64,000 bases of DNA from the NCBI GenBank assembly GCA_031292215.1, contig JARLHO010000061.1, positions 1-64,000 of the forward strand. The letters run 5' to 3'. Below are positions 1 through 64,000 of the stretch, piece after piece. The position numbers and the translations under genes were made by a program. The notes below the pieces were generated by a model that was not told the DNA's origin, made no database searches, and saw only the letters and a program-made list of their open reading frames with translations. How positions within the stretch are numbered: the stretch's first letter is position 1; every line of letters begins with the position of its first letter. The stretch comes from Syntrophobacteraceae bacterium. Its GTDB lineage: Bacteria; Desulfobacterota; Syntrophobacteria; Syntrophobacterales; Syntrophobacteraceae.

Positions 1-1831
1 CGACCGTCACGCTCTTTGCCAGGTTTCTGGGCTGGTCCACATCCGTTCCGCGAAGCACCGCGACATGGTAAGCGAGTAACTGCAGGGGCACGCTAAAGAG
101 AACCGGTGATAGCCACTGCGACGAAGGGGCAATCACGAACTGGTTATCGTCTGTCCCGACGATCTGGCTCGGTTTCCCTTCTATCAGGGCAAGGACTATC
201 CCGTCCCGGGCCTTTACCTCCTGGATGTTTGAGATCATTTTTTCAAAAAGCGGCCCCTCTTTTAAGAGCACCATCACCGGCATTTCGGCGTCGATAAGCG
301 CTATGGGGCCGTGTTTCATCTCGCCGGCCGCATATCCTTCGGCATGGATGTAGGAGATTTCCTTTAGCTTTAGCGCCCCCTCCAGGGCGATCGGGTACAG
401 TGGGCCTCTGGCAAGGTAGAGAAAATCTTTAAAATCTTTAAATTTTCTGGCCCATTGGCCGATCTTATCGGAATCCGAAAGAATTTTTTCAACCTTTCCG
501 GGAAGTTCGATAAGCTCCTGGATGCACTGCTCGATCGTCTCCCGCGAGGCCTTTCCGGTTTCAGCGGCCCAGTGGAGCGCGAATAGATAGAGGGCGACAA
601 GCTGCGTGGTGAATGCCTTTGTCGAAGCCACCCCTATCTCCGGACCGGCATGGGTGTAGATGACCCCCCGGGCCATCCTGGCGATGCTGCTTCCGACAAC
701 GTTTACGATTGCCAGGCAATGAGCGCCCTTATCCAGCCCCTCTTTTAGAGCCGCCCGGGTATCGGCCGTTTCCCCGGACTGGCTTATGACCAGCAGGAGC
801 ACCTTGTCGTCTAAGATGGGGTCACGTGAGCGAAATTCCGACGCAAGGTCCACTTCGACCGGGACCCGGCAAAGCCCTTCGAGCATGTACTTGGCCACCA
901 GCGCGGCGTGGTAGGAAGTGCCGCATGCCACGAGCAGAACCCGTTCGATCGATTCCAGCACCGATTTATCGAGGCTTAGCTCGGGGAAATGGACTTCCTT
1001 GCGGTCAAGATCCACGACGCTTCGGAAAGTGTCGATGATCGCTCGTGGCTGCTCGTAGATTTCCTTTAGCATAAAGTGCTTATAGCCGGCCTTTTCGGCC
1101 ATTATCGGGTTCCAGTTCACCTGCTGGACGACGGGATGACGCTCTTCCCCGTCCAAAAGAAACTCGATCGAGTAGCCCTTCCTGGATAGAAAGACGAGTT
1201 CCTCGTCATTTAGATAGACCACCTGGCGCGTATAGGGCAAAATGGCCGGAACGTCTGAGGCAAGGAAAAAAGCGCTGTCGGAAATCCCCATGATAAGTGG
1301 GCTTTCCTTCCTGGCAGCCACCAGCATGTCGGGTTCCTCTTCGTTTACAATGACCAGCGCGTAGGAACCTTTGAGCTTTTTCAGGGTATTTCGCACCGCT
1401 TGCTTGTACCCACTCGTTTTGCGCCGTTCGCTGTCAAGGAGCCTGACTATAACTTCTGTGTCCGTCTGGGACTCGAAATGGTGACCCGCCTTTTCCAGCT
1501 CATCCTTTAAAGAGGCGTAATTTTCGATTATCCCGTTATGAACCAGGGCAAAGGGGCCGCAGCAGTGCGGATGGGCATTTTCTTCCGAAGGCCTCCCGTG
1601 AGTCGCCCAACGGGTGTGCGCCACGCCGACCGTCCCGTTTACGGGGTTATCGACGAGCTTGGAGGCAAGTCCGCTAAGCTTTCCCTCGCATCGCACGATC
1701 TGGAGTCGGCCGCTGGCGCCGAGCATCGCAATGCCCGCGCTGTCGTAGCCTCGGTATTCCAGCCTGGCAAGTCCTTTCATCAGGATCTCGCGACCTTCCT
1801 CGGGACCGATATAGCCTACTATTCCGCACAT
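1..1831 (-). CDS. glmS: Glutamine--fructose-6-phosphate aminotransferase (3' end just beyond window)
   Basis: Converts fructose-6-phosphate and glutamine to glucosamine-6-phosphate, the first step towards UDP-GlcNAc for peptidoglycan and LPS. Read leftward, the protein begins MCGIVGYIG, so Cys2 is exposed after Met removal as the N-terminal nucleophile of the class II glutaminase domain. The last visible codons read RNLAKSVTV, the usual C-terminus before a final Glu and stop, so only about one codon and the stop are missing beyond base 1; 610 codons are present, matching the family (about 609 aa). The two SIS sugar-isomerase domains lie in the C-terminal half. The start is ATG at 1831, preceded by a weak AGGGA. 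It is divergent from dnaE. I see no glmS ribozyme, which would not be expected outside Firmicutes. Confidence 0.96.
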   Translation of the reverse strand, partial: MCGIVGYIGPEEGREILMKGLARLEYRGYDSAGIAMLGASGRLQIVRCEGKLSGLASKLVDNPVNGTVGVAHTRWATHGRPSEENAHPHCCGPFALVHNGIIENYASLKDELEKAGHHFESQTDTEVIVRLLDSERRKTSGYKQAVRNTLKKLKGSYALVIVNEEEPDMLVAARKESPLIMGISDSAFFLASDVPAILPYTRQVVYLNDEELVFLSRKGYSIEFLLDGEERHPVVQQVNWNPIMAEKAGYKHFMLKEIYEQPRAIIDTFRSVVDLDRKEVHFPELSLDKSVLESIERVLLVACGTSYHAALVAKYMLEGLCRVPVEVDLASEFRSRDPILDDKVLLLVISQSGETADTRAALKEGLDKGAHCLAIVNVVGSSIARMARGVIYTHAGPEIGVASTKAFTTQLVALYLFALHWAAETGKASRETIEQCIQELIELPGKVEKILSDSDKIGQWARKFKDFKDFLYLARGPLYPIALEGALKLKEISYIHAEGYAAGEMKHGPIALIDAEMPVMVLLKEGPLFEKMISNIQEVKARDGIVLALIEGKPSQIVGTDDNQFVIAPSSQWLSPVLFSVPLQLLAYHVAVLRGTDVDQPRNLAKSVTV

Positions 1832-2155
1832 AGATTTATTCCCTGCCTCAATCGGGTTGGAAAAAGCATGCCGGTTGGAAAATTTCACCATGAATGAACA
1901 CGAATTTGTATCCTAATAAAATACGATGGCCTTGGGCAAGATCAAAATTACAGGCTGCGAATCGCCCCCCTTACGAACCGCGACAGCCGGCTTATTTTCC
2001 GGGAAGAAGTCCGCACGATATGTTAGGATTGCAAAACGGCTGCGAGGTAAAATAAGCGCATCCGTTCCAGTGTGCAACTCCGCGTAGAAGGGTTCCTATA
2101 CGCTTCGTTCGATTATCGCTTCATTGTAACCAATATTTAAGGAGAGCCCGCCGAT
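1832..2155. other. Divergent intergenic region glmS/dnaE
   Basis: About 324 bases without a convincing gene. It must hold the promoters of both divergent neighbours, but I see no clear -35/-10 pair. The only clear site is the dnaE Shine-Dalgarno AAGGAGAG at 2139-2146, nine bases before its ATG. Confidence 0.5.
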
Positions 2156-5100
2156 ATGGATTTTGTCCATCTGCATGTCCATACCCAGTACAGCCTTCTT
2201 GACGGAGCGATCCGGCTAAAGGACCTCTTTGAGACCGCCAAGGCTTTTAATATGCCGGCCGTGGCCATCACCGACCATGGCAACATGTACGGCGCGCTCG
2301 AATTCTACGAGTTGTCCAAAAAGTATGACATGAAACCCATAATCGGCTGCGAAGCCTACGTTGCGCCAAGAAGCCGCCACGACCGGGGCAGAACCGCTGC
2401 CTCACACGATCGGGCCCAGAGCCAGGCTGCGACGGCAGGCCCGGCTGATGCGCCCGGCGATGAAGACCGAAGCTATCACCTGACCCTGCTCGCCAAAAAC
2501 CTCGCCGGCTACCAGAACCTCATGAAACTGGTCTCGATGGGCTTTACGGAAGGCTTCTATTACAAGCCGCGAATAGACAAGGAAATCCTAAGGCTCCACA
2601 GCGAAGGACTCATAGCCCTTTCGGGGTGTCTCAAAGGCGAGGTCGCCTCTTTTCTTATCAGAAACCAGGTCGAGGCTGCAAAAAAATCGGCCCTCGAATA
2701 CGCACAGATATTTGCACCGGGCGATTTTTACCTCGAAATCCAGGCAAACGGCATCCCGGAGCAAACACTGGCAAACGAGGGGATGGTGCGCCTTGCCCGC
2801 GAGCTCTCGCTTCCGCTGGTAGCCACAAACGACTGTCATTACCTGAAAAAAGGCGACGCCCGCGCCCATGAAATCCTTTTGTGCATTCAGACGGGCAAAA
2901 CGGTCGCAGATGAAAAAAGGTTCAAGTTTCAAACGGATCAGCTCTACTACAAATCCCCCGAAGAGATGGCACGGGAATTCGCCCATGTTCCCGATGCGCT
3001 CGAAAACACCGTTGCGATCGCTTCCAAGTGCAATCTAAAACTCGAGCTGGGCAGCTATCACTTCCCGGTGTTTCCGATCGAAGAAGGGGAGACCATCGAC
3101 GGGCGGTTTGAGCACGAAGTGCGGGAGGGCTTCGAGTTAAGGCTTGAGGCCATAAAACGCAAGGCCCCCTCATTTGACGAAGAAAGGCTGCGGGAGTACA
3201 CGGAAAGGCTCGACTACGAGATAGGCGTAATAAAGCAGATGGGATTTCCCGCCTATTTCCTTATCGTCTCCGACTTCATAAATTATGCGAAAAGAAACGG
3301 GATTCCGGTCGGCCCGGGACGCGGCTCCGCAGCAGGAAGCCTTGTAGCCTTTGTTATGCGCATAACCGATCTTGACCCGATCGAACACGGGCTCATCTTC
3401 GAGCGCTTTCTAAACATCGAACGCATAAGCATGCCCGATATCGACGTGGACTTTTGCGTAAACGGCAGAAACCGGGTCCTGGAATACGTGACCCAACGCT
3501 ACGGCAAAGACCGGGTCTCCCAGATCTCAACATTTGGCACCATGCAGGCGCGCGCCGTCATTCGCGATGTGGGCAGAGCGCTTGCCATGCCCTACAACGA
3601 GGTGGACCGCATCGCCAAGCTCATTCCCCCCACCTTGGGAATCGATCTGCAAAGGGCCATGGCCGTCGAGCCCCGCCTGGTCGAGATGCAGTCGGAAAAT
3701 CCGCAGATAAAGGAACTCTTCGAGATAGCCCGGGCCCTCGAAGGCCTTACCCGCCACGCTTCGACTCACGCCGCCGGAGTGGTCATAGCCGACCGGCCCA
3801 TAGTCGAATATATGCCCATGTGCGTTGGTCCGGAAGGTGAAATCGTTTCGCAGTACCCCATGAAATATGTCGAAAAAACAGGGCTGATAAAGTTCGACTT
3901 CCTGGGACTAAGAAACCTTACGGTCATAAATGACGCCTTACAGCTCATAGAGGAAAATCATGGCGTCCGGGTGATCATGGAAGACCTTGCGCTAGACGAT
4001 CCGCAGACTTACGAGCTGCTAAGCCGCGCGGACACCACTGGAGTTTTCCAGCTCGAAAGCTCGGGGATGCGGGATATACTGGTGAAGCTGCGTCCGGAAA
4101 ATTTCGCCGACATCGTGGCCCTTGTCGCCCTCTACCGCCCCGGCCCCCTGGAAAGCGGCATGGTCGATCAGTACATCCAGGGAAAGCATGGCGCAGAAGT
4201 CACCTACGATCTCGATATGCTCAAGCCCATACTCGAATCGACCCACGGCGTCATCCTCTACCAGGAACAGGTGATGAAAGTCGCAAGCACCATGGCGAAC
4301 TACTCCCTGGGAGAAGCCGATATCCTGCGAAGAGCCATGGGTAAAAAAATCGGCTCGCTTATGGACGCCCAGCGGGACCGCTTCGTCAAGGGCGCGGTGG
4401 CAAACGGGATAGACTCCTCCAAGGCGAACCATGTCTTCGATCTCATGGCAAAGTTTGCCGAGTACGGCTTCAATAAGTCCCACAGCGCGGCCTACGCCCT
4501 CATAGCCTACCATACCGCGTGGCTCAAAAGTCATTACCCGGTCGAATTCATGGCCGCCTTGATGAACAGCTTCCTCGGCAACTCCGACCAGATCGTGAAG
4601 ATGATCAACCAGTGCGCCCAGATGGAGATACGCATTCTGCCCCCGGACGTAAACGAAAGCGGCATGGCCTTCCAGGTGGTGGAGCGCATGATACGCTTTG
4701 GTCTGGGAGCGGTGAAAAACGTGGGCGAGACCGCTGTTGAAATCATCTTGCAGTGCCGGCGCGAAAAAGGTCCCTACACCACCATCTACGACTTCTGCGC
4801 CCGCATCGATTCTCAGAAAGTAAACCGGCGGGTGACCGAACAGCTCATCCGGTGCGGGGCTTTCGACTCCCTGCACTCAAACCGGGCCCAGCTCATGGCG
4901 GGCTTAGACGAAGTGATGGACCGGGCCGCGGCCGCCCAAAAAGACCGCAACTCGGGGCAGATGAACCTCTTCGAGGTGCTGCGATCCAAAAAGAAGATAA
5001 AACCCCTATCGCTACCCGAACTCCCCGACTGGGACAGCCGCCTGCGGCTCCAGTTCGAAAAGGAATCTCTTGGCTTCTACATCTCCGGCCATCCCCTCGA

Positions 5101-5683
5101 TTTTTACTCCGAACAGATTCGCTCGATTTGCACCGCCGACACCCAATCGGTACGGGAAAAAAGGGAAGGCTCCGAGGTGGTGCTCTGCGGCATTTTTTCG
5201 ATCATAAAGGAAATCACCACCAAGCGCGGCGACAGGATGGCGTTTCTAAACCTCGAGGATAAAGACGGAACTATCGAGGTCGTGGCCTTCGCCGAACCCT
5301 TCACCCAGGCCCGGGGACTGATCGCGGGCGATGAACCGCTCGCCCTGTGGGCAAAGGTCCAACGCGATGAGAAGTCGACCAAACTGATCGCCAACCGGAT
5401 CCTGGGCATGGAGGAAGCCTCGCTGCAGGCGGTCGACTCGGTTCGCATAAAGCTCGACGCGGCCCGCATGGACCGTGACGCCTTCGGGAGGCTTCGGCAC
5501 CTTTTAATAAGCCATCCCGGCCAATGCCGCCCGGTCCTTCACCTGGCGGTCGAGGACAAAGGCGAAGCCATACTCAATTTATCCAAACTCCCGGTCAATC
5601 CAACGCACGCCTTCTTTGAGGAAATGCGCATCCATTTCGGCCCGGACAGCGCGGAGGCGACCTACAGGAATGGGGCTGTTTAG
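2156..5683 (+). CDS. dnaE: DNA polymerase III subunit alpha
   Basis: Replicative polymerase catalytic subunit, 1175 aa, close to the usual DnaE1 length (about 1160). It starts with the PHP domain (MDFVHLHVHTQYSLLDGA, then ITDHGN). The polymerase core has the GPGRGSAAGS motif near residue 386 and the catalytic PDIDVDF motif near residues 427-433. The helix-hairpin-helix and OB-fold region follow, and the C-terminal part has SGHPLD and an OB domain around residues 990-1080. A segment near residues 80-105 is rich in Ala, Arg and Gln and looks like a lineage-specific insertion within PHP. Start ATG has a good Shine-Dalgarno at 2139-2146. The gene stands alone, divergent from glmS. Identification is secure. 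Confidence 0.98.
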   Translation: MDFVHLHVHTQYSLLDGAIRLKDLFETAKAFNMPAVAITDHGNMYGALEFYELSKKYDMKPIIGCEAYVAPRSRHDRGRTAASHDRAQSQAATAGPADAPGDEDRSYHLTLLAKNLAGYQNLMKLVSMGFTEGFYYKPRIDKEILRLHSEGLIALSGCLKGEVASFLIRNQVEAAKKSALEYAQIFAPGDFYLEIQANGIPEQTLANEGMVRLARELSLPLVATNDCHYLKKGDARAHEILLCIQTGKTVADEKRFKFQTDQLYYKSPEEMAREFAHVPDALENTVAIASKCNLKLELGSYHFPVFPIEEGETIDGRFEHEVREGFELRLEAIKRKAPSFDEERLREYTERLDYEIGVIKQMGFPAYFLIVSDFINYAKRNGIPVGPGRGSAAGSLVAFVMRITDLDPIEHGLIFERFLNIERISMPDIDVDFCVNGRNRVLEYVTQRYGKDRVSQISTFGTMQARAVIRDVGRALAMPYNEVDRIAKLIPPTLGIDLQRAMAVEPRLVEMQSENPQIKELFEIARALEGLTRHASTHAAGVVIADRPIVEYMPMCVGPEGEIVSQYPMKYVEKTGLIKFDFLGLRNLTVINDALQLIEENHGVRVIMEDLALDDPQTYELLSRADTTGVFQLESSGMRDILVKLRPENFADIVALVALYRPGPLESGMVDQYIQGKHGAEVTYDLDMLKPILESTHGVILYQEQVMKVASTMANYSLGEADILRRAMGKKIGSLMDAQRDRFVKGAVANGIDSSKANHVFDLMAKFAEYGFNKSHSAAYALIAYHTAWLKSHYPVEFMAALMNSFLGNSDQIVKMINQCAQMEIRILPPDVNESGMAFQVVERMIRFGLGAVKNVGETAVEIILQCRREKGPYTTIYDFCARIDSQKVNRRVTEQLIRCGAFDSLHSNRAQLMAGLDEVMDRAAAAQKDRNSGQMNLFEVLRSKKKIKPLSLPELPDWDSRLRLQFEKESLGFYISGHPLDFYSEQIRSICTADTQSVREKREGSEVVLCGIFSIIKEITTKRGDRMAFLNLEDKDGTIEVVAFAEPFTQARGLIAGDEPLALWAKVQRDEKSTKLIANRILGMEEASLQAVDSVRIKLDAARMDRDAFGRLRHLLISHPGQCRPVLHLAVEDKGEAILNLSKLPVNPTHAFFEEMRIHFGPDSAEATYRNGAV

Positions 5684-5768
5684 CGCCATACGTCGTTCAA
5701 ATTTTTGTAATGTTATTTCCGCATCGTCATCGCGCCGAACTTGACATCTTTAGGCAGGCAGGTTTCAC

Positions 5769-6656
5769 ATGTTTGAGTTAAAAACTTTGACAGATTATTC
5801 GGATGAATCGGTCCTGGCAGAAATACGCCGCATTGCTTCTGACTTCAAGGGAAAGAAGCTGACCCGAAAAGAGTTTGACCGTATTTCTCGTGTTCACTCT
5901 TCCACACTGGGACGACGGTTTGGCTCATGGACAAATGCTTTGGACAAGGCGGGAATTAGCGAGGAAATAGCGCCGCGTCCAAAGCAGCAAATAACACGTG
6001 AAATGTTATTCGAATGTATTCGGACTTATATAGAAGAATTCGGTGGGCCTCCGAAACTCGACGATATCGCCGAGCGCCTTGACGTTCATCGAACCACACT
6101 GGCCGGCAAATTCGGGAAATGGCCTGCCTTACTAAATGAGGTTGGGCTGCAACCGGTTCCGCTAGGCCGAAGATATACGGACCAAGAATGCTATGAGAAC
6201 ATTTTGGCGCTCTGGACACATTTTGGACGCCAACCCAGCTTCCGAGAGTTGAAGCGCGCCCCCTCTCGCGTCGGCTCCAAAGCATATGTTCTCCGGTGGG
6301 GGGGGTGGCGGGCCGCTCTCGCGGCATTCATAAGTTACATCAACCGGTCCTCATCTATTTCTCAGAATGAGACCAGAGCGACCGCCGAACTGCTAAATCC
6401 TTCGGAGTCTTCTTCGAGTTTCACACATGCCAACGAACCACGATCGTTTAGTTTGGCCTTGAGGTACAAGGTCTTATGCCGCGACCATTTCCGATGTCGA
6501 ATCTGTGGTCGGTCACCTGCTAAGGACATTGGTGTGGAATTGCACATCGACCACATCATTCCATGGTCGAAGGGAGGGCAAAACATAGAGGAAAATCTCC
6601 GCACCCTGTGCAGTGATTGTAATTTGGGCAAGGGCGCGAAGCACGAGGCTGTCTGA
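5769..6656 (+). CDS. HNH endonuclease with three homing-endonuclease-associated repeats
   Basis: A 295-aa protein. The N-terminal two thirds hold three copies of a module of about 50 residues with the pattern (T)LGRRFGSW..AL..AG: residues about 25-66 (HSSTLGRRFGSWTNALDKAGI), 88-130 (HRTTLAGKFGKWPALLNEVGL) and 150-190 (AYVLRWGGWRAALAAF). These are the small DNA-binding repeats (HNH_repeat type) found in homing-endonuclease relatives. The C-terminal domain (about residues 230-290) is an HNH nuclease: CRICG, LHIDHIIPWSKGG, LCSDCN give the zinc-binding CxxC...CxxC and the His-Asp-His of the active site. It is solitary, with no intron or intein around it, and reads less GC-rich than dnaE, suggesting acquisition. 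Target and biological role are unknown. Confidence 0.85.
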   Translation: MFELKTLTDYSDESVLAEIRRIASDFKGKKLTRKEFDRISRVHSSTLGRRFGSWTNALDKAGISEEIAPRPKQQITREMLFECIRTYIEEFGGPPKLDDIAERLDVHRTTLAGKFGKWPALLNEVGLQPVPLGRRYTDQECYENILALWTHFGRQPSFRELKRAPSRVGSKAYVLRWGGWRAALAAFISYINRSSSISQNETRATAELLNPSESSSSFTHANEPRSFSLALRYKVLCRDHFRCRICGRSPAKDIGVELHIDHIIPWSKGGQNIEENLRTLCSDCNLGKGAKHEAV

Positions 6657-6853
6657 TTGGGCTTATTCCACAGCGTATATCGCTTTTGACGAGCACACGT
6701 GCCTACCATTCTCACGATACGGGAATCGAGGTCAATAACTTGGCAGAACCTCGAGAGCCCCAAAACCTCGCTTCAACGGGCATTCGGGCCATCGTGTCGC
6801 CGGATTACTAAAGCTTTTCGTGTGATCGAAATTGTCCAATACCGCCTGATCCG

Positions 6854-6967
6854 AAGTTGCGTTCAAGATGATTCATAGCGATCGAATTTATTACTCTCTC
6901 TTTCGATAAGCTGCATTTGTTGGGTTGAGTGAAGCGAAACCCGACAAACTGATCTTGAACGCAACTT
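6854..6967. repeat. MITE-like palindromic element with 16-bp perfect terminal inverted repeats
   Basis: The left arm AAGTTGCGTTCAAGAT (6854-6869) and right arm ATCTTGAACGCAACTT (6952-6967) are exact reverse complements, separated by 82 bases. Inside lies a second hairpin, TTTGTTGGGTT at about 6916-6926 against AACCCGACAAA near 6938-6948, with one G:U-type mismatch. The inner part resembles the widespread extragenic palindrome of the form GGGTT-GAGCGAAGCG-AACCC known from many Proteobacteria. The element has no coding capacity. I see no clear target-site duplication. Confidence 0.7.
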
Positions 6968-7102
6968 GGTGTGAGATCACCCGGAACCAGGAGCGGGCGG
7001 GGCGGCAGGGCCGCGCGATGTCACCCATTCAAACTTGGTGGGACTGGTGAAGCCGCCTTTACCCTCGAAAATCCTCGCCTCGCGGCATAAAAAGTGCTAT
7101 TT

Positions 7103-7129
7103 TGTGTAAAATGTACAAAACGTACAAAT
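7103..7129 (+). promoter_or_regulatory. Candidate operator of the toxin-antitoxin pair
   Basis: Three 9-bp direct repeats follow one another (TGTGTAAAA, TGTACAAAA, CGTACAAAT). The second and third also form a perfect inverted repeat, TGTAC-N5-GTACA at 7112-7126. It sits 18-44 bases before the antitoxin ATG, as expected for autorepression by a Phd-type antitoxin or the toxin-antitoxin complex. This is inference from position and symmetry. Confidence 0.5.
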
Positions 7130-7146
7130 TCTCCTGGAGGTTGACC

Positions 7147-7401
7147 ATGGTGACGGCAAATGCGACGGAAATGAGGAACAAGTTTGGGCGCTATCTCGAA
7201 AGAACACTGGTAGAACCGGTCGTTATAGAAAAGACGGGCCGCCAGGTGGCCGTGTTGATCTCGATCGAGGAGTATAATCGCCTTACAAAGCTCGAGGATG
7301 CCTATTGGGGAGAGTTGGCGCTGGCGGCTCAGAAAGAAGAGCGAGCCGGCAGGGAGGACGTTGAAAGGCTTCTTGAAAGGGCGATGAATGCTGAAGCTTG
7401 A
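7147..7401 (+). CDS. Phd/YefM-type antitoxin
   Basis: An 84-aa protein beginning MVTANATEMRNKFGRYLE, the Phd/YefM-like N-terminal fold that binds DNA and dimerises, followed by VVIEKTGRQVAVLISIEEYNRL, the conserved beta-strand/helix of the family. The C-terminal tail, Glu/Arg-rich (KEERAGREDVERLLERAMN), should wrap the toxin. I chose ATG 7147 because CTGGAGG lies at 7134-7140; a TTG further upstream would run through the operator repeats. The 3' end overlaps the toxin start by 14 bases, showing translational coupling. Confidence 0.85.
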   Translation: MVTANATEMRNKFGRYLERTLVEPVVIEKTGRQVAVLISIEEYNRLTKLEDAYWGELALAAQKEERAGREDVERLLERAMNAEA

Positions 7402-7663
7402 TCTCCCGAAGTCTGCGCTTAAGTTTGTCGAGGCGCTTCCTCCGAAACTATTTACCCAAGTCTTCAAGAAAGTGCTCGCTCTCATGAAAGATCCGGAGCC
7501 AGGAGATTCCTTGAATCTTGAAGGCTACCCATTCAAGAGGGTCGATATCGGAGAATACCGGGTCATATACCACGCTGACAAAGAGACTCTCCATGTGGAA
7601 GTGATCGGCAAGCGAAATGATGACGACGTCTATCGAAAACTGCGAAACTTGATGAACGGGTAG
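7388..7663 (+). CDS. RelE/ParE-family toxin
   Basis: A 91-aa protein with the RelE/ParE superfamily fold pattern: an N-terminal helix (LDLPKSALKFVEALPPKLFTQVFKKVLALMKDP), then LNLEGYPFKRVDIGEYRVIYHADKETLHVEVIGKRNDDDVYRKL. The GEYRVIY strand and the basic C-terminal VIGKRNDDDVYRKL match ribosome-dependent mRNA interferases of the RelE group. It overlaps the upstream antitoxin gene by 14 bases. Both genes look intact. RelE versus ParE activity cannot be told from the sequence alone. Confidence 0.85.
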   Translation: MLKLDLPKSALKFVEALPPKLFTQVFKKVLALMKDPEPGDSLNLEGYPFKRVDIGEYRVIYHADKETLHVEVIGKRNDDDVYRKLRNLMNG

Positions 7664-7759
7664 CCGCCGCCACCTTTAACCACTAAAGAAAAGGCATTTC
7701 CTCCGAGGTCTTTCCATGCCCAGTCCAGAGCTCAGCGGTGAATTCTTATGGACTCTTAC

Positions 7760-7826
7760 CGCGGGGTGACGCAGTTTGAGGGCACAGAAGCCAAGCCCCG
7801 TAACGATAACGCTTTCTGCGCTCGCA
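7760..7826 (-). pseudogene. Duplicated, decayed 3' end of the fibronectin-III gene
   Basis: About 67 bases here closely match the 3' end of the intact fn3 gene at about 8589-8655 (shared GCGGGGTGACGCAGTTTGAG and, after a short gap, GCCCCGTA.CGATA.CGCT). A one-base insertion shifts the frame relative to the intact copy, so this is a dead duplicate. It ends where Uma2 homology begins, at about base 7827. Confidence 0.6.
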
Positions 7827-8042
7827 CTATCGCCTGAAATCGTCGTGGAAGTAAAATCTCCCTCGAACAGCCTCAAGCGGATAGAGGGAAAGAAACAACT
7901 CTATTTTGAAGCGGGCGCCAAAGAGGTATGGTTCTGTGATGAAGACGGCAAAATGCACTTCTTCAGCCTTCAAGGAAAGTTAAAGAGAAGTGAACTGTTC
8001 CATGAATTCCCTGAACGAATAGACCTCGAGCCTACCGGCTAG
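7776..8042 (+). pseudogene. Uma2-family endonuclease remnant (C-terminal half)
   Basis: From about base 7827 the frame encodes LSPEIVVEVKSPSNSLKR then KKQLYFEAGAKEVWFCDEDGKMHFF, the conserved P-D/E-x-VVEV-x-SPS and YxxAGxxEVWxxD region of Uma2 (DUF820) PD-(D/E)xK proteins. Only about 70 of the usual 180-190 residues remain; the N-terminal half is missing. The upstream codons back to a TTG at 7776 run through the duplicated fn3 tail on the other strand, so they are not native Uma2. A full-length family member is present at 58805-59368. Confidence 0.65.
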
Positions 8043-8116
8043 TGTCCCGAGTCACTCTCTTGTCCTGAATGCGAAATACTCGCTGAAAGATTATCTTTAA
8101 AGACGGGGTATTAAGG

Positions 8117-8464
8117 ATGGCTGAGATAGGCGGTTACCGATTTGGCGAAATAGAAGTCGACGGAAAAAGGTACACCGGAGACATAAAAATCGTCGAGGGC
8201 TTGGTTGTCTCCAACTGGTGGCGCGCCGACGGGCATAAACTCGCAGCATCAGACGTCGAAGACATTCTTGACCACCGGCCGGATATTATGGTCGTGGGCA
8301 AAGGGCTGCCTGGCCGGATGAAAGTAATGGAGCAGTTACGAAAACGGCTCGAGTCGGCGGGAATCGCACTGGTCGACGAACCCACGCCCGAAGCCGTCGC
8401 CACCTTCAACGGTTTTCAGAAATCAGGGAAAAAGGTGGCCGGAGCTTTTCACCTTACCTGTTGA
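8117..8464 (+). CDS. Mth938-like domain protein (DUF498/NDUFAF3 family)
   Basis: A 115-aa single-domain protein: GYRFGEIEVDGKRYTGDIKIVEG..VVSNWWRADGH at the N-terminus, DILDHRPDIMVVGKGLPGRMKVMEQLRKRLESAGI in the middle, EPTPEAVATFNGFQKSGKKVAGAFHLTC at the end. These match the Mth938-like fold (AAMDC/NDUFAF3 relatives), whose bacterial function is not established. Length is normal for the family. ATG 8117 is preceded by a weak AAAGACGGGG. It stands alone between the Uma2 remnant and the convergent fn3 gene. Confidence 0.8.
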   Translation: MAEIGGYRFGEIEVDGKRYTGDIKIVEGLVVSNWWRADGHKLAASDVEDILDHRPDIMVVGKGLPGRMKVMEQLRKRLESAGIALVDEPTPEAVATFNGFQKSGKKVAGAFHLTC

Positions 8465-8584
8465 AGAACAAGCCGGCGCGAGGCTGCGCGTGAGCTCCTC
8501 AGCGACTCGCGGTAGACAGCCCCTCCTATCCCAACGCACCCGGAAACCATGAAACGTATTACTCCCTTCGCTTCCCGCTTCCCC

Positions 8585-8968
8585 TTATCGCGGGGTGACG
8601 CAGTTTGAGGGGGCCGAAGCCAGCCCCGTACCGATAGCGCTGTGTGCGCTCACCCTGAAGGTGTAGGTTTCCCCGCTCTTTAGCCCGGTTACCACTATGG
8701 GGCTTTTTGCCCCCTGCGCCTGGACATGCCCCGGGTAGGCCGTAACCGTGTAGACGGTGATGGGTTTTATGCCGTTTGTCTTCGGCGGGCTAAAGCTTAC
8801 GGTAGCCATTGCCTCGCCGGCGGTTGCCGTGACGTTTCCGGGCGGACCGGGCATCAAGGTTTCCATGGGGGCGCCGATGCCGATGCCACCGCCCCCCGCT
8901 CCAAACCCGAATGCGGGCGCCGCTATAAGGATTCCGATGAGAGCGGTTGCAATAGCTTTGCCGATCAT
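8585..8968 (-). CDS. Small secreted fibronectin type III domain protein
   Basis: A 127-aa protein. Residues 1-20 (MIGKAIATALIGILIAAPAFG) form a signal peptide, followed by a Gly-rich linker and one fibronectin type III domain (PGNVTATAGEAMATVSFSPP..GGLKSGETYTFRVSAHSAIGTG type pattern, ending APSNCVTPR). I chose ATG 8968 because AGGAGGAG lies just upstream on this strand. It is probably exported; function unknown. Its 3' end is duplicated at 7760-7826. Confidence 0.8.
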   Translation of the reverse strand: MIGKAIATALIGILIAAPAFGFGAGGGGIGIGAPMETLMPGPPGNVTATAGEAMATVSFSPPKTNGIKPITVYTVTAYPGHVQAQGAKSPIVVTGLKSGETYTFRVSAHSAIGTGLASAPSNCVTPR

Positions 8969-9071
8969 GTTATTTCTCCTCCTGCAAAAGAAGCGGATGA
9001 GCGGCAATAATGCCGCTGCTCCAGCTTTTATTATACAATAGGTTCACCGCGACTGAAAACAGGTTGTCAGG

Positions 9072-9506
9072 ATGTCCTCCATCTATTTTGTCGAAACCAG
9101 GACAGGCGAGCAAAAAAATCAGCTTTGCCGCTGGACCGATCGGCTTTACCTGGAAAGAAAACCGGTGAGGATCGTGGTCGATTCCCCGGCTGCTGCCCAA
9201 CTCATCGACCAGTTGCTGTGGACGTTTTCACAATCGAGTTTCATCCCTCATGCGGTTGTAAACGAGGGGGCGGAGCGGGGGCAAGAACCGGTTGCGATCA
9301 CTTGCGGCCAGTTTCCGGTCCCGGGCTTTGACGCCGTGGTCTGTGACTTTCAGGCAGACCTCGAATTCATGAGCCTGTTTGAAACTGCGGTCCATTTCAT
9401 CCTGGGAGATGATCCGGAGCGCAGGCAAAAGAGTCGCAACCTGTGGCAGAGGGCGCGCGAGTCGGGGCTAAATCCGATCCACGTTCCCTATGAGGGCAAA
9501 CAGTGA
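9072..9506 (+). CDS. holC: DNA polymerase III subunit chi
   Basis: A 144-aa protein with the HolC pattern: an N-terminal YFVETRTGEQ..LCRWTDRLYLERKPVRIVVDSPAAAQLIDQLLWTFSQSSFIPHAV, where LLWTF..SFIPH is the family signature, then PVAITCG and the LGDDPERRQKSRNLWQRAREsG C-terminal region. Chi links the clamp loader to single-strand-binding protein. No holD or pepA is adjacent. Length matches the family (about 145 aa). Confidence 0.85.
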   Translation: MSSIYFVETRTGEQKNQLCRWTDRLYLERKPVRIVVDSPAAAQLIDQLLWTFSQSSFIPHAVVNEGAERGQEPVAITCGQFPVPGFDAVVCDFQADLEFMSLFETAVHFILGDDPERRQKSRNLWQRARESGLNPIHVPYEGKQ

Positions 9507-9695
9507 ACCGGTCGTCCACCCCGCCCTTTATCGAGTGAAAGGGGACCGAGGCGTGGACAACTTCATGTGAATTTTTGGACTATCGGCCTGGAAAGCCCTT
9601 GACATAGCACTGCAAGCGGCTAGAATGGCCCGACTGCCCTAAAGCGGCAGCAAATCCCGGCTTCGATTAAGAGCTGATACGGAAAGGTGGCGGTT

Positions 9696-11249
9696 ATGGG
9701 AGTAGTGGCGGACAAACTAAAAGAGCTTCGCGACAGGGAGGCCAAGGTTCTCGGGATGGGTGGCCCCAAGGCCGTAGCCCAGCAACTCGAACGCGGTAAG
9801 ATGACCGCCCGGGATCGCCTGAATTATTTCTTCGACCCCGGCAGCTTCCGTGAACTCGATATGTTTATGCAACACCGCGGAACTCTTTTTGGAATAGATA
9901 AAGTCGAAATTCCCGCAGACGGGGTTGTGACCGGATTTGGCGATGTCAACGGACGGCAGGTTTTCGCGTTCGCCCAGGATTTCACCGCCCGGGCGGGCAG
10001 CCTCGGCGAAATGCACGCCAAGAAAATCTGCAAGGTCATGGACCTTTCCCTTCGCGCCGGAAGACCCATCGTTGGTTTTTGCGATTCGGGCGGTGCTCGC
10101 ATCCAGGAAGGAGTCGACGCTCTTTCCGGCTACGGCCAGATATTCTATCGCAACGCCAGCGCCTCGGGGGTCGTTCCCCAGATATCGGCCATTATGGGCC
10201 CATGCGCGGGCGGCGCCGTATATTCGCCCGCAATGACCGACTTTGTGTATATGGTCAAGGGGACCGGGTTGATGTTTATCACCGGCCCCGACGTCATCCG
10301 ATCCGTTCTGGGCGAGGTAATCACCCAGGAGGAACTCGGCGGGGCAATGACGCACAACGCCAAGAGCGGGGTCGCCCAGTTCGCGGCCGAAAGCGATGCG
10401 GACTGCATCGACCAGATAAAACGGATGCTTTCGTTTTTGCCGGAAAACAACATGGAAGACGCTCCCTGCGTGGATACCGGCGACTCCCCCGACAGGTTGT
10501 GCCCGGAGCTTGACACCATCATCCCCGATGCCCCCATGGGCGCCTACGATATGCGAGAGGTCATCGCCTCGATTGTCGACAACGGGGATTTCCTGGAAGT
10601 ACACCGGTATTTCGCCGAAAATATGCTCGTCGGCTTCGCCCGGCTGGACGGAAACACCATAGGCATTATCGCAAACCAGCCCAAGGTGCTGGCCGGATGC
10701 CTCGACATCGACTCCTCAGACAAGGCCTCGCGCTTCATTCGCACGTGCGATTGTTTCAACATCCCGATTCTTACCATCGCCGATGTCCCCGGCTACCTGC
10801 CCGGCAGCCAGCAGGAATGGGGCGGCATTATCCGACATGGCGCAAAGCTTCTCTGGTGCTATTCGGAAGCAACCGTGCCCAAGATCACCCTTACGACCCG
10901 CAAGGACTACGGCGGCTCCTACCTTGCGATGTGTTCGAGCGATCTGCGGGCCGATTTCAACTTCGCCTGGCCAACGGCTGAAATAGCCGTCATGGGCGCC
11001 GACGGGGCGGCAAACGTCATTTTCCGCCGCGAGATCCAGGAAAGTCCCGACCCGGTAGCCAAGCGCCAGGAAGTGATAGACAATTACCGCCAGAAGCTCT
11101 CCAACCCGTACATCGCAGCCTCCAGAGGCTATATCGACGGCGTGATCATGCCCTCTGAGACCAGGACGCGCCTAATCGATGCGTTCCGTGTGATCAGCAA
11201 CAAACGCCAGACGCTTCCGCCCAAAAAGCACGGCAATATTCCGCAATAA
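9696..11249 (+). CDS. Acyl-CoA carboxylase/decarboxylase carboxyltransferase subunit
   Basis: A 517-aa carboxyltransferase of the propionyl-CoA carboxylase beta / methylmalonyl-CoA decarboxylase alpha family; it transfers carboxyl between biotin and an acyl-CoA. The N-terminal crotonase-like half has GGARIQEGVDALSGYG and the oxyanion-forming GPCAGGAVYSPA; the C-terminal half has DVPGYLPGSQQEWGGIIRHGAKLL and TTRKDYGGSYLAM. Length fits (510-520 aa). I chose ATG 9696, eight bases after GGAAAGG at 9681-9687. No biotin carboxylase, biotin carrier or membrane beta subunit is nearby, so the substrate (propionyl/methylmalonyl-CoA most likely) is inferred. A strong terminator follows. Confidence 0.92.
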   Translation: MGVVADKLKELRDREAKVLGMGGPKAVAQQLERGKMTARDRLNYFFDPGSFRELDMFMQHRGTLFGIDKVEIPADGVVTGFGDVNGRQVFAFAQDFTARAGSLGEMHAKKICKVMDLSLRAGRPIVGFCDSGGARIQEGVDALSGYGQIFYRNASASGVVPQISAIMGPCAGGAVYSPAMTDFVYMVKGTGLMFITGPDVIRSVLGEVITQEELGGAMTHNAKSGVAQFAAESDADCIDQIKRMLSFLPENNMEDAPCVDTGDSPDRLCPELDTIIPDAPMGAYDMREVIASIVDNGDFLEVHRYFAENMLVGFARLDGNTIGIIANQPKVLAGCLDIDSSDKASRFIRTCDCFNIPILTIADVPGYLPGSQQEWGGIIRHGAKLLWCYSEATVPKITLTTRKDYGGSYLAMCSSDLRADFNFAWPTAEIAVMGADGAANVIFRREIQESPDPVAKRQEVIDNYRQKLSNPYIAASRGYIDGVIMPSETRTRLIDAFRVISNKRQTLPPKKHGNIPQ

Positions 11250-11291
11250 ACACCTTGTACAATTTCGCCGCCCCCCCCCCCGCGAGGGGAC

Positions 11292-11334
11292 AAAAGGGAT
11301 GAATGGTTGCCATTCATCCCTTTTGCGGTTTTTT
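11292..11334 (+). terminator. Rho-independent terminator after the carboxyltransferase gene
   Basis: A perfect 15-bp stem, 11292-11306 against 11310-11324, with a 3-base loop and a downstream T run (11328-11334, after GCGG). The stem lies between convergent genes and probably also stops transcription of the leftward hypothetical gene. An 11-base C run lies just upstream (11271-11281). Confidence 0.9.
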
Positions 11335-11344
11335 ACGTGCTCGC

Positions 11345-11806
11345 TCACTCCGCGCCATCGGATTTTTCGCTCCTGGAAAAATTCCTTTTGCCGGCCATAA
11401 TGGTTCCCTTGCGGCCGGTCTTTTCTTTGTTTAAGGCGGAAACGATACACTGCCTGTTTTTCAAGTGGTCCTGGGCCGCCTCGAAGCTCGGGACGTTTGT
11501 TCCGATCAATTCCCTAACCTCCTCGATCGGGCAGTTCAGTGCATCTTCGGGATGGCAGAGCAAACAGGCGACTATTATTTTAAAGGAATCCTCCGGCACG
11601 CTCAGGGATTGGCAATCCACGATCAGTTCGCATAACCGGAAGAACAGATCCGAGGCTTGCTCGATTTCCTGAATCTCTCTCGAATAATTTTGCACTTCGG
11701 CAAACACCTGGCTTTTGAAATCGCCTCCCGTGCAGGAATGAGAGCCGGCCAGCATTTCCATGATCTTTTCCCTGAAAGGATCGTCACTGCGCAGGTCCGT
11801 ATCCAT
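11345..11806 (-). CDS. Hypothetical protein
   Basis: A 153-aa, mostly helical soluble protein without a signal peptide or membrane segment. It contains a Cys-containing central part (RLCELIVDCQSL, ACLLCHPEDALNCPIEE) and a basic tail (GKRNFSRSEKSDGAE). I do not recognise the family. GGAGGAAAA lies directly before ATG 11806, supporting expression. It is convergent with the carboxyltransferase gene and divergent from the PfkB kinase gene; a Fur-like AT-rich palindrome lies 50-68 bases upstream. Confidence 0.6.
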   Translation of the reverse strand: MDTDLRSDDPFREKIMEMLAGSHSCTGGDFKSQVFAEVQNYSREIQEIEQASDLFFRLCELIVDCQSLSVPEDSFKIIVACLLCHPEDALNCPIEEVRELIGTNVPSFEAAQDHLKNRQCIVSALNKEKTGRKGTIMAGKRNFSRSEKSDGAE

Positions 11807-11855
11807 TTTTCCTCCCTAAGGCGGTTCTGAAGCGACTACTGCCGCAATACGCCTA

Positions 11856-11874
11856 AATAATTATAATCATAAAT
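11856..11874. promoter_or_regulatory. Possible Fur-like box
   Basis: AATAATTATAATCATAAAT agrees at 14 of 19 positions with the classical Fur box GATAATGATAATCATTATC by my alignment. It lies between the divergent hypothetical gene and the PfkB kinase. Because the segment is simply AT-rich, this is weak. Confidence 0.25.
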
Positions 11875-11995
11875 AATGACCGGGGATATCGATGTCCATG
11901 GGCTAAGAGCAAGAAAGAGCCATAACCTTTGCCGGTAAAGACCTCGCTCGACTCGGGAGCCGTGCGAAAAACTTATCCAGGGAGGAAACGGATAA

Positions 11996-12937
11996 ATGGA
12001 AATCGACGTTCTTTGCGTAGGACTGGCGACATACGACCTTGTCTACCAGGTTGATCGCTATCCGGGAGAAGACGAAAAATGTTTCGCCTCCAGCCTGCTC
12101 CTGTGCGGAGGAGGTCCCGGAGCAAATGCGGCGGTAACGGTGGCACGGCTGGGCGGGGCTGCAGCCTTTGCCGGATACCTCGCAAATGATGTCTTTGGCC
12201 GGATGCACCTCGAAGAGCTCGTCTTCGAAGGGGTGAGGACCGACCTCATCGTCCGTGACGAAAAAACCGCCGCGCGCCGCAAAGCCGCAGCGGATAACCC
12301 TTGTCGCAACAACGCCCGATCGGCTCTATCTTCGATCCTCGTAGCGCCGGGGGGCAAAAGGACAGTCGTGACCCACAAGGGGACAACGCCCATTCTTGAA
12401 CCCGAACAGGTCGATTTTGCCAGGTTCAGTCCGCGGGCGATCCTTTTTGACGGACACCAGCCCGCCCTATCGGTTCCGCTCGCACAAAGGGCCCGGGAGC
12501 AAAACACTCCGACCATTCTCGATGCCGGATCGGTAAGCGAGGGCACAGCAAGACTTGCCCGCCTCTGCTCTCACCTTGCGGCCTCCGAAAAATTCGCCAG
12601 GGATTTCACCGGAGAAAAGGCCCCGCAAAAGGCGCTGACCGTTCTTGCCCGCATGGCGCCGGTAGCGGTCATTACGCTTGGGGATGCCGGCCTCATCTAC
12701 TGCGATTCGAGGAGTTCGGGGGCGATTGCCCCATTTGCTGTCGATGCGGTCGATACGACGGGAGCAGGCGACATCTTTCACGGCGCTTTGGCTTTGCGAA
12801 CGGCTCGAGGCGACGACCTTTTCCGCGCCCTGCAGTATGCGAGCGCGGCGGCGGCCCTGGGGTGCGAAAAACTGGGCGCGCGTCCCGCCATTCCTTCCGC
12901 GGAGGCCGTCGAATCCCTTCTTCGCTCCACGGGGTAA
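11996..12937 (+). CDS. PfkB-family sugar kinase
   Basis: A 313-aa ribokinase-fold kinase that phosphorylates a sugar or sugar phosphate with ATP. The N-terminal glycine motif GGGPGANAAVTVARLGG and the C-terminal signature VDTTGAGDIFHGALAL (anion hole plus catalytic Asp) are intact. The pattern around VDTTGAGDIFHGALAL and LGARPAIPSAEAVES resembles the sulfofructose kinase YihV subgroup, but no sulfoquinovose genes are nearby, so the substrate is open. GGGAGGAAA precedes the ATG. It converges with the DAC-domain gene (17-base gap). Confidence 0.85.
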   Translation: MEIDVLCVGLATYDLVYQVDRYPGEDEKCFASSLLLCGGGPGANAAVTVARLGGAAAFAGYLANDVFGRMHLEELVFEGVRTDLIVRDEKTAARRKAAADNPCRNNARSALSSILVAPGGKRTVVTHKGTTPILEPEQVDFARFSPRAILFDGHQPALSVPLAQRAREQNTPTILDAGSVSEGTARLARLCSHLAASEKFARDFTGEKAPQKALTVLARMAPVAVITLGDAGLIYCDSRSSGAIAPFAVDAVDTTGAGDIFHGALALRTARGDDLFRALQYASAAAALGCEKLGARPAIPSAEAVESLLRSTG

Positions 12938-12954
12938 AGCGATGTATCTTTATG

Positions 12955-14442
12955 TTAAACCGCGCCGCTTGATGTGTGCACGGCAGAGGGCATCGCCTGA
13001 TCGGCCTCACACTCTCCGGCCAGCCACTCCTCGATAGTCGGCGGCTGGATGGCCGACTGTGAAAGGGGGCCCCAATCGGGTCCCGCGCTCAAGTCTATTC
13101 CATTGTGTATAACCGATACGGGCCGGTCGGAGGAAACGACGACGACTATCAGGTTTTCGTGGGCTGCGCTAAACCGCAGGGCGGAGTTAAACCGTGCCCC
13201 TCTCGCGCGGTTTTCGCCGGGAATCGACTTTCCGTCGAGCAGGCAGGCGAACCCGTGCAGGCGAAGGTCTGCCCCGATATGTAGCGCCCCGTCGACCTTT
13301 GAAAGGGATTTGGCGAGATCGAGCATCGTTTCGTCGCAAAGATCGATTGGGACTTCGAGTTTCTGGCCGGAAATCGAGATAGGCGCGGAATTTAAGTCGA
13401 TTACAAGCGTTGCCCCGTGCCGCTGCTCGCCGGCCCGTTCCACGATGGCTGAGACGATTTTAAAAAGAGCATGCCTTCTCGATTCCAGAACGGGGGATTC
13501 GAGAAAAAGCTCTTCGAGATGGACCAGTTTCGGTTTTCGATTGGTGGAATGGAATCTTCCATCCGAAAAGCTGCACACCGCTTTTCCGGAAATACGCAAA
13601 AACCCGTGTCCGCCCCGGAAATCGGCGGTTAAACGGCACTCCGGCAAAGTCCCCCGGGTGACCCCGATAATCTTTTGGCCGTCGGAGATGAGTTTTCTGT
13701 CCGAATTTTCAACTGCGAGCATAAGCTTTCGCACAAGTTTGTGGTTGGAAAGTCTTAGCTTTTCCGGATTGGGAAACCTCACCATATAGCGCAAGGACTC
13801 GATCTTTACAGGATCTATGAACACCACTGTCCCGCGCGGCCAGGCGCCTTCCTCCCTGGTCTTGGAGATGCCCAGCACGGCGTCGAGGATCGGGTAGACC
13901 TCGATACGGCGGTCCAACCCGAATTTGACATCGAGCCGGTCCTGGACATAATCCCTTATGGCGTGCATCGCATATTCCCGGATCACGTAATACGAATTGC
14001 GCGTGTAGAACCACTCCTCATTGGCCCAGTCGTGAGCCAGAAGGCAGGCCGCGTGTTCCAGCCACCTCTCGGTCGGACCTGTCGAACACAGAGTCGAATG
14101 CTCTTCGGTAAACCACATCTGGTAGAATACAGGCATGGCCCTCCCGCCCCTGGACACAAGACCCGCAAGATCCAGCCCCTTTTCCGGAAGGGTCTGCCCG
14201 GGAAGCCCGGCCTGAAGAATACCCGACTCACACTCCCGCCACGTGCCGCACTTGAGATAGATCTTTTCAATGAGCGGCGCCCAGCCATTGAGGAGGTTTT
14301 GAGGATCGTAGAGACGAAGCGGACCGTCACGCTTCTCCGAGTAGAGAAGCGCCGCGCGGCTCGGACCGGAAAAATGGGTCAAGCCTTCGCTTAGCGCTTC
14401 ATGGATATGAAAAATGCTCTGAAGCTGGTATGAAATGTCCAT
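12955..14442 (-). CDS. Putative diadenylate cyclase (DisA_N/DAC domain) with N-terminal sensor-like region
   Basis: A 495-aa soluble protein. The C-terminal part (about residues 325-450) matches the DAC domain that makes c-di-AMP from two ATP: LFKIVSAIVERAGEQRHGATLVID, then VDGALHIGAD (the DGA motif, residues 384-386) and GARFNSALRFSAA..LIVVVVSSDRPVSVI at the position of the RHR motif. The RHR triplet is degenerate (R-F-N) here. The N-terminal 300 residues look like a sensor-type extension seen in other proteobacterial DAC proteins; I see no membrane segment. Starts at ATG 14442 or GTG 14490 are both possible and neither has a good Shine-Dalgarno. Whether it is active is not decidable from sequence. 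Confidence 0.7.
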   Translation of the reverse strand: MDISYQLQSIFHIHEALSEGLTHFSGPSRAALLYSEKRDGPLRLYDPQNLLNGWAPLIEKIYLKCGTWRECESGILQAGLPGQTLPEKGLDLAGLVSRGGRAMPVFYQMWFTEEHSTLCSTGPTERWLEHAACLLAHDWANEEWFYTRNSYYVIREYAMHAIRDYVQDRLDVKFGLDRRIEVYPILDAVLGISKTREEGAWPRGTVVFIDPVKIESLRYMVRFPNPEKLRLSNHKLVRKLMLAVENSDRKLISDGQKIIGVTRGTLPECRLTADFRGGHGFLRISGKAVCSFSDGRFHSTNRKPKLVHLEELFLESPVLESRRHALFKIVSAIVERAGEQRHGATLVIDLNSAPISISGQKLEVPIDLCDETMLDLAKSLSKVDGALHIGADLRLHGFACLLDGKSIPGENRARGARFNSALRFSAAHENLIVVVVSSDRPVSVIHNGIDLSAGPDWGPLSQSAIQPPTIEEWLAGECEADQAMPSAVHTSSGAV

Positions 14443-14733
14443 AATCTCGATAGGGGTAAGGAGGGTTAAAACCTGTAACCGTAAAGCCACCTTGAATGAA
14501 TTACAATTTTCGAGCCGTTATTTCAAGGTTTAATCCAAAGCCGCGACAAGCAAAAAGAAACCGATTTTCCCGCCCCCCCCTCCGGCGTGCTGTCCGTCCC
14601 GGGAAAGGGGCTTGCTGGAAAAGGGAGGACCGAGAGGTTTGACTACCGCTAAACGGGAGTGATACAGTGAGGCAAAATGAATGGGGAAGGGGTCCTTAGC
14701 CGAGTAAAACAAAAACCGCGCGGGAGGAGCAAA

Positions 14734-15690
14734 ATGAGCCCTACGACTATGCAGGTAAACGAAGTGGACAGGGTTACCGTCTGGGTGGTTACGGACAATT
14801 ATTACGACGCCTTAAGACCCGATGCAAAGTTTGCCCGCCGCTACCGGGCCGAGGCGGCCGGCACGTCGATTCACGCCGAACACGGACTCTGTTATTACAT
14901 AGAAACCGTCGTGGGCGGAAAGTCCTCGGGCTGCATGTTCGATTTCGGACAGGATTCAAGAGGGGTGGCAAACAACCTGGCTCTCCTGGGAATAGAGCTT
15001 GGGAACATCAAGGCCTTCAGTTTGAGCCACGGCCATTTCGACCACTTTTTGGCAGCGCTTCCCATTCTCGAGTCGGCCAGGGCTTTTCTTGCCGCCGGCA
15101 CGCCGTTTTATGTTGGCGAGGAATGCTTTTCCCACAGATACTTACTTCGACCCGGCGACACCAGCCCCATGGATCTCGGGCGGCTGAAAAAAGAGGACAT
15201 CGAGGCCCTGGGGCTTACGGTCGTGGAAGTGAGCGAACCGATCGAGATCATTCCCGGCGCCTACCTCACCGGAAATATCGAAAGGGTTACCCCTTATGAA
15301 AAAGTGCCCCCTGTGCTGCTGATCGAGCGCGGCGAAAAACCCGAACCCGACGACTTTCGAGGCGAGCAGGCGATCTTTTTCAACGTCAAGGGCAAAGGAC
15401 TGGTGGTGCTTTCCGGATGCGCCCACGCGGGGATCGTGAACACGGTCGAACAGGCGCGCAAAGTCTCGGGCATAGAAAAGATTCACGCCGTAATGGGAGG
15501 GTTCCACCTGATCAACGCCAAGCCCGAAATCATTAAAAAAACGGTCGAAGATATTAAAGCGATGCAACCCGATTGCGTCGTTCCGACCCACTGCACGGGA
15601 TTTGAGGCACTCGAGGCCTTTAAGCGCGAGATGGTCGAGGAGTTTACTCTCAACACGGCCGGCTCTCGTTATACATTCGAGAAAAATTAG
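14734..15690 (+). CDS. Metallo-beta-lactamase-fold hydrolase (beta-RFAP synthase-like)
   Basis: A 318-aa protein with SHGHFDHF (the HxHxDH metal motif), SGCAHAGIVNTV (third metal His) and PTHCTGFEAL (last His). This layout, with the long insert between the metal motifs, matches the MBL subgroup annotated as 7,8-dihydropterin-6-methyl-4-(ribofuranosyl)aminobenzene-phosphate synthase relatives; the true substrate in bacteria is unknown. GGGAGGAG at 14722-14729 decides for ATG 14734 over an upstream ATG at 14677. The stop TAG overlaps the GTG start of the next gene, so both are co-transcribed. Confidence 0.85.
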   Translation: MSPTTMQVNEVDRVTVWVVTDNYYDALRPDAKFARRYRAEAAGTSIHAEHGLCYYIETVVGGKSSGCMFDFGQDSRGVANNLALLGIELGNIKAFSLSHGHFDHFLAALPILESARAFLAAGTPFYVGEECFSHRYLLRPGDTSPMDLGRLKKEDIEALGLTVVEVSEPIEIIPGAYLTGNIERVTPYEKVPPVLLIERGEKPEPDDFRGEQAIFFNVKGKGLVVLSGCAHAGIVNTVEQARKVSGIEKIHAVMGGFHLINAKPEIIKKTVEDIKAMQPDCVVPTHCTGFEALEAFKREMVEEFTLNTAGSRYTFEKN

Positions 15691-16166
15691 TGGACTACGA
15701 GACCCTGGCCCTCAAACTCATAGAAGAGCAGCACACCATGACGCTTGCAACCTCGGGCGCAAAGGGACCGTGGGCCGCTCCCGTCTATTATGTCTTCCTG
15801 GAATCGGCCTTCTATTTTTTCTCCAACCCCTCCTCCAGACATATTGAAGAATCCCTTAAGAGCCGCCGGACATCGGCTGCTATCTTTTCGCCGGTCACCG
15901 GCTGGCAGGACATCCGGGGGCTTCAAATGTCTGGGGCGGTCGAAACGGTTTCGCCGGGGGCTGCCGCGCTCCGGGCGATGCGCTCGTACCTGCAAAAATT
16001 TCCGTTCACCAGGGACTTTTTCAACCCTTCGGATTTAATAGATTTTAAAGCCTTCTCGGTCCGGTTCCGGGTGAGCCTTTACCGGTTTGAGCCAGATCTT
16101 GCCTACTATCTCGATAACAGCATAAAATTCGGTTTCAGGGAAAGAGTTCATTTTAAGAAAGGGTAA
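15690..16166 (+). CDS. Pyridoxamine 5'-phosphate oxidase-like FMN-binding protein
   Basis: A 158-aa split-barrel protein: LIEEQHTMTLATSGAKGPWAAPVYYVFLESAFYFFSNPSSRHIEES is the typical first half of the PNPOx-like FMN fold, and SAAIFSPVTGWQDIRGLQMSGAVE the next strands. Starts at GTG 15690, whose G is the last base of the preceding TAG, so it depends on the upstream gene for translation. The reaction is unknown; the family includes flavin- and F420-dependent oxidoreductases and haem-binding proteins. Confidence 0.8.
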   Translation: MDYETLALKLIEEQHTMTLATSGAKGPWAAPVYYVFLESAFYFFSNPSSRHIEESLKSRRTSAAIFSPVTGWQDIRGLQMSGAVETVSPGAAALRAMRSYLQKFPFTRDFFNPSDLIDFKAFSVRFRVSLYRFEPDLAYYLDNSIKFGFRERVHFKKG

Positions 16167-16303
16167 AGCTTCCCGAAGGCCATGCGCGCAAAGGGATATA
16201 TTATCGCACCGGGTGAGCGAAAAAACTTTACTTCCCCCCACCGCTTAAAGCAAAATAATGGTACTCGAAATATATTCCAATCCCTTAGACAGGAGCTATT
16301 GAC

Positions 16304-16507
16304 ATGAAACGGTTGACTTTTGTTCTCTTCCTCGCCCTTTTCGCCATCTTCTTCACCGTGTCCGCAAACGCCCATCCGCGCTGTGGAAAAGTCTACGTCC
16401 CCGCCCACCGCGTTCACCACAGGTGGGTCCCGGCCCACTATGTACACCGCCACTGGGTCCCGGCTCACCGCGTGCATCACAGAATTGTCCCCGGCCATTG
16501 CGCCTAG
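16304..16507 (+). CDS. Small secreted His-rich repeat protein
   Basis: A 67-aa protein. Residues 1-23 form a signal peptide ending ANA. The mature part carries a 10-residue unit three times (VPAHRVHHRW, VPAHYVHRHW, VPAHRVHHRI) and a truncated fourth (VPGHCA), giving 11 His in 44 residues plus two Cys. The pattern suggests a periplasmic or exported metal-binding peptide; that is inference. AGGAG lies at 16291-16295 and a strong terminator follows at 16625, so it appears to be its own transcription unit. Confidence 0.75.
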   Translation: MKRLTFVLFLALFAIFFTVSANAHPRCGKVYVPAHRVHHRWVPAHYVHRHWVPAHRVHHRIVPGHCA

Positions 16508-16624
16508 ATTCGATTGACGAAAGTCTTTCGCTTCCGGTTTGAACCTTTACGCGGTTTGCGAACAGTCCCTGCGCCATTTCCGGGTCTTTCCGCCCGGGAC
16601 GAATCGATCGCCGATTGTAAACCA

Positions 16625-16661
16625 CCGCCGGGGTCGGACACGACCCCGGCGGGACCTTTTT
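16625..16661 (+). terminator. Strong rho-independent terminator
   Basis: A perfect 12-bp GC stem, CCGCCGGGGTCG (16625-16636) against 16641-16652, with a GACA loop and a run of five T at 16657-16661. It ends the His-rich gene and separates it from the ligase gene. Confidence 0.92.
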
Positions 16662-16740
16662 GCGGACGACTACAGTTTTCCGCTTACGGCCCCCGTTCGC
16701 AAAACCATCCAAGCCATTAATCGCCACGGGAAATTTTTCC

Positions 16741-18291
16741 ATGCTCATAACTGAAATGGTGGCCCGAAACTCACGTCTTTACGGAACCGAAATCGCGCTC
16801 GTAGAACGCGCTCCCGCACGGTGGGGCCGCAAGGAAATCACCTGGAGTCAATTCGACGATCAGGCCAATCGCATAGCCAACTGGCTCATAAAAAAGGGCG
16901 TAAAAAAGGGCGATACGGTTGTTCATCTGATGATGAACTGCCTGGAATGGCTGCCCGCCTATTTCGGGATACTCCGCACAGGCGCTCTTGCCGTGCCGCT
17001 AAACTTCCGCTTCGATGGCCGGATGTTGAAACGATGCGCCCAGGTGGTTAATGCGAAGGTTTTCATCTTTTCCGAAGAATTCATCGAGCGGGTCGATGCG
17101 ATTAAAGACGACCTGCAATCGGTGGAAAGCTTCGTTTTTCTGGGTCCCGAACAAATGCGGCCCGCTTACGCCCAATCCTACGAAGCCCTGCTTGCATCGG
17201 CCGAGGGCGCGAGTCCCGGGATCTCCCTGGATAGCGCCGACGATGCAGGCCTATATTTTACCTCGGGCACAACCGGGGCGCCGAAGGCAATCCTTTTAAC
17301 CCACGGAAACCTCGAATCCGCCTGCCACGCGGAAAACCGTCATCACCAGCAGACACACGAAGACAATTTCCTTTGCATTCCCCCGCTCTATCATACCGGG
17401 GCAAAGATGCACTGGTTTGGCAACCTCCTGGTTGGCGCAAAGGCCGTAATCCTTAAGGGGGTAGAGCCCCGGTGGATACTGGAGGCCATCTCCGAGGAAA
17501 AAGTAACGATCGTCTGGCTCCTGGTTCCCTGGGCTACCGATATTTTGTTCGCCATACAAAACGGGGATGTAAACCTCGCAGACTATCAACTGAGCCAGTG
17601 GCGCCTCATGCACATAGGCGCCCAGCCCGTCCCTCCAAGCCTTGTCATGGAATGGAAGCAGGTTTTCCCCAACCACCAGTACGACACCAACTATGGTCTT
17701 ACGGAATGCACCGGGCCCGGATGCGTGCACCTTGGGGTTGAAAACATCCATAAGGTCGGCGCCATCGGGGTTCCCGGATTTGGCTATGAAATCATGATCG
17801 TCGATCCCATGGCCAAGCGGATCCCGGAGGGCGAAATCGGGGAACTGGCGATAAGGGGACCAGGGGTCATGAAGGAGTACTTCAATAATCCCGAGGCGAC
17901 CGGGGAAGTACTAAAAGAGGGTTGGCTGCTTACAGGAGATATGGCTCGGCGCGATGAAGACGGCTTCATCTGGCTGGTGGACAGGAAAAAGGACGTCATT
18001 ATCACCGGGGGCGAAAATATCTATCCGGTGGAGATAGAAGACTTCCTGCAGGCCCATCCCGATATTCAGGACGTGGCGGTGATAGGCATGGCCAGTTTGC
18101 GCCTGGGAGAGATCGCAACCGCCGTGGTCCAGGTAAAACCCGGCCGCGAGCTAACCGAGCAGGCGCTAAACAGTTTCTGCGAGGAACTGCCCCGCTATAA
18201 AAGACCGAGAAAGATCATTTTCGGGCCGGTGCCACGGAACCCGACGGGAAAAATTGAAAAGCCAAAACTTCGCAAAATGTATGAAGCCTGA
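16741..18291 (+). CDS. AMP-forming acyl-CoA synthetase (fatty-acid--CoA ligase family)
   Basis: A 516-aa class I adenylate-forming enzyme that activates a carboxylic acid to its CoA thioester. Visible motifs are LYFTSGTTGAPKAILLTHGN (P-loop), YGLTECTGPG (A5), GWLLTGDMARRDEDGFIWLVDRKKDVIITGGENIYPVEIE (A7-A8) and NPTGKIEKPKLR with the C-terminal catalytic Lys. ATG 16741 is the natural start (MLITEMVARN), although no strong Shine-Dalgarno precedes it. It stands alone after a terminator. The acid activated (fatty or aromatic) cannot be told. Confidence 0.9.
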   Translation: MLITEMVARNSRLYGTEIALVERAPARWGRKEITWSQFDDQANRIANWLIKKGVKKGDTVVHLMMNCLEWLPAYFGILRTGALAVPLNFRFDGRMLKRCAQVVNAKVFIFSEEFIERVDAIKDDLQSVESFVFLGPEQMRPAYAQSYEALLASAEGASPGISLDSADDAGLYFTSGTTGAPKAILLTHGNLESACHAENRHHQQTHEDNFLCIPPLYHTGAKMHWFGNLLVGAKAVILKGVEPRWILEAISEEKVTIVWLLVPWATDILFAIQNGDVNLADYQLSQWRLMHIGAQPVPPSLVMEWKQVFPNHQYDTNYGLTECTGPGCVHLGVENIHKVGAIGVPGFGYEIMIVDPMAKRIPEGEIGELAIRGPGVMKEYFNNPEATGEVLKEGWLLTGDMARRDEDGFIWLVDRKKDVIITGGENIYPVEIEDFLQAHPDIQDVAVIGMASLRLGEIATAVVQVKPGRELTEQALNSFCEELPRYKRPRKIIFGPVPRNPTGKIEKPKLRKMYEA

Positions 18292-18469
18292 GGGACCGGG
18301 CAAGTTGCATACGACCTTTTCCGAAGGCGGCCGGCGCGAGAGGGCGGAAAATCTCGCGCCTTCCGTCCGAAATCGGGGAGCCCCTAAAAATAATTAAATC
18401 CTAAGAGCACTGGGAAAGACCCTCCGCCGCAACCTGCGCGTACAAACCGAGACCTCCGGGCCGTAAAAA

Positions 18470-19042
18470 TCAGCGGCACAACTCTTCAGCCGTCTTTTCC
18501 GCAAGCTCCATCACCTCCCGATCGTTTGCGACCGCGCCCGGCTCCCTTGCCTCGAAGGCCCTGATCTGCCGGGTGTCGGTAAAGCCAAAGCCCCGAAAGA
18601 AAAAGTCGAACTTCTGGAAAATATGAGTAAACGAGCCCTTGTCGGCATTATTCTGCGTAAGGATGAAAGCCAGTTTTTTCCCCGGCGCCAGACGGGATCT
18701 TTTGGGATTGGTATGAAAATCGGGCACAAGGAAGGAGAACGTCCTGTCTAGAAACACCTTCATTTGCGCGGAAACATCCCAGAAATAGACCGGGGACGCC
18801 AGCACCAGGATATCCGTATCGCGGACCGCCTCCAACACGGCGCTCAGGTCGTCTTTTAGCACGCACCTCTCGAGCTTTGTCTTGCAGACGTAGCAGCCCT
18901 GGCAGCCGCGAAACTTCAGGTCGTTTAGTTTGAATGTCTTTACTTCTGCTCCAAACCGCTGTGCCGAAGTACAGAACCGCTCGGCGATAACCGTACTGTT
19001 TCCATTCTCTCGCGGGCTTCCAAGCAGGCAGGTGACTTTCAT
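18470..19042 (-). CDS. Iron-sulfur flavoprotein / NADPH-dependent FMN reductase family
   Basis: A 190-aa flavodoxin-like protein: MKVTCLLGSPRENGNS is the FMN phosphate loop, and GCQGCYVCKTKLERC (Cx2Cx2Cx6C) is the compact cysteine motif that holds a [4Fe-4S] cluster in archaeal/anaerobe iron-sulfur flavoproteins (Isf). ILVLASPVYFWDVSAQMKVFLDR is the conserved middle. Family members reduce O2 or peroxides or shuttle electrons from ferredoxin. Its ATG overlaps the stop of the yoeB-like gene (ATGA), so it is translated from the toxin-antitoxin mRNA. Confidence 0.85.
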   Translation of the reverse strand: MKVTCLLGSPRENGNSTVIAERFCTSAQRFGAEVKTFKLNDLKFRGCQGCYVCKTKLERCVLKDDLSAVLEAVRDTDILVLASPVYFWDVSAQMKVFLDRTFSFLVPDFHTNPKRSRLAPGKKLAFILTQNNADKGSFTHIFQKFDFFFRGFGFTDTRQIRAFEAREPGAVANDREVMELAEKTAEELCR

Positions 19043-19356
19043 TTCTTTTCCCTCCATTCGACTCGCCGCCCCGTAAGCAGGCTAGCGGGATAGTATCGAT
19101 AATGGTAGCGTGCCTGTAAGAAATCTATCCGATCGTTTCTTACCAGATAGACGATACGGTGTTCCCGGGTGAGGCGGCGTGACCATGTGTCGGGGGCGAG
19201 ATATTTGAGGGGCTCCGGTTTTCCAACGCCTGTAAAAGGATTTTTGAAAGTCGCCTCCACGAGATCGCCTGCCCGCAATGCAACACGACGGTCCGTCTTC
19301 ACCCAGTAGCACAGGTCTTCCAGAAACTCGGGCTGAAAAACCGCATCACGACTCAT
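19039..19356 (-). CDS. yoeB: Txe/YoeB-family toxin
   Basis: A 105-aa mRNA interferase-like toxin: FQPEFLEDLCYWVKTDRRVALRAGDLVEATFKNPFTGVGKPEPLKYL, then WSRRLTREHRIVYLVRNDRIDFLQARYHY, matching the Txe/YoeB pattern (catalytic region HRIVY and C-terminal YHY). A C-terminal extension of about 15 residues (YYPASLLTGRRVEWREKK) makes it longer than E. coli YoeB (84 aa). It starts 11 bases inside the antitoxin gene and overlaps the flavoprotein gene by 4 bases. Confidence 0.88.
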   Translation of the reverse strand: MSRDAVFQPEFLEDLCYWVKTDRRVALRAGDLVEATFKNPFTGVGKPEPLKYLAPDTWSRRLTREHRIVYLVRNDRIDFLQARYHYRYYPASLLTGRRVEWREKK

Positions 19357-19633
19357 CCAATATGCCTGTATCCTGCCGCAGTTCCTCCACCGTTTGCAGC
19401 TCACCCGCCCCTGCAAGCGCTCGATTGCGGACAGTGAGCAAGCGTTGAGCATTTTTGGGTGAACGCAGAAGATGAGCGGTTTCCGTCAGGCTGGAAAGCT
19501 CCGAGGCCGAAATCATCGCGACATCTTGCGCCCCACGGCGCGTTATGATCACAATCTCCCGGTTCTCCGTAACTTCATCGAGAAGAGCCGCCAGTTTGGA
19601 TCTTGCGTCGGTGTATGTAGTCTTAATTGGCAT
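19346..19633 (-). CDS. yefM: YefM/Phd-family antitoxin
   Basis: A 95-aa antitoxin beginning MPIKTTYTDARSKLAALLDEVTENREIVIITRRGAQDVAMISASELSSL, the classical YefM N-terminal DNA-binding/dimerisation domain. The C-terminal part (SPKNAQRLLTVRNRALAG) should bind the toxin. ATG 19633 is chosen because AGGAGGGA lies just upstream; an upstream TTG-type start would lengthen it without family support. First gene of the yefM-yoeB-flavoprotein operon. Confidence 0.88.
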   Translation of the reverse strand: MPIKTTYTDARSKLAALLDEVTENREIVIITRRGAQDVAMISASELSSLTETAHLLRSPKNAQRLLTVRNRALAGAGELQTVEELRQDTGILDES

Positions 19634-19739
19634 AGGTCCCTCCTTGACTTGAAAACAATGCACGCCTGTTGTCCCGTGCAGGTTGGAGGCAACAAAGCCC
19701 CGAGGGCTTTGACAGGACTTACGGAATACTAAAGCTTCA

Positions 19740-19831
19740 AAATCCTGTTAATCCTGTCCAAGTTTTTCCTTTTACCGCATGGGGGAGAAAAAGCAAAATT
19801 TTTAGACAGGATTAACAGGATTTACAGGATT
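19740..19831. repeat. Inverted-repeat element of the AGGATTAAC-type dispersed family
   Basis: A 19-bp perfect inverted repeat: AAATCCTGTTAATCCTGTC at 19740-19758 and its complement at 19805-19823, 46 bases apart. The right side continues with a 9-base periodicity (ACAGGATTA, ACAGGATTT, ACAGGATTG). The same arms, with a comparable spacer, occur twice in the tandem repeat at 33571-33957. It lies between yefM and a decayed mutase gene. Confidence 0.75.
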
Positions 19832-20004
19832 GAAAACAATGCAGGTGCCCATATCCGAAAACGCGATGCCGACGGAGTCGAGAAGCTGGTTCGCAAACAC
19901 ATCCAGAGAGGCAGGGAAGCGATTTTGCGCCATTTCGATCTCCATGCTTGACGCGCTTAACCGAGTTTTTGTTCTCTCACTTTTGCCATTGCGAAGGAGT
20001 CTCC

Positions 20005-20412
20005 ATGGCGGCAAGAAAAATTCGGGTTATTTTGGCCAACCAGGCCTGGACGGTCATGAAGTCCTTTTCACGAGATCGTCCATTTTATACAAAAAAGGAC
20101 GGTATCGAGGTCAAAGGGGCCGACACCCCCGGCTTCGGCACTCCCGAGTAGACCAATGAAAGATTTAAACCCATGATCTCACATGGGCGGACAGGCCTAA
20201 ACGAACCATTCGACCTGCTAACTCAGATGGGATATGATTCCGACTCCTCGCTGGCCGAAGGGGAAGTGGGACGGGTGGGAATGGCCGTGGACTCCTTGCG
20301 GGATTTCGAGATCGCCTTTAAGGACATTCCCTTGAACCGGATAGGCGTGGACCTTGCCATCAACGCCGTTGCCTGCGGCATGCCCGGCCTGGTCGAGGCG
20401 TACAAAAGTTAG
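20005..20412 (+). pseudogene. Chimeric methylmalonyl-CoA mutase remnant
   Basis: The first part encodes RKIRVILA then, one frame over, PGLDGHE, i.e. the start of the C-terminal B12-binding domain (consensus RKIRVLLAKPGLDGHD) with a one-base deletion in the Lys codon. About 50 codons later comes PGFGTPE, an in-frame TAG at 20149-20151, then TNERFK..LLTQMGYDSDSSLAEGEVGRVGMAVDSL, which is the N-terminal catalytic region of the mutase large subunit (consensus AGFGTAEETNERYR, DLPTQMGYDSD). So fragments from opposite ends of the protein are joined and broken. GAAGGAG still precedes the ATG. Not functional as a mutase. Confidence 0.75.
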
Positions 20413-20495
20413 GCAACAATTGGTGAAATGGCTGACGTGTTCTGCCAGGTCTTTGGCGGATACTTGGAATCTTTAATTTTTTAGGGGTGTTACGG

Positions 20496-21788
20496 ATGAG
20501 AACAAATCGTTTCATGCCGGAATTTAAAACGGCGCAGGAATTGCGGGACATCCAGCTAAAAGGGCTGCAATGGACCGTTAGCCATGCCTACAACGGCTCG
20601 GAGCATTACCGGAAAAAACTATCGCAGTCAGGCGTTGGGCCAAATGACATCAAGTCGCTAGACGATTTGGCGCGCCTTCCCTTTACCACGGCCGACGACC
20701 TCCGGGAAGGCTATCCTTTTCCCCTTCTTTGCGTGCCCTTCGACCAGGTGGTCCGCATTCATGCCTCCTCGGGGACGACCGGCAAAAAAAAGGTCCTCTG
20801 CTATACGAAAAAAGACATCGACGACTGGGCCCACTTTTTTGCCCGCTGCTACGAGATGGCCGAACTCACTTCGCAAGACCGGGTCCAGATCGCTGTGGGC
20901 TACGGCGTGTGGACCGCCGGCGTCGGCTTTCAGTTGGGCTGTGAAAAGTTTGGCGCCATGGCCATCCCCGCCGGACCGGGCAACATGGATATGCAGTGCC
21001 AGTTCCTGGTGGATTTTCAAAGCACGGTGATGTGCTGCACGGCCTCGATGGGCCTTCTTCTGGCCGAAGAAGTCAACCGGCGGGGGCTAAAAGACAAGAT
21101 AAACCTCAAGCAAATGATCTTTGGCTCCGAGCGGTCGAGCGAAGCGATGCGGGCGCGCATGCGGGAGCTGCTCGGCGTAGAGCACATGTTCGATATTCCC
21201 GGCATGACGGAGCTCTACGGTCCGGGAACGGGCCTTGATTGCGTCCACCACACCGGAATACACTACTGGGCGGACTACTATATCCTGGAAACGGTCGATC
21301 CCGAAACCCTTCAGCCCACGGCCGAGGGCGAAATCGGCGAAATGGTGGTGACCTCGCTAAGGAAGGAAGGGGTCCCGCTCATCCGCTACCGGACCCGCGA
21401 TCTGACACGCCTTTTGCCCGGCGAGTGCCCCTGCGGCTCCATCCTCCCAAGACACGACCGATTGCTTGGCAGAACCGACGACATGATCACCTTTCGGGGC
21501 GTAAACATTTACCCGCGCCATATCGACAACATCTTGTCAACCACCCGGGGAATCAGTTGCGAATACCAGATCGTGCTGGATAGAAAAAACGACGGGAAAG
21601 ACTACATGACGGTCAAGGCCGAACGAGGCCAGAATGTGGACAGCGCTCAAAACGACGCCCTTAGCCGCAACATCGCCACCCGGATCAAACATTCCATCCT
21701 GGTGAGCGCCGATGTGCAGGTCGTCGATTACGGCTCTTTGCCCCGTTCCGAGAAAAAGAGCAAGAGGGTCTTCGACAACAGGGACTAA
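20496..21788 (+). CDS. Phenylacetate--CoA ligase family protein
   Basis: A 430-aa adenylate-forming ligase of the PaaK family: ASSGTTGKKKVLCYTKKDIDDW is the P-loop region, GMTELYGPGTGLDCVHHTGIHYWADYYILE the aryl/AMP site, and LPGECPCGSILPRHDRLLGRTDDMITFRGVNIYPRHID the hinge with the RTDDM motif. The C-terminal catalytic Lys region is SEKKSKRVFDNRD. PaaK-type enzymes activate phenylacetate and other aryl acids in anaerobes; substrate not proven. ATG 20496 is preferred over GTG 20487. Confidence 0.88.
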   Translation: MRTNRFMPEFKTAQELRDIQLKGLQWTVSHAYNGSEHYRKKLSQSGVGPNDIKSLDDLARLPFTTADDLREGYPFPLLCVPFDQVVRIHASSGTTGKKKVLCYTKKDIDDWAHFFARCYEMAELTSQDRVQIAVGYGVWTAGVGFQLGCEKFGAMAIPAGPGNMDMQCQFLVDFQSTVMCCTASMGLLLAEEVNRRGLKDKINLKQMIFGSERSSEAMRARMRELLGVEHMFDIPGMTELYGPGTGLDCVHHTGIHYWADYYILETVDPETLQPTAEGEIGEMVVTSLRKEGVPLIRYRTRDLTRLLPGECPCGSILPRHDRLLGRTDDMITFRGVNIYPRHIDNILSTTRGISCEYQIVLDRKNDGKDYMTVKAERGQNVDSAQNDALSRNIATRIKHSILVSADVQVVDYGSLPRSEKKSKRVFDNRD

Positions 21789-21920
21789 AGCGCCTCGGCA
21801 GCTTTGCGAACTCGAATAGGAGAGGGCTTTTTTAGAGGATTTCCTGGCCCGGGCCGCCGGGAACCACGAAAAGCTTCGTTTCCTTTGCGTCTTGGCGAGG
21901 GAAAATGGCCTCATGGCCCT

Positions 21921-22121
21921 CTACCTCTCCTGCGGCTCTTCCTCCCGGGCGGAGGCGATCTCGAAATCCGCCAGCCGTGCGCTAAGGACGGTGTCTTTGA
22001 TCGTTCGGTAGATGCTTCGGAATTTCTCGTCGAAATTCGAAGGCGAAACGGTCCCCATCTCGATGAACTTTACCAGTACTTCCTTGGTCGTCTTAAGGAA
22101 TCTTTCGTCATCAGCGTTCAT
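21921..22121 (-). CDS. Small hypothetical protein
   Basis: A 66-aa helical protein (MNADDERFLKTTKEVLVKFIEMGTVSP..FDEKFRSIYRTIKDTVLSARLAD). GAGGGG lies just before ATG 22121. It has no membrane segment. I do not recognise a named family, but the amphipathic pattern looks like a real coding sequence, and it stands alone leftward of a terminator for the next leftward gene. Confidence 0.6.
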   Translation of the reverse strand: MNADDERFLKTTKEVLVKFIEMGTVSPSNFDEKFRSIYRTIKDTVLSARLADFEIASAREEEPQER

Positions 22122-22219
22122 TGCACCCCTCGCCATGCGCGGCGCGGAAGTCTTCTCCCCTTGGCTTCCGCGTCAAATCCGCCCGGCCTGCCGCGGCCGG
22201 GCGGGTCGATTCGCCAATG

Positions 22220-22270
22220 AAAAAAGCCCCTGCTCAATGGTGGGAAGGCCATTTGCGTTCGAGCAGAGGC
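22220..22270 (-). terminator. Rho-independent terminator (leftward)
   Basis: On the minus strand a 10-bp stem with one mismatch (22261-22270 with 22226-22235, core CTGCTC/GAGCAG) is followed by six T (complement of 22220-22225). The loop is long (25 bases). It would end transcription of the flavoprotein gene that stops at 22387. Confidence 0.7.
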
Positions 22271-22386
22271 TTCCCGGACATTTTGAATACTCTTCTCAGA
22301 GCATCCGTTCGCCCGCTTGAAATCTAGCACAAAAACAACCCCTCAGGAACCGGCGAATTCGGTTACCGGCCCCGTTACCCCCTAAA

Positions 22387-23043
22387 TCACGAACCGCTTG
22401 CCCCCAAGGCCAGTTTCTCCCCCAGATCGAACGCACGCCTGCAATCCTCAGGAAATATGTCCTCGCGCCTCTTCTTTTTGGCTTGCGGGTCAAAGCAGGT
22501 CGACAGGTATTTCGAATAGTCGCTGAACTGGCAGGTGTCTGTACAGAACATCAGTTCGCAGTTTCCGAAGATGCGATTGAAAAAACCCTGCGTGCCGGGA
22601 AAAATCTTGTCATAATTTCTGGAGGCCATATCTTTTTCGACCGTATTCATCGTATATACCAGTCCCACCCGAAGTTTTCCCGAAAATATGGAGCCGTAGC
22701 CGGGAGTGTACGTCAGGAAAGGAAAAAGAAAGCGTTCCATAAACGAGCGCATCTCCCCGGTCTCGCAAGCAAAGTACACCGGGCTTCCAAGGATCAGGAC
22801 GTCTGCTTCCGAGGCTTTGTTTAGAAGAGCCCTAAGGTCGTCTTTTACAACGCAGCGGCCATAGCTCTTGCCCCCTATCTCTTTGCAGGAAAAACAACTG
22901 ATGCACCCCTTGAAGTTATAGTCGTAGAGGTGGACCAGTTCGGTTTCCGCGCCCTGTTTGGCCGCGCCCGAAAGCGCTTGCTCAAGTAGCCTCGCCGTGT
23001 TCCAGTCTTTTCTGGGACTGCCGTTGATTGCCAGTGCTCTCAT
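22387..23043 (-). CDS. Iron-sulfur flavoprotein-like NADPH-dependent FMN reductase family protein
   Basis: A 218-aa flavodoxin-fold protein: MRALAINGSPRKDWNTARLLE is the FMN loop; GCISCFSCKEIGGKSYGRC gives a Cx2Cx2C with a more distant fourth Cys, as in iron-sulfur flavoproteins; ADVLILGSPVYFACETGEMRSFMERFLFP follows. The C-terminal third holds extra Cys residues (GNCELMFCTDTCQF). ATG 23043 has GAGGAGA upstream. It is divergent from an ArsR regulator, with two palindromic operators between, so it is very likely the regulator's target. Confidence 0.85.
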   Translation of the reverse strand: MRALAINGSPRKDWNTARLLEQALSGAAKQGAETELVHLYDYNFKGCISCFSCKEIGGKSYGRCVVKDDLRALLNKASEADVLILGSPVYFACETGEMRSFMERFLFPFLTYTPGYGSIFSGKLRVGLVYTMNTVEKDMASRNYDKIFPGTQGFFNRIFGNCELMFCTDTCQFSDYSKYLSTCFDPQAKKKRREDIFPEDCRRAFDLGEKLALGASGS

Positions 23044-23104
23044 CTTTTCTCCTCGCGATAGAGGGTTAACATCCGGGTTCGACGCGTAAAGCCGGCCCCC
23101 AAAC

Positions 23105-23148
23105 AGTTCGATTACCATCGAACTAAATGGTTCGACAATACTCGAACC
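23105..23148. promoter_or_regulatory. Two palindromic operators in the flavoprotein/arsR divergent region
   Basis: Operator 1 is AGTTCGAT-TACC-ATCGAACT (23105-23124), a perfect 8-bp inverted repeat. Operator 2 is GGTTCGA-CAATAC-TCGAACC (23129-23148), a perfect 7-bp inverted repeat. Both share TTCGA..TCGAA half-sites, and their centres are about 24 bp apart. They lie between the flavoprotein start (23043) and the arsR start (23202), so binding by the ArsR-family protein would affect both. Confidence 0.75.
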
Positions 23149-23151
23149 GTA

Positions 23152-23180
23152 TTGCGCGGTCAACTCTGTTCTTCTATAAT
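23152..23180 (+). promoter_or_regulatory. Sigma-70-type promoter of the arsR-family gene
   Basis: TTGCGC at 23152-23157 and a perfect TATAAT at 23175-23180 with a 17-base spacer. The -35 begins four bases after operator 2, consistent with autorepression. ATG 23202 follows 22 bases after the -10. Confidence 0.75.
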
Positions 23181-23201
23181 GGGTTTTGGGGAAGGAAAAC
23201 C

Positions 23202-23546
23202 ATGGTGGCCAAAAACATAGAGCAGGAGCAACCGCAAAGAGGCGAAATCACTCTGTCCGGAGTCCTTCACGCGCTAAGCGACCCCGTGCGGCTGGAAATA
23301 GTGCAAAAACTCGCCCGGTCCGGCCAAATCTCTTGCGGCTGTTTCGGCCTGACCATGCCCAAATCTTCCCTGTCTCACCACTTCAAGGTCCTTAGAAGTT
23401 CCGGAGTGGTGGCCACAAGGCGCGAGGGCAAAAATTGGGTAAACAGCCTGCGAAAAGAAGATCTCGATGTTCTGTTTCCGGGAGTGATCGACTCGATCCT
23501 TGCCGCCTCGGCGCATGCAAGACCAAAGAATCGGGGGCCATTATGA
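23202..23546 (+). CDS. ArsR-family winged-helix transcriptional regulator
   Basis: A 114-aa regulator: LSGVLHALSDPVRLEIVQKLARSGQISCGCFGL then PKSSLSHHFKVLRSSGVVATRREGKNWVNSLRKEDLD, the classical ArsR helix-turn-helix and wing. The CGCF Cys pair sits in the region where some ArsR proteins bind metals, but it lies N-terminal to the recognition helix and is not the canonical ELCVCDL box. ATG 23202 has GAAGGAAA upstream. It probably represses itself and the divergent flavoprotein. Confidence 0.88.
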   Translation: MVAKNIEQEQPQRGEITLSGVLHALSDPVRLEIVQKLARSGQISCGCFGLTMPKSSLSHHFKVLRSSGVVATRREGKNWVNSLRKEDLDVLFPGVIDSILAASAHARPKNRGPL

Positions 23547-23573
23547 ATAAACGACCGGTGACGGCGGGGGCAA

Positions 23574-23800
23574 TGCGGCGTGTCGCCGCAGACGGGTTGC
23601 CAAGCCCCGATCTGCCCGACTGGCTGCGCCGGCGGCAGCTCGGACGGCAGTCCGCACCGCGTGCCGGGTAGAGTGAAAGTGCCGCGGCCCCCCCGCTTAA
23701 ATCCCGCAAAATGCGGGGTCCGCCGGGATGACGCGCTGCTTGAAGTTTCGTCCTCGGTAAAACCCCGCCAAAAAAACGGGGCGGCCCCGCTCTTATAGTA
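23574..23800. repeat. Mosaic dispersed repeat, copy A
   Basis: Begins with TGCGGCG-TGT-CGCCGCA, a perfect 7-bp hairpin, and continues with about 20 further bases identical to copy B at 49810. Further blocks shared with copy B are a GGCGGCAG..TCCGCACCG..TGCCGGGT block, CGCTTAAATCCCGC (about 23694-23707 here, about 50042-50055 there) and GGCCCCGCT.TATAG. The order of blocks differs between copies. The region is otherwise non-coding and fills the gap between arsR and the next gene. Confidence 0.65.
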
Positions 23801-23853
23801 GGTATTTCATTTAACACCGGCCCCGTGGCCCGACCGTGTCTGGAGGGACATCG

Positions 23854-24729
23854 ATGGATACTGATGACAGCAGGTGGTTGGAAAAGATGATTTCGGATTT
23901 CGTAGAGAATTCCCCGGAGAACTCCCTTAGGATGGACACGGGGGAAAAGGCCTGGGACGAGGTCCTCGTGGGTTTTTCGTCCGGGAGCGATCCACTCTAT
24001 AAGACCTATAAGGATGTGGTAGGGGAGGAGCACTGGACGCCGCTTGAGGCCTTCTCGACGAAATTTCCCGATTTTTCGGGCGACCCCGAAGACCTTACGA
24101 TTATCAGTTGGATTCTTCCCCAGCGGGGCCCCACCAAGGAGGACAATCGGAAGGAATCGTTTTATCCCTCCAGAAGATGGGTTCAGGCGAGATTTCCCGG
24201 GGAGGAATTTAACAGCGCCTTGCGAAAACGCATCGTGCGCGAGCTGGATCTAAAAGGCATACGATCGGTTGCCCCTTTGCTTCTTCCCGAATGGAAATGG
24301 GGAAAATCTTCGAAATACGTCTTTTCCTCCAACTGGTCGGAACGCCATGCGGCCTATGCGGCCGGGCTGGGCACCTTCGGCCTTAGCGACGGCCTTATCA
24401 CGGAAAAAGGAAAAGCCCACCGCGTCGGCTCGGTTGTCGCAAACCTGAGGATTCCACCGTCGCCAAGGCCCTACGAGGACCATCACGCCTACTGCCTCTT
24501 CTATTTCGACGGATCGTGCACCGGCTGTCAAAAACGCTGCCCCGTTGACGCCATCACCGAAAGCGGCCACGACAAGGCCAAGTGCTGGGACCACGCGGGG
24601 GGAACCTGCGCCCGGTTCGTAAAGGAGCAGTTCGGCTTTGACGGCTACGGGTGCGGGCTCTGCCAGACAGCAGTGCCTTGTGAGTCGGGGATTCCGATAA
24701 AAATTTTAAAAGCGATGGGACGTAAATAG
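23854..24729 (+). CDS. Iron-sulfur protein of the epoxyqueuosine reductase-like family
   Basis: A 291-aa protein. RHAAYAAGLGTFGLSDGLITEKGKAHRVGSVV is the B12-dependent reductase-like segment (QueG/RdhA type), and CTGCQKRCPVDAI plus CGLCQTAVPCESGIP are two ferredoxin-like Cys clusters near residues 225-285. It is shorter than QueG and lacks its HEAT repeat tail, so a queuosine role is not proven. GGAGGG at 23842-23847 decides for ATG 23854. Monocistronic. Confidence 0.78.
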   Translation: MDTDDSRWLEKMISDFVENSPENSLRMDTGEKAWDEVLVGFSSGSDPLYKTYKDVVGEEHWTPLEAFSTKFPDFSGDPEDLTIISWILPQRGPTKEDNRKESFYPSRRWVQARFPGEEFNSALRKRIVRELDLKGIRSVAPLLLPEWKWGKSSKYVFSSNWSERHAAYAAGLGTFGLSDGLITEKGKAHRVGSVVANLRIPPSPRPYEDHHAYCLFYFDGSCTGCQKRCPVDAITESGHDKAKCWDHAGGTCARFVKEQFGFDGYGCGLCQTAVPCESGIPIKILKAMGRK

Positions 24730-24800
24730 TTATTGGTGACTGGTGAATAGTGAGTGGTGAATAGAAGGAGCGCCGTTTACCGTTGCCACGAGCGCTCCGA

Positions 24801-25568
24801 CTACTTTGCCGGTTTTACGCCCCGCACAACCGTGCGGATGCAGGAGATCGGAATTTTTCCATCCGGCTGCGGGGAGGCAGTAAAGCCGCGCGCCGGCTGG
24901 CCGGACAGCAGGCGTCGCCGGACATTTTCCTTGGAGTCCGAGGGAGTGCCGCGATCGAACCACTCGTCAAAATCAAGGACAAAGGATTCTTCGTGCAAGC
25001 GGATGTCGATAAGCCCAACGGATGCAAACAGATCGGCCAACTGGCCGGAGGTAAGATTTCGCGTGTGGGTTTTGTCGCGCAAAACTTCTATCTCCCGGTG
25101 GAAAGCGGCCCGCGTGCCGAATGCATCCGTAATGTGGTCGCAGGCAACCACTACGCCGCCCGGCCGTAAAAGCGCAACCTGGCGAGCCAGAAACTCCCTC
25201 GGCTCGATTGTATGGTGCAACACGTAGCGGGAGATCGCGCCATCAAAGGGCGCCAGCGCATCCAGGGATGCATCGAAGATAGATTTTTGAAAAAATTGCG
25301 CTTTATCCGCCCTATCCGCGCAACGCCTTCTCGCGCGCTCGATCATCTGCTGCGAAAGGTCTACGCCAACCACCCGGCGCCCCGCATCGAGCAGTGCACG
25401 GCTTACCAATCCCGGTCCGCACCCGGCATCGACCACATAGGCGCCACCGGGAAAATCCGCAGCCTCAATCAACCGGCCAAGCGCCGTCGGATCGGTCTGT
25501 ACGGGCGCGCGTTCAAATCGGGCGGCCTGCCCGTCAAAGGCTTTGGCCAGATTGTGTTCGTGATTCAT
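24801..25568 (-). CDS. Class I SAM-dependent methyltransferase
   Basis: A 255-aa UbiE-like methyltransferase: VVDAGCGPGLVSRALLDAGRRVVGVDLSQQMIERAR contains motif I (DAGCGPG) and the acidic motif II; FDGAISRYVLHHTIEPREFLARQVALLRPGGVVV are motifs post-I to III. Substrate unknown. It lies 36 bases from the start of the leftward hybrid kinase's end and runs in the same direction, so the two may be co-transcribed. The 3' side (24730-24800) holds short near-direct repeats of the GTGAATAG type. Confidence 0.85.
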   Translation of the reverse strand: MNHEHNLAKAFDGQAARFERAPVQTDPTALGRLIEAADFPGGAYVVDAGCGPGLVSRALLDAGRRVVGVDLSQQMIERARRRCADRADKAQFFQKSIFDASLDALAPFDGAISRYVLHHTIEPREFLARQVALLRPGGVVVACDHITDAFGTRAAFHREIEVLRDKTHTRNLTSGQLADLFASVGLIDIRLHEESFVLDFDEWFDRGTPSDSKENVRRRLLSGQPARGFTASPQPDGKIPISCIRTVVRGVKPAK

Positions 25569-25604
25569 GTCCTGTTTTTCTTTCCGACAAAGTAGAGGTG
25601 TGGT

Positions 25605-28600
25605 TTATCCAGCCGAGGGCAAAAGATTGCTGTCTCGCACCAACTCCTCAACCACAATCATTGCGCCATCGAAATCGTATTCGCTCAATCGCTCTGAGAG
25701 TCTTTTCACGTATTGATTACCGCTACTTCCGGAAATGACCCCGGAAAGAAAACCAAGGGCTTCCCGGCTGGCGACCGGATCGTGCGCCTTGATGTGATTG
25801 GTTATCTGGCCAAGACGGCTCAACGCCTCATGCGAGTTTGTAAAGACCGGGACGTGAGCGGTGGTCGCACTTTCCATCGGGGGCGCCTCTGAGGAATGGA
25901 GCGGTTCCAAACTCCCCGGCTCCTCGCCTGCCGCAGGCTCTCGGGAGCCAAGCAGTCGCCTGGCAAAATCCATGGTGTCGGTTCCGCTTCTGTTAAGCTT
26001 GGAGGTAAGTTCCCCCAGCCCATCTGTTTCGCCGTTTCTTATCGCCAATTCAAGCTGTTCGGCGGATTTTTCGACCACTTTCGCCCCAAGGCTCCCCGCC
26101 GCGCCTTTAATAGAATGAGCACGAAGGCGCATCTCATCAAGGTCCTTTTTTTCCATCGCAGCCAGCAGCAGGGGAAACTCGTTTTCCCACATTTCCACAA
26201 AAACCGATACGAGTGAGAAAAATAGGGCCTCCTCACCGTCAAGGTTTGCGATGGCCGATTGAACATCGATATAGCAAACCTGTTGCGGCTCGGGATGTTC
26301 GATCTCGGAGCGGTCTTCGCCAAAAGAGGTCTTCTTTTGAACTTCTCCGGCTTCGCCTGGTTCGTCTTGGGCGCCTCCAAGCCACCGCTCCAAAACGGCA
26401 ACCAGTTGTTTGCCGTTGAAAGGCTTGCTCAGATAGTCGTCCATACCGGCCGAAAAGCACATTTGACGATCCCCTTCCATGGCATGGGCGGTAACGGCAA
26501 CGATCGGAATGCGGTAGTCCCCTACCGCCGCCTCGTTTTGCCTTATCCTGAGCGCGGCTTCATAGCCGTCCATCTCGGGCATCTGGCAATCCATCAGTAT
26601 GAGATCGTAGGTTTTCTTTTTCAACGCATCCTGCACCTGCAGGCCATCGGAGACGACATCCACGGCCAGGCCCAAACTCTCGAGGGTCGCTCTTGCAAAC
26701 TTTTGATTTACCAGGTTATCCTCTGCAAGCAGGACGGCTCCCGAAAAATGGGCCTTTTCGGCCGGTCGGGGAGATGGGATTGATATTTTGACCTTCTTTG
26801 CGCAAGTATCCAAAAGGGCATTGTAGAGTCGGGATTGGCCGACGGGCTTGGCGAGACACATCAGTATGCCGGCTTTTGCGGCCTCTTCGGCTCTTCGATG
26901 GCCAAACGGGGTGAGCATTATCAGCGTAACGTCGGCCAGAAAGGGATCGGCTTTGATTCCGGTGGCAAGTTCCAACCCGTCCATCCCCGCCAGCTCCATG
27001 TCCATAATGGCCACATGAATTGGAGCTCCCCCGGCGCGGGCCTTGCGCAGAATTTCCAGGGCGCTCGTCCCGTCTTCGGCGCCAAAAGCCCCCATCCCCC
27101 AGGAACTGGTCTGTTCGCACACGATGCGCCGATTGTTTTCGTTTCGGTCTACGATGAGGACCCGGCGCCCCTGGAGATCCGCAGACACCACATCCTGGCC
27201 GGGAAGAGAGGATTCTAAATTTTTGAGTCGCACTTGAAATCGAAACGTACTGCCCTCGCCCGGTGAGCTCTCCACCTCGATGCGGCCGCCCATCATCTCG
27301 CAGAGTTGCTTGCAGATCGTAAGCCCCAGGCCGGTGCCTCCATACTTGCGGCTCATGGAACCATCGGCCTGTGAGAAGGCAGTGAAAATATTTCCGCGGG
27401 CTTCACTGGAAATTCCCACACCCGTGTCTTTTACCGTAAAGCCAACAACCGATGTTTCCCCGAGATTTTCAACAAGGTTGACCTCCAGTAGCACTTCCCC
27501 TTTCTCCGTGAACTTTAGCCCATTTCCCAAAAGGTTGGTCAAGACCTGCCGCAGGCGATCCGGGTCTCCTTCAAACATGGCGGAGACCTCTCCTTTCACG
27601 TGACACATCAGTTCGATACCTTTTCGAGTCGCCTGTTCGGCAAATAGACCCACGGCTTCTTCCACCGTCTCCCGGATGTTGAATGGGATGCGGTCGAGTT
27701 CGAGCCGGCCGGCCTCGATTTTTGAAAAGTCGAGGATGTCGTTTAGCACCTTTAAAAGCGACTCCCCGGAATTTAGCACCATCTTTGCCATCTTGCGCTG
27801 CTCATCGCTTAGATCGGTCGCCAGCAGCAGCTCGGTAATGCCCAGCACCCCGTTCATGGGCGTTCTTATCTCGTGGCTCATGTTCGCCAGAAACTGTGAC
27901 TTGGCTTTGCTTGCCGCTTCGGCGCTCACTTTTGCCCGTGTCAATTGCAGCTCGTAATTCTTGCGATCCGTTACATCCCGCAAGAATACGAGATCCGCGG
28001 GCCGGCCCCGAAAGGTGGTAAGCCCGGCGCTCAGCTCAACGTATAGAGTTGCTCCGGAAGAGAGCTTCAGGTCGAATTCGTACCGGGACGGGAAATCTTC
28101 CCCACTCATTCTTCGATTGTAGCGACTTTCCAGCAATGTCCGCAAAGAGGTGTCGAAAAATTCGGTAAACGGGTGTCCGATCATTTCCTCGACATTTCGC
28201 CCGATTGCTTCGGCAAGCCTGGGGTTTGCGTACTGCAGGACCCCGTCCTGAATCAGGACAATGCCGTCGTTGGCCCGCTCGACCAGATAGCGAAATTTTT
28301 CCTCGCTTTCCTTGAGATCGGACTCTTTGTCGTGGAGTTCCGCAAAAGTCGCCGCCAGTTCCTTGTGCCGCATGGTCAGCTCAAAGTGTGCTCTTTCGGT
28401 CACGTACTCATAGGTAAAGGAAAAGATCGTCACAACGAGGAACGACAAGGTAAAGCGCACGAGGAAATCGGCTCGATAGACCGCCACAAGAGGGGAAAAT
28501 TCTCGCAGGGCAACCACAAAAAAAAGCGACAGGGCGATAAGAATGACGCTGGTTGCCAGACCCTTTTTATACCCGAGCAGAAACGAGGAACACAGCGGGA

Positions 28601-28934
28601 AGATGAACATCCAGACGTGGCCGGTTTGGTCCATGGCGCCGGTAACGAACAGGAAAAGAAATAAAAGCCCCCCCGCACAGATCGTCACCACGCACGCCAG
28701 ATCGACATCCCCGCGGAAACGAAAGTATACTATATTGCACAGCAAAATCGCGCCCGCCGATATGTCCGCCGCACACAGCAAGGGATCGTGTTTAAAAAGG
28801 GCTATCGCCCCAAAAGCAAACATGTTGAGGATTCCCGCGATGCTCATCGTATTGAACAAAATGACTCTGAAGACGACCTTTCTCGGAGCGTCCCCATCCA
28901 AATTGCCGGTGAAGATATTTCGTAGAAACTTCAT
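25605..28934 (-). CDS. Hybrid sensor histidine kinase (TM-PAS-HisKA-HATPase-REC-REC-Hpt)
   Basis: A 1109-aa hybrid kinase. About six or seven hydrophobic segments fill residues 20-180, then a coiled-coil linker, a PAS domain (about 212-325), HisKA with H354 in FLANMSHEIRTPMNG, HATPase with DTGVGIS and GGTGLGL, REC1 (phospho-Asp D645), REC2 (D782 in LILMDCQMPEMDG) and an Hpt domain (H940 in AHSIKGAAGS). REC1 lacks the usual acidic pair (VDRN instead of VDDN), so its phosphorylation may be impaired. A C-terminal tail of about 100 residues follows. ATG 28934 is preferred to GTG 28943. It is divergent from an HDOD/HD-GYP pair. Confidence 0.95.
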   Translation of the reverse strand: MKFLRNIFTGNLDGDAPRKVVFRVILFNTMSIAGILNMFAFGAIALFKHDPLLCAADISAGAILLCNIVYFRFRGDVDLACVVTICAGGLLFLFLFVTGAMDQTGHVWMFIFPLCSSFLLGYKKGLATSVILIALSLFFVVALREFSPLVAVYRADFLVRFTLSFLVVTIFSFTYEYVTERAHFELTMRHKELAATFAELHDKESDLKESEEKFRYLVERANDGIVLIQDGVLQYANPRLAEAIGRNVEEMIGHPFTEFFDTSLRTLLESRYNRRMSGEDFPSRYEFDLKLSSGATLYVELSAGLTTFRGRPADLVFLRDVTDRKNYELQLTRAKVSAEAASKAKSQFLANMSHEIRTPMNGVLGITELLLATDLSDEQRKMAKMVLNSGESLLKVLNDILDFSKIEAGRLELDRIPFNIRETVEEAVGLFAEQATRKGIELMCHVKGEVSAMFEGDPDRLRQVLTNLLGNGLKFTEKGEVLLEVNLVENLGETSVVGFTVKDTGVGISSEARGNIFTAFSQADGSMSRKYGGTGLGLTICKQLCEMMGGRIEVESSPGEGSTFRFQVRLKNLESSLPGQDVVSADLQGRRVLIVDRNENNRRIVCEQTSSWGMGAFGAEDGTSALEILRKARAGGAPIHVAIMDMELAGMDGLELATGIKADPFLADVTLIMLTPFGHRRAEEAAKAGILMCLAKPVGQSRLYNALLDTCAKKVKISIPSPRPAEKAHFSGAVLLAEDNLVNQKFARATLESLGLAVDVVSDGLQVQDALKKKTYDLILMDCQMPEMDGYEAALRIRQNEAAVGDYRIPIVAVTAHAMEGDRQMCFSAGMDDYLSKPFNGKQLVAVLERWLGGAQDEPGEAGEVQKKTSFGEDRSEIEHPEPQQVCYIDVQSAIANLDGEEALFFSLVSVFVEMWENEFPLLLAAMEKKDLDEMRLRAHSIKGAAGSLGAKVVEKSAEQLELAIRNGETDGLGELTSKLNRSGTDTMDFARRLLGSREPAAGEEPGSLEPLHSSEAPPMESATTAHVPVFTNSHEALSRLGQITNHIKAHDPVASREALGFLSGVISGSSGNQYVKRLSERLSEYDFDGAMIVVEELVRDSNLLPSAG

Positions 28935-29167
28935 GATTTCCACTCGCCACGGTTAAATGGAACCATCTGCCTGGATTTTGCCACCGCATGATTTTGCTTT
29001 TTCCAACAAATAGTGTGATCGGGGAAATCGAAGAACTGCTTTAGTGAAAAGTGCGCCCACCGGCATCGACCTGTGGTAAGATCTACTCACAAAATTTCAC
29101 TGCTATCCTTAACTGCTCGCTCTATTTGAGAATTTGGTTGCACTCAAGGATATTTACAAGGAAAATA

Positions 29168-29195
29168 TTGACACTGAGGTCGTTTCTTCTAATTT
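29168..29195 (+). promoter_or_regulatory. Candidate promoter of the HDOD/HD-GYP operon
   Basis: A perfect -35 TTGACA at 29168-29173 and a weak -10 TAATTT at 29190-29195 with a 16-base spacer, 32 bases before ATG 29227. Inference from sequence match only. Confidence 0.45.
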
Positions 29196-29226
29196 TCTTG
29201 AGTAAACATGCCGAATAATCTAACTA

Positions 29227-30159
29227 ATGAGAATATCCCTCACTGAGGATTGGTCCTCCGAACAGGGGAAAAGCGTGAAATATTCTATGAAATCAAATAA
29301 TTGTGAAGTGAGAACGACGGCCCCCCCTCCCTCGTCGGGTGCGGAAAAGATAATCGGATTGGTTGGCGACCTTCCCGCAATGCCCCACATTGCCGCGCAG
29401 GTTGTCCAAAAGCTCGCAAATCCCGATTCGACTCCGCAGGAAATTCATGAACTCATTTCCAAAGATCAGTCTTTGGCCGCGCGTGTCCTTAAAATGGCCA
29501 ATTCCCCTCTCTATGGGGCATCGAGGGGCGTATCGAGCATCAAAGAGGCCGTTATTTTCATGGGATTCGATACAATAGGCTCCCTTATCATGACCTCGGT
29601 CATGAAGGACATGACCGCAACTGCGGGAAAATCGGGCAAAAGCCTCTGGGAACACTCGATCTGCTGCGCCGTTGGCGCCAGGCATATAGGTCGCAACCTG
29701 GGTTACCAGCGTGTTGAAGAAATATTCCTTGCCGCATTGATGCACGACATCGGCAAATCGGTACTGTTCCTGCAAATCCCCGACATAATGGGACAAGTCG
29801 TTTCCTCGGTAAATGGCGGAAAAAGCTTCCCGGAAGCCGAGCGCGAACTGTTGGGTTTCGCTCATATGGAGGCAGGTCGGTTGCTTGCTCAAAATTGGCA
29901 GTTTCCCCTGGCAATGGTGGATGCAGTAGCAAATCATCATGAACCTGATTGTGCGGCAACAGCCGGTGAACTTACTCATATAGTGAGCATCGCCAATATT
30001 TTATGCCATAAACTTAGCATTGGGTTAACAAAACGCCCTGAGATAGATCCGTTCGAATTGCAAAGTGCAAAAGAACTCGGGGTAAGCGACAAATTAATTT
30101 CCGAAACTCTAATAATTATAAACAATGCCAGTTTTAACAAGAAACCTAATGTAAATTGA
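29227..30159 (+). CDS. HDOD domain protein
   Basis: A 310-aa protein. After a 40-residue polar N-terminus the HDOD domain runs from about residue 42 (LVGDLPAMPHIAAQVVQKLANPDSTPQEIHELISKDQSLAARVLKMANSPLYG) to about 240, with LMHDIGKSVLF and NHHEPD giving an HD-like metal site. HDOD proteins act in signalling and motility, often with c-di-GMP. It is followed after 15 bases by an HD-GYP response regulator, so they form an operon. It starts at ATG 29227 or possibly a later GTG/ATG (29276/29287). Confidence 0.88.
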   Translation: MRISLTEDWSSEQGKSVKYSMKSNNCEVRTTAPPPSSGAEKIIGLVGDLPAMPHIAAQVVQKLANPDSTPQEIHELISKDQSLAARVLKMANSPLYGASRGVSSIKEAVIFMGFDTIGSLIMTSVMKDMTATAGKSGKSLWEHSICCAVGARHIGRNLGYQRVEEIFLAALMHDIGKSVLFLQIPDIMGQVVSSVNGGKSFPEAERELLGFAHMEAGRLLAQNWQFPLAMVDAVANHHEPDCAATAGELTHIVSIANILCHKLSIGLTKRPEIDPFELQSAKELGVSDKLISETLIIINNASFNKKPNVN

Positions 30160-30174
30160 TTTTATGGAAAACAA

Positions 30175-31233
30175 ATGTTTGATGATCTCTCTCACAGTAG
30201 AGTACTAATTGTAGACGATACAAAGGCCAATATAGATATTCTGGTTGCAGCGCTTGGCAAAAAATATAAATTGAGTGTTGCACTGGACGGGAACAGTGCG
30301 CTTGCACAGGCCAGGGAAAACGCTCCCGACCTGATATTGCTCGATGTCATGATGCCCGCAATGGACGGCTTCGAGGTATGCTCACAGTTAAAATCCGATC
30401 CTTCGACCAGTTCAATACCAATCATCTTTATCACCGCCCTGGACGAAACGGACTATGTTACAAAAGGATTCAAACTGGGCGCAGTCGACTATATCACCAA
30501 GCCATTCAGGATTCCCGAACTGAATGCGCGAGTGCATACGCAACTGTCGTTAAGACATGCCATGTTGGCGTATGCCGACCAGAATCGCATCCTCGATATC
30601 CGCGTAAAGGAGAGTACCCGGGAGCTAAAGGATACCCAGCTCGAGATCATTTACCGCCTGTCTCGGGCGGCGGAATATCGGGATAATGACACTGGCATGC
30701 ATCTCAAAAGACTCAGCCACATGTCTAAAATCCTGGCTGCCGCCTGGGGTTGCGATGAAGAAACCTGCGAACTGATCTTTAATGCGAGTCCCATGCACGA
30801 CATCGGCAAAATCGGAATACCCGATGCGGTTTTACTCAAGCCCGGCCGGCTCGACGCAGCGGAGTGGAAGATTATGCAAACGCATACGACCATTGGAAAA
30901 GAGATTTTGTCCGGCCACGATTCCTTGCTGATAAGGATGGGAGGGCTCATTGCCCTGACCCATCATGAAAAATGGAACGGCGCCGGATACCCTCAGGGGC
31001 TCTCGGAATATCAAATCCCCCAGGCGGGAAGAATGGTTGCGATTTGCGATGTCTTTGACGCCCTTACTTCCAGGCGACCCTACAAGGAGCCCTGGCATCC
31101 CAGTGATGCGTTCGATGAGATCAGGGCCGGCAGCGGCGCTGCTTTTGACCCCAAGCTCGTCGATTGTTTTCTAAAATGCCGCCTCGATTTGATTGACGTA
31201 ATAGAGAACCTCCAGGACGAAATCAAAGAGTGA
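30175..31233 (+). CDS. Response regulator with HD-GYP domain (c-di-GMP phosphodiesterase)
   Basis: A 352-aa protein: an N-terminal receiver domain (DD pair at 14-15, phospho-Asp D57 in LILLDVMMPAMDG, Lys109), a coiled linker, then an HD-GYP domain with HD at 208-209 (MHDIGKIGIPD) and HHEKWNGAGYP at 263-273, the complete signature of c-di-GMP hydrolysing phosphodiesterases. Its stop overlaps sequence upstream of recD2, but recD2 starts 134 bases later. It is probably a partner of the divergent hybrid kinase, by position only. Confidence 0.93.
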   Translation: MFDDLSHSRVLIVDDTKANIDILVAALGKKYKLSVALDGNSALAQARENAPDLILLDVMMPAMDGFEVCSQLKSDPSTSSIPIIFITALDETDYVTKGFKLGAVDYITKPFRIPELNARVHTQLSLRHAMLAYADQNRILDIRVKESTRELKDTQLEIIYRLSRAAEYRDNDTGMHLKRLSHMSKILAAAWGCDEETCELIFNASPMHDIGKIGIPDAVLLKPGRLDAAEWKIMQTHTTIGKEILSGHDSLLIRMGGLIALTHHEKWNGAGYPQGLSEYQIPQAGRMVAICDVFDALTSRRPYKEPWHPSDAFDEIRAGSGAAFDPKLVDCFLKCRLDLIDVIENLQDEIKE

Positions 31234-31367
31234 GCAGCGACTCTACAGTCGGGCCGCTAACAACCCGATTTGCGCCAGCGCTTTGTGTTACCTGTTGGTC
31301 AACGTCCCTCTTCCCGCACATCTGTGATATATTTGCCCCCAAGCCGACATTTCGAAGAGGGGGTAGC

Positions 31368-33539
31368 ATGCTCGCCGAACTCCAGGGACAGATCGAAAGA
31401 ATCACGTTTACCAACGAAGAAAACGGCTTCACCATCGCGAAGGTGAAAGTTTCGGGGCGCCAGGACCTGGTGTGCGTGGTCGGAAATCTCATGGCTCCAA
31501 TGGCCGGGGAAATCATCAAAATGCAGGGGGAGTGGACAAACCACCCCAAATTTGGCGAGCAGTTCAAGATTGTCTTCTACAAGTCGATGGTCCCGGCAAC
31601 CGTTTCAGCCATTCAAAAATATCTGGGGTCCGGCCTCATAAAGGGGATCGGACCGGTTATGGCAAAAAGGATCGTAAAAAAGTTCGGAAAAGACACCCTC
31701 GATGTCATTGAAGGCGATTTGGACAGGCTCTGTTCGGTTGAGGGGATCGGCGCCAAACGGCTCCTGATGATAAAGAAGGCCTGGGCCGATCAGAAGGAAA
31801 TCCGCGAGGTGATGATATTCCTTCAAAGCCACGGAGTCAGTTCCGGGTATGCGACAAAGATTTTTAAGCACTACGGAAACGAAGCGATCCAAGTGGTCAA
31901 AGAAAACCCCTACAGGTTAGCTACGGACATCTTCGGAATCGGCTTTGTCACCGCAGATAAGATCGCCGAAAAACTGGGGTTTGCCAAGGACTGCGAGCTT
32001 AGGGCGCAGGCGGGCATCCTTTATGTCCTAAGCGAGCTCTCCGATGAGGGCCACGTCTACTACCCGTACGAGCCGCTCATCGAAAAATGCAATGAAATCC
32101 TCCAAATAGATCGCGAAGGCATCTCTCGGGCAATCGGCACGATCGCTCTAAACGAAATGATCGTTATAGAAGAGCTGGGCGAAGGGGTGGAAAACAATAA
32201 GGCCGTCTACCTTGCCCAGTTCCACGTCTGCGAAACAAGCATCGCCAGGCGGCTTGGAATTCTTTCAAAAGGCCAAAAATCCGTAAGGGAAATCGATGCC
32301 GATAAAGCACTGCGGTGGGCTCAGGAAAAACTCTCCATCACCTTGGCCCGCAAGCAGGCCGAGGCGGTAAAGACCGCCTGCCGCTCCAAGGTGATGGTGC
32401 TAACCGGCCAGCCCGGCACCGGGAAGACCACCATCATCAACTCCATTCTCAAAATCTTTCATGCCCTGGGAGTGAACGTTTTGCTTGCCGCGCCGACCGG
32501 AAGAGCGGCAAAGCGGATGAGTGAGGCCACCGGCTGCGAGTCCAAGACCATTCACCGGCTCCTCGAGTTCAGTCCCAAGAAGGCCGGTTTCCAGAAAAAC
32601 GAGCAACACCCGCTTGGCTGCGACCTCCTTATTGTCGATGAGTTCTCGATGGTGGACTGCGTTCTGATGCACCACCTCCTCAAGGCCATCCCCCAACATG
32701 CCACCTTCATCATGGTGGGGGATGTAAACCAGCTTCCTTCGGTTGGGGCCGGAAATGTTTTAAACGATGTCATTTCCTCGGGAAAAGTCCCGGTGGTGGA
32801 ATTAAACGAAATTTTCCGCCAGGCCCGGCAGAGTTCGATCATCGTGAACGCCCATAAAATCAATAGCGGGGTCATTCCCTCATTCAAGCCCTCGGAAGGC
32901 GAGCTCGACGATTTTTTCTTCATCCGCAAAGAAGAGCCCGAAGAAATACTGGAACTTATTTTGGAGTTGGTGAAAAATCGCATTCCCAACCGGTTCGGCT
33001 TTGATCCAATCGACGACATCCAGGTACTGACCCCCATGCACAAAGGGACCATCGGCGCCGGAAACCTCAATGCCCAACTCCAGGAGATGCTAAACCCTTC
33101 GGAACACTCCGTGAGCCGCTGGGGACGAAATTTTCGAGTGCGCGATAAAGTCATGCAGATAAAGAATAACTACGACAAAGAGGTCTTTAACGGAGACATT
33201 GGCAGGATAACCGGTATCGATGAGGAAGCCCAGGAACTTTCCATCTCCTTTGACGGCCGGCAGGTCGACTATGACTTTACCGATCTAGACGAGGTCGTCC
33301 TGGCATACGCGGTCTCGGTCCATAAAGCGCAGGGGTCCCAGTACCCGGTCGTGGTCATCCCTTTGCACACCCAGCACTACATGCTCTTGCAGCGAAATTT
33401 GATCTACACGGGAATTACTCGGGGCCAAAAGCTGGTGATTATGGTGGGAACTCCCAAAGCCCTGTCGATAGCCGTAAAGAACAACAGAACGCGGAAACGC
33501 TATACCCGGCTGGCGGAAAGGATCGACAGGATTTTGTAG
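31368..33539 (+). CDS. recD2: RecD2-type ATP-dependent DNA helicase
   Basis: A 723-aa SF1B 5'-3' helicase. The N-terminus (MLAELQGQIERITFTNEENGFTIAKVKV) is the typical RecD2 OB-like domain, followed by helix-hairpin-helix repeats (GIGPVMAKRIVKKFG, GIGAKRL, GIGFVTADKIAEKLG). Helicase motif I GQPGTGKTT is at about residue 347, DEFSM motif II follows, then VGDVNQLPSVG and, near the end, YAVSVHKAQGSQYP (motif V/VI region). ATG 31368 (after GAAGAGGGGG) matches the family start; an upstream ATG at 31230 would add 46 unrelated residues. No recB/recC is present, as expected for RecD2. Confidence 0.95.
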   Translation: MLAELQGQIERITFTNEENGFTIAKVKVSGRQDLVCVVGNLMAPMAGEIIKMQGEWTNHPKFGEQFKIVFYKSMVPATVSAIQKYLGSGLIKGIGPVMAKRIVKKFGKDTLDVIEGDLDRLCSVEGIGAKRLLMIKKAWADQKEIREVMIFLQSHGVSSGYATKIFKHYGNEAIQVVKENPYRLATDIFGIGFVTADKIAEKLGFAKDCELRAQAGILYVLSELSDEGHVYYPYEPLIEKCNEILQIDREGISRAIGTIALNEMIVIEELGEGVENNKAVYLAQFHVCETSIARRLGILSKGQKSVREIDADKALRWAQEKLSITLARKQAEAVKTACRSKVMVLTGQPGTGKTTIINSILKIFHALGVNVLLAAPTGRAAKRMSEATGCESKTIHRLLEFSPKKAGFQKNEQHPLGCDLLIVDEFSMVDCVLMHHLLKAIPQHATFIMVGDVNQLPSVGAGNVLNDVISSGKVPVVELNEIFRQARQSSIIVNAHKINSGVIPSFKPSEGELDDFFFIRKEEPEEILELILELVKNRIPNRFGFDPIDDIQVLTPMHKGTIGAGNLNAQLQEMLNPSEHSVSRWGRNFRVRDKVMQIKNNYDKEVFNGDIGRITGIDEEAQELSISFDGRQVDYDFTDLDEVVLAYAVSVHKAQGSQYPVVVIPLHTQHYMLLQRNLIYTGITRGQKLVIMVGTPKALSIAVKNNRTRKRYTRLAERIDRIL

Positions 33540-33570
33540 AAACAAAAGAACAACACGATCGCCCTCAGCC

Positions 33571-33957
33571 GCCCGGCCCGCCGCAATTCCAAAATCCTTG
33601 TCTAAAATATTGCTTTTCCCACCCCTGCGTCTCTTTCAACCCCTGCGTTTAAAAGAAAAAACTTAGACAGGATTAACAGGATTTACAGGATTAGAAACAA
33701 AACATCGCTTACCAAATCCAGACCATCACGATCGCCTATGGACGCCCGGCCCGCCGCAATTCTAAAATCCTGTTAATCCTGTCTAAAATTTTGCTTTTCC
33801 CACCCCTGCGTCTCTTTCCACCCCTGCGTTTAAAAGAAAAAACTTAGACAGGATTAACAGGATTTACAGGATTAGAAACAAAACATCGCTTACCAAGTCC
33901 AGACCATCACGATCGCCTATGGACGCCCGGCCCGCCGCAATTCTAAAATCCTGTTAT
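33571..33957. repeat. Tandem repeat, 181-bp unit, two units plus a partial third
   Basis: GCCCGGCCCGCCGCAATT starts at 33571, 33744 and 33925 (spacing 173 and 181). The 8-base difference is explained by loss of GTTAATCC from the first unit. Each full unit contains the inverted-repeat arms also seen at 19740-19823 (here 33765-33783 with 33847-33865) and an internal duplication of CACCCCTGCGT. The third unit stops after its first 33 bases, where the mraZ promoter region begins. No coding capacity. Confidence 0.85.
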
Positions 33958-33981
33958 TTAGCCCCAGTGGGCAAAAAACGC

Positions 33982-34052
33982 TTGACAAAGCCTATCGCGG
34001 GTAATACATGATGTGCATGTGGAGAATTGTGGCAAAAAGGGGCAAGAAGTGG
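33982..34052 (+). promoter_or_regulatory. mraZ promoter and four-unit MraZ box
   Basis: A perfect -35 TTGACA is at 33982-33987; a 17-base spacer puts a poor -10 (TACATG) at 34005-34010. Downstream, TGTGG (34018), TGTGG (34028), AGGGG (34038) and AGTGG (34048) repeat at exactly 10-bp intervals, the spacing of the TGGG-type repeats bound by MraZ in E. coli and Mycoplasma. The box covers the leader and the GTG start region, so MraZ could block initiation of both transcription and translation. Confidence 0.75.
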
Positions 34053-34516
34053 AAACCCGTATCCTCGACTCACCCAAGTTCAGAGGTCGCTCGGCCGCCA
34101 GGGTGGACGCCAAGGGACGCCTGCGTATCTCCACCAAATTCAGGGAAGTCTTGCAAAAACATTTTACCGACGCTCTCTTTATCTCCCGATTGGGAGATTG
34201 TCTAGTCGCCTATCCGCCCGAGAAGTGGGAAGAGATTGAAGCCAAGGCCATGAATCTATCCGAGATTCATCCGGACCACCGCTCCTTTAAGAGGAGCTTC
34301 ATCTCGGGAGTGGAACAGTGTGAGTTTGATTCCCAGGGGCGAATACTCATACCGCCCATGCTTCGCAAAGACGCCAACATCGACCAGGAGGTGGTCCTCG
34401 TGGGTATGCTAACGTGTTTCGAGATCTGGGACAAGTCCGCTTATGAGTCGCAGAGTGCGCGCGACAGGGAAAACGAACCCGGGATAAGGGCAAATATTGC
34501 CGGAATCGGGATTTAG
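34049..34516 (+). CDS. mraZ: Transcriptional regulator MraZ
   Basis: A 155-aa protein with two SpoVT/AbrB-like repeats: FRGRSAARVDAKGRLRISTKFREVLQ (with the DAKGR motif) and VEQCEFDSQGRILIPPMLRKDANI (DSQGR). MraZ is a dodecameric DNA-binding repressor/activator of the dcw operon. No ATG is available at the 5' end; GTG 34049 is chosen because GGGG lies six bases upstream, while GTG 34013 would place the whole MraZ box inside the gene. The C-terminus (about 15 residues) is longer than usual. First gene of the dcw operon. Confidence 0.93.
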   Translation: METRILDSPKFRGRSAARVDAKGRLRISTKFREVLQKHFTDALFISRLGDCLVAYPPEKWEEIEAKAMNLSEIHPDHRSFKRSFISGVEQCEFDSQGRILIPPMLRKDANIDQEVVLVGMLTCFEIWDKSAYESQSARDRENEPGIRANIAGIGI

Positions 34517-34517
34517 C

Positions 34518-35471
34518 ATGGGAGAGGGCGCCGGTCCAATCCGACACGTTCCCGTAATGGTGGGACCGGTTATCGAACTGCTCGATTGCAAGCCCGGTGG
34601 TATTTACGTCGACGCAACGCTTGGGGGAGGAGGATATACCAGGTCCCTGCTCGAGCGAGGCGCATCGATCGTTGTGGGGATGGACTGGGACGCCGAAGCT
34701 ATGGAGCGGGCGATAAAAGAGCTCGCCGGCTACGCGCAAAGGCTCGTTTTGGAAAGGACCGACTACGCGGATATCCGCCGGGTCCTGGCAAAGAATGGGA
34801 TTGGAGAAGTTGACGGCATCGTTGCCGATTTGGGCCTGTCGAGCTTTCAGCTAGACGACGCGCAGAGGGGATTTAGCTTCTCAAAAGAGGGACCACTCGA
34901 TATGCGCATGAACCAGGACTTGCCCGAAACGGCCGAAGACCTCATAAACACGCTTCCCGAAAAAGCCCTGGCCGACTTGATTTACCGCTACGGCGAGGAG
35001 AGGCAGTCAAGAAAGATTGCGCGCTCGATAGTTGCGGCAAGACTTCGAGGGCGCATCGACAATACAGTGGAACTCGCCGAGTTGATACGCGCAAGCGTCC
35101 CGCGGAGCCGGGACGCTTTGCGCCTTCACCCGGCTACCCGTACTTTTCAGGCCCTGCGCATAGCGGTCAACAGGGAACTCGAATCCCTGGAGCGTTTCCT
35201 GCCGGAAGCCTTCGATGTCTTAAAACCCGGGGGGAGGCTGTGTGTGGTTGCCTTCCATTCGCTCGAAGACCGGGTCGTAAAGGAAACACTTAGAAACTGG
35301 GCGCGCACATGCCGCTGCCCGCCGGAGCGGGCGACCTGCGGGTGTGAAGGCCGGCCTCTGGTGAGGCTGCTGACCAAAAAGGCTTTGCGCCCCGCACCCG
35401 GCGAGGTCGATCAAAATCCTCGCTCGCGCAGCGCGAGGCTAAGGGGCGCCGAGAAATTGCCTTTCGCCTAG
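34518..35471 (+). CDS. rsmH: 16S rRNA (cytosine-1402-N4)-methyltransferase RsmH
   Basis: A 317-aa methyltransferase (formerly MraW) that modifies C1402 of 16S rRNA. HVPVMVGPVIELL and YVDATLGGGGYTRSLLERGA are the start and the SAM loop; VDGIVADLGLSSFQLDDAQRGFSFSKEGPLDMRM is the family signature; LKPGGRLCVVAFHSLEDRVVKETL is near the C-terminus, with a Cys cluster (CRCPPERATCGC). ATG 34518 follows the mraZ stop by one base. Confidence 0.97.
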   Translation: MGEGAGPIRHVPVMVGPVIELLDCKPGGIYVDATLGGGGYTRSLLERGASIVVGMDWDAEAMERAIKELAGYAQRLVLERTDYADIRRVLAKNGIGEVDGIVADLGLSSFQLDDAQRGFSFSKEGPLDMRMNQDLPETAEDLINTLPEKALADLIYRYGEERQSRKIARSIVAARLRGRIDNTVELAELIRASVPRSRDALRLHPATRTFQALRIAVNRELESLERFLPEAFDVLKPGGRLCVVAFHSLEDRVVKETLRNWARTCRCPPERATCGCEGRPLVRLLTKKALRPAPGEVDQNPRSRSARLRGAEKLPFA

Positions 35472-35830
35472 CGTGGCCCCGCAGGTGGGCAGGACTCCCC
35501 TCGCGTAGCGGGGAAGAAGATAAGGGTTTCCGGGCGGCAGGCCGACTGGAGATTGCTTCCCGGGAAAAAGCAACCTTTGGTTCCGTAAAAACTCAAAAAG
35601 AAAGGCGTACATCATGAAGGCGGAAACCTCTAGGAAAGGGTTACTTAGAAGCGGCTGCCATTCGGCGCATTTTCTTCAAAGGCGCGGCCTGGCCAATTAT
35701 TGCGGCCCTCAGGGGGCGAGCCTGATGTCGCGGGCCGCAATGTTTGGCGGAACGACAGCGCCCCACTTTGAGCCCGAATTCTACTGCGCCGGGCCCGGCC
35801 GGAAAAAATCGGAATGGGATGTTTGCTGAT
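35472..35830 (+). other. Intergenic region between rsmH and ftsL
   Basis: About 360 bases. An ATG-started frame at 35614-35829 would encode 71 residues and ends two bases before the ftsL ATG, but its composition (Cys, Gly, Arg rich, no family resemblance) does not look like a real protein. Nothing else supported. The ftsL frame is open further upstream too (to 35744), so the ftsL start is not certain. Confidence 0.4.
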
Positions 35831-36187
35831 ATGAAAAGAGCAAAAGCCATGGCGCCGGTTCTAGGCATAAGGCTCGAAAGCGACCCGGGGATGCGCAAGA
35901 GTAGCCCCACCCCTGTGCGCATCGAGCCATGGCTGGTCTCGGCGATCCTTCTGGGCGCGGTCTTTGTCCTTTGCGCCGTTTTCTACGTCTGGTTGTACGT
36001 GCAGCATGTCGAAAACGGCTATCACCTGTCTACAATGTGCGAGGAATGCGAACTCTTAAGCACCGTTCAACGCAAGCTCACTCTTGAATGGACCCAGTTC
36101 CAGGATCCGCAGTGGCTCGAAGAGATGGGCCGGGACCGATTCGGCCTGGCCCCTCCGGGGCCCGATCAGAAGGTGGTGATGCGTTAG
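35831..36187 (+). CDS. ftsL: Cell division protein FtsL
   Basis: A 118-aa bitopic inner-membrane protein: a basic cytoplasmic N-terminus (MKRAKAMAPVL), one transmembrane segment at about 32-55 (PWLVSAILLGAVFVLCAVFYVWLYV) and a periplasmic coiled-coil region (ENGYHLSTMCEECELLSTVQRKLTLEWTQFQDPQWLEEMGRDRFGLAPPGPDQKVVM). The last part fits the LeuZip/DxxRLE..LGL-P pattern of FtsL. Position between rsmH and ftsI supports it. FtsL recruits FtsW-FtsI with FtsB and FtsQ. ATG 35831 or 35819 is possible. Confidence 0.85.
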   Translation: MKRAKAMAPVLGIRLESDPGMRKSSPTPVRIEPWLVSAILLGAVFVLCAVFYVWLYVQHVENGYHLSTMCEECELLSTVQRKLTLEWTQFQDPQWLEEMGRDRFGLAPPGPDQKVVMR

Positions 36188-36232
36188 CGGCTTTTACAAT
36201 AAAATACGGCGCGAAAAATTCGGGAGAAAAAA

Positions 36233-38242
36233 ATGGAAAGGCGCGAGGGGCGAAAATCGTTAAACTCCCGATACTGGTCGTGCCGCGCGCTTTTCCAGTT
36301 TACAGTGATAGGCTGTCTGTGCGCCATTGCAGGCAAGGCCTTCACCCTGCAGGTGATCCAGCATTCCCTTTGGCTGCGAAGGGCCAATGCCTGCCAGGAC
36401 ACCAAATTTACCGTCCCCGCATACCGTGGCACAATCTACGACAGGCAGGGGAGGGTCCTCGCCTACTCGGTCCCACAGTGCTCGCTCTATGCTTTCGGCT
36501 CCCAGGTCAAAAACCCTGAAAAAACTGCGGCGCTGTTAAGTCCCATCCTGGACATGCCGGCTCGGGAAATCGAAAAACTTTTCACCTCCACCAACCGCTT
36601 CGTCTGGATAAAGCGCCAGCTTACCGACCGGCAGACAAACAGCATTCGAAATCTCAAGGCGCAGGGGTTAAATCTTACCAACGAATACAAGCGGTTCTAT
36701 CCATACCGGCAGGTGGGCGGCCAGGTCGTAGGGGTCGTAAATATCGACGGCATCGGCATCGAGGGGGTGGAAAAATCATTTGACAAGGTGCTGCGGCGAA
36801 AATCCGTGCCGGTATGCGCACTAAGGGACGGCGGACGCAGGATGTTGTGGCTAAGCGATGCCGCCCCTCCTGAGCCTGAAGAGAGCTGCGGCGTAAAACT
36901 GAGCCTGGACGCCTTCATCGAATACGTCACCGAAAACGAGCTCGAAAAGGCGGCGGTGAAATACCAGGCCAAACAGGCCGAAGCAATCGTCATGGACGTC
37001 GACACCCATGAGGTGCTGGCCATGGCGAACTGGCCGTTTTTCGACCCCAACATCGCCTCCAAAAAAAAACACCCCGGGGAAGATATCGCGAGAAATCACG
37101 CCGTCTCCGACTCCTTCGAACCCGGGTCGACGTTTAAGATATTCCTGATGAGCACGGCGATCGATCAGGGGGTATTCCACGAGTTTAGCCGCGTGTATTG
37201 CGAAAACGGCAGATGCAAGCTGGAGGGCCATTATATAAAGGACGTCCATTCGCATGGCTGGCTCAGTTTGCAGGAAGTCCTGAAATTTTCCAGCAATATC
37301 GGGGCGGCCAAAATTGCGCTCACCCTGGGAGCTCAACGCTATGACAGCTACATTCACGCCTTCGGGTTCGGCTCGCCCACCGGGATCGATTTACCCGGAG
37401 AATTCAAAGGGCTTCTTCGGCCTCTTAAGTCGTGGAGACCGATCGATCTAGCCGTTACAGGCTTTGGGCAAAGCATTGGAGTTACCGCGATTCAGCTCGA
37501 AAACGCTGTTACCGTGGTGGCCGACGGAGGCAAACGGGGCGCCCCGATAATCGTTGGCAGCATCATCGATCCTCAGGGCAAAACCGTCAGGCAGTTTAGA
37601 TCCCTGGATGCTCTTCGGATCATTCGAAAGACGACAGCCAATGTGGTTCGTGATATGATGGAAACCGTAACTCAGCAAGGAGGCACCGGAGTCCAGTCCG
37701 TGCCCGAGGGGTATACCGTCGCGGGAAAGACTGGAACCGCGCAGGTAATGGATCCAAAGACGAAGCATTATTCTTCCACAAATTACACGGCGGTCTTTAC
37801 CGGGTTTGTCCCGGCCGATCATCCCAAACTGGTGATCACCGTGGTTGTCCACGATCCCCACGGGTCCATTTACGGCGGGGAAGTGGCGGGGCCCGTATTT
37901 CGCAATATTGCGGCAACCGTTTTGCCCTACCTTGGCGTGATGCCTTCCCAGCCCGGCCTTAAGCCCGGCCCGACCGTTCGCATGGCTAAAACCTCACCGG
38001 GTCACGCCAAAAGAGCGCTCGTTGGAAAACGCGCAGCGCTAAAGAAACGATCCATCCACAAGAAAATCTGGGCAAAATCGATTTTTGGAAAAAAGCCCGC
38101 GGCCGCTTGCCCCCCCAGTGTCGGAAAAGTTCGCTCGACTCGCAACGGGGCCGCCTCGGATGGCAAGTATTCACTCCAATGCGCAAAACCCGGGAGCAGG
38201 GAGCAGGTGCTTCCCGCTTCTCGCTTCCCGCTACTAAATTAG
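36233..38242 (+). CDS. ftsI: Penicillin-binding protein 3 / peptidoglycan D,D-transpeptidase FtsI
   Basis: A 669-aa class B PBP that crosslinks septal peptidoglycan. One N-terminal membrane segment (about residues 22-45), a pedestal domain (YRGTIYDRQGRVLAYS), and the transpeptidase domain with S299-T-F-K302 (active Ser), S353-S-N355 and K499-T-G-T502. No PASTA domain. The tail after about residue 575 is Lys/Arg-rich and longer than in E. coli. Its last 20 or so codons run through a dispersed low-complexity repeat (38190-38238), so the natural C-terminus may have been altered by it. GGGAG precedes the ATG. Confidence 0.95.
   Translation: MERREGRKSLNSRYWSCRALFQFTVIGCLCAIAGKAFTLQVIQHSLWLRRANACQDTKFTVPAYRGTIYDRQGRVLAYSVPQCSLYAFGSQVKNPEKTAALLSPILDMPAREIEKLFTSTNRFVWIKRQLTDRQTNSIRNLKAQGLNLTNEYKRFYPYRQVGGQVVGVVNIDGIGIEGVEKSFDKVLRRKSVPVCALRDGGRRMLWLSDAAPPEPEESCGVKLSLDAFIEYVTENELEKAAVKYQAKQAEAIVMDVDTHEVLAMANWPFFDPNIASKKKHPGEDIARNHAVSDSFEPGSTFKIFLMSTAIDQGVFHEFSRVYCENGRCKLEGHYIKDVHSHGWLSLQEVLKFSSNIGAAKIALTLGAQRYDSYIHAFGFGSPTGIDLPGEFKGLLRPLKSWRPIDLAVTGFGQSIGVTAIQLENAVTVVADGGKRGAPIIVGSIIDPQGKTVRQFRSLDALRIIRKTTANVVRDMMETVTQQGGTGVQSVPEGYTVAGKTGTAQVMDPKTKHYSSTNYTAVFTGFVPADHPKLVITVVVHDPHGSIYGGEVAGPVFRNIAATVLPYLGVMPSQPGLKPGPTVRMAKTSPGHAKRALVGKRAALKKRSIHKKIWAKSIFGKKPAAACPPSVGKVRSTRNGAASDGKYSLQCAKPGSREQVLPASRFPLLN
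38190..38238. repeat. Dispersed GGGAGCAGG/CTTCCCGC low-complexity repeat (copy in ftsI)
   Basis: GGGAGCAGGGAGCAGG followed by CTTCCCGCTTCTCGCTTCCCGCTA. A related stretch lies in the ftsQ-ftsA gap (47089-47132), and a shorter one at 8567-8586. Units of 7-8 bases repeat. This copy lies inside the 3' end of ftsI. Confidence 0.65.
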
Positions 38243-38244
38243 TT

Positions 38245-39834
38245 ATGAACTCTCATGAAAAACTGGGCCTGATGAAAACGCTTGCAATGCTCCTCAATGG
38301 TTTGGAACTTATCGGTCCCGCCCGCGGGCCGGGTGTTCGCATATCCGGGGTGTGCTATGACAGCAGGCTTGCGCAAAAAGATAGCCTGTTTGTCTGCGTT
38401 CCGGGGACCCGCACCGACGGGCGCCATTTTGTCCGGGACGCGATGGCGCGAGGCGCGGTTGCGATCATTGCCCAAACGGAAATGGATCTGGGCCCCGAGA
38501 CCGGCTTTGCGCGTGTTCCAAACTCCCGGGCGGCCCTGGCAGCCATAGCGGCCAATTTCTTCGACCGACCCGCCTCGAAGCTAAAGCTCATTGGAATAAC
38601 GGGAACCAACGGCAAGACCACGACCTCTCTTTTGCTCGAAAGCATCCTGCGCCGCGCCGGTCTAAATCCCGGAGTCCTTGGCACTCTCGCCTACAGGTGG
38701 GCGGGTCATGAAATTCCCGCCCCCATGACCACGCCGGAGTCCCTCGACCTCCAGGGACTTTTTTACCGGATGGTAAAAGACCAGGTCTCTCACGTCGTAA
38801 TGGAGGTCTCCTCTCACGCGCTGGCCCTTGAAAGAATAGCCGGATGCGAGTTTACAACCGGTGTTTTCACCAACCTGTCTCAGGACCACCTCGATTTTCA
38901 TGCGACCATGGAGGATTATTTCGCCGCCAAAAAACGCCTTTTTTTAAACTACCTTACGTCGCGCTCTTCGGCGGCGGTAATAAACGTCGATGACGAATAC
39001 GGCGCGAGATTAATCGAAAACGGCGCATGCCGCGCGGAAAGGCTCATCGGTTACTCGGCGGGACCCGGCGCACCCGATCACCATGCCCAAACCGTTTTTG
39101 CGCAAAATCCCGTATTCAGCCCCTTTGGCATCACCGCCACAGTCCATGCGCCCGGGGGGCCTCTTGCCATCGAATCCGCGCTCATGGGCAAACTCAACCT
39201 CTACAACATCCTGGCGGCCATTTCCGCCGCGGTCTCGCTCGACATTGCCCCGGGGGCCATCGAGGAAGGCATCCGCAACCTTTCTCGCGTGGACGGGCGC
39301 CTCGAGCGCGTAGAGATCCCCGAGCGCTGCGGTTTTCAGGTGGTTGTCGATTACGCGCACACCCCCGACGGGCTGCAAAAGGCGCTGGCCTGCATTCGGG
39401 AAATGACTCAAAAAAGGCTCATCGCGGTCTTTGGCTGCGGGGGAGACCGCGACAGGAAAAAACGGCCGATCATGGGAGAGGTGGCGGCAAGGCTTGCCGA
39501 CATAGTGATCCTTACCAGCGATAATCCCAGGTCCGAGCCCCCGGAGGATATCCTCGATCAAATCGAAGAAGGGGTGAAAAGATCCTCTATCCCTTTTTTG
39601 GCCCCTCCTGAGCTGGCCCTGGCCTCGAAGGGCTGTATTCGAAAATCCGACAGGCGCGAGGCGATCGAGCTCGCTGTTTCCATCGCTTCGCCGGGGGACA
39701 TGATTTTTATAGGCGGCAAGGGCCACGAGACCTACCAGATAATCGGCGAAACGAGACACTCCTTTGACGACCGGCTGGTTGTGGAGGACTGCCTGAAAGA
39801 GTGGAACGCGCCCAGTCCCGTGAGGAGCATATGA
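38245..39834 (+). CDS. murE: UDP-MurNAc-L-Ala-D-Glu:meso-diaminopimelate ligase MurE
   Basis: A 529-aa Mur ligase adding the third peptide residue in the cytoplasm. It has GITGTNGKTTTS (P-loop), the DHLDFH motif (carbamylated Lys region ahead), and the DNPRSEPP motif near residue 426; Arg in DNPR selects meso-diaminopimelate rather than Lys. ATG 38245 begins three bases after the ftsI stop; ATG 38272 (MKTLAMLLNG) resembles the usual MurE start better. Neither has a clear Shine-Dalgarno. The stop overlaps the murF ATG. Confidence 0.96.
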   Translation: MNSHEKLGLMKTLAMLLNGLELIGPARGPGVRISGVCYDSRLAQKDSLFVCVPGTRTDGRHFVRDAMARGAVAIIAQTEMDLGPETGFARVPNSRAALAAIAANFFDRPASKLKLIGITGTNGKTTTSLLLESILRRAGLNPGVLGTLAYRWAGHEIPAPMTTPESLDLQGLFYRMVKDQVSHVVMEVSSHALALERIAGCEFTTGVFTNLSQDHLDFHATMEDYFAAKKRLFLNYLTSRSSAAVINVDDEYGARLIENGACRAERLIGYSAGPGAPDHHAQTVFAQNPVFSPFGITATVHAPGGPLAIESALMGKLNLYNILAAISAAVSLDIAPGAIEEGIRNLSRVDGRLERVEIPERCGFQVVVDYAHTPDGLQKALACIREMTQKRLIAVFGCGGDRDRKKRPIMGEVAARLADIVILTSDNPRSEPPEDILDQIEEGVKRSSIPFLAPPELALASKGCIRKSDRREAIELAVSIASPGDMIFIGGKGHETYQIIGETRHSFDDRLVVEDCLKEWNAPSPVRSI

Positions 39835-41228
39835 TCGAAACCGCAACGGATTTGGCCGGGGATGCCGGCGGCAGGGTCCTCTCGGGAGACCCGGGGGCCG
39901 CGATCGGGGCGGTTTGCACCGATACCCGCCGCATTGAACCCGGAGACTGCTTCGTTGCGCTTTGCGGGGACCGCGACGGCCACGACTTCGTCCTGGAAGC
40001 TGTAAAAAAAGGGGCGGGGGCTGTGATCGTATCCCGGGACATCGTCCTTCCTCCAGGAGCCGCAGCCGCCGTAATCAAGGTGGGCGACACCCTGTTCGCC
40101 CTGGGCGAGCTTGCAAGGCGGCGCCGCGGAAGGTTCGACATCCCGGTGATCGCGGTTTCGGGCAGCAACGGCAAGACCAGCACCAAGGAGATGGCGGCCG
40201 CTGTTTTGGGCCGAAGCCGCAAAGTGCTAAAGAACACGGGGAATTTCAATAATCTCATTGGCCTTCCCCTTACGCTTCTTGGCTTGAACGCAGAACACGG
40301 GGCGGCCGTAGTCGAAATGGGGATAAACGTTTCCGGAGAAATGGAGCGGCTGGCCCAAATCGGCTCGCCCACCATAGCGGTCATTACCAATATTCATTCG
40401 GCGCACCTGGAAGGGCTCGGGTCGACGGGTCGCATCCTGGAGGAAAAGGGAAAGCTCTGGGAAGCGCTGGGGCCAAACGGAGTTGCGGTGGTAAACCTTG
40501 ACGACCCGCGGCTCTCGCGGTTTGCCGAGCGAATCGCAGCCCGAAAAATCACCTTCTCCAGCCAAAATTGCGCGGCCGATGTTTGGATTTGCTCGCCGAT
40601 CGAAGTCCTGGAAGGAAAGACCAGCTTCCGGATACATGGCGCGGGGGCTGAGATAGCTGTGAGCCTCCCGGTCATGGGCGCCCACTACGCCCAAAACGCG
40701 CTGGCGGCAACCGCTGCAGCCCTTAGCGCCGGAGCCGGGGCAGAAGAGGTGGGCGAAGGCCTTGCCGCCGTTTCGCAGGTCGCACAGCGGATGCGCTGCG
40801 TAAGACTAAAAGAGGGGAGCGTCCTGGTAGACGATACCTACAACGCCAATCCGGCCTCCATGATCGCAGCCCTCGAAGCGGTTAGAGCCGCCAGCGCGGG
40901 TAGTCCCTTCGTGGCTATCCTGGGCGAGATGTTTGAGCTGGGCCCTGAGAGCCCTCTTCTCCATTTCGAAGTGGGGAAAGCCTTCGGGACGGCAAAACCC
41001 GCCCGGTTGATCGCCTTGGGGGCCCTGGGCCTGGAGTTGCTAAGAGGCGCGCAGGAGGCAGGACTTGCTAAAACGCTTTGCTTTCATGCTAAAGATCACG
41101 CGGAGGCCGCCGATTACGTAAACCGGTTTGCCCCCGCCGGGGCGTGGATTCTGGTCAAAGGCTCCCGTGGAATGACTATGGAAAAGGTCGTCCAAAAGAT
41201 TACGGATGACCGGGGACTGAGCAATTGA
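39831..41228 (+). CDS. murF: UDP-MurNAc-tripeptide:D-Ala-D-Ala ligase MurF
   Basis: A 465-aa Mur ligase adding D-Ala-D-Ala. It shows VSGSNGKTSTKEM (P-loop), KNTGNFNNLIGLP, HLEGLGSTGRI and VLVDDTYNANPASMIAAL, the last being the MurF signature. ATG 39831 overlaps the murE stop (ATGA) and follows GAGGAG; translation is coupled. In most bacteria mraY follows; here murD starts at once. Confidence 0.96.
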   Translation: MIETATDLAGDAGGRVLSGDPGAAIGAVCTDTRRIEPGDCFVALCGDRDGHDFVLEAVKKGAGAVIVSRDIVLPPGAAAAVIKVGDTLFALGELARRRRGRFDIPVIAVSGSNGKTSTKEMAAAVLGRSRKVLKNTGNFNNLIGLPLTLLGLNAEHGAAVVEMGINVSGEMERLAQIGSPTIAVITNIHSAHLEGLGSTGRILEEKGKLWEALGPNGVAVVNLDDPRLSRFAERIAARKITFSSQNCAADVWICSPIEVLEGKTSFRIHGAGAEIAVSLPVMGAHYAQNALAATAAALSAGAGAEEVGEGLAAVSQVAQRMRCVRLKEGSVLVDDTYNANPASMIAALEAVRAASAGSPFVAILGEMFELGPESPLLHFEVGKAFGTAKPARLIALGALGLELLRGAQEAGLAKTLCFHAKDHAEAADYVNRFAPAGAWILVKGSRGMTMEKVVQKITDDRGLSN

Positions 41229-42580
41229 GGCAAAAGGGTCGCAAAAAACATCTGGTCGTAGGCCTTGGCGCTTCGGGACGCGCGGTCTGCGAGTTGCTCC
41301 TTAGCCAGGGAGCTCGAGTCTGTGCGACCGATCTGCGCGCAATGTCCGAATTTAACGGGGCACTTGATTCCATCGAAAAGGCCGGCGCCGTCCTGCGCCT
41401 TGGCGGCCACAGCCTGGAGGATTTCCTGGGCGCCGAGACCATAATCGTTAGCCCCGGCATCGCCCTGGATATCGCACCGCTTGCCGAAGCGAGAAGCCAA
41501 GGGATAGAGATCGCCGGCGAACTCGAGTGGGCCTCCCGCCAGGTGAGCCTGCCAACCGTTGCGGTAACCGGCACCAACGGGAAAACGACCACGACAGCCC
41601 TTATAGGCGAAATCGTAAAGCAGGCCGGAAGGCGTCCTTTCGTTGGCGGAAATATCGGCACGCCCCTTAGCCGCTGGATACTTTCCAAAGAGCCCGCAGA
41701 CATCCTGGTGCTCGAACTTAGCAGCTTCCAACTCGATACCGCTTCCACCTTCCGCCCGGACGTCGGGGTATTGCTAAACATAACGGAAGATCACCTGGAC
41801 CGCTACCAAAGCTTTGAGGCCTACGCCGATTCCAAACTCTCGATTTTTAGAAGGCAAAACAGCGCGGATTTTGCGCTCATAAATGGCGACGATCCGGTTT
41901 GCAGAAGGCGTGCGGGGGAAATCCCGGGAAGGCGCCTTTCCTTTGCCGGATCTTGCGGGAGCGCTCATGCTTCGATTTGCGGCGGCGCCGTAAGGCTTTC
42001 CGTCCCGGGCAAAGACACAGTTGAGATAAGCCTTGAGAAAACCCGCCTCCAGGGCGCGCACAACCGCGAAAACATCATGGCCGCCTGCCTTGCCGCCCTG
42101 TGCCTGGATATCGGCGCTGCGGCCATGCAGGCCGGCGTTGACGCCTTCCCGGGGTTTTCCCACCGGGTCGAATGGGTCCGCAACTGGAAGGGAATCGATT
42201 TCTACGACGACTCGAAGGCGACAAATGTCGGCGCGGTCGTAAAGGCTCTGGAAGGGTTCGAGCGGCCCGTTTTGCTGCTTCTTGGCGGACGGGATAAGCT
42301 GGGGGCCTACGAACCTCTCCTTGCCCCTCTGGCCGCCCGGGGAAAAGGCGTTTTCGCCTTCGGGGAGGCCGGGCCCAAAATTTACGAACTGCTGCGCGGA
42401 AAAGTCCCCGCGGGCCTTTATCCGGATCTGGCGGCGGCTTTTTGCCAAGCGCTCCGAAGCGCTGCGCCAGGAGATGTCGTATTGCTCTCTCCAGCCTGCG
42501 CCTCCTTTGATCAGTATCCAAGCTACGCGCGCAGGGGCGACCATTTTAAAGAGCTGATCGCCGGGTTAAACGATTTTTAA
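41225..42580 (+). CDS. murD: UDP-MurNAc-L-Ala:D-Glu ligase MurD
   Basis: A 451-aa Mur ligase adding D-Glu. The N-terminal Rossmann part has VVGLGASGRAV; TGTNGKTTTT is the P-loop; LELSSFQLD, ITEDHLDRY and FYDDSKATNVGAV are MurD signatures. It begins with TTG at 41225, which overlaps the murF stop as TTGA; no ATG is available near the start. MraY is missing between murF and murD. Confidence 0.95.
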   Translation: MRQKGRKKHLVVGLGASGRAVCELLLSQGARVCATDLRAMSEFNGALDSIEKAGAVLRLGGHSLEDFLGAETIIVSPGIALDIAPLAEARSQGIEIAGELEWASRQVSLPTVAVTGTNGKTTTTALIGEIVKQAGRRPFVGGNIGTPLSRWILSKEPADILVLELSSFQLDTASTFRPDVGVLLNITEDHLDRYQSFEAYADSKLSIFRRQNSADFALINGDDPVCRRRAGEIPGRRLSFAGSCGSAHASICGGAVRLSVPGKDTVEISLEKTRLQGAHNRENIMAACLAALCLDIGAAAMQAGVDAFPGFSHRVEWVRNWKGIDFYDDSKATNVGAVVKALEGFERPVLLLLGGRDKLGAYEPLLAPLAARGKGVFAFGEAGPKIYELLRGKVPAGLYPDLAAAFCQALRSAAPGDVVLLSPACASFDQYPSYARRGDHFKELIAGLNDF

Positions 42581-42593
42581 ACAGGGGAACACA

Positions 42594-43775
42594 TTGTCTA
42601 GAACGACCTCCGATATGCCTCCGGTTGCAGCGGAGCACTCAAGGGAAAGACTCCGCCTCCACTGGAAGCCGCTTCCCCTGCAGGTGCAACTGTGGGTCGA
42701 GGTGTCCCTTTTGATCGCTTTCGGTTTGATAATGGTCTACAGCTCCAGCTCGATTCCCGCGTTTAAAAGGTACTCGGACTCGAGCTACTTTCTTAAACGA
42801 CATCTTATTTCCATCGTGCTGGGGTTCGCGATCATGTTCTGTGTGAGCCGCATCCCCTACCGCTCTTTTAAGAAATACTCCGGCCCCCTGATGGTTGGCA
42901 TGCTCGGGATGCTCGTCCTGGTCCTTATCCCCGGCATCGGCGCCAAGATCAACAATGCCCGGCGCTGGGTAAGAGTTGGCCCGCTGCACATCCAGCCCGC
43001 CGAATACGCCAAGGTGGTTTGGGTCTTATTCCTCAGCTCCGCCCTGGTAAGAAAGCAGGACCGCATCAAGCAGCCGAGGGTAAGCTTTTGGCCCTACCTG
43101 CTTCTTTGCGGCCTTTTCTGCGCGCTTTTGCTAAAGGAGCCCGATTTTGGCTCCGTGTTCATGTTCGTTCTTCTCATGGTCGTTATGATGGCCGTAACCG
43201 GGGTGCCGTTTCGCTGCTTTTTTCTCATGGCCCCTTTTGCCTCGCTGGCTTTCTACAGGATGGTCTTTCTCGTCCCGTATCGCCGCAGCCGCTGGGAGGC
43301 ATTTTTAAACCCCTGGGTCGATCCCCTCTATTCGGGGTATCAGCTCATTCAGGGATGGATAGCGGTTGGCTCGGGAGGATTTTTTGGAAAGGGGCTGGGC
43401 GCCGGACAGCAAAAACTGCTCTACCTGCCCGAGTCCTACACGGATTTCATTTTGGCTGTAATCGGAGAGGAACTGGGCTTTCTTGGCATTTTGCTGACCT
43501 GTGTGCTTTTCCTCTTTCTGTTCCTTACCGGACTTGAAATCTCCAAGGAAGCCCCCGATTATTTCGGAAGCACGCTCGCAATGGGCCTGACCATGCTCAT
43601 CTCGCTCGAAGCCCTGCTAAACATGGCGGTCGTGCTGGGGCTGGTGCCCACCAAGGGAACCGCCCTACCGTTTATTTCCTACGGGGGCAGTGCGTTTGTC
43701 GCAAATTGCGCCGTTGTCGGGATGCTCCTTAGCATTGCCGGAAGCTGTGAAAAAAAGACGGATAATTTTGACTAG
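42594..43775 (+). CDS. ftsW: SEDS-family septal glycosyltransferase FtsW
   Basis: A 393-aa polytopic membrane protein (about 9-10 hydrophobic segments) of the SEDS family, polymerising glycan strands with FtsI. Visible motifs are YSSSSIPAF in the first segment region, IQPAEYAKV, LKEPDFGSVFMF, LPESYTDFILAVIGEELGF in the large periplasmic loop, and GTALPFISYGGSAF. It starts with TTG 42594 after AGGGGAA. MurG, the usual next gene, is missing. Confidence 0.95.
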   Translation: MSRTTSDMPPVAAEHSRERLRLHWKPLPLQVQLWVEVSLLIAFGLIMVYSSSSIPAFKRYSDSSYFLKRHLISIVLGFAIMFCVSRIPYRSFKKYSGPLMVGMLGMLVLVLIPGIGAKINNARRWVRVGPLHIQPAEYAKVVWVLFLSSALVRKQDRIKQPRVSFWPYLLLCGLFCALLLKEPDFGSVFMFVLLMVVMMAVTGVPFRCFFLMAPFASLAFYRMVFLVPYRRSRWEAFLNPWVDPLYSGYQLIQGWIAVGSGGFFGKGLGAGQQKLLYLPESYTDFILAVIGEELGFLGILLTCVLFLFLFLTGLEISKEAPDYFGSTLAMGLTMLISLEALLNMAVVLGLVPTKGTALPFISYGGSAFVANCAVVGMLLSIAGSCEKKTDNFD

Positions 43776-43804
43776 CAAAAGCTTTTGAAAGTAACGAAAA
43801 GATC

Positions 43805-45190
43805 ATGTTCAAACGTTATCAACATATTCATTTCATCGGAATCGGCGGGATTGGCATGAGCGGGATAGCCGAACTGCTCGTAAACCTGGGCTACAAGGTC
43901 AGCGGGTCGGACCAGAAGATGTCGGATTTGACCAAAAGGCTAGAAGCCCTGGGCGCGCTCATTTATTCGGGCCATGACGGGGCAAACCTTGCGGGCGCCG
44001 ATGTGGTCGTGGCCTCTTCGGCCATTTCCGAAGAAAATCCCGAACTCCAGGCGGCCCGAAGGCTTCCCAAGGTCCCCGTTATCCGCCGCGCGGAGATGCT
44101 CGCCGAACTGATGCGCCTTAAGTACTCGGTGCTGGTCGCCGGGGCCCACGGCAAGACCACGACCACCTCGATGGTCTCAACGGTGCTTGCCCGCGGGGGC
44201 CTCGACCCGACGGTGGTAATCGGGGGAAAATTAAACGCCTGGGGCGCCAACGCAAGACTCGGAACCGGGGAGTTCATGGTCGCCGAAGCCGATGAGAGCG
44301 ACGGCACCTTCCTGCTGCTGCCCCCAACGATCGCCGTTGTGACAAACATCGACCGCGAACACCTCGACTTCTACCGCGACATCGACCACATACGGGAGAC
44401 CTTCCTCCAGTTCATAAATAAAGTCCCCTTTTACGGGCAGGCCATTTTGTGTCTTGAAGACGAAAACATCCAGGCGATTTTGCCGCGAGTCGAAAAACGA
44501 TTTGCGACCTACGGCTTTTCCTCCCAGGCCGATTTCCAGGCGAGGCAGGTAACAACCTGCGGTCTTTGCAGCACCTTCCGGGTATTTCACGACTCGCAGG
44601 AATGGGGCGAGGTGGAAATTCAAATTCCCGGCCGCCACAATGTGCTAAATGCCCTGGCGGCGGTGGCTGTGGCCCATGAGCTCGAAATTCCCTGGCCGGC
44701 CGTCCAGGCGGGTCTACGCGATATGACCGGCGTCCAGCGCAGGTTCCAGATAAAGGGGGAAGCAGGCTCCGTTCTGGTTCTCGACGACTACGGCCATCAC
44801 CCGACCGAAATCAGGGCCGTCCTCGAAGCCCTGGAAGGCTGCTATCCCGATCGCCGGCGCATAATCGCCTTTCAGCCGCACCGCTACAGCCGCACCAAAG
44901 CCCTGCTCGAACAATTCGCCAGGTGCTTTTATCACTGCGACGTTTTGCTGATATCCGAAATATATCCGGCGAGCGAAAAGCCCATACCGGGCATAACCGG
45001 CCAAAGGCTCGCCGAGGAAATAGCCGCCCACGGCCACCACGAACTCCATTTTTGCCCGACCTTGGACGATATGGGCGAAAAGCTCCGCGAAATGGTAAGA
45101 CCCGGAGACGTGGTGATGACCCTTGGGGCCGGAAACATTGTGCAGGTTGGCGAGGCTCTTCTGGAAAGCCTTGGGGCCATCGCGAGGTAA
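43805..45190 (+). CDS. murC: UDP-N-acetylmuramate--L-alanine ligase MurC
   Basis: A 461-aa Mur ligase adding L-Ala. HFIGIGGIGMSGIAELL is the N-terminal UDP-binding loop, VAGAHGKTTTTSM the P-loop, DEYGHHPTEIRA-type segment (DDYGHHPTEIRAVLEAL) and FQPHRYSRTKALLEQF the C-terminal signature. ATG 43805 sits 29 bases after ftsW. Length normal. Confidence 0.97.
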   Translation: MFKRYQHIHFIGIGGIGMSGIAELLVNLGYKVSGSDQKMSDLTKRLEALGALIYSGHDGANLAGADVVVASSAISEENPELQAARRLPKVPVIRRAEMLAELMRLKYSVLVAGAHGKTTTTSMVSTVLARGGLDPTVVIGGKLNAWGANARLGTGEFMVAEADESDGTFLLLPPTIAVVTNIDREHLDFYRDIDHIRETFLQFINKVPFYGQAILCLEDENIQAILPRVEKRFATYGFSSQADFQARQVTTCGLCSTFRVFHDSQEWGEVEIQIPGRHNVLNALAAVAVAHELEIPWPAVQAGLRDMTGVQRRFQIKGEAGSVLVLDDYGHHPTEIRAVLEALEGCYPDRRRIIAFQPHRYSRTKALLEQFARCFYHCDVLLISEIYPASEKPIPGITGQRLAEEIAAHGHHELHFCPTLDDMGEKLREMVRPGDVVMTLGAGNIVQVGEALLESLGAIAR

Positions 45191-45258
45191 ATAGCGCTGT
45201 ACCCGTGCTTATCCGCTTCGGGTGAGCGGGAGATCGATTGGTTGGATGGAAATCTTGT

Positions 45259-46200
45259 ATGAACTCGACGCTTAGCACTCTTGAAGCCATTGCGGATGTC
45301 GAAATCCTAAGGGGTGAGCCGCTTTCGCGCCACACGACCTTCCGGGTGGGAGGGCCTGTGCGGATGGTTGCCCGTCCGCGAAGCGAGAGGGCGCTTTTCG
45401 CCTTTTTAAACGCCGCAAAAGAGCTGGGTGTCCCGTTCATCGTTTTGGGCGAGGGAAGCAATGTCCTTGCCCCCGACGGCCCCTGGGACATGGTGGTCGT
45501 ACAGCTCCACCTGGCCTTGAGCGAACTGGTGGTCGGCAGCCCGACCCCGCAGGGCGGAAAAATTCTCTACGCCGGCGCGGGCGCAAGGCTTGCCGACCTC
45601 ATACGGTTTTGTATCAAAGAGGGCCTCGAAGGGCTCGAGCCCCTTGCCGGGGCGCCGGCAACCGTTGGCGGAGCGCTCTTTATGAACGCTTCGACCTCTT
45701 TGGGAGCTATCTCGGACCCGCTCGCAACCATCGACCTGCTGGGCCCCGACGGCCAAAAACGATCGGTTGGCAGGGGCGAGCTAAACCCGGGCTACCGCAC
45801 GATGGGGATTTCGAAAAACTCCCTGATCCTTGGCGCCGGCTTCCACCTCCGGCCGTGCGAAACCACCGTGTTACAGGAACGGGTGGAAGCGATACTTAAA
45901 AGACGCCGGCAATCCCAGCCCCTGCGCTACCCTTCGGCCGGATCGGTTTTTAAAAACCCCGAGGGGCGATTTGCCGGGGAGCTCATAGAAAAGGCCGGCC
46001 TCAAAGGCTTTCGAATAGGCGATGCCCAGATTTCGCAAAAACATGCCAACTGGATCGTCAATCGCGGCAAGGCCACGGCCAAAGAGATCCTTGAGCTGAT
46101 AGAGAAGACGGAAAATGAAGTGTACGGAACTTTTGGCGTGCGTTTGGAGCGAGAAATTCGTATACTGGACAGACTATATAGAAACCCGGCCCTATGCTAA
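45259..46200 (+). CDS. murB: UDP-N-acetylenolpyruvoylglucosamine reductase MurB
   Basis: A 313-aa FAD enzyme reducing UDP-GlcNAc-enolpyruvate to UDP-MurNAc with NADPH. HTTFRVGGPVRMVARP and VLGEGSNVLAPD are FAD-binding; GLEGLEPLAGAPATVGGALFMNAS and YPSAGSVFKNPEG (catalytic Ser) and AQISQKHANWIVN follow. The lack of the long Tyr loop suggests the type II form. ATG 45259 is preferred over GTG-type 45238. It overlaps ftsQ by 7 bases. The order murC-murB-ftsQ is typical; ddl is absent. Confidence 0.95.
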   Translation: MNSTLSTLEAIADVEILRGEPLSRHTTFRVGGPVRMVARPRSERALFAFLNAAKELGVPFIVLGEGSNVLAPDGPWDMVVVQLHLALSELVVGSPTPQGGKILYAGAGARLADLIRFCIKEGLEGLEPLAGAPATVGGALFMNASTSLGAISDPLATIDLLGPDGQKRSVGRGELNPGYRTMGISKNSLILGAGFHLRPCETTVLQERVEAILKRRRQSQPLRYPSAGSVFKNPEGRFAGELIEKAGLKGFRIGDAQISQKHANWIVNRGKATAKEILELIEKTENEVYGTFGVRLEREIRILDRLYRNPALC

Positions 46201-47057
46201 AATCCAGGAAATATAGAAGAAATAAGTATCAGGAGAGCACGCGGGACCGCTTCAAAGGCAACTTTCGCGTCTTTCGCGATTTCTTTATCCTTTTTACCTG
46301 GTTTTGCTTTGTTGTGGCTCTTGGCGCCGGCCTCTCACGGCTCTATTACAGAATAGTCGACGGGCAATGGTTAAAACTTGAGCAAATAAGCATTGCCGGG
46401 ATCAAAAGGCTAAACCGGACCCGGGTCCTTGACACAATGGGCCTAAAAAGAGGCCAGTGCGCCCTGGGCATCAATGTCGAACGGGTAGAGGCTCGCCTGG
46501 AGAGGCTGCCCGTAGTCGAAAAGGCTACCGTAAAGCTTGACTGGCGAGGGCGCGTGGCGGCGGAGATAGTCGAGCGAAAGCCCTTAGCCGTCGTTGCCTG
46601 CGAAGGGTGCAATATGCTGATGGACTCCGAAGGAGTTCTTTTCGCGCGGATAGACCCCGGGCAAAAGAACTCCCTGCCCCTTATGACAGGGCTTTGCGAC
46701 CCGGGTGTAAAAACCGGCGACTCGGTATCCGCCGAGAGACTGCAACACGTAACGGAGCTGCTTTCGGCCATTGACGATTCCAAGAGTTGGCTGTCTGGTT
46801 CGGCCATTGACGAGTGCCGGTGGGGTAAAAATGGCTTTACGCTCATCATGGGCCAAAGGGCCATTCCGGTAAACTTTGGCAGGCAAGATTTTCAAAAGAA
46901 GCTGGCAAAGCTAAAAAACGTGATACGCACGCTGGATGACCGGGGGTGGGCCGATCTGGTGACCCGGATCGATCTTGATTATCCAGGCAGGGCATATTTG
47001 GATGGACAATTCCCTGTTCCCGCTACGGGGCAGGGGGCGGCAAAACGGCCGGGCTGA
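46194..47057 (+). CDS. ftsQ: Cell division protein FtsQ
   Basis: A 287-aa bitopic protein: a basic N-terminus (MLKSRKYRRNKYQ), one membrane segment at about 31-52 (FFILFTWFCFVVALGAGLSRLYY), a POTRA domain (LEQISIAGIKRLNRTRVLDTMGLKRGQCALGINVERVEARLERLPVVEKATVKLDW) and an FtsQ beta domain with VEKATVKLDWRGRVAAEIVERKPLAV. The ATG lies inside the end of murB (TATGCTAA). It links FtsL/FtsB to the divisome. Confidence 0.9.
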   Translation: MLKSRKYRRNKYQESTRDRFKGNFRVFRDFFILFTWFCFVVALGAGLSRLYYRIVDGQWLKLEQISIAGIKRLNRTRVLDTMGLKRGQCALGINVERVEARLERLPVVEKATVKLDWRGRVAAEIVERKPLAVVACEGCNMLMDSEGVLFARIDPGQKNSLPLMTGLCDPGVKTGDSVSAERLQHVTELLSAIDDSKSWLSGSAIDECRWGKNGFTLIMGQRAIPVNFGRQDFQKKLAKLKNVIRTLDDRGWADLVTRIDLDYPGRAYLDGQFPVPATGQGAAKRPG

Positions 47058-47088
47058 TCGCATCTAAGAGGCGGGTGCGGAAAGGCCG

Positions 47089-47132
47089 GGAGCAGGTAGG
47101 AAACACCGCTTCCCGCTTCCCGCTTCCCGCTA
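47089..47132. repeat. Dispersed GGGAGCAGG/CTTCCCGC repeat (ftsQ-ftsA gap)
   Basis: GGGAGCAGGTAGGAAACACC followed by three CTTCCCG units and CTACAC. Same type as at 38190-38238 in ftsI. It fills most of the gap between ftsQ and ftsA. Confidence 0.6.
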
Positions 47133-47150
47133 CACTTGAAAGGTATCCCC

Positions 47151-48374
47151 ATGGGGAAAAGAGAGGAACTGATCGTCGGTTTGGACCTTGGCACCACCAA
47201 AGTCTGCGCCGTGGTCGGAGAAGTAACCGCTGAGGGAATCAATATCGTGGGAGTCGGGACCTATCCTTCTGCCGGGCTGAGGGGGGGAGTCGTTGTAAAC
47301 ATCGACCAGACGGTCAATTCCATAAAAAAAGCGGTCGAAGAGGCCGAGCTTATGGCCGGATGCGAGATCTCCTCAGTCTTTGCCGGAGTCGCCGGCACTC
47401 ACGTCCAAAGCCTTAACAGCCATGGGGTCATCGCCATAAAGAGCCGCGAAGTGACATCCTCGGATGTAACCAGGGTCCTGGACGCGGCAAAAACGATCGC
47501 ACTTCCCTTCGACAGGCAGATACTCCACGTTTTGGCCCAGCAGTACATCGTGGACGACCAGGAGGGCATTCACCATCCGGTTGGAATGGCCGGAGTGAGG
47601 CTCGAAGCCAAGGTGCACATCATAACGGCCATGACCAGCGCGGTTCAAAATATCGTTAAATGCTGCGAGAGGGCTCACCTCCAGGTGAACGACGTTGTCC
47701 TCGAGTCTTTGGCCTCAAGCGGCGCGGTGCTCGACCCCGACGAAAAACAACTGGGCGTGGCCCTTATCGATATCGGCGGGGGAACCAGTGAAATAGCAGT
47801 TTTCCAAAATAACGGGATCCGCCACTCGACGGTCGTGGGTCTTGGCGGAAATCATATTACCTCCGACATCTCGGTGGGCCTGCGGTGCGCGATGGACGAA
47901 GCCGAAAAGATCAAGAAAAAGTTTGGCTCCGCCCTGATCGAAGCGGTCGATCAGCAGGAAGTGATCGAGGTGGGATCCGTTGGCGGCCAAAAACCGCGCC
48001 AGCTCGCGCAGTCGATTCTTATCCAGATTATCGAAGCGCGGGTAAAGGAGATTCTAGACATTATCGAGTGGGAACTGGTGAGATCGGGGTTGATCGAATC
48101 CCTGCACGCGGGGGTGGTTCTGACCGGCGGGGTCTCACTGCTGCCCGGGATTCGCGAGCTTGCCGAAAGGGTGTTCGACATGCCCGTACGAATCGGGGTC
48201 CCGTCCAATTTCGGCGGACTGGGCGATGTGGTCAAAAACCCGATTTATTCGACGGCCACAGGACTTTTGCTTTATGGAAAAGAACACGGCGGGGGAATGC
48301 CGATGCGCGATACCCGCGCTTCGATGGGACCGGTTTGGGAAACCATAAAGCGCTGGTGGAAGGAATTTTGGTAA
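47151..48374 (+). CDS. ftsA: Cell division protein FtsA
   Basis: A 407-aa actin-like protein that tethers FtsZ to the membrane. IVGLDLGTTKVCAVVGE is phosphate loop 1, ALIDIGGGTSEIAVF phosphate loop 2, and GVVLTGGVSLLPGIRELAERVF the adenosine loop. The C-terminus (GPVWETIKRWWKEFW) is the membrane-targeting amphipathic helix. ATG 47151 follows GAAAGG. Length is normal. Confidence 0.97.
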   Translation: MGKREELIVGLDLGTTKVCAVVGEVTAEGINIVGVGTYPSAGLRGGVVVNIDQTVNSIKKAVEEAELMAGCEISSVFAGVAGTHVQSLNSHGVIAIKSREVTSSDVTRVLDAAKTIALPFDRQILHVLAQQYIVDDQEGIHHPVGMAGVRLEAKVHIITAMTSAVQNIVKCCERAHLQVNDVVLESLASSGAVLDPDEKQLGVALIDIGGGTSEIAVFQNNGIRHSTVVGLGGNHITSDISVGLRCAMDEAEKIKKKFGSALIEAVDQQEVIEVGSVGGQKPRQLAQSILIQIIEARVKEILDIIEWELVRSGLIESLHAGVVLTGGVSLLPGIRELAERVFDMPVRIGVPSNFGGLGDVVKNPIYSTATGLLLYGKEHGGGMPMRDTRASMGPVWETIKRWWKEFW

Positions 48375-48432
48375 CTGGCGGCGTGCAGGGCATGCTGCTT
48401 TGAATTTTTAAGGCTTTTCAGGCGGAGAGCTC

Positions 48433-49728
48433 ATGGCAAGGAATGCGACCAAAAGGGGGAAGCTCAACATGGAACATACGACGATGGAACCTACCGGAGT
48501 CAGCAACAGGGCAAAAATTGCCGTCCTGGGAATAGGCGGGGGCGGGGGAAACGCCATTAACAACATGATAACGGCCGGTCTTGAGGGGGTAACTTTTATT
48601 GCCGCCAATACCGACTGGCAGGTGCTGGAAAGAAATCTGGCGCCGAAGAAAATTCAGCTCGGGACCAATCTGACCAGGGGCCTTGGCGCAGGCGGACAGC
48701 CTGAAATGGGCGCAAAAGCCACCCAGGAGGACATCGATAAAATCCGCGAAGCGGTAACCGGCAACGACATGGTATTTATAACCGCCGGGTTGGGCGGCGG
48801 AACGGGGACAGGCGGCGCCCCGATCGCGGCCCAAATCTGCAAGGAAATAGGCGCCCTCACCGTGGCTGTCGTAACCAAGCCCTTCCAGGTCGAAGGAAAA
48901 GTACGCATCCGTCATGCGGAAGACGGCCTGAAAACGCTGCAGGAAACCGTCGATACGCTTATCACCATCCCCAACAACCGCCTGCTGTGCCTGGCCGACA
49001 AGCGGTCCACCTTCCTGGAAATGATAAAAAGAGCCGACGACGTCCTGCTCTACGCCGTTAAGGGCATCTCGGATCTGATCATAAAACAGGGCTATATCAA
49101 CGTCGATTTCAACGACGTCAAAACTGTCATGGGAGAAATGGGGCTGGCCCTTATGGGCACCGGAGTCGGGCGCGGCGAAAACAGGGCCGCCCAGGCCGTG
49201 CAGCAGGCAATTTCGAGCCCGCTTCTGGAAGACGTCTCCATTCACGGCGCGCGGGCGGCTCTTATCAACATCTCGGCGGGCCCGGATCTGGGGATGCACG
49301 AATTCGAAGAAGCTCTTTCCATCATTCAAAAAGAGGTCACCGACGAAGCCAACATCATCCTGGGCATGGTGATCGACGAGAAGATGGAAGACGAGATACG
49401 TGTCACGGTGATCGCAACAGGCATCGGGAAAGTGACTCGGACAAAAGCAGCCGAACAGCCTGTGGTAAGGCCCATCAGAAGAATGAGGCCCGAGAGCGTC
49501 GTTCCGGCTATCGACTACGATCTTCTCCAGGTCCCGCCCGGCGTGCGGCAAAGACTTCCCATGAAAGACGCCGTTTCGGCCATGGATGAAATGGAACCCG
49601 AACGCGACCTGCATCAGCCGGCGCAAAAAAGCCGCAGGACTCTGCTCCAGATGATTACCGGCGGCGGTCGCAGTCATGAGGAAGAAGACTTAAACATCCC
49701 CACCTTCATTAGAAGGCAGGCGGATTAG
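48433..49728 (+). CDS. ftsZ: Cell division protein FtsZ
   Basis: A 431-aa tubulin-like GTPase. GIGGGGGNAINNM (nucleotide loop), GGGTGTG at residues 121-127 (tubulin signature) and NVDFNDVKTVM (T7 loop) are intact; the linker is short; the C-terminal tail DLNIPTFIRRQAD is the conserved peptide that binds FtsA and other partners. ATG 48433 follows GGCGGAG; ATG 48469 (MEHTT) also has a purine-rich GGGGG upstream. It ends the dcw cluster. Confidence 0.98.
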   Translation: MARNATKRGKLNMEHTTMEPTGVSNRAKIAVLGIGGGGGNAINNMITAGLEGVTFIAANTDWQVLERNLAPKKIQLGTNLTRGLGAGGQPEMGAKATQEDIDKIREAVTGNDMVFITAGLGGGTGTGGAPIAAQICKEIGALTVAVVTKPFQVEGKVRIRHAEDGLKTLQETVDTLITIPNNRLLCLADKRSTFLEMIKRADDVLLYAVKGISDLIIKQGYINVDFNDVKTVMGEMGLALMGTGVGRGENRAAQAVQQAISSPLLEDVSIHGARAALINISAGPDLGMHEFEEALSIIQKEVTDEANIILGMVIDEKMEDEIRVTVIATGIGKVTRTKAAEQPVVRPIRRMRPESVVPAIDYDLLQVPPGVRQRLPMKDAVSAMDEMEPERDLHQPAQKSRRTLLQMITGGGRSHEEEDLNIPTFIRRQAD

Positions 49729-50494
49729 GCTTCAAACCCATAAAAATCGCATCCGTAAAGCCATGAAAAGCCCCCCCTCTGTCGCCGAAATGGTGGCGGA
49801 GGAGGGTCCTGCGGCGTGTCGCCGCAGACGGGTTGCCAAGCCCCGACCTGCGCCGGCGGCAGTCCGCACCGCCTGCCGGGTGATGTATTCACCGAAGTTT
49901 CATCTCGTTCAAACCGCATCCCCGGAGGCGGTGGCCCCGCTTATAGGAAACATCATTTTTAGAATAGGTGAAACGAAGTGCAACCCATCGCCCCTTGACG
50001 CATCTTTTTTGAAACTTCAGCTTGAAAGGGCCGTGGCGCCCCGCTTAAATCCCGCGAAACGCCGGACTGTGAAATTGGCGCTAAACACAAAGAAGTCTGT
50101 TTGACACAAGGGACGGCGGAGTAATAATCTGAAAAGGCTCGATAAAATTTGGCCACTCTGAAAAAATGGCGCCGCTGATGCCACAATTGTGAGCGCGCTG
50201 CGCCCGCAATAATTTCTTCAACTTTTACCCAAAGCAAAACCATGCCGAAAAAAGAGCGCAAGGTTGCGACCACGGGAGGGTTTTACAATCCGACAAGGAT
50301 TATCAAAACCTCCTTCGGGAACTCCAAGCCGAGTACAAGGGGAAACTGCGAAGCGAAATGAAAATCAAAAAGGCCCTTCCGGATTTATGATCGATGCGGA
50401 GGACAACTCCAACCATTGGTTGGAAAATCTGCAACCCCTTTGCCCTTCCCAATCCCAAGCGCGCCAGGGGAGCTGGATAGCCGCGAATTTTTGT
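49729..50494. other. Intergenic region after ftsZ: dispersed repeat and gene debris
   Basis: About 770 bases without an intact gene. It holds repeat copy B (49805-50075). At 50292-50390 the plus strand encodes DYQNLLRELQAEYKGKLRSE..IKKALPDL-stop, a coding-like C-terminal fragment of unknown family with no start. An imperfect hairpin, 50275-50313 (GGAGGGTTTT against AAAACCTCC), overlaps its 5' side. I see no convincing terminator of the dcw operon. Confidence 0.4.
49805..50075. repeat. Mosaic dispersed repeat, copy B
   Basis: Starts with the same TGCGGCG-TGT-CGCCGCA hairpin (49810 onward) and the following GGGTTGCCAAGCCCCGA as copy A at 23574, then lacks about 20 bases of copy A, continues with TCCGCACCG.CTGCCGGGT, and further on has GGCCCCGCTTATAG and CGCTTAAATCCCGC in a different order from copy A. 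Confidence 0.65.
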
Positions 50495-50845
50495 TTAAGA
50501 GGGTTGAGGTTCCAGGGCCTCGCTCACGGCCTCGGGGTTGCGGGCAATAACGACAAGGTAGGCGCGTGCTGCCGCGTCGGGCTCTTTGCGGTTTTGCTCC
50601 CAATCGCGAAGCGTGCCGAGCGGGATATGGAATCGCGCCGCAAACCCTTCTTGGCTAAGGCCAAGCGCACGCCGAACGATTGTCACCCGCGGCGTGCGCT
50701 TCATGAGCTTTTCATTGTCAGGCGTAATGGGGTGCGCGTCGGGATCTCTCAAGGCGGCAACATGGCGTTGCGCTTCGGTCATGGCGTCGAAGCGTTCCCA
50801 ATCGTGTCTAGTAGGCGTTTTCTTCGTGATATCGGCGTTTTTCAT
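50495..50845 (-). CDS. XRE-type helix-turn-helix antitoxin (BrnA-like position)
   Basis: A 116-aa protein with a C-terminal helix-turn-helix: VTIVRRALGLSQEGFAARFHIPLGTLRDWEQNRKEPDAAARAYLVVIARNPEAV. The N-terminal half (HDWERFDAMTEAQRHVAALRDPDAHP) resembles antitoxins paired with BrnT toxins. ATG 50845 has GAGGAGC upstream, inside the end of the brnT-like gene (38-base overlap). It likely neutralised and repressed the upstream toxin, which is now broken by a stop codon. Confidence 0.8.
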   Translation of the reverse strand: MKNADITKKTPTRHDWERFDAMTEAQRHVAALRDPDAHPITPDNEKLMKRTPRVTIVRRALGLSQEGFAARFHIPLGTLRDWEQNRKEPDAAARAYLVVIARNPEAVSEALEPQPS

Positions 50846-51095
50846 AGGTTTCAGCTCCTCGGGCCGAAATAATGCGAATTTTATCATTTCTCACGGTGTA
50901 AGCGACATACAATAAGCGATTCTCCACCATGCCCAGGATGGAATATCGATCTTCGCCATGCGGCGCGCGCTCATCGAGCCAATCGAGGGCAAAGGCGTCT
51001 TTGAACACGTCTTGCGCTGTCTCAAATCTAACGCCATGAACGGCGTAGTTTTCGACGGCCTTGGTATCGTCTCATTCAAAAGATTCATCACTCAT
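50808..51095 (-). pseudogene. BrnT-family toxin gene with a nonsense codon
   Basis: Reading leftward from ATG 51095: MSDESFE, TGA (51072-51074), then DDTKAVENYAVHGVRFETAQDVFKDAFALDWLDERAPHGEDRYSILGM..VAYTVRNDKIRIISARGAETYEKRRYHEENAY. This is a complete BrnT toxin (FEWDxxKAxxNxxKHGVxFE, E.RF.xIG, RIISAR.A..RERR.Y) with TGA where TGG (Trp8) is expected. One base change explains it. A GTG or other start after the stop would lose the first conserved strand. Probably inactive. Confidence 0.85.
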
Positions 51096-51178
51096 GGAGC
51101 GTACTGCTTAGCCGTAGTGTAGTCAATTTTCTTGCGCCCCATGCGGGGACCAGCTCCAGCCGTTCACCGGGGAAAACT

Positions 51179-52204
51179 TCATCTGTCGTAGCTCTTAGCA
51201 AGCCGAGGCCTCCCCGAATATCCTCCAAACCGCTGCCGGTATTCTCTGGGCCCCAAGCCGGTTAGCTTTCCGAACACCTTTCTAAAAAATGGAACGTCTT
51301 CATAGCCGACCCTATACGTGATCTCGTTAAAGCTTAAGTCCCCCTCCTCCAGGAACCGTTTGGCCATTTCCACCCGCAATTGCTGCTGATACCCCAAAGG
51401 TGTCACACCTGTCGCCCGTTTGAATCGCCGTTCCAACGAACGACGGCTTATGCGGAATTTCCCCGCCAGTTCGGCGTAATCGATCGGTTCGGCGCAATGC
51501 TTTTCGATCCAACTTCGGCTCTTATCGACAAGAGGATCTCCATGGTCTTCTGGAAGAAAATAGCTCTTGTAGGGGGTTTGCGTTTCCCGCCCAAGGTCCA
51601 GGATCATTGTCTTGGCCGATTGCACCGCGGTTTGCCTGCCACAGAACTTTTCAACCAGGTAAAGGGATAAATCCATTCCCGCGCTCACCCCCGCGGAACA
51701 ATAGAGACGGTCCTGGTCGAGAAACATTAGGTCTTCTTTTAAACTCACTTTGGGGTATCGCCGTCGGAAGGTCTCCGTAAACCCCCAGTGAAGGGTGGCG
51801 GCTTTACCGTCCAATAATCCCGTTTCGGCCAGCAAAAAGACCCCCGTGCAAATTGTTGCCACGTGGCTCCCGCGTTCATATTGCCGGCGCAGCCACGGGA
51901 CAAGGTTCGGACCGGTTTCGAGTATCCGATCTATATAGGTCGCCGATGCAATAATGATCAGGTCCGTTTCTTTAACATCTTCAATGGCGCAATGGGGCTG
52001 AATTTGGATTTTATTGAGGCATTGAATGGGTTGTCCGTCCACCGATGCGATGGTCACATCGAAAAACGGGGTCTGAGGAGATTTGCTCACCCGGTTCCAG
52101 AGCCTTCCCGCCTGGTTCAAGATATCCATGGGACCGAAAATGGTAGTTGCCATGGAATTATAAAGCCCGAGAATCGTAACCTTTCCGGGGATGGTGCTCA
52201 TCAT
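51179..52204 (-). CDS. GlxA-type AraC-family transcriptional regulator
   Basis: A 341-aa regulator. The N-terminal DJ-1/PfpI-like domain runs to about residue 190 and has ATICTGVFLLAETGLLDGKAATLHW, the segment with the nucleophile-elbow Cys of this class. The C-terminal AraC domain has two helix-turn-helix motifs (FRISRRSLERRFKRATGVTPLGYQQQLRVEMAKRFLEEGDLSFNEITYRVGYEDVPFFRKVFGKLTGLGPREYRQRF). ATG 52204 is chosen because GGGAGA lies upstream. Target genes unknown; divergent from the DUF3795 gene. Confidence 0.9.
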   Translation of the reverse strand: MMSTIPGKVTILGLYNSMATTIFGPMDILNQAGRLWNRVSKSPQTPFFDVTIASVDGQPIQCLNKIQIQPHCAIEDVKETDLIIIASATYIDRILETGPNLVPWLRRQYERGSHVATICTGVFLLAETGLLDGKAATLHWGFTETFRRRYPKVSLKEDLMFLDQDRLYCSAGVSAGMDLSLYLVEKFCGRQTAVQSAKTMILDLGRETQTPYKSYFLPEDHGDPLVDKSRSWIEKHCAEPIDYAELAGKFRISRRSLERRFKRATGVTPLGYQQQLRVEMAKRFLEEGDLSFNEITYRVGYEDVPFFRKVFGKLTGLGPREYRQRFGGYSGRPRLAKSYDR

Positions 52205-52359
52205 TTTCTCCCGGTATAAAAGTGTAGATATGACGATATCGCCATCTAAAATGTCGTTTGTGCCACTTTTGCCCCCGGAACGCAACCTCTATGATTCGGC
52301 CAACGGTTTGCTTCGACCATGTACCTGGCAAGAACTTATGTGGCAAAAGGAGAAAATGA

Positions 52360-52815
52360 ATGGAATATGAACGAATACTTTCGGCAATCGCCCCATGCGG
52401 CCTTAGCTGCGAAACATGTTTTGCCCGCGTGGACGGGGGCATACACCAACTCAGTCGGGAACTAAGAGAGAAACTGGGCAATTTCTCGGCCTACGCCAAA
52501 CGATTTGAAAACATGCTGGAGGCGCCTGTTTTCGAAAAATACCCCGACTTCGAGGCGATGCTCGATTACTTTTGTTCAAATAATTGCAACGGATGCCGAA
52601 GCGAGCAGTGCAGGCTGTTCAAAGACTGCGGGATTCGCCCCTGCCACCAGGAAAAAGGAGTGGATTTTTGCTTTCAATGTGAGGAGTTTCCCTGCTCGAA
52701 GACCAACTTCGACGAAAGTCTGCGCAGGGCGTGGGTGCTGATCAATGAAAAAATCCGGAAAACAGGGATCGAGCAATACTACGAAAAAACCAGGCGCCGC
52801 CCACGGTATGTCTAA
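52360..52815 (+). CDS. Cys-rich DUF3795 protein
   Basis: A 151-aa protein with 12 or so Cys: IAPCGLSCETC near the start, CSNNCNGCRSEQCRLFKDCGIRPCHQEKGVDFCFQCEEFPC in the middle. This is the DUF3795 pattern, common in anaerobes and archaea, probably metal- or FeS-binding; function unknown. It sits divergent from the GlxA-type regulator, which might control it. Confidence 0.85.
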   Translation: MEYERILSAIAPCGLSCETCFARVDGGIHQLSRELREKLGNFSAYAKRFENMLEAPVFEKYPDFEAMLDYFCSNNCNGCRSEQCRLFKDCGIRPCHQEKGVDFCFQCEEFPCSKTNFDESLRRAWVLINEKIRKTGIEQYYEKTRRRPRYV

Positions 52816-52868
52816 AAACAAAGCAAAGACAGCTCCGGGTTGGCGGTTTGCCCTGCCCCAACCCGGTG

Positions 52869-53188
52869 CTACCGGCTGGTAAGTCTTACTCTGACTTTAA
52901 CGTCACCTTTTTTGTCGATAATCTCTTCGACCTTGGCTCTGAGTTTTCTGTCGCTCCCCATGAAGTCCCCGTGCGCCTGGATGGAAACGACAAGCTCGCA
53001 CTGCTCGACTTCCACCTTGGCCGACGGGATCTTCTGTATCAGGCCGCCTGCGCGCGGGCGGCCTGATACAGAAGATCGATCTGCTTTCGGTTGACAGAAG
53101 TTATTATTGCGACAATTGTCTTTTTTTTTTCGCCCCGGACGGTAAAATGAGCCGAGCCGAGCCGCCCCTGTCGGGACGCTCGATACAT
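52869..53188 (-). pseudogene. Frameshifted small hypothetical gene
   Basis: Leftward, a frame from ATG 53188 encodes EKKKTIVAIITSVNRKQIDLLYQAARA before a TGA at 53039-53041; in the neighbouring frame the sequence continues GGLIQKIPSAKVEVEQCELV and then VSIQAHGDFMGSDRKLR and ends RVRLTSR-stop at 52869. Joining the frames gives a smooth protein of about 105 aa; the break lies in a GCGCGC tract, consistent with a two-base (GC) expansion. The native start is unclear (no Shine-Dalgarno at 53188). I do not recognise the family. Confidence 0.5.
53028..53077. repeat. 21-bp perfect inverted repeat (hairpin)
   Basis: 53028-53048 and 53057-53077 are exact reverse complements, with the 8-base spacer TGCGCGCG, itself nearly self-complementary. 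The outer ends are GATCTTCTG/CAGAAGATC and the inner ends AGGCCGCC/GGCGGCCT. No T run follows, so it is not a standard terminator. It lies inside the frameshifted leftward gene at the point where the frames change. Confidence 0.85.
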
Positions 53189-53214
53189 TGCGAACACAAA
53201 GGGGAAAAGAAAAA

Positions 53215-54315
53215 ATGAGTACGGTCTACGAAAAGCTAAGACACCATTTGGACAGCCTCCCGGGAGGGTTTCCGGCCACCGAAAACGGCGTGGAGATAAG
53301 GATACTCAAACGACTTTTCACTCCCGAAGAGGCCGAAATCGCCCCCTTTGTGGGCATGAAGCTGGAGCCGGCCGAAGCTATCGCCCGAAAGGCCGGAATG
53401 GATACGGACAAGGTCGACGCGCTTTTGCACAGCATGGCCAGACGGGGTCTTATCTTTAGCATCGAAACGGTTGGTCGCCCCCACGTGTTCATGGCCGCGC
53501 AGTTTGTCGTAGGTATATGGGAATACCACGTAAACGACCTCGACAAGGATTTTGTAAAGGACATGCAGGAATACTCCCCCGTATTGTTTCGGGAGGCATT
53601 CGGACCCCTTCCCCAGTTGAGGACCATACCGGTTGGCAAAAGCATCCAGGCCGGCATGGAGGTCCTCCCCCACGAACAGGCCGAGGAGCTGGTGAGAAAG
53701 CAAAGCAAATTTCTGGTCGCCCCCTGCATCTGCCGCCGTGAACACGAACTAAGCGGAGGCGGGTGCCAAAAGCTTATGGATGGCTGTCTCGTATTTGGCT
53801 GGGGGGCCGACTACTACGAGCGAAACGGCCTGGGGCGGCTTATCACCCTCGAAGAGACCCTCGAAATCCTGCGCAAAGCCGATGAAGAGGGACTGGTGCT
53901 CCAGCCGGGCAATTCCCGCGATATCGTAAACATCTGTCTTTGCTGCGGAGATTGCTGCCAGGTCCTAAAGAACCTCAAGCTCTATCCCGCCCCGGGAGAT
54001 CTGTCCTCATCGCCTTTCCGGGTCGAACTAGACGAGGAGGCATGCATCGGGTGCGGGACCTGCCCCGATAGGTGCCAAATGGACGCGCTGGAAATGCAGG
54101 GAGAAAAGGCGGCCCTAAAACCTGAGAGGTGCATCGGGTGCGGTCTTTGCGTATCCACCTGCCCCACGGAGGCGCTAAAGCTTATCCGAAAGCCCCTGGA
54201 CATGCAGCCGGAGGTGCCCAAAAACCAGATTGAGGCCTTTATTCTCCGGGGGAAATTGAGAGCGCAGGCAAAAGCGGGCTTAAACGACAAACTCGAACGG
54301 CTTAAAAAAATTTAA
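53215..54315 (+). CDS. 4Fe-4S dicluster ferredoxin-domain protein with N-terminal helical domain
   Basis: A 366-aa soluble protein. The N-terminal 100 residues look like a winged-helix-type domain (FTPEEAEIAPFVGMKLEPAEAIARKAGMDTDKVDALLHSMARRGLIFS). The middle has a Cys-rich segment (APCICRREHELSGGGC) and ICLCCGDCCQVLKNL. The C-terminal ferredoxin domain has CIGCGTCPDRCQMDAL and CIGCGLCVSTCPTEAL for two [4Fe-4S] clusters. ATG 53215 follows GGGGAAAAG. Proteins of this layout are common in anaerobic deltaproteobacteria; partner unknown. Confidence 0.85.
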   Translation: MSTVYEKLRHHLDSLPGGFPATENGVEIRILKRLFTPEEAEIAPFVGMKLEPAEAIARKAGMDTDKVDALLHSMARRGLIFSIETVGRPHVFMAAQFVVGIWEYHVNDLDKDFVKDMQEYSPVLFREAFGPLPQLRTIPVGKSIQAGMEVLPHEQAEELVRKQSKFLVAPCICRREHELSGGGCQKLMDGCLVFGWGADYYERNGLGRLITLEETLEILRKADEEGLVLQPGNSRDIVNICLCCGDCCQVLKNLKLYPAPGDLSSSPFRVELDEEACIGCGTCPDRCQMDALEMQGEKAALKPERCIGCGLCVSTCPTEALKLIRKPLDMQPEVPKNQIEAFILRGKLRAQAKAGLNDKLERLKKI

Positions 54316-54603
54316 AACCCGGGGGAAAACTGCCCCGAAGCCTTAAAGTGTTTTGCTCTGCGCGGTGCGTTAAGTTCACCAAAACCGCAAAGGCCCGTCT
54401 GTTCCTCGGCAAGGGCAACCCGAAATCGTCTCATATCGATTGGTTACCCTTGCCGCCGACATCTGATTTCGATACTCTCATTTGGCCCACAGTGATAACA
54501 ACGTTCGCACAAACTCGGCATTGAGCACAAAACCTCGTGTAACCAGGTAACCGATCCCTGCCTTTCGTCCTGTGTCGGGTGATCGCCACTAAATGGGGGA
54601 GCC

Positions 54604-56346
54604 ATGAAAATTCTTCTCATCTATCCGTACTTTCTCGAGGAGCGTAATGAAGAGGAGAACATCAGCGCTGTCCCGATGGGGCTTTACTACCTTGGCGCAC
54701 TTCTGCTCCACGAGGGTTACGACGCGGAAATATTGAATTTTTACCGTGACGGCCGCAACCCTCAAAAAATAAGGGAACTACTGACGCAGAAGAACGCTGA
54801 CATCGTAGGGATTTCGGTATTCAATGCCAATCGCTGGGGCGGCGTCGAGACGGCACGAATCGTTAAGGAAGTGGCCCCGGAGGCAAAGATCGTTTTCGGG
54901 GGAGTGGGCGCGACGTTTCTTTGGGACCATTTCCTGCAAAACTTCCGGGAGATCGACTATATCGTGCTGGGAGAGGGAGAATATAGTTTCCTGCAGTTGG
55001 TCAGATTCCTAGACAACGGCTCGCGGGGCGATCCCGCCGCCATCAAGGGGATCGCTTTCAGGAATGGGTCCCAAATCGTTCGAACAGCACCTGCCGATCC
55101 CATTGAAGATTTGGACAAACTGCCCAACCCTGCCAGGTACTTCACTTACCAGCACCTATCCCTTACCAGGGGCTGTCCGGGGAATTGCGCTTACTGCGGA
55201 TCGCCTCGATTCTGGGGACATAAGGTGAGGTTCCATTCCGTTTCGTATTTCGTGGATCAATTGGAGCTCCTCTATCGGAAGGGGATTAGCTTTTTCTACA
55301 TCTCCGACGACATCTTCACGATGAGAAAAGAGCTGGCGATAGTTGTCTGCAAAGAAATCTTGAGCCGTGGCCTCTCCATATCATGGTACGCTATTTCCCA
55401 TGTCAACAACGTGGACGAAGAGATACTCTACTGGATGCGAAAGGCAGGATGCATTCAGATCAGTTACGGGGTTGAAAGCGGATCTGAAAAGATACGCAGG
55501 AAGCTTAACAAAAGGATTGAAAACGAGCGGGTCAAGAGGGCTTTTTCCCTGACGACGCGCTATGGCATCCTGGCCCGCGCCTACATAATCTATGCGTGCC
55601 CGGGTGAGTCGCCGGCAACGATAAGCGAAACCGAAGAGCTCATTCGCGAGATTAAGCCTCTTAGCGTTCTTTTCTATGTCTTGCGGGTTTTCCCCGGTAC
55701 GGCCCTCTACGACGACGTAAAAGAAAGAATGCAGATCACCGATGAGGTATGGCTAAATCCCATCGAGGATATACTCTACCTCGAAACGGATCCGGACATG
55801 GCGAACGAGGAGGTTCTGACATTCAGGGACCGGTTGAGAAAGACCTTCCATGAAGGCCTCCCATCTTTTGTAGATGCAATAGAGTTCGAAGATATCCATG
55901 AATTGCACCCTTTGTACGCCGATTTCCTCTCAAGACTTGGAATCACCTTCAGTCATGGGGATTATGCCCGGATCGAAGCCATACCGGATAAGGAAGCGAT
56001 TGCGCTCAGGCTTTTCACGAGAGCCTTGTGCTATTCCCCCCACGCCAGGGCCTACCTGGGACTGGCAATGATCAAGCAGAAGAATCGGGAGTACAGGGAA
56101 TCGATCGAGTTGCTAACGGAGGCCATCCGACTTTTCCCGGACAGTGAACCGCTGCATATCTGCCTGGGTGTGAGCTACATGAACCTTGGAGAGTTCAGCG
56201 ATGCACTCTCGACCTTGATGAAATTCCAGGACTCACCGAATGCCCTTCAACAGATAGCAACGTGCCACAGGGCACTGGGGCAGCCAGACAAAGAGCAGTC
56301 CTTCCTGAATAGATTGAGAGTATTAGCTACGAGCGCCACGAATTGA
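54604..56346 (+). CDS. B12-binding-type radical SAM protein with C-terminal TPR region
   Basis: A 580-aa protein. Residues 1-135 form a B12-binding-like Rossmann domain (MKILLIYPYF, VPMGLYYLGALLLHEGYDAEILN). The radical SAM core has C191PGNCAYC198 (Cx3Cx2C), SYGVESGSEKIRRKLNKRI and YIIYACPGES. After a linker, residues about 455-575 carry at least three TPR-like helix pairs (AYLGLAMIKQKNREYRESIELLTEAIRLFPDSEPLHICLG). Family members methylate or rearrange diverse substrates; none can be assigned. It is monocistronic and less GC-rich than its neighbours. Confidence 0.88.
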   Translation: MKILLIYPYFLEERNEEENISAVPMGLYYLGALLLHEGYDAEILNFYRDGRNPQKIRELLTQKNADIVGISVFNANRWGGVETARIVKEVAPEAKIVFGGVGATFLWDHFLQNFREIDYIVLGEGEYSFLQLVRFLDNGSRGDPAAIKGIAFRNGSQIVRTAPADPIEDLDKLPNPARYFTYQHLSLTRGCPGNCAYCGSPRFWGHKVRFHSVSYFVDQLELLYRKGISFFYISDDIFTMRKELAIVVCKEILSRGLSISWYAISHVNNVDEEILYWMRKAGCIQISYGVESGSEKIRRKLNKRIENERVKRAFSLTTRYGILARAYIIYACPGESPATISETEELIREIKPLSVLFYVLRVFPGTALYDDVKERMQITDEVWLNPIEDILYLETDPDMANEEVLTFRDRLRKTFHEGLPSFVDAIEFEDIHELHPLYADFLSRLGITFSHGDYARIEAIPDKEAIALRLFTRALCYSPHARAYLGLAMIKQKNREYRESIELLTEAIRLFPDSEPLHICLGVSYMNLGEFSDALSTLMKFQDSPNALQQIATCHRALGQPDKEQSFLNRLRVLATSATN

Positions 56347-56459
56347 ATCGAGGCGTATGGAGCCACTCTTCCCGCTACGGGGAAGCAGCCCGATTTGCCA
56401 AAGGACCTTTTTTCTCTGGAGCGATTACCTGCTCTTCTACGGGATGAGGCAAATACTTC

Positions 56460-56513
56460 TTGACATATAAAAGCGGGTCCGGTACGACGGCTAAATATTA
56501 CCGACCGGTCGGT
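56460..56513 (+). promoter_or_regulatory. TetR-type operator with upstream -35 element
   Basis: ACCGACCGGTCGGT at 56500-56513 is a perfect 14-bp palindrome of the type commonly bound by TetR-family repressors, 28 bases before the tetR-type ATG. A TTGACA stands at 56460-56465; the matching -10 (TACGAC at 56483) is poor. Autoregulation of the downstream gene is likely. Confidence 0.7.
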
Positions 56514-56540
56514 CTTATTTTCCCCCAGGAGCCACTCCCC

Positions 56541-57161
56541 ATGAAACTCAAACAGAAAATAATCCTCGAAGCCCTGCGGCTCTTTTCCCTGAAAGGATTT
56601 CTCACCACATCGGTTCTAGACATCACAACCGCTGCGGGCTGCTCGAAGGGAGGCTTCTACAATCACTTCAAAAGCAAAGAGGAGCTTTTTTTAGCCGTCC
56701 TTGCCAAGGCTCGCGAAATCTGGCGCACCCATAATCTTGGCGGTCTGGAGGAAACCCAAAGCCCCGTTGCCAAGGTCAAAAAACTGCTCTTTAATTTTCG
56801 AGACATCTATCTCAAAGACACCGACTGCCTGCCGGGCGGATGCATCTTCACGACCTTATCGGTTGAGCTCGACGACCAGTTGCCCGAGTTGGCCAAAGAG
56901 ATCTCCCGGGGCTTCGGGGGTCTTAAAGACATGATCAAAAGTCTGCTCGAACAAGCAAAACAATCCGGGGAATTGAGCGAACACACCGACACCGACGCCG
57001 CGGCCGCACTGATTTTTGCCGGGGTCCTTGGCGTAACGGTCATCTACGGCGTGGATAAATCCTCGGAGACCCTGGACCTTACGATCGCCTCCCTTTGCGA
57101 TTACCTGGATCGACTAAGCCCGAATGGCCCCAAGGCGACTCCTCGCACACCGCCGGCTTAA
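56541..57161 (+). CDS. TetR-family transcriptional regulator
   Basis: A 206-aa regulator. The N-terminal helix-turn-helix reads KQKIILEALRLFSLKGFLTTSVLDITTAAGCSKGGFYNHFKSKEELF, the TetR/AcrR signature; the C-terminal ligand domain (about 75-195) has CLPGGCIFTTLSVELDDQLPELAKEI, as in the TetR_C class with the GC-containing helix. ATG 56541 is chosen after CAGGAG. It is followed after 70 bases by the dehydratase-family gene in the same direction, which it probably controls. Confidence 0.92.
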   Translation: MKLKQKIILEALRLFSLKGFLTTSVLDITTAAGCSKGGFYNHFKSKEELFLAVLAKAREIWRTHNLGGLEETQSPVAKVKKLLFNFRDIYLKDTDCLPGGCIFTTLSVELDDQLPELAKEISRGFGGLKDMIKSLLEQAKQSGELSEHTDTDAAAALIFAGVLGVTVIYGVDKSSETLDLTIASLCDYLDRLSPNGPKATPRTPPA

Positions 57162-57231
57162 AACGCCTCTTGCGCAAATGAGAGGAGAGTGTTTCAAAAA
57201 GTGAACTCTTAGAAGGGAAAGGACAAAAGCC

Positions 57232-58686
57232 ATGGCCCTTATGACCCCGGAACAATTCGAACAGAGTCTTTCAAGTCTTAAGCCCCGGATATTTATGAAC
57301 GGCAAACGGGTTGAAAACATCCTTGAAAACAGAAACACCCGAACGGTGGTGGAGGCCAACAAGGCCAGCTATGAATGGGCGCTTGACCCCCGCTACAGCC
57401 ACATCATGACTTGCAGGTCGCCTCTTATAGACGACGTGGTAAACCGCTACACCCATATCAGCGCGAGCACCGAGGACCTGGTTAAAAAGGCCGAGGCCGG
57501 AACCTTCACAGCGGAAATGCTCGGCACATGCATCTACCGCTGCGTGGGCTACGATGCCTTTCATTCCCTGGCCGCCACCTGCTGGGAGATGGACCGCGAC
57601 CTTGGAACCGGGTATTACCCCCGATTTCTAAACTATCTGAAGATGGTCCAGACAAGGGATCTTTCGGTTGCCGGAGCGCTCACCGAGCCGCGTGGAAAGC
57701 GCAATCAAAAAACGCTCGACTGGCCCGACCCCTACCTGTCCCTTAAAATCGTCGACAAAAACCAGGACGGCATCATCGTTCGGGGCGCCAAGATAAACAT
57801 CAGTGGCGCCTTTGCCAGCCATGAAATGGTGGTCCTGCCCCAGGCGGCCCATTTTGAGGGCGAAGAGGACTACGCGGTCGCCTTCGCCGTTCCAACCGAT
57901 GCCAAAGGCATCACCTACGTATGCCAGTACACGCCCTATTCGGCGGAAAGAGACGCGGCAGACGACCTCGAAGAGTTGGGAAACCCCCGATTCGGCCAGC
58001 GGGAAACCTCCCTGGTGATCTTTGACAACGTATTCGTCCCCTGGGACCGCGTATTTCATTGCGGCGAATACAAATACTCGGTCAAATTCGTCACCCGGTT
58101 TGCCAAAACGCACCGCATGACCTGCGGGGGCACGTGCAAGGTGGGCTTCATGAATCAGATCATCGGAGCGTCACGACTTATCCAGGAATACAAGGGACTC
58201 GAAAAAGCCGCCCACATAAACGACGAACTCATGGAGATGGTGGTGCTAAGGGAAACCGGGCGGGCCTGCGGCATGGCTGCGGCCAACAGGGGCGCCGAGG
58301 AACCCGTGGGCTCGGGCGTCTACCTGCCCGACGAACTTATGGGAAATGTGGCGAAGCTAAACATCTGCAACGCTTTCTGGCGCGTTATGGCCCTTGCCGG
58401 AGACATCGGAGGAGGCCTGCTCGTAACGATGCCCTCGTTAAAAGAACTAAATAATCCGGAAGTAAAGGATTACGTGAAGGAATTCTACAGCTTCGGATCA
58501 ACTGAGCCCACGGAAAACATAATGAAAGTCCACAAGCTGCTCCAAAACTGGACGGCCGGCCAGCACGGCGTAGCCACCTGGCACGGCGCGGGGCCGGTCA
58601 TGGCCCAAAAGATCATGCTTCAGCGCGTCGTAAATTACGACCACGAAAAAGATCTCGTAAAGCAGACGCTAAACATAAATCAGTAG
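57232..58686 (+). CDS. 4-hydroxybutyryl-CoA dehydratase / 4-hydroxyphenylacetate 3-hydroxylase family flavoprotein
   Basis: A 484-aa acyl-CoA-dehydrogenase-fold FAD protein. C100-x3-C104 (GTCIYRCVGYDAF) and H294 with C298/C302 (THRMTCGGTCKVG) lie close to the positions of the four [4Fe-4S] ligands of the Clostridium 4-hydroxybutyryl-CoA dehydratase (Cys99, Cys103, His292, Cys299), so a radical dehydratase/vinylacetyl-CoA isomerase is more likely than a monooxygenase. The exact fourth ligand needs alignment. Other family marks are ALTEPRGKR and NVFVPWDRVF. AAAGGA precedes ATG 57232. Confidence 0.85.
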   Translation: MALMTPEQFEQSLSSLKPRIFMNGKRVENILENRNTRTVVEANKASYEWALDPRYSHIMTCRSPLIDDVVNRYTHISASTEDLVKKAEAGTFTAEMLGTCIYRCVGYDAFHSLAATCWEMDRDLGTGYYPRFLNYLKMVQTRDLSVAGALTEPRGKRNQKTLDWPDPYLSLKIVDKNQDGIIVRGAKINISGAFASHEMVVLPQAAHFEGEEDYAVAFAVPTDAKGITYVCQYTPYSAERDAADDLEELGNPRFGQRETSLVIFDNVFVPWDRVFHCGEYKYSVKFVTRFAKTHRMTCGGTCKVGFMNQIIGASRLIQEYKGLEKAAHINDELMEMVVLRETGRACGMAAANRGAEEPVGSGVYLPDELMGNVAKLNICNAFWRVMALAGDIGGGLLVTMPSLKELNNPEVKDYVKEFYSFGSTEPTENIMKVHKLLQNWTAGQHGVATWHGAGPVMAQKIMLQRVVNYDHEKDLVKQTLNINQ

Positions 58687-58804
58687 AGGTTCGAAACCGC
58701 AGGCCATAATTTACAAACCCGTTTCGTGTGCCGCCGGCGCGGGCTTATACCGTGCCGACGGCGCCCGGCTAATAGAAACTGTAAAGGATTTATCAAGGCC
58801 TCTA

Positions 58805-59368
58805 TCAATTTGCCATCCACAAATCGCCAAGACTTATTTCAATCTCCTGGAACGGCTCTGCCCGCACTTTGGCGTCTTCGAAAAAACTCGCCAGCAGTGA
58901 CCACCTTCCGGATTCGAGTCTTAAGGCATCCATGGTGATTGCGACCGGATCGACCAGCCAGATATGGCCAACGTTGTGGGCAGCGTAAATGGGCATCTTT
59001 TTTATTTTGTCGGTGCGAAACGTATTTGGAGAAAGGATTTCACACACCCAGTCCGGACGAGCGGAAATCGAGTTGTGATCTTCTTTTATTGGAAATCTTT
59101 CTTTCTTCCAGCCCGCCAGGTCAGGGACCACGGTGTCGTCTCCCAGGCTGATTTCAGGCTCAATAATAATGATCCATCCGCCCGGTCCGCCACCCCGCCC
59201 GAAATCATAAGGGGGAATCAACTCACCTCCCAGTCGCGATGCGGCCAGGGTGTGTCTCCTCGATGGCCTGGGAGTTACTGTCAACTCTCCGCTTATAATC
59301 TCACCGATCGCATTTTCCGGGATGCCGTAAAGATCTTCATAGATAGCCGATTTTTTTTGCCGCATCAC
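58805..59368 (-). CDS. Uma2-family putative endonuclease
   Basis: A 187-aa PD-(D/E)xK-type protein: YGIPENAIGEIISGELTVTPRPSRRHTLAASRLGGEL at the N-terminus, IEPEISLGDDTVVPDLAGWKKERFP with the catalytic PD, then PDWVCEILSPNTFRTDKIKKMPIYAAHNVGHIWLVDP with the E-x-LSP and K. Uma2 (DUF820) proteins are abundant in cyanobacteria and some deltaproteobacteria; role unknown. It appears intact, in contrast to the remnant at 7776-8042. Confidence 0.88.
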   Translation of the reverse strand: MMRQKKSAIYEDLYGIPENAIGEIISGELTVTPRPSRRHTLAASRLGGELIPPYDFGRGGGPGGWIIIIEPEISLGDDTVVPDLAGWKKERFPIKEDHNSISARPDWVCEILSPNTFRTDKIKKMPIYAAHNVGHIWLVDPVAITMDALRLESGRWSLLASFFEDAKVRAEPFQEIEISLGDLWMAN

Positions 59369-59667
59369 TCATGGCGCAAAATCCTTATTGTAATGGTTGC
59401 AAATGTTCCGTCATGGCGGTTTGCGATCTATTTGCGGCTTTGCTGCAAATAGGTGCGAGCGCTTAAAGACAAAATAGGGCGGGGGCAAATTCGGAGTCTT
59501 ATAAATCGCTATCGGCCTCAGTCAAACCATACAAAAGCCCTCCCTCCGTGAAACCGCTCATCGTTTCACAGAAGGAGAACTTTTGCAGGTTACCGTTCCT
59601 GTTCTTATGGACCAGCTCCAGAGCCCCCGAAGCGAGCTGTGGTTTTCCAGTCGCCGGCCTTTTTACT
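59369..59667. other. Non-coding stretch with two hairpins
   Basis: About 300 bases without a gene. CTATTTGC (59428-59435) pairs with GCAAATAG (59445-59452), extended inward by a GGC/GCT pairing. A second hairpin, GTGAAAC (59548-59554) with GTTTCAC (59563-59569), is followed on the minus strand by a short TTTT and may be the terminator of the desulfoferrodoxin gene (stop 59668). Confidence 0.5.
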
Positions 59668-60045
59668 TTAAGCCTTCCAGAGGCCGTGCAGATTGCAGTA
59701 TTCCTTTGCGACAACCGGTCCGTCTTCCTTTACACAGAAAACAGCCTCAGGGGCCTCGCCCGGATTCATGAATTGACGATAAACTTTTCCCCCGACAATC
59801 AATTCAATCCACTCGATGTAGTGCTTTTCCTCCATCGGGTGAGCAACGCTACCTACCTTTACCTTGTAGCCTTCGGCTGTCTTTTCAATCACCGGAACAT
59901 GCTTTTCCTTGGCGGCGTCCACCGTATTTTCAACAAACAGCTTCATCGGCTTCCCGCAGCAAACCAGCTCCCCCATCCCGCCGTGCATCACCTCAACGAT
60001 ATTTCCACACACTTCGCACTTATAGACTTGCATTCTTTCCGCCAT
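59668..60045 (-). CDS. dfx: Desulfoferrodoxin (superoxide reductase)
   Basis: A 125-aa two-centre protein. The N-terminal desulforedoxin-type centre I has [16 protein letters not shown] (CxxC...CC). The catalytic centre II has [14 protein letters not shown] (two His) and the C-terminal CNLHGLW (Cys and His ligands). It reduces superoxide to peroxide without making O2, using rubredoxin-type donors. AAGGAGGATG precedes ATG 60045. It begins a leftward set with a zinc-ribbon protein, a rhodanese-rubrerythrin fusion and a rubrerythrin upstream. Confidence 0.96.
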
Positions 60046-60088
60046 AACCCCATCCTCCTTTTCGGTGATTAACCCCTCAAATCAAACG

Positions 60089-60268
60089 TTAGGCCTCTTC
60101 TTCAACTTTTACCTTATGCTTGGCGCCACACGCCGGGCAAAGAATTTCCATTTCTTTTTCGTCCCCTATGAACTTTTCCTTAAGGGTCTCAGGCCCGAGA
60201 AAACTTATGTCCCCGCATGCGCATTGAGGACATTCCCCTTTTACGTTGTAGCGTTTCTTCCCTTTCAT
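60089..60268 (-). CDS. Small zinc-ribbon-like protein (59 aa)
   Basis: A 59-aa protein: MKGKKRYNVKGECPQCACGD, then ISFLGPETLKEKFIGDEKEM, then EILCPACGAKHKVKVEEEA. CPQC (plus a following Cys) and CPAC form a four-Cys metal site, like a short zinc ribbon or rubredoxin-like knuckle pair. AAGGGAG lies directly before ATG 60268. It is between desulfoferrodoxin and the rhodanese-rubrerythrin fusion in the same direction (43 and 24 base gaps), so it is co-transcribed with the stress genes. Function unknown. Confidence 0.75.
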   Translation of the reverse strand: MKGKKRYNVKGECPQCACGDISFLGPETLKEKFIGDEKEMEILCPACGAKHKVKVEEEA

Positions 60269-60292
60269 ATTGTCTCCCTTCTTGTCGTTTTT

Positions 60293-61108
60293 CTAATTGA
60301 AACAATCCGGAAGCCTGCGCGTAAGCAGCCTCACATGGGCCTTCTCCTGTTCGGAGAGAAAAAACATGGCCCTCTTGTAGTCGGCCTCCGGCGCTTTTTC
60401 CGCCAGGTTGCGGTAGAGGTCATAGGCTCGATATTCGAGCTCCAGGGCGAGTTCGCACATGAAAAGACATGCATTTTCCGTATTTTCTCTTACGCGCTCG
60501 ACCGCCGCCTCAAGGTCCCAGCCCCCCTCGACTATGTCGCCCTTCAACTCGCCAAAGAGTTCTTCAAACGGCTTCACCTGTTTTATTTTGCTCAAAAATG
60601 CATATATCGCCTTGGCATGGCCAACTTCCATTCGCGAAAGCTTTTCGACGGTTTTCTCCCGGGCAAGCCCCGAACTCAGCGTGACCATGGTCTCATAGAA
60701 AAGGAAAGCGCCCTTTTCCATATTTATGGCCCGCTCCAGGGTTTGGGATAAATCCGATACCCCCTCCAGAGTTTGAAATCTTGGAAACCCGGTAAGGATT
60801 TTGCCCTCCCAACCCGAAATTCCCCCGATCAGAGTGTAGATGGCGCCGTTTACCAAACCGGAGTCCCTGGCAAACATCGCTCCAACGTTTGACCTGTGTC
60901 CGCTGCGGCAGTAAAAAATAAGCTCCCGGTCCTCGGGCAGCTCGTCCAGGCGGCCCTCCAGCTCGGATAAAGGCAAAAGCTTTGCCCCCGGGATGTGCTC
61001 GCTCTCGTACTCCCCGCGCTCCCTCACATCGACTAGCAGGTAGTCGGTTTCTTTTTTTTCGGAGATATACCGACTGAGATCCTCCGGGTATATTTGCTCA
61101 ATACCCAT
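60293..61108 (-). CDS. Rhodanese-rubrerythrin-like fusion protein
   Basis: A 271-aa fusion. Residues 1-105 form a rhodanese domain (YLLVDVRERGEYESEHIPGAKLLPL, then FYCRSGHRS with the catalytic Cys67, then GGISGWEG). From about 118 a ferritin-like domain follows with repeated Glu and ExxH patterns (AINMEKGAFLFYETMV, SRMEVGHAKAIYAFL, LALELEYRAYDLYRNLAEKAP, LSEQEKAHVRLL), like the rubrerythrin-type diiron core but without a rubredoxin domain. ATG 61108 is chosen after CAGGAGTGG. It may couple sulfur transfer to oxygen or peroxide reduction; that is inference. Confidence 0.88.
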   Translation of the reverse strand: MGIEQIYPEDLSRYISEKKETDYLLVDVRERGEYESEHIPGAKLLPLSELEGRLDELPEDRELIFYCRSGHRSNVGAMFARDSGLVNGAIYTLIGGISGWEGKILTGFPRFQTLEGVSDLSQTLERAINMEKGAFLFYETMVTLSSGLAREKTVEKLSRMEVGHAKAIYAFLSKIKQVKPFEELFGELKGDIVEGGWDLEAAVERVRENTENACLFMCELALELEYRAYDLYRNLAEKAPEADYKRAMFFLSEQEKAHVRLLTRRLPDCFN

Positions 61109-61276
61109 GCGCCACTCCTGTTGAGCGGATGTAAAGACATCCAGGCCAAGATAGGATCGACCTAAAAGAAATGCAACCCGCAAACCGTCAGGCGACTTTC
61201 CACCACCCATAGCGCCGGCACTGGTAAGACCCTGAAAAACCAGGTTAATACGGTCTTAATTTTATCGGGATTTTTT

Positions 61277-61852
61277 CTACCAATTTTCACCCAGCAACTC
61301 GAAATGGGCCTTGGGATGGAGACAGGCCGGGCACGAATCGAGCGCTTCTTTGCCGGTATGCAGATAGCCGCAGTTGCGGCAGCGCCATACCACCTCTTCT
61401 TCACGCTGAAAAACCATACCCTTAGTAATATTGGACAAAAGGCAGCGGTAGCGCTTTTCGTGCTGCTTTTCAGCAACGGCGACAAAGCCCCATACGGCTG
61501 CGATTCCAGGAAATCCTTCCTCCTTTGCAACTTCGGCAAAGGCGGGATAGAGTTTGGCGTATTCCTCGTACTCCCCATTGGCGGCGGCGAGAAGATTTTC
61601 AGCCGTCGTGGCTATCTTGCCTCCGGGATAAGAAGCCACGATCTCCAGATCTCCTCCTTCGAGGAACTTAAAGAATCGCTTGGCGTGTTCCTTCTCATGG
61701 TTTGCGGTCTCTTCGAAGATATCGGCTATCTGTACGTAGCCTTCCTTTTTCGCCACACCCGCAAAGTAGGTATATCGGTTGCGCGCCTGGCTCTCACCGG
61801 CAAACGTCTTCAACAGGTTCTGTTCGGTTTTCGTTCCCTTGATGCTACGCAT
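61277..61852 (-). CDS. rbr: Rubrerythrin
   Basis: A 191-aa peroxide reductase of anaerobes. The ferritin-like diiron domain has NLLKTFAGESQARNRYTYFA, EETANHEKEHAKRFFKFL and EVAEKQHEKRY-type helices; the C-terminal rubredoxin-like domain has CRNCGYLHTGKEALDSCPACLHPKAHFE (two CxxC). Length is normal. AAAGGAGAA precedes ATG 61852 and a PerR-like box lies 37-51 bases upstream, so peroxide induction is likely. Confidence 0.96.
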   Translation of the reverse strand: MRSIKGTKTEQNLLKTFAGESQARNRYTYFAGVAKKEGYVQIADIFEETANHEKEHAKRFFKFLEGGDLEIVASYPGGKIATTAENLLAAANGEYEEYAKLYPAFAEVAKEEGFPGIAAVWGFVAVAEKQHEKRYRCLLSNITKGMVFQREEEVVWRCRNCGYLHTGKEALDSCPACLHPKAHFELLGENW

Positions 61853-61888
61853 AGAGACGTTCTCCTTTAGTTGAAATTGGAATCTAGT

Positions 61889-61903
61889 TTAGAATGGTTC
61901 TAA
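61889..61903. promoter_or_regulatory. PerR-like box upstream of rubrerythrin
   Basis: TTAGAATGGTTCTAA is a perfect 6-bp inverted repeat with a 3-base centre and matches the PerR box TTATAATNATTATAA at most positions on either strand. It lies just upstream of the rubrerythrin start on an AT-rich promoter segment. No perR gene is in the window. Confidence 0.55.
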
Positions 61904-61997
61904 TTAAATAGCAACGTCAAACAGTCCGACTCGCATAAATTTGGCTGCCCTCCTCATGGTGACGCAAAGACCCGGCTCGTTTGTGCGGATTCTTCAC

Positions 61998-62447
61998 TTA
62001 CATTTTTAGAAAGGCCCCAAAACCTAGAGCCCTGGTCGGGCAGACCCTCACACAGGCCGGTTCCAGCCCGGCCTCGATTCTTTCCAGGCAAAAATCGCAC
62101 TTGGCCATCGTCTGGTCTTGCCAAAATCGAGGAGCGCCGAACAAACAGGCCTGCTCGCAGCGGCGACAGCCCGCGCAAAGCTTTCTACTAAAGGTAACTA
62201 TGCCGTCTTGTTTTCTTTTTTTCAGACTCCCGGTAGGACAGACCACCACACACGGCGCATCTGCGCAATGGAGACAGGATAGGGATTGAAAAGAAAGCGT
62301 GTGTTGGGCGCTCCCGGGATTTTCAAAACTTCTCACATGGCGAAAAGCGTTAGCGGCACCAGGCAAGTCTTTCTCATCAAGGCATGCCACTATGCAGGCC
62401 ATGCAGCCGGAACAGCGTGCGGAGTTAAACGAAAAGGCCAACTGCAC
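61998..62447 (-). CDS. 4Fe-4S electron-transfer subunit of a molybdopterin oxidoreductase (DmsB/PsrB-like)
   Basis: A 149-aa protein with four Cys clusters: CSGCMACIVAC, CLHCADAPCVVVCP, CAGCRRCEQACLFGAP and CDFCLERIEAGLEPACVRVCP, the layout of the four-cluster iron-sulfur subunits (DmsB, PsrB, NrfC). It is somewhat shorter than DmsB (about 200 aa). It starts four bases after the stop of the upstream molybdenum subunit gene, so both form one operon. No membrane anchor (NrfD/DmsC) gene follows on this side. Confidence 0.92.
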   Translation of the reverse strand: MQLAFSFNSARCSGCMACIVACLDEKDLPGAANAFRHVRSFENPGSAQHTLSFQSLSCLHCADAPCVVVCPTGSLKKRKQDGIVTFSRKLCAGCRRCEQACLFGAPRFWQDQTMAKCDFCLERIEAGLEPACVRVCPTRALGFGAFLKM

Positions 62448-62451
62448 CGGG

Positions 62452-64000
62452 CTAATCCTCCTTTTTTATCGATTTTTCCACTTGGCACAGCAGCGATTTA
62501 AAGCCTGGAAATCCGGAAATCGGATCCAGGTAATCGGGTTCGAAAAGTGTGTTGATCTCCGGGTCTCGATACCCATGATAGATATTGATGACACCACGGG
62601 GAACGATATTTGTAATGTTTGCCTTGACCCGTATGGAGTTTGCGGGGGTGGATAAAAGCACCAAATCCCCTTGAGCGATTGCTCTCACCGCAGAGTCCCC
62701 GGGATTTATGTCCAGCATTGGTTCCGGCCAAAGCCCATTTGTCCAGGGGAGCCGAAAGGTCCGGGAATGGATAAACATGGGCAGCCTGGCGCCGGTTGTA
62801 AGAACGAGCGGAAAATCGGTAGACAGTTCAGGCCTGCTGACAGGGCTCAGTTCCGGCTCTTTGTATGTGGGGAGCGGATCCAGGCCAAACGAGCTCAATA
62901 CAGTCGAAGCAAATTCCATCTTGCCCGATGGCGTTTGAAAGCCCGATTTTTCATACTTTCGAAAAGGGACCTGCTCAATATCTTTAAGAGCCAGACCTCC
63001 GGGATGCTGTTTGAGCTCTTCGACCGTAAGCCCTGCGGGTTTTAGGATCCAGTCCACATTGGCCTCGTACCCCTGCTTTAGCAAACCATCCCGGGCAGCA
63101 ATCCGATTTGCCAAATCGAAAATTATCTCGGTATCCGGACGGGAATCTCCCAAAGGGGGAATAACAGGAGTAGTCCAGAGGACAAATTTTTCCGGATAAA
63201 ACTTGAGCTCGCTTCTTTCAAACGATGTGCAGGCGGGTAGTATCAAATCGGCCGCTTTGCAGGTGTCAGTCATGAACAGCTCCACCTGGAGAAAAAAATC
63301 GAGCTTTTTCAACCTTTCGTAGAGTAAACCGCAACCCGGCCACATACGGTGATTCAAACCAAAGCCAACTACCGAGCGTACAGGGTAGGGACTACCGGTC
63401 CCAATCCTGAAGGGAAGCTCCATGGCCTGGGCCTCGGGAACTACCCGGCTCCAAACCGGAAATCTTTCAACGCCAATCCGGGGGGCCATTTCAGACCATG
63501 GACGGGATTGCTCGTATTCGTGCTCGCGGGTCGTTGGCGGACCGGGCACATACAGATACCCGGGCGGGCGCACAAGATTTCCGCCCTGGACGTCGAAATT
63601 ACCCGTGAGTCCAATGAGGGCGGTCAAAGCGCGGTGATTTTGTACGCCGTTTGTATGGTGGACCGTCGGACTGGCGCTGGTCAGCAAAGCCGCCGGCCCG
63701 GTTCCAGCGTAGAGCCTCGCCGCCTCCTCGATGAGGTTGGCGGGGACACCGGTAATCGCCTCGGTTCGCTTTGGAGAAAAATTGGTTGCGTATTCTTGGA
63801 AATCATCGAATCCAACGGTCCACTTCTCCACAAAGTCCCGGTCATAGAGCCCTTCTTCGATGATAACGTTGGCCATGCAAAGAGCCAGCGCCCCCGAGGT
63901 CCCCGGTCGAATTCGCAGGTGTACGTCCGCATGCCGGGTTAGCGGCGTTAAAAGAGGTCCAACCTCGATGATCTTAAGACCACGATCTTTTGCGTCGAGA
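62452..64000 (-). CDS. Molybdopterin-dependent oxidoreductase catalytic subunit (5' part beyond window)
   Basis: The visible 515 residues are the C-terminal part of a DMSO-reductase-family (MopB) enzyme; the frame is open to the right edge. LTALIGLTGNFDVQGGNL, DTCKAADLILPACTSFERSEL and the C-terminal dinucleotide-binding domain (LVLTTGARLPMFIHSRTFRLPWTNGLWPEPMLDINPGDSAVRAI..GDLVLLSTP..VKANIT) are typical. The N-terminal FeS motif and the Mo ligand residue are outside the window, so the substrate (polysulfide, thiosulfate, DMSO-like or other) cannot be judged. Confidence 0.93.
   Translation of the reverse strand, partial: LDAKDRGLKIIEVGPLLTPLTRHADVHLRIRPGTSGALALCMANVIIEEGLYDRDFVEKWTVGFDDFQEYATNFSPKRTEAITGVPANLIEEAARLYAGTGPAALLTSASPTVHHTNGVQNHRALTALIGLTGNFDVQGGNLVRPPGYLYVPGPPTTREHEYEQSRPWSEMAPRIGVERFPVWSRVVPEAQAMELPFRIGTGSPYPVRSVVGFGLNHRMWPGCGLLYERLKKLDFFLQVELFMTDTCKAADLILPACTSFERSELKFYPEKFVLWTTPVIPPLGDSRPDTEIIFDLANRIAARDGLLKQGYEANVDWILKPAGLTVEELKQHPGGLALKDIEQVPFRKYEKSGFQTPSGKMEFASTVLSSFGLDPLPTYKEPELSPVSRPELSTDFPLVLTTGARLPMFIHSRTFRLPWTNGLWPEPMLDINPGDSAVRAIAQGDLVLLSTPANSIRVKANITNIVPRGVINIYHGYRDPEINTLFEPDYLDPISGFPGFKSLLCQVEKSIKKED

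Follow-up and report, generated by a model that had tools for sequence, protein, structure and literature searches.

A DACND-DACNH-DAC protein from a Syntrophobacteraceae bacterium carries a conserved R-[FY]-N variant of the RHR motif and is a predicted divergent nucleotide cyclase

DAC domains need two nucleotide-loaded lobes that meet head to head, as described in PMC8573169. In the Listeria enzyme CdaA, Asp71 contacts the ribose, Gly101, Thr102, Arg103, His104, Ser122 and Glu123 contact the phosphates, and Glu124 contacts the metal. The base contacts listed for it are the leucine of GALI and a main chain, not the RHR stretch (PMC7288161). When RHR was replaced by AAA in DacA of Mycobacterium tuberculosis, both ATP binding and activity were abolished (PMC3328451). 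The RHR motif is treated as a requirement for c-di-AMP synthesis. A further DAC belongs to the phage-defence system DS-2, which couples it to a CBASS cyclase. In the DefensePredictor paper, mutation of either of two predicted catalytic residues of this DAC led to loss of defence, and 15 of its 30 homologues adjoin a CBASS; the mutated residues may not include the R-Y-N stretch (PMC13092281).

We analysed positions 1 to 64,000 of contig JARLHO010000061.1 (assembly GCA_031292215.1, a Syntrophobacteraceae bacterium of the Desulfobacterota), hereafter the window. It contains a gene whose product displays the domains DACND, DACNH and DAC, in that order and all above their Pfam cut-offs (Table 1). 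This architecture is already named in Pfam, and the protein is an ordinary member of it. In a six-frame search of the genome with PF02457, the locus scored 55.8 bits. An alternative GTG start lies 48 bases upstream of the ATG and would give a protein of 511 aa; the homologue alignment begins at the ATG, not at the upstream GTG. The earlier note on this DNA, made from the sequence alone, had recognised a DAC protein with DGA present and R-F-N at the RHR position, and both readings hold. In the protein, DACND and DACNH, both named in Pfam, make up the N-terminal part of about 300 residues; Pfam labels DACNH a probable sensor domain. The domains are compact and globular in the predicted whole-protein model (mean pLDDT 83.2). 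Comparison of the DACND model with known structures returned noise-level matches only (Z of 7.1 or lower, mixed folds).

Table 1 Coordinates of the gene and of its domains and motifs in the window
Feature	Window positions	Residues	Strand	Remarks
Gene, DACND-DACNH-DAC protein	12955..14442	495 aa	-	intact ORF, ATG to stop
DACND, PF21749	13918..14430	5-175	-	211.5 bits, cut-off 27; probable sensor
DACNH, PF21750	13573..13896	183-290	-	104.1 bits
DAC, PF02457	13099..13443	334-448 (modelled fold 317-454)	-	52.1 bits, cut-off 27
DGA motif	13285..13293	384-386	-	D and G invariant in 23/23 DACND proteins and 7/7 plasmid DACNH-DACs
Signature R414-G-A-R417-F418-N419-S-A-L-R423	13174..13203	414-423	-	replaces GTRHRxA; by alignment
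V-S-S-D	13126..13137	436-439	-	replaces V-S-E-E; D439 presumed metal ligand

The DAC fold is clear in the model. Structural alignment of this part with VIA gave a Z of 15.3 against CdaA (8c4n_B; 130 residues aligned, 2.9 A) and of 12.8 against DisA. A departure from DAC geometry, which had been named beforehand as the result that would speak against a DAC, was thus not found at the level of the fold. The DGA motif was placed by homologue alignment and profile comparison, as in the LDGA of a small DAC from the same genome; a single-sequence phmmer alignment to CdaA set LHIGA beneath the DGA of CdaA. By sequence alignment, as opposed to coordinates, four CdaA contact residues are kept (Asp384, Gly415, Arg417 and Ser437), while Thr is replaced by Ala416, His by Phe418 and Glu124 by Asp439. 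The AAA replacement in DacA altered all three residues of RHR, whereas the protein described here retains Arg417. With R417-F418-N419 where canonical DACs read R-H followed by R, H or M, it is not filed as a canonical RHR-type DAC. Purifying selection acts on this part of the protein, as dN/dS ranged from 0.04 to 0.15 in eight pairs with close relatives, and was lower in the DAC part than in DACND in all six pairs computable for both.

The conservation of the altered motif was surveyed in an unbiased manner, by a search of 395 genomes from the phylum using the DACND profile, which is blind to the active site. DACND was found in 24 genomes; one copy is truncated by a contig end, leaving 23 full-length proteins, the one described here included. 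All 23 displayed DGA together with RGAR[FY]NSA, with Tyr at position 418 in 16 and Phe in seven. The DACNH profile matched 23 of 390 genomes, every one of them also DACND-bearing. Arg414, Arg417, Asn419 and Arg423 are invariant among the 23 DACND proteins and among seven DACNH-linked DACs from plasmids (see below), and so are Asp384, Ser437 and Asp439 in these 30 DACNH-linked DACs. As controls we used 22 canonical DAC loci, obtained with PF02457 from the genome of origin and from 16 of the 24 genomes that carry DACND. Arg414 and Arg423 are absent from all 22, which carry Tyr, Leu, Phe, Trp or Met and Gly or Ser at these positions. Arg-His is present in 22/22 controls, followed by Arg (14), His (five) or Met (three). 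The third residue of RHR is thus not strict even in ordinary DACs, and the real change is therefore that of His to Phe or Tyr, with that of the preceding Thr to Ala.

The earlier note had called the RHR motif degenerate. In the sense of loss this does not stand, since the motif is invariant in all 23 DACND proteins; what it had missed is that the altered motif is shared by the homologues and flanked by two class-specific arginines. Decay of the motif was considered as an explanation and ruled out by the same conservation and by the low dN/dS. A scan of genome contigs returned 54 RFN and 25 RYN in 79 of 80 loci, counts that we set aside as evidence because the scan itself selected for the motif. 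The reading of R-[FY]-N as a conserved signature of DACNH-linked DACs, drawn from these alignments, is added here. In the literature searched, we found no biochemical test of the motif. As a separate observation, some CdaA-like proteins of the phylum (five loci) display DGG in place of DGA and retain GTRHR.

When 52 DAC domains (30 DACNH-linked and 22 canonical) were placed in a tree, the DACNH-linked DACs split from the canonical ones with support of 99/94 and the DACND proteins formed one group (95/95), a split that is suggestive and not proof of a single origin because long branches meet between canonical and DACND proteins. The genome scan found 463 relatives, 80 of which were kept; by their titles, these 80 belong to Desulfobacterota or to unplaced deltaproteobacterial or proteobacterial bins. 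Canonical DACs occurred in 15 of the 16 DACND-bearing genomes searched. The sixteenth, G161, is a single contig that is 99% complete, and the PF02457 search found no DAC in it besides its DACND-DACNH-DAC protein; the c-di-AMP riboswitch RF00379 was not found in this genome. G161 offers a natural setting in which to test if this class is able to supply c-di-AMP.

The genome of origin (4.9 Mb, 177 contigs) encodes two further DACs. One is CdaA-like and displays the ordinary motifs HDGA and GTRHR, so the protein described here is not needed for c-di-AMP in this host. The other, in the region 7226-10600 of contig C60, is a small DAC in an open frame of 204 codons with LDGA and GSRHM, which lies upstream of what by eye appears to be a guanylate kinase gene. 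A single RF00379 riboswitch was found in the genome (92.5 bits; contig C17, 5954-6084). It is therefore likely that this host has genuine c-di-AMP signalling, apart from the gene described here. The sequence beside the riboswitch, judged by eye, reads as a multi-pass transporter on the minus strand; control of transport by c-di-AMP would fit this arrangement.

The gene stands alone on its strand, with plus-strand genes on both sides. Its neighbours are a PfkB-type kinase gene and, at the other end, a metallo-beta-lactamase-like gene that scored 19.6 bits against a cut-off of 22.7. No conserved operon partner emerged from the 76 loci parsed (of 80): by mechanical ORF calls, the most frequent cluster of neighbours appears in 13 of them, at scattered positions, and, judged by eye, perhaps consists of sensor kinases. 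The window also contains a 153-aa ORF (11345-11806, minus strand) with no Pfam match.

The DACNH domain provided a second insight into this architecture. In the whole-protein model, its order of helices and strands is similar to that of the DAC part. We folded it alone (residues 176-314, positions 13501-13917; 37 sequences; pLDDT 86.3, pTM 0.82) and aligned the model with VIA to the 1000 chains ranked highest by Foldseek, which gave 43 PDB entries at Z of at least 2. The first 38 of the 43 entries listed are DACs, at Z from 9.4 to 7.5 with 104 to 121 of 139 residues aligned, and the next entry falls to 3.1; such Z values alone lie near the noise of the method, and the weight of the result lies in the single-family list and in the gap below it. 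Foldseek itself, with the same model, returned nothing under an E of 0.9 and no DAC among its best 50 rows. Profile comparison by hhalign found no homology between DACNH and DAC (probability of 0.3-0.4%, against 59% for the positive control, the DACs of this type versus ordinary DACs), so it is from structure that the pseudo-DAC reading is drawn. Between strands 257-262 and 270-276, which we read as the position of the RHR helix of DACs, the DACNH model has no helix. By this one method, DACNH is probably a catalytically dead lobe of DAC fold and, given the resemblance of its model to DAC domains, the protein is probably a tandem of pseudo-DAC and DAC. DACNH has retained invariant residues of its own (Glu197, Glu198, Gly204, Lys239 and Gly260 in 37/37; Arg238 and Gly199 in 36/37), thus it may bind something. 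The predicted DAC-like fold of DACNH is a new reading here. In our literature search, neither the R-[FY]-N class nor a DAC fold for DACNH was found described; Galperin 2023 (J Bacteriol) may already cover these.

Relatives on plasmids linked this class to phage defence. A tblastn search of plasmids with the protein described here found one relative, which used as a query found six more. These seven proteins, from Priestia, Citrobacter, Dyadobacter, Gluconobacter and Phycisphaera, all encode DACNH and all display DG[AT] and RG[AS]R[FYL]N. The Citrobacter protein scored 803.8 for the DS-2 component DS2_3 (NF053872; cut-off 630), and its two upstream neighbours, a phospholipase and a nucleotidyltransferase, pass the DS2_1 and DS2_2 cut-offs, respectively. 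For the Gluconobacter protein the DS2_3 score was 712.2. The Citrobacter and Phycisphaera proteins, both of DS-2 type, have no PF02457 match at an E of 0.01. The DS-2 DAC thus shares its active-site motif with the Desulfobacterota proteins, and we consider the loss of defence in the DS-2 mutants the strongest sign, an indirect one, that the R-[FY]-N class works as an enzyme.

Three loci on Priestia plasmids encode a DACNH-DAC with neither DACND nor DACNG and are candidate defence loci. One of them lies near a nucleotidyltransferase of SMODS type on the opposite strand, and one adjoins a DNA methyltransferase and restriction genes. No relative was present among 50,697 phage records. Three viral contigs of 27-44 kb encode distant DACNH-DAC relatives (24-29% identity) with RGAR[FY]N, found by a motif-biased pattern; these are possibly prophage-borne defence genes.

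Based on these findings, we postulate, at a rough probability of 0.55, that this is a soluble protein of a distinct and divergent DAC class, a predicted nucleotide cyclase under regulation. That the class is a distinct and working one is probable because the relatives share the same altered motif. The C-terminal DAC most likely would still join two ATP molecules, c-di-AMP being the default product. The triphosphate would be held in a rewired pocket, in which Asp384, Gly415, Arg417, Ser437 and Asp439 are kept and Ala and Phe or Tyr take the places of the Thr and His of GTRHR; Asn419, Arg414 and Arg423 presumably compensate. DACND would receive a signal at the N terminus, and DACNH may pack with, dimerise with or cap the catalytic lobe and in this way control the head-to-head dimer. 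One live and one dead lobe in each chain suggest control by choice of partner: DACNH could keep the catalytic face closed until a signal reaches DACND, or could hold the chains so that the live lobes meet.

The earlier note had left the choice between an active cyclase of a divergent class and a sensor. The cyclase is the better supported of the two, by the invariant motif, the contacts that are mostly kept and the DS-2 homologue, and the sensor is the lesser candidate. As a nucleotide sensor, the DAC domain would bind ATP or c-di-AMP without catalysis and signal to a partner, in the way that degenerate GGDEF and EAL domains do for c-di-GMP. We regard this as possible, though unlikely. Canonical cyclases are present in most of the genomes searched, which fits a sensor, but in G161 a protein of this type is the sole DAC found. 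Pseudoenzymes usually lose the catalytic acid, while Asp384 is invariant in all 30 DACNH-linked DACs. The replacement of the RHR His, a phosphate contact in CdaA according to PMC7288161, and of the Thr before it would also suit a sensor, as would the change of the metal-binding Glu to Asp. Against this, the DS-2 homologue requires its predicted catalytic residues, as reported in PMC13092281, although a binding role would fit that result too. For DACNH, an apparently DAC-like lobe without the RHR helix, a sensor role is plausible.

Rather unlikely is an active enzyme whose product is not plain 3'-5' c-di-AMP and would be mixed-base, linear or asymmetric, made from the live and the dead lobe. 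On the phosphate side, the rewiring of residues is invariant and specific to the class, the predicted secondary structure of the DACNH lobe has no counterpart of the RHR helix, and in DS-2 a DAC of this sort is coupled to a CBASS cyclase (PMC13092281). Yet the base contacts of CdaA listed in PMC7288161 lie outside the RHR stretch, and thus the choice of base need not change. Slightly more doubtful is a broader proposal, in which the DACNH-linked DACs would be a separate kind, a live lobe (D-G-A and R-[FY]-N) fused to a dead one, making an asymmetric or non-c-di-AMP signal for defence in DS-2 and for housekeeping or stress in Desulfobacterota.

That the protein is a phage-defence protein like DS2_3 is very improbable: its active site is of the same class and it has a weak match to NF053872 DS2_3_antiphage (67.5 bits over residues 186-445), but this is far under the cut-off of 630, its N-terminal domain is DACND and not DACNG, PADLOC called no defence system for it, no neighbour family exceeds 13 of 76 loci, and no CBASS partner turned up. 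An anti-phage role is therefore unsupported: five single-sequence phmmer queries, among them the DS-2 and Priestia nucleotidyltransferases and two phospholipases, revealed no adjacent CD-NTase or patatin phospholipase in the window or near 80 homologues, whose flanks were covered to at most 8 kb.

These findings have implications for how DACs are recognised. The class spans Desulfobacterota and plasmids of other phyla, and one of its DACs is required for phage defence. Most of the site surrounding RHR is retained, while RHR itself is exchanged for an invariant alternative. If its members are active, the rule by which DACs are judged dead or alive would not hold, and active cyclases can escape annotation, as the Citrobacter and Phycisphaera proteins illustrate. 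Should DACNH prove to be a dead DAC lobe, these proteins would be built-in tandems of DAC and pseudo-DAC, offering a test of pseudoenzyme control of second-messenger synthesis and also of what the second cyclase of DS-2 makes.

Among the known systems, CdaA/DacA and DisA share with this protein the DAC fold, DGA, the first Arg of RHR and the Ser of VSEE. It differs from them in GARFN for GTRHR, in the additional Arg414 and Arg423, and in the N-terminal DACND-DACNH. DisA has a DNA-binding C-terminal part, and the protein described here is without such a part. The small R-H-M DAC of the same genome resembles it in having DGA without the CdaA-type HDGA insertion and a third RHR residue other than Arg; unlike it, the small DAC keeps the His and has no N-terminal domains. 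The DS-2 DAC has the same succession of DACNH and DAC, with DG[AT], RG[AS]RYN and the class arginines, and differs in carrying DACNG instead of DACND, in its CBASS operon and in its DS2_3 score of at least 630 versus 67.5.
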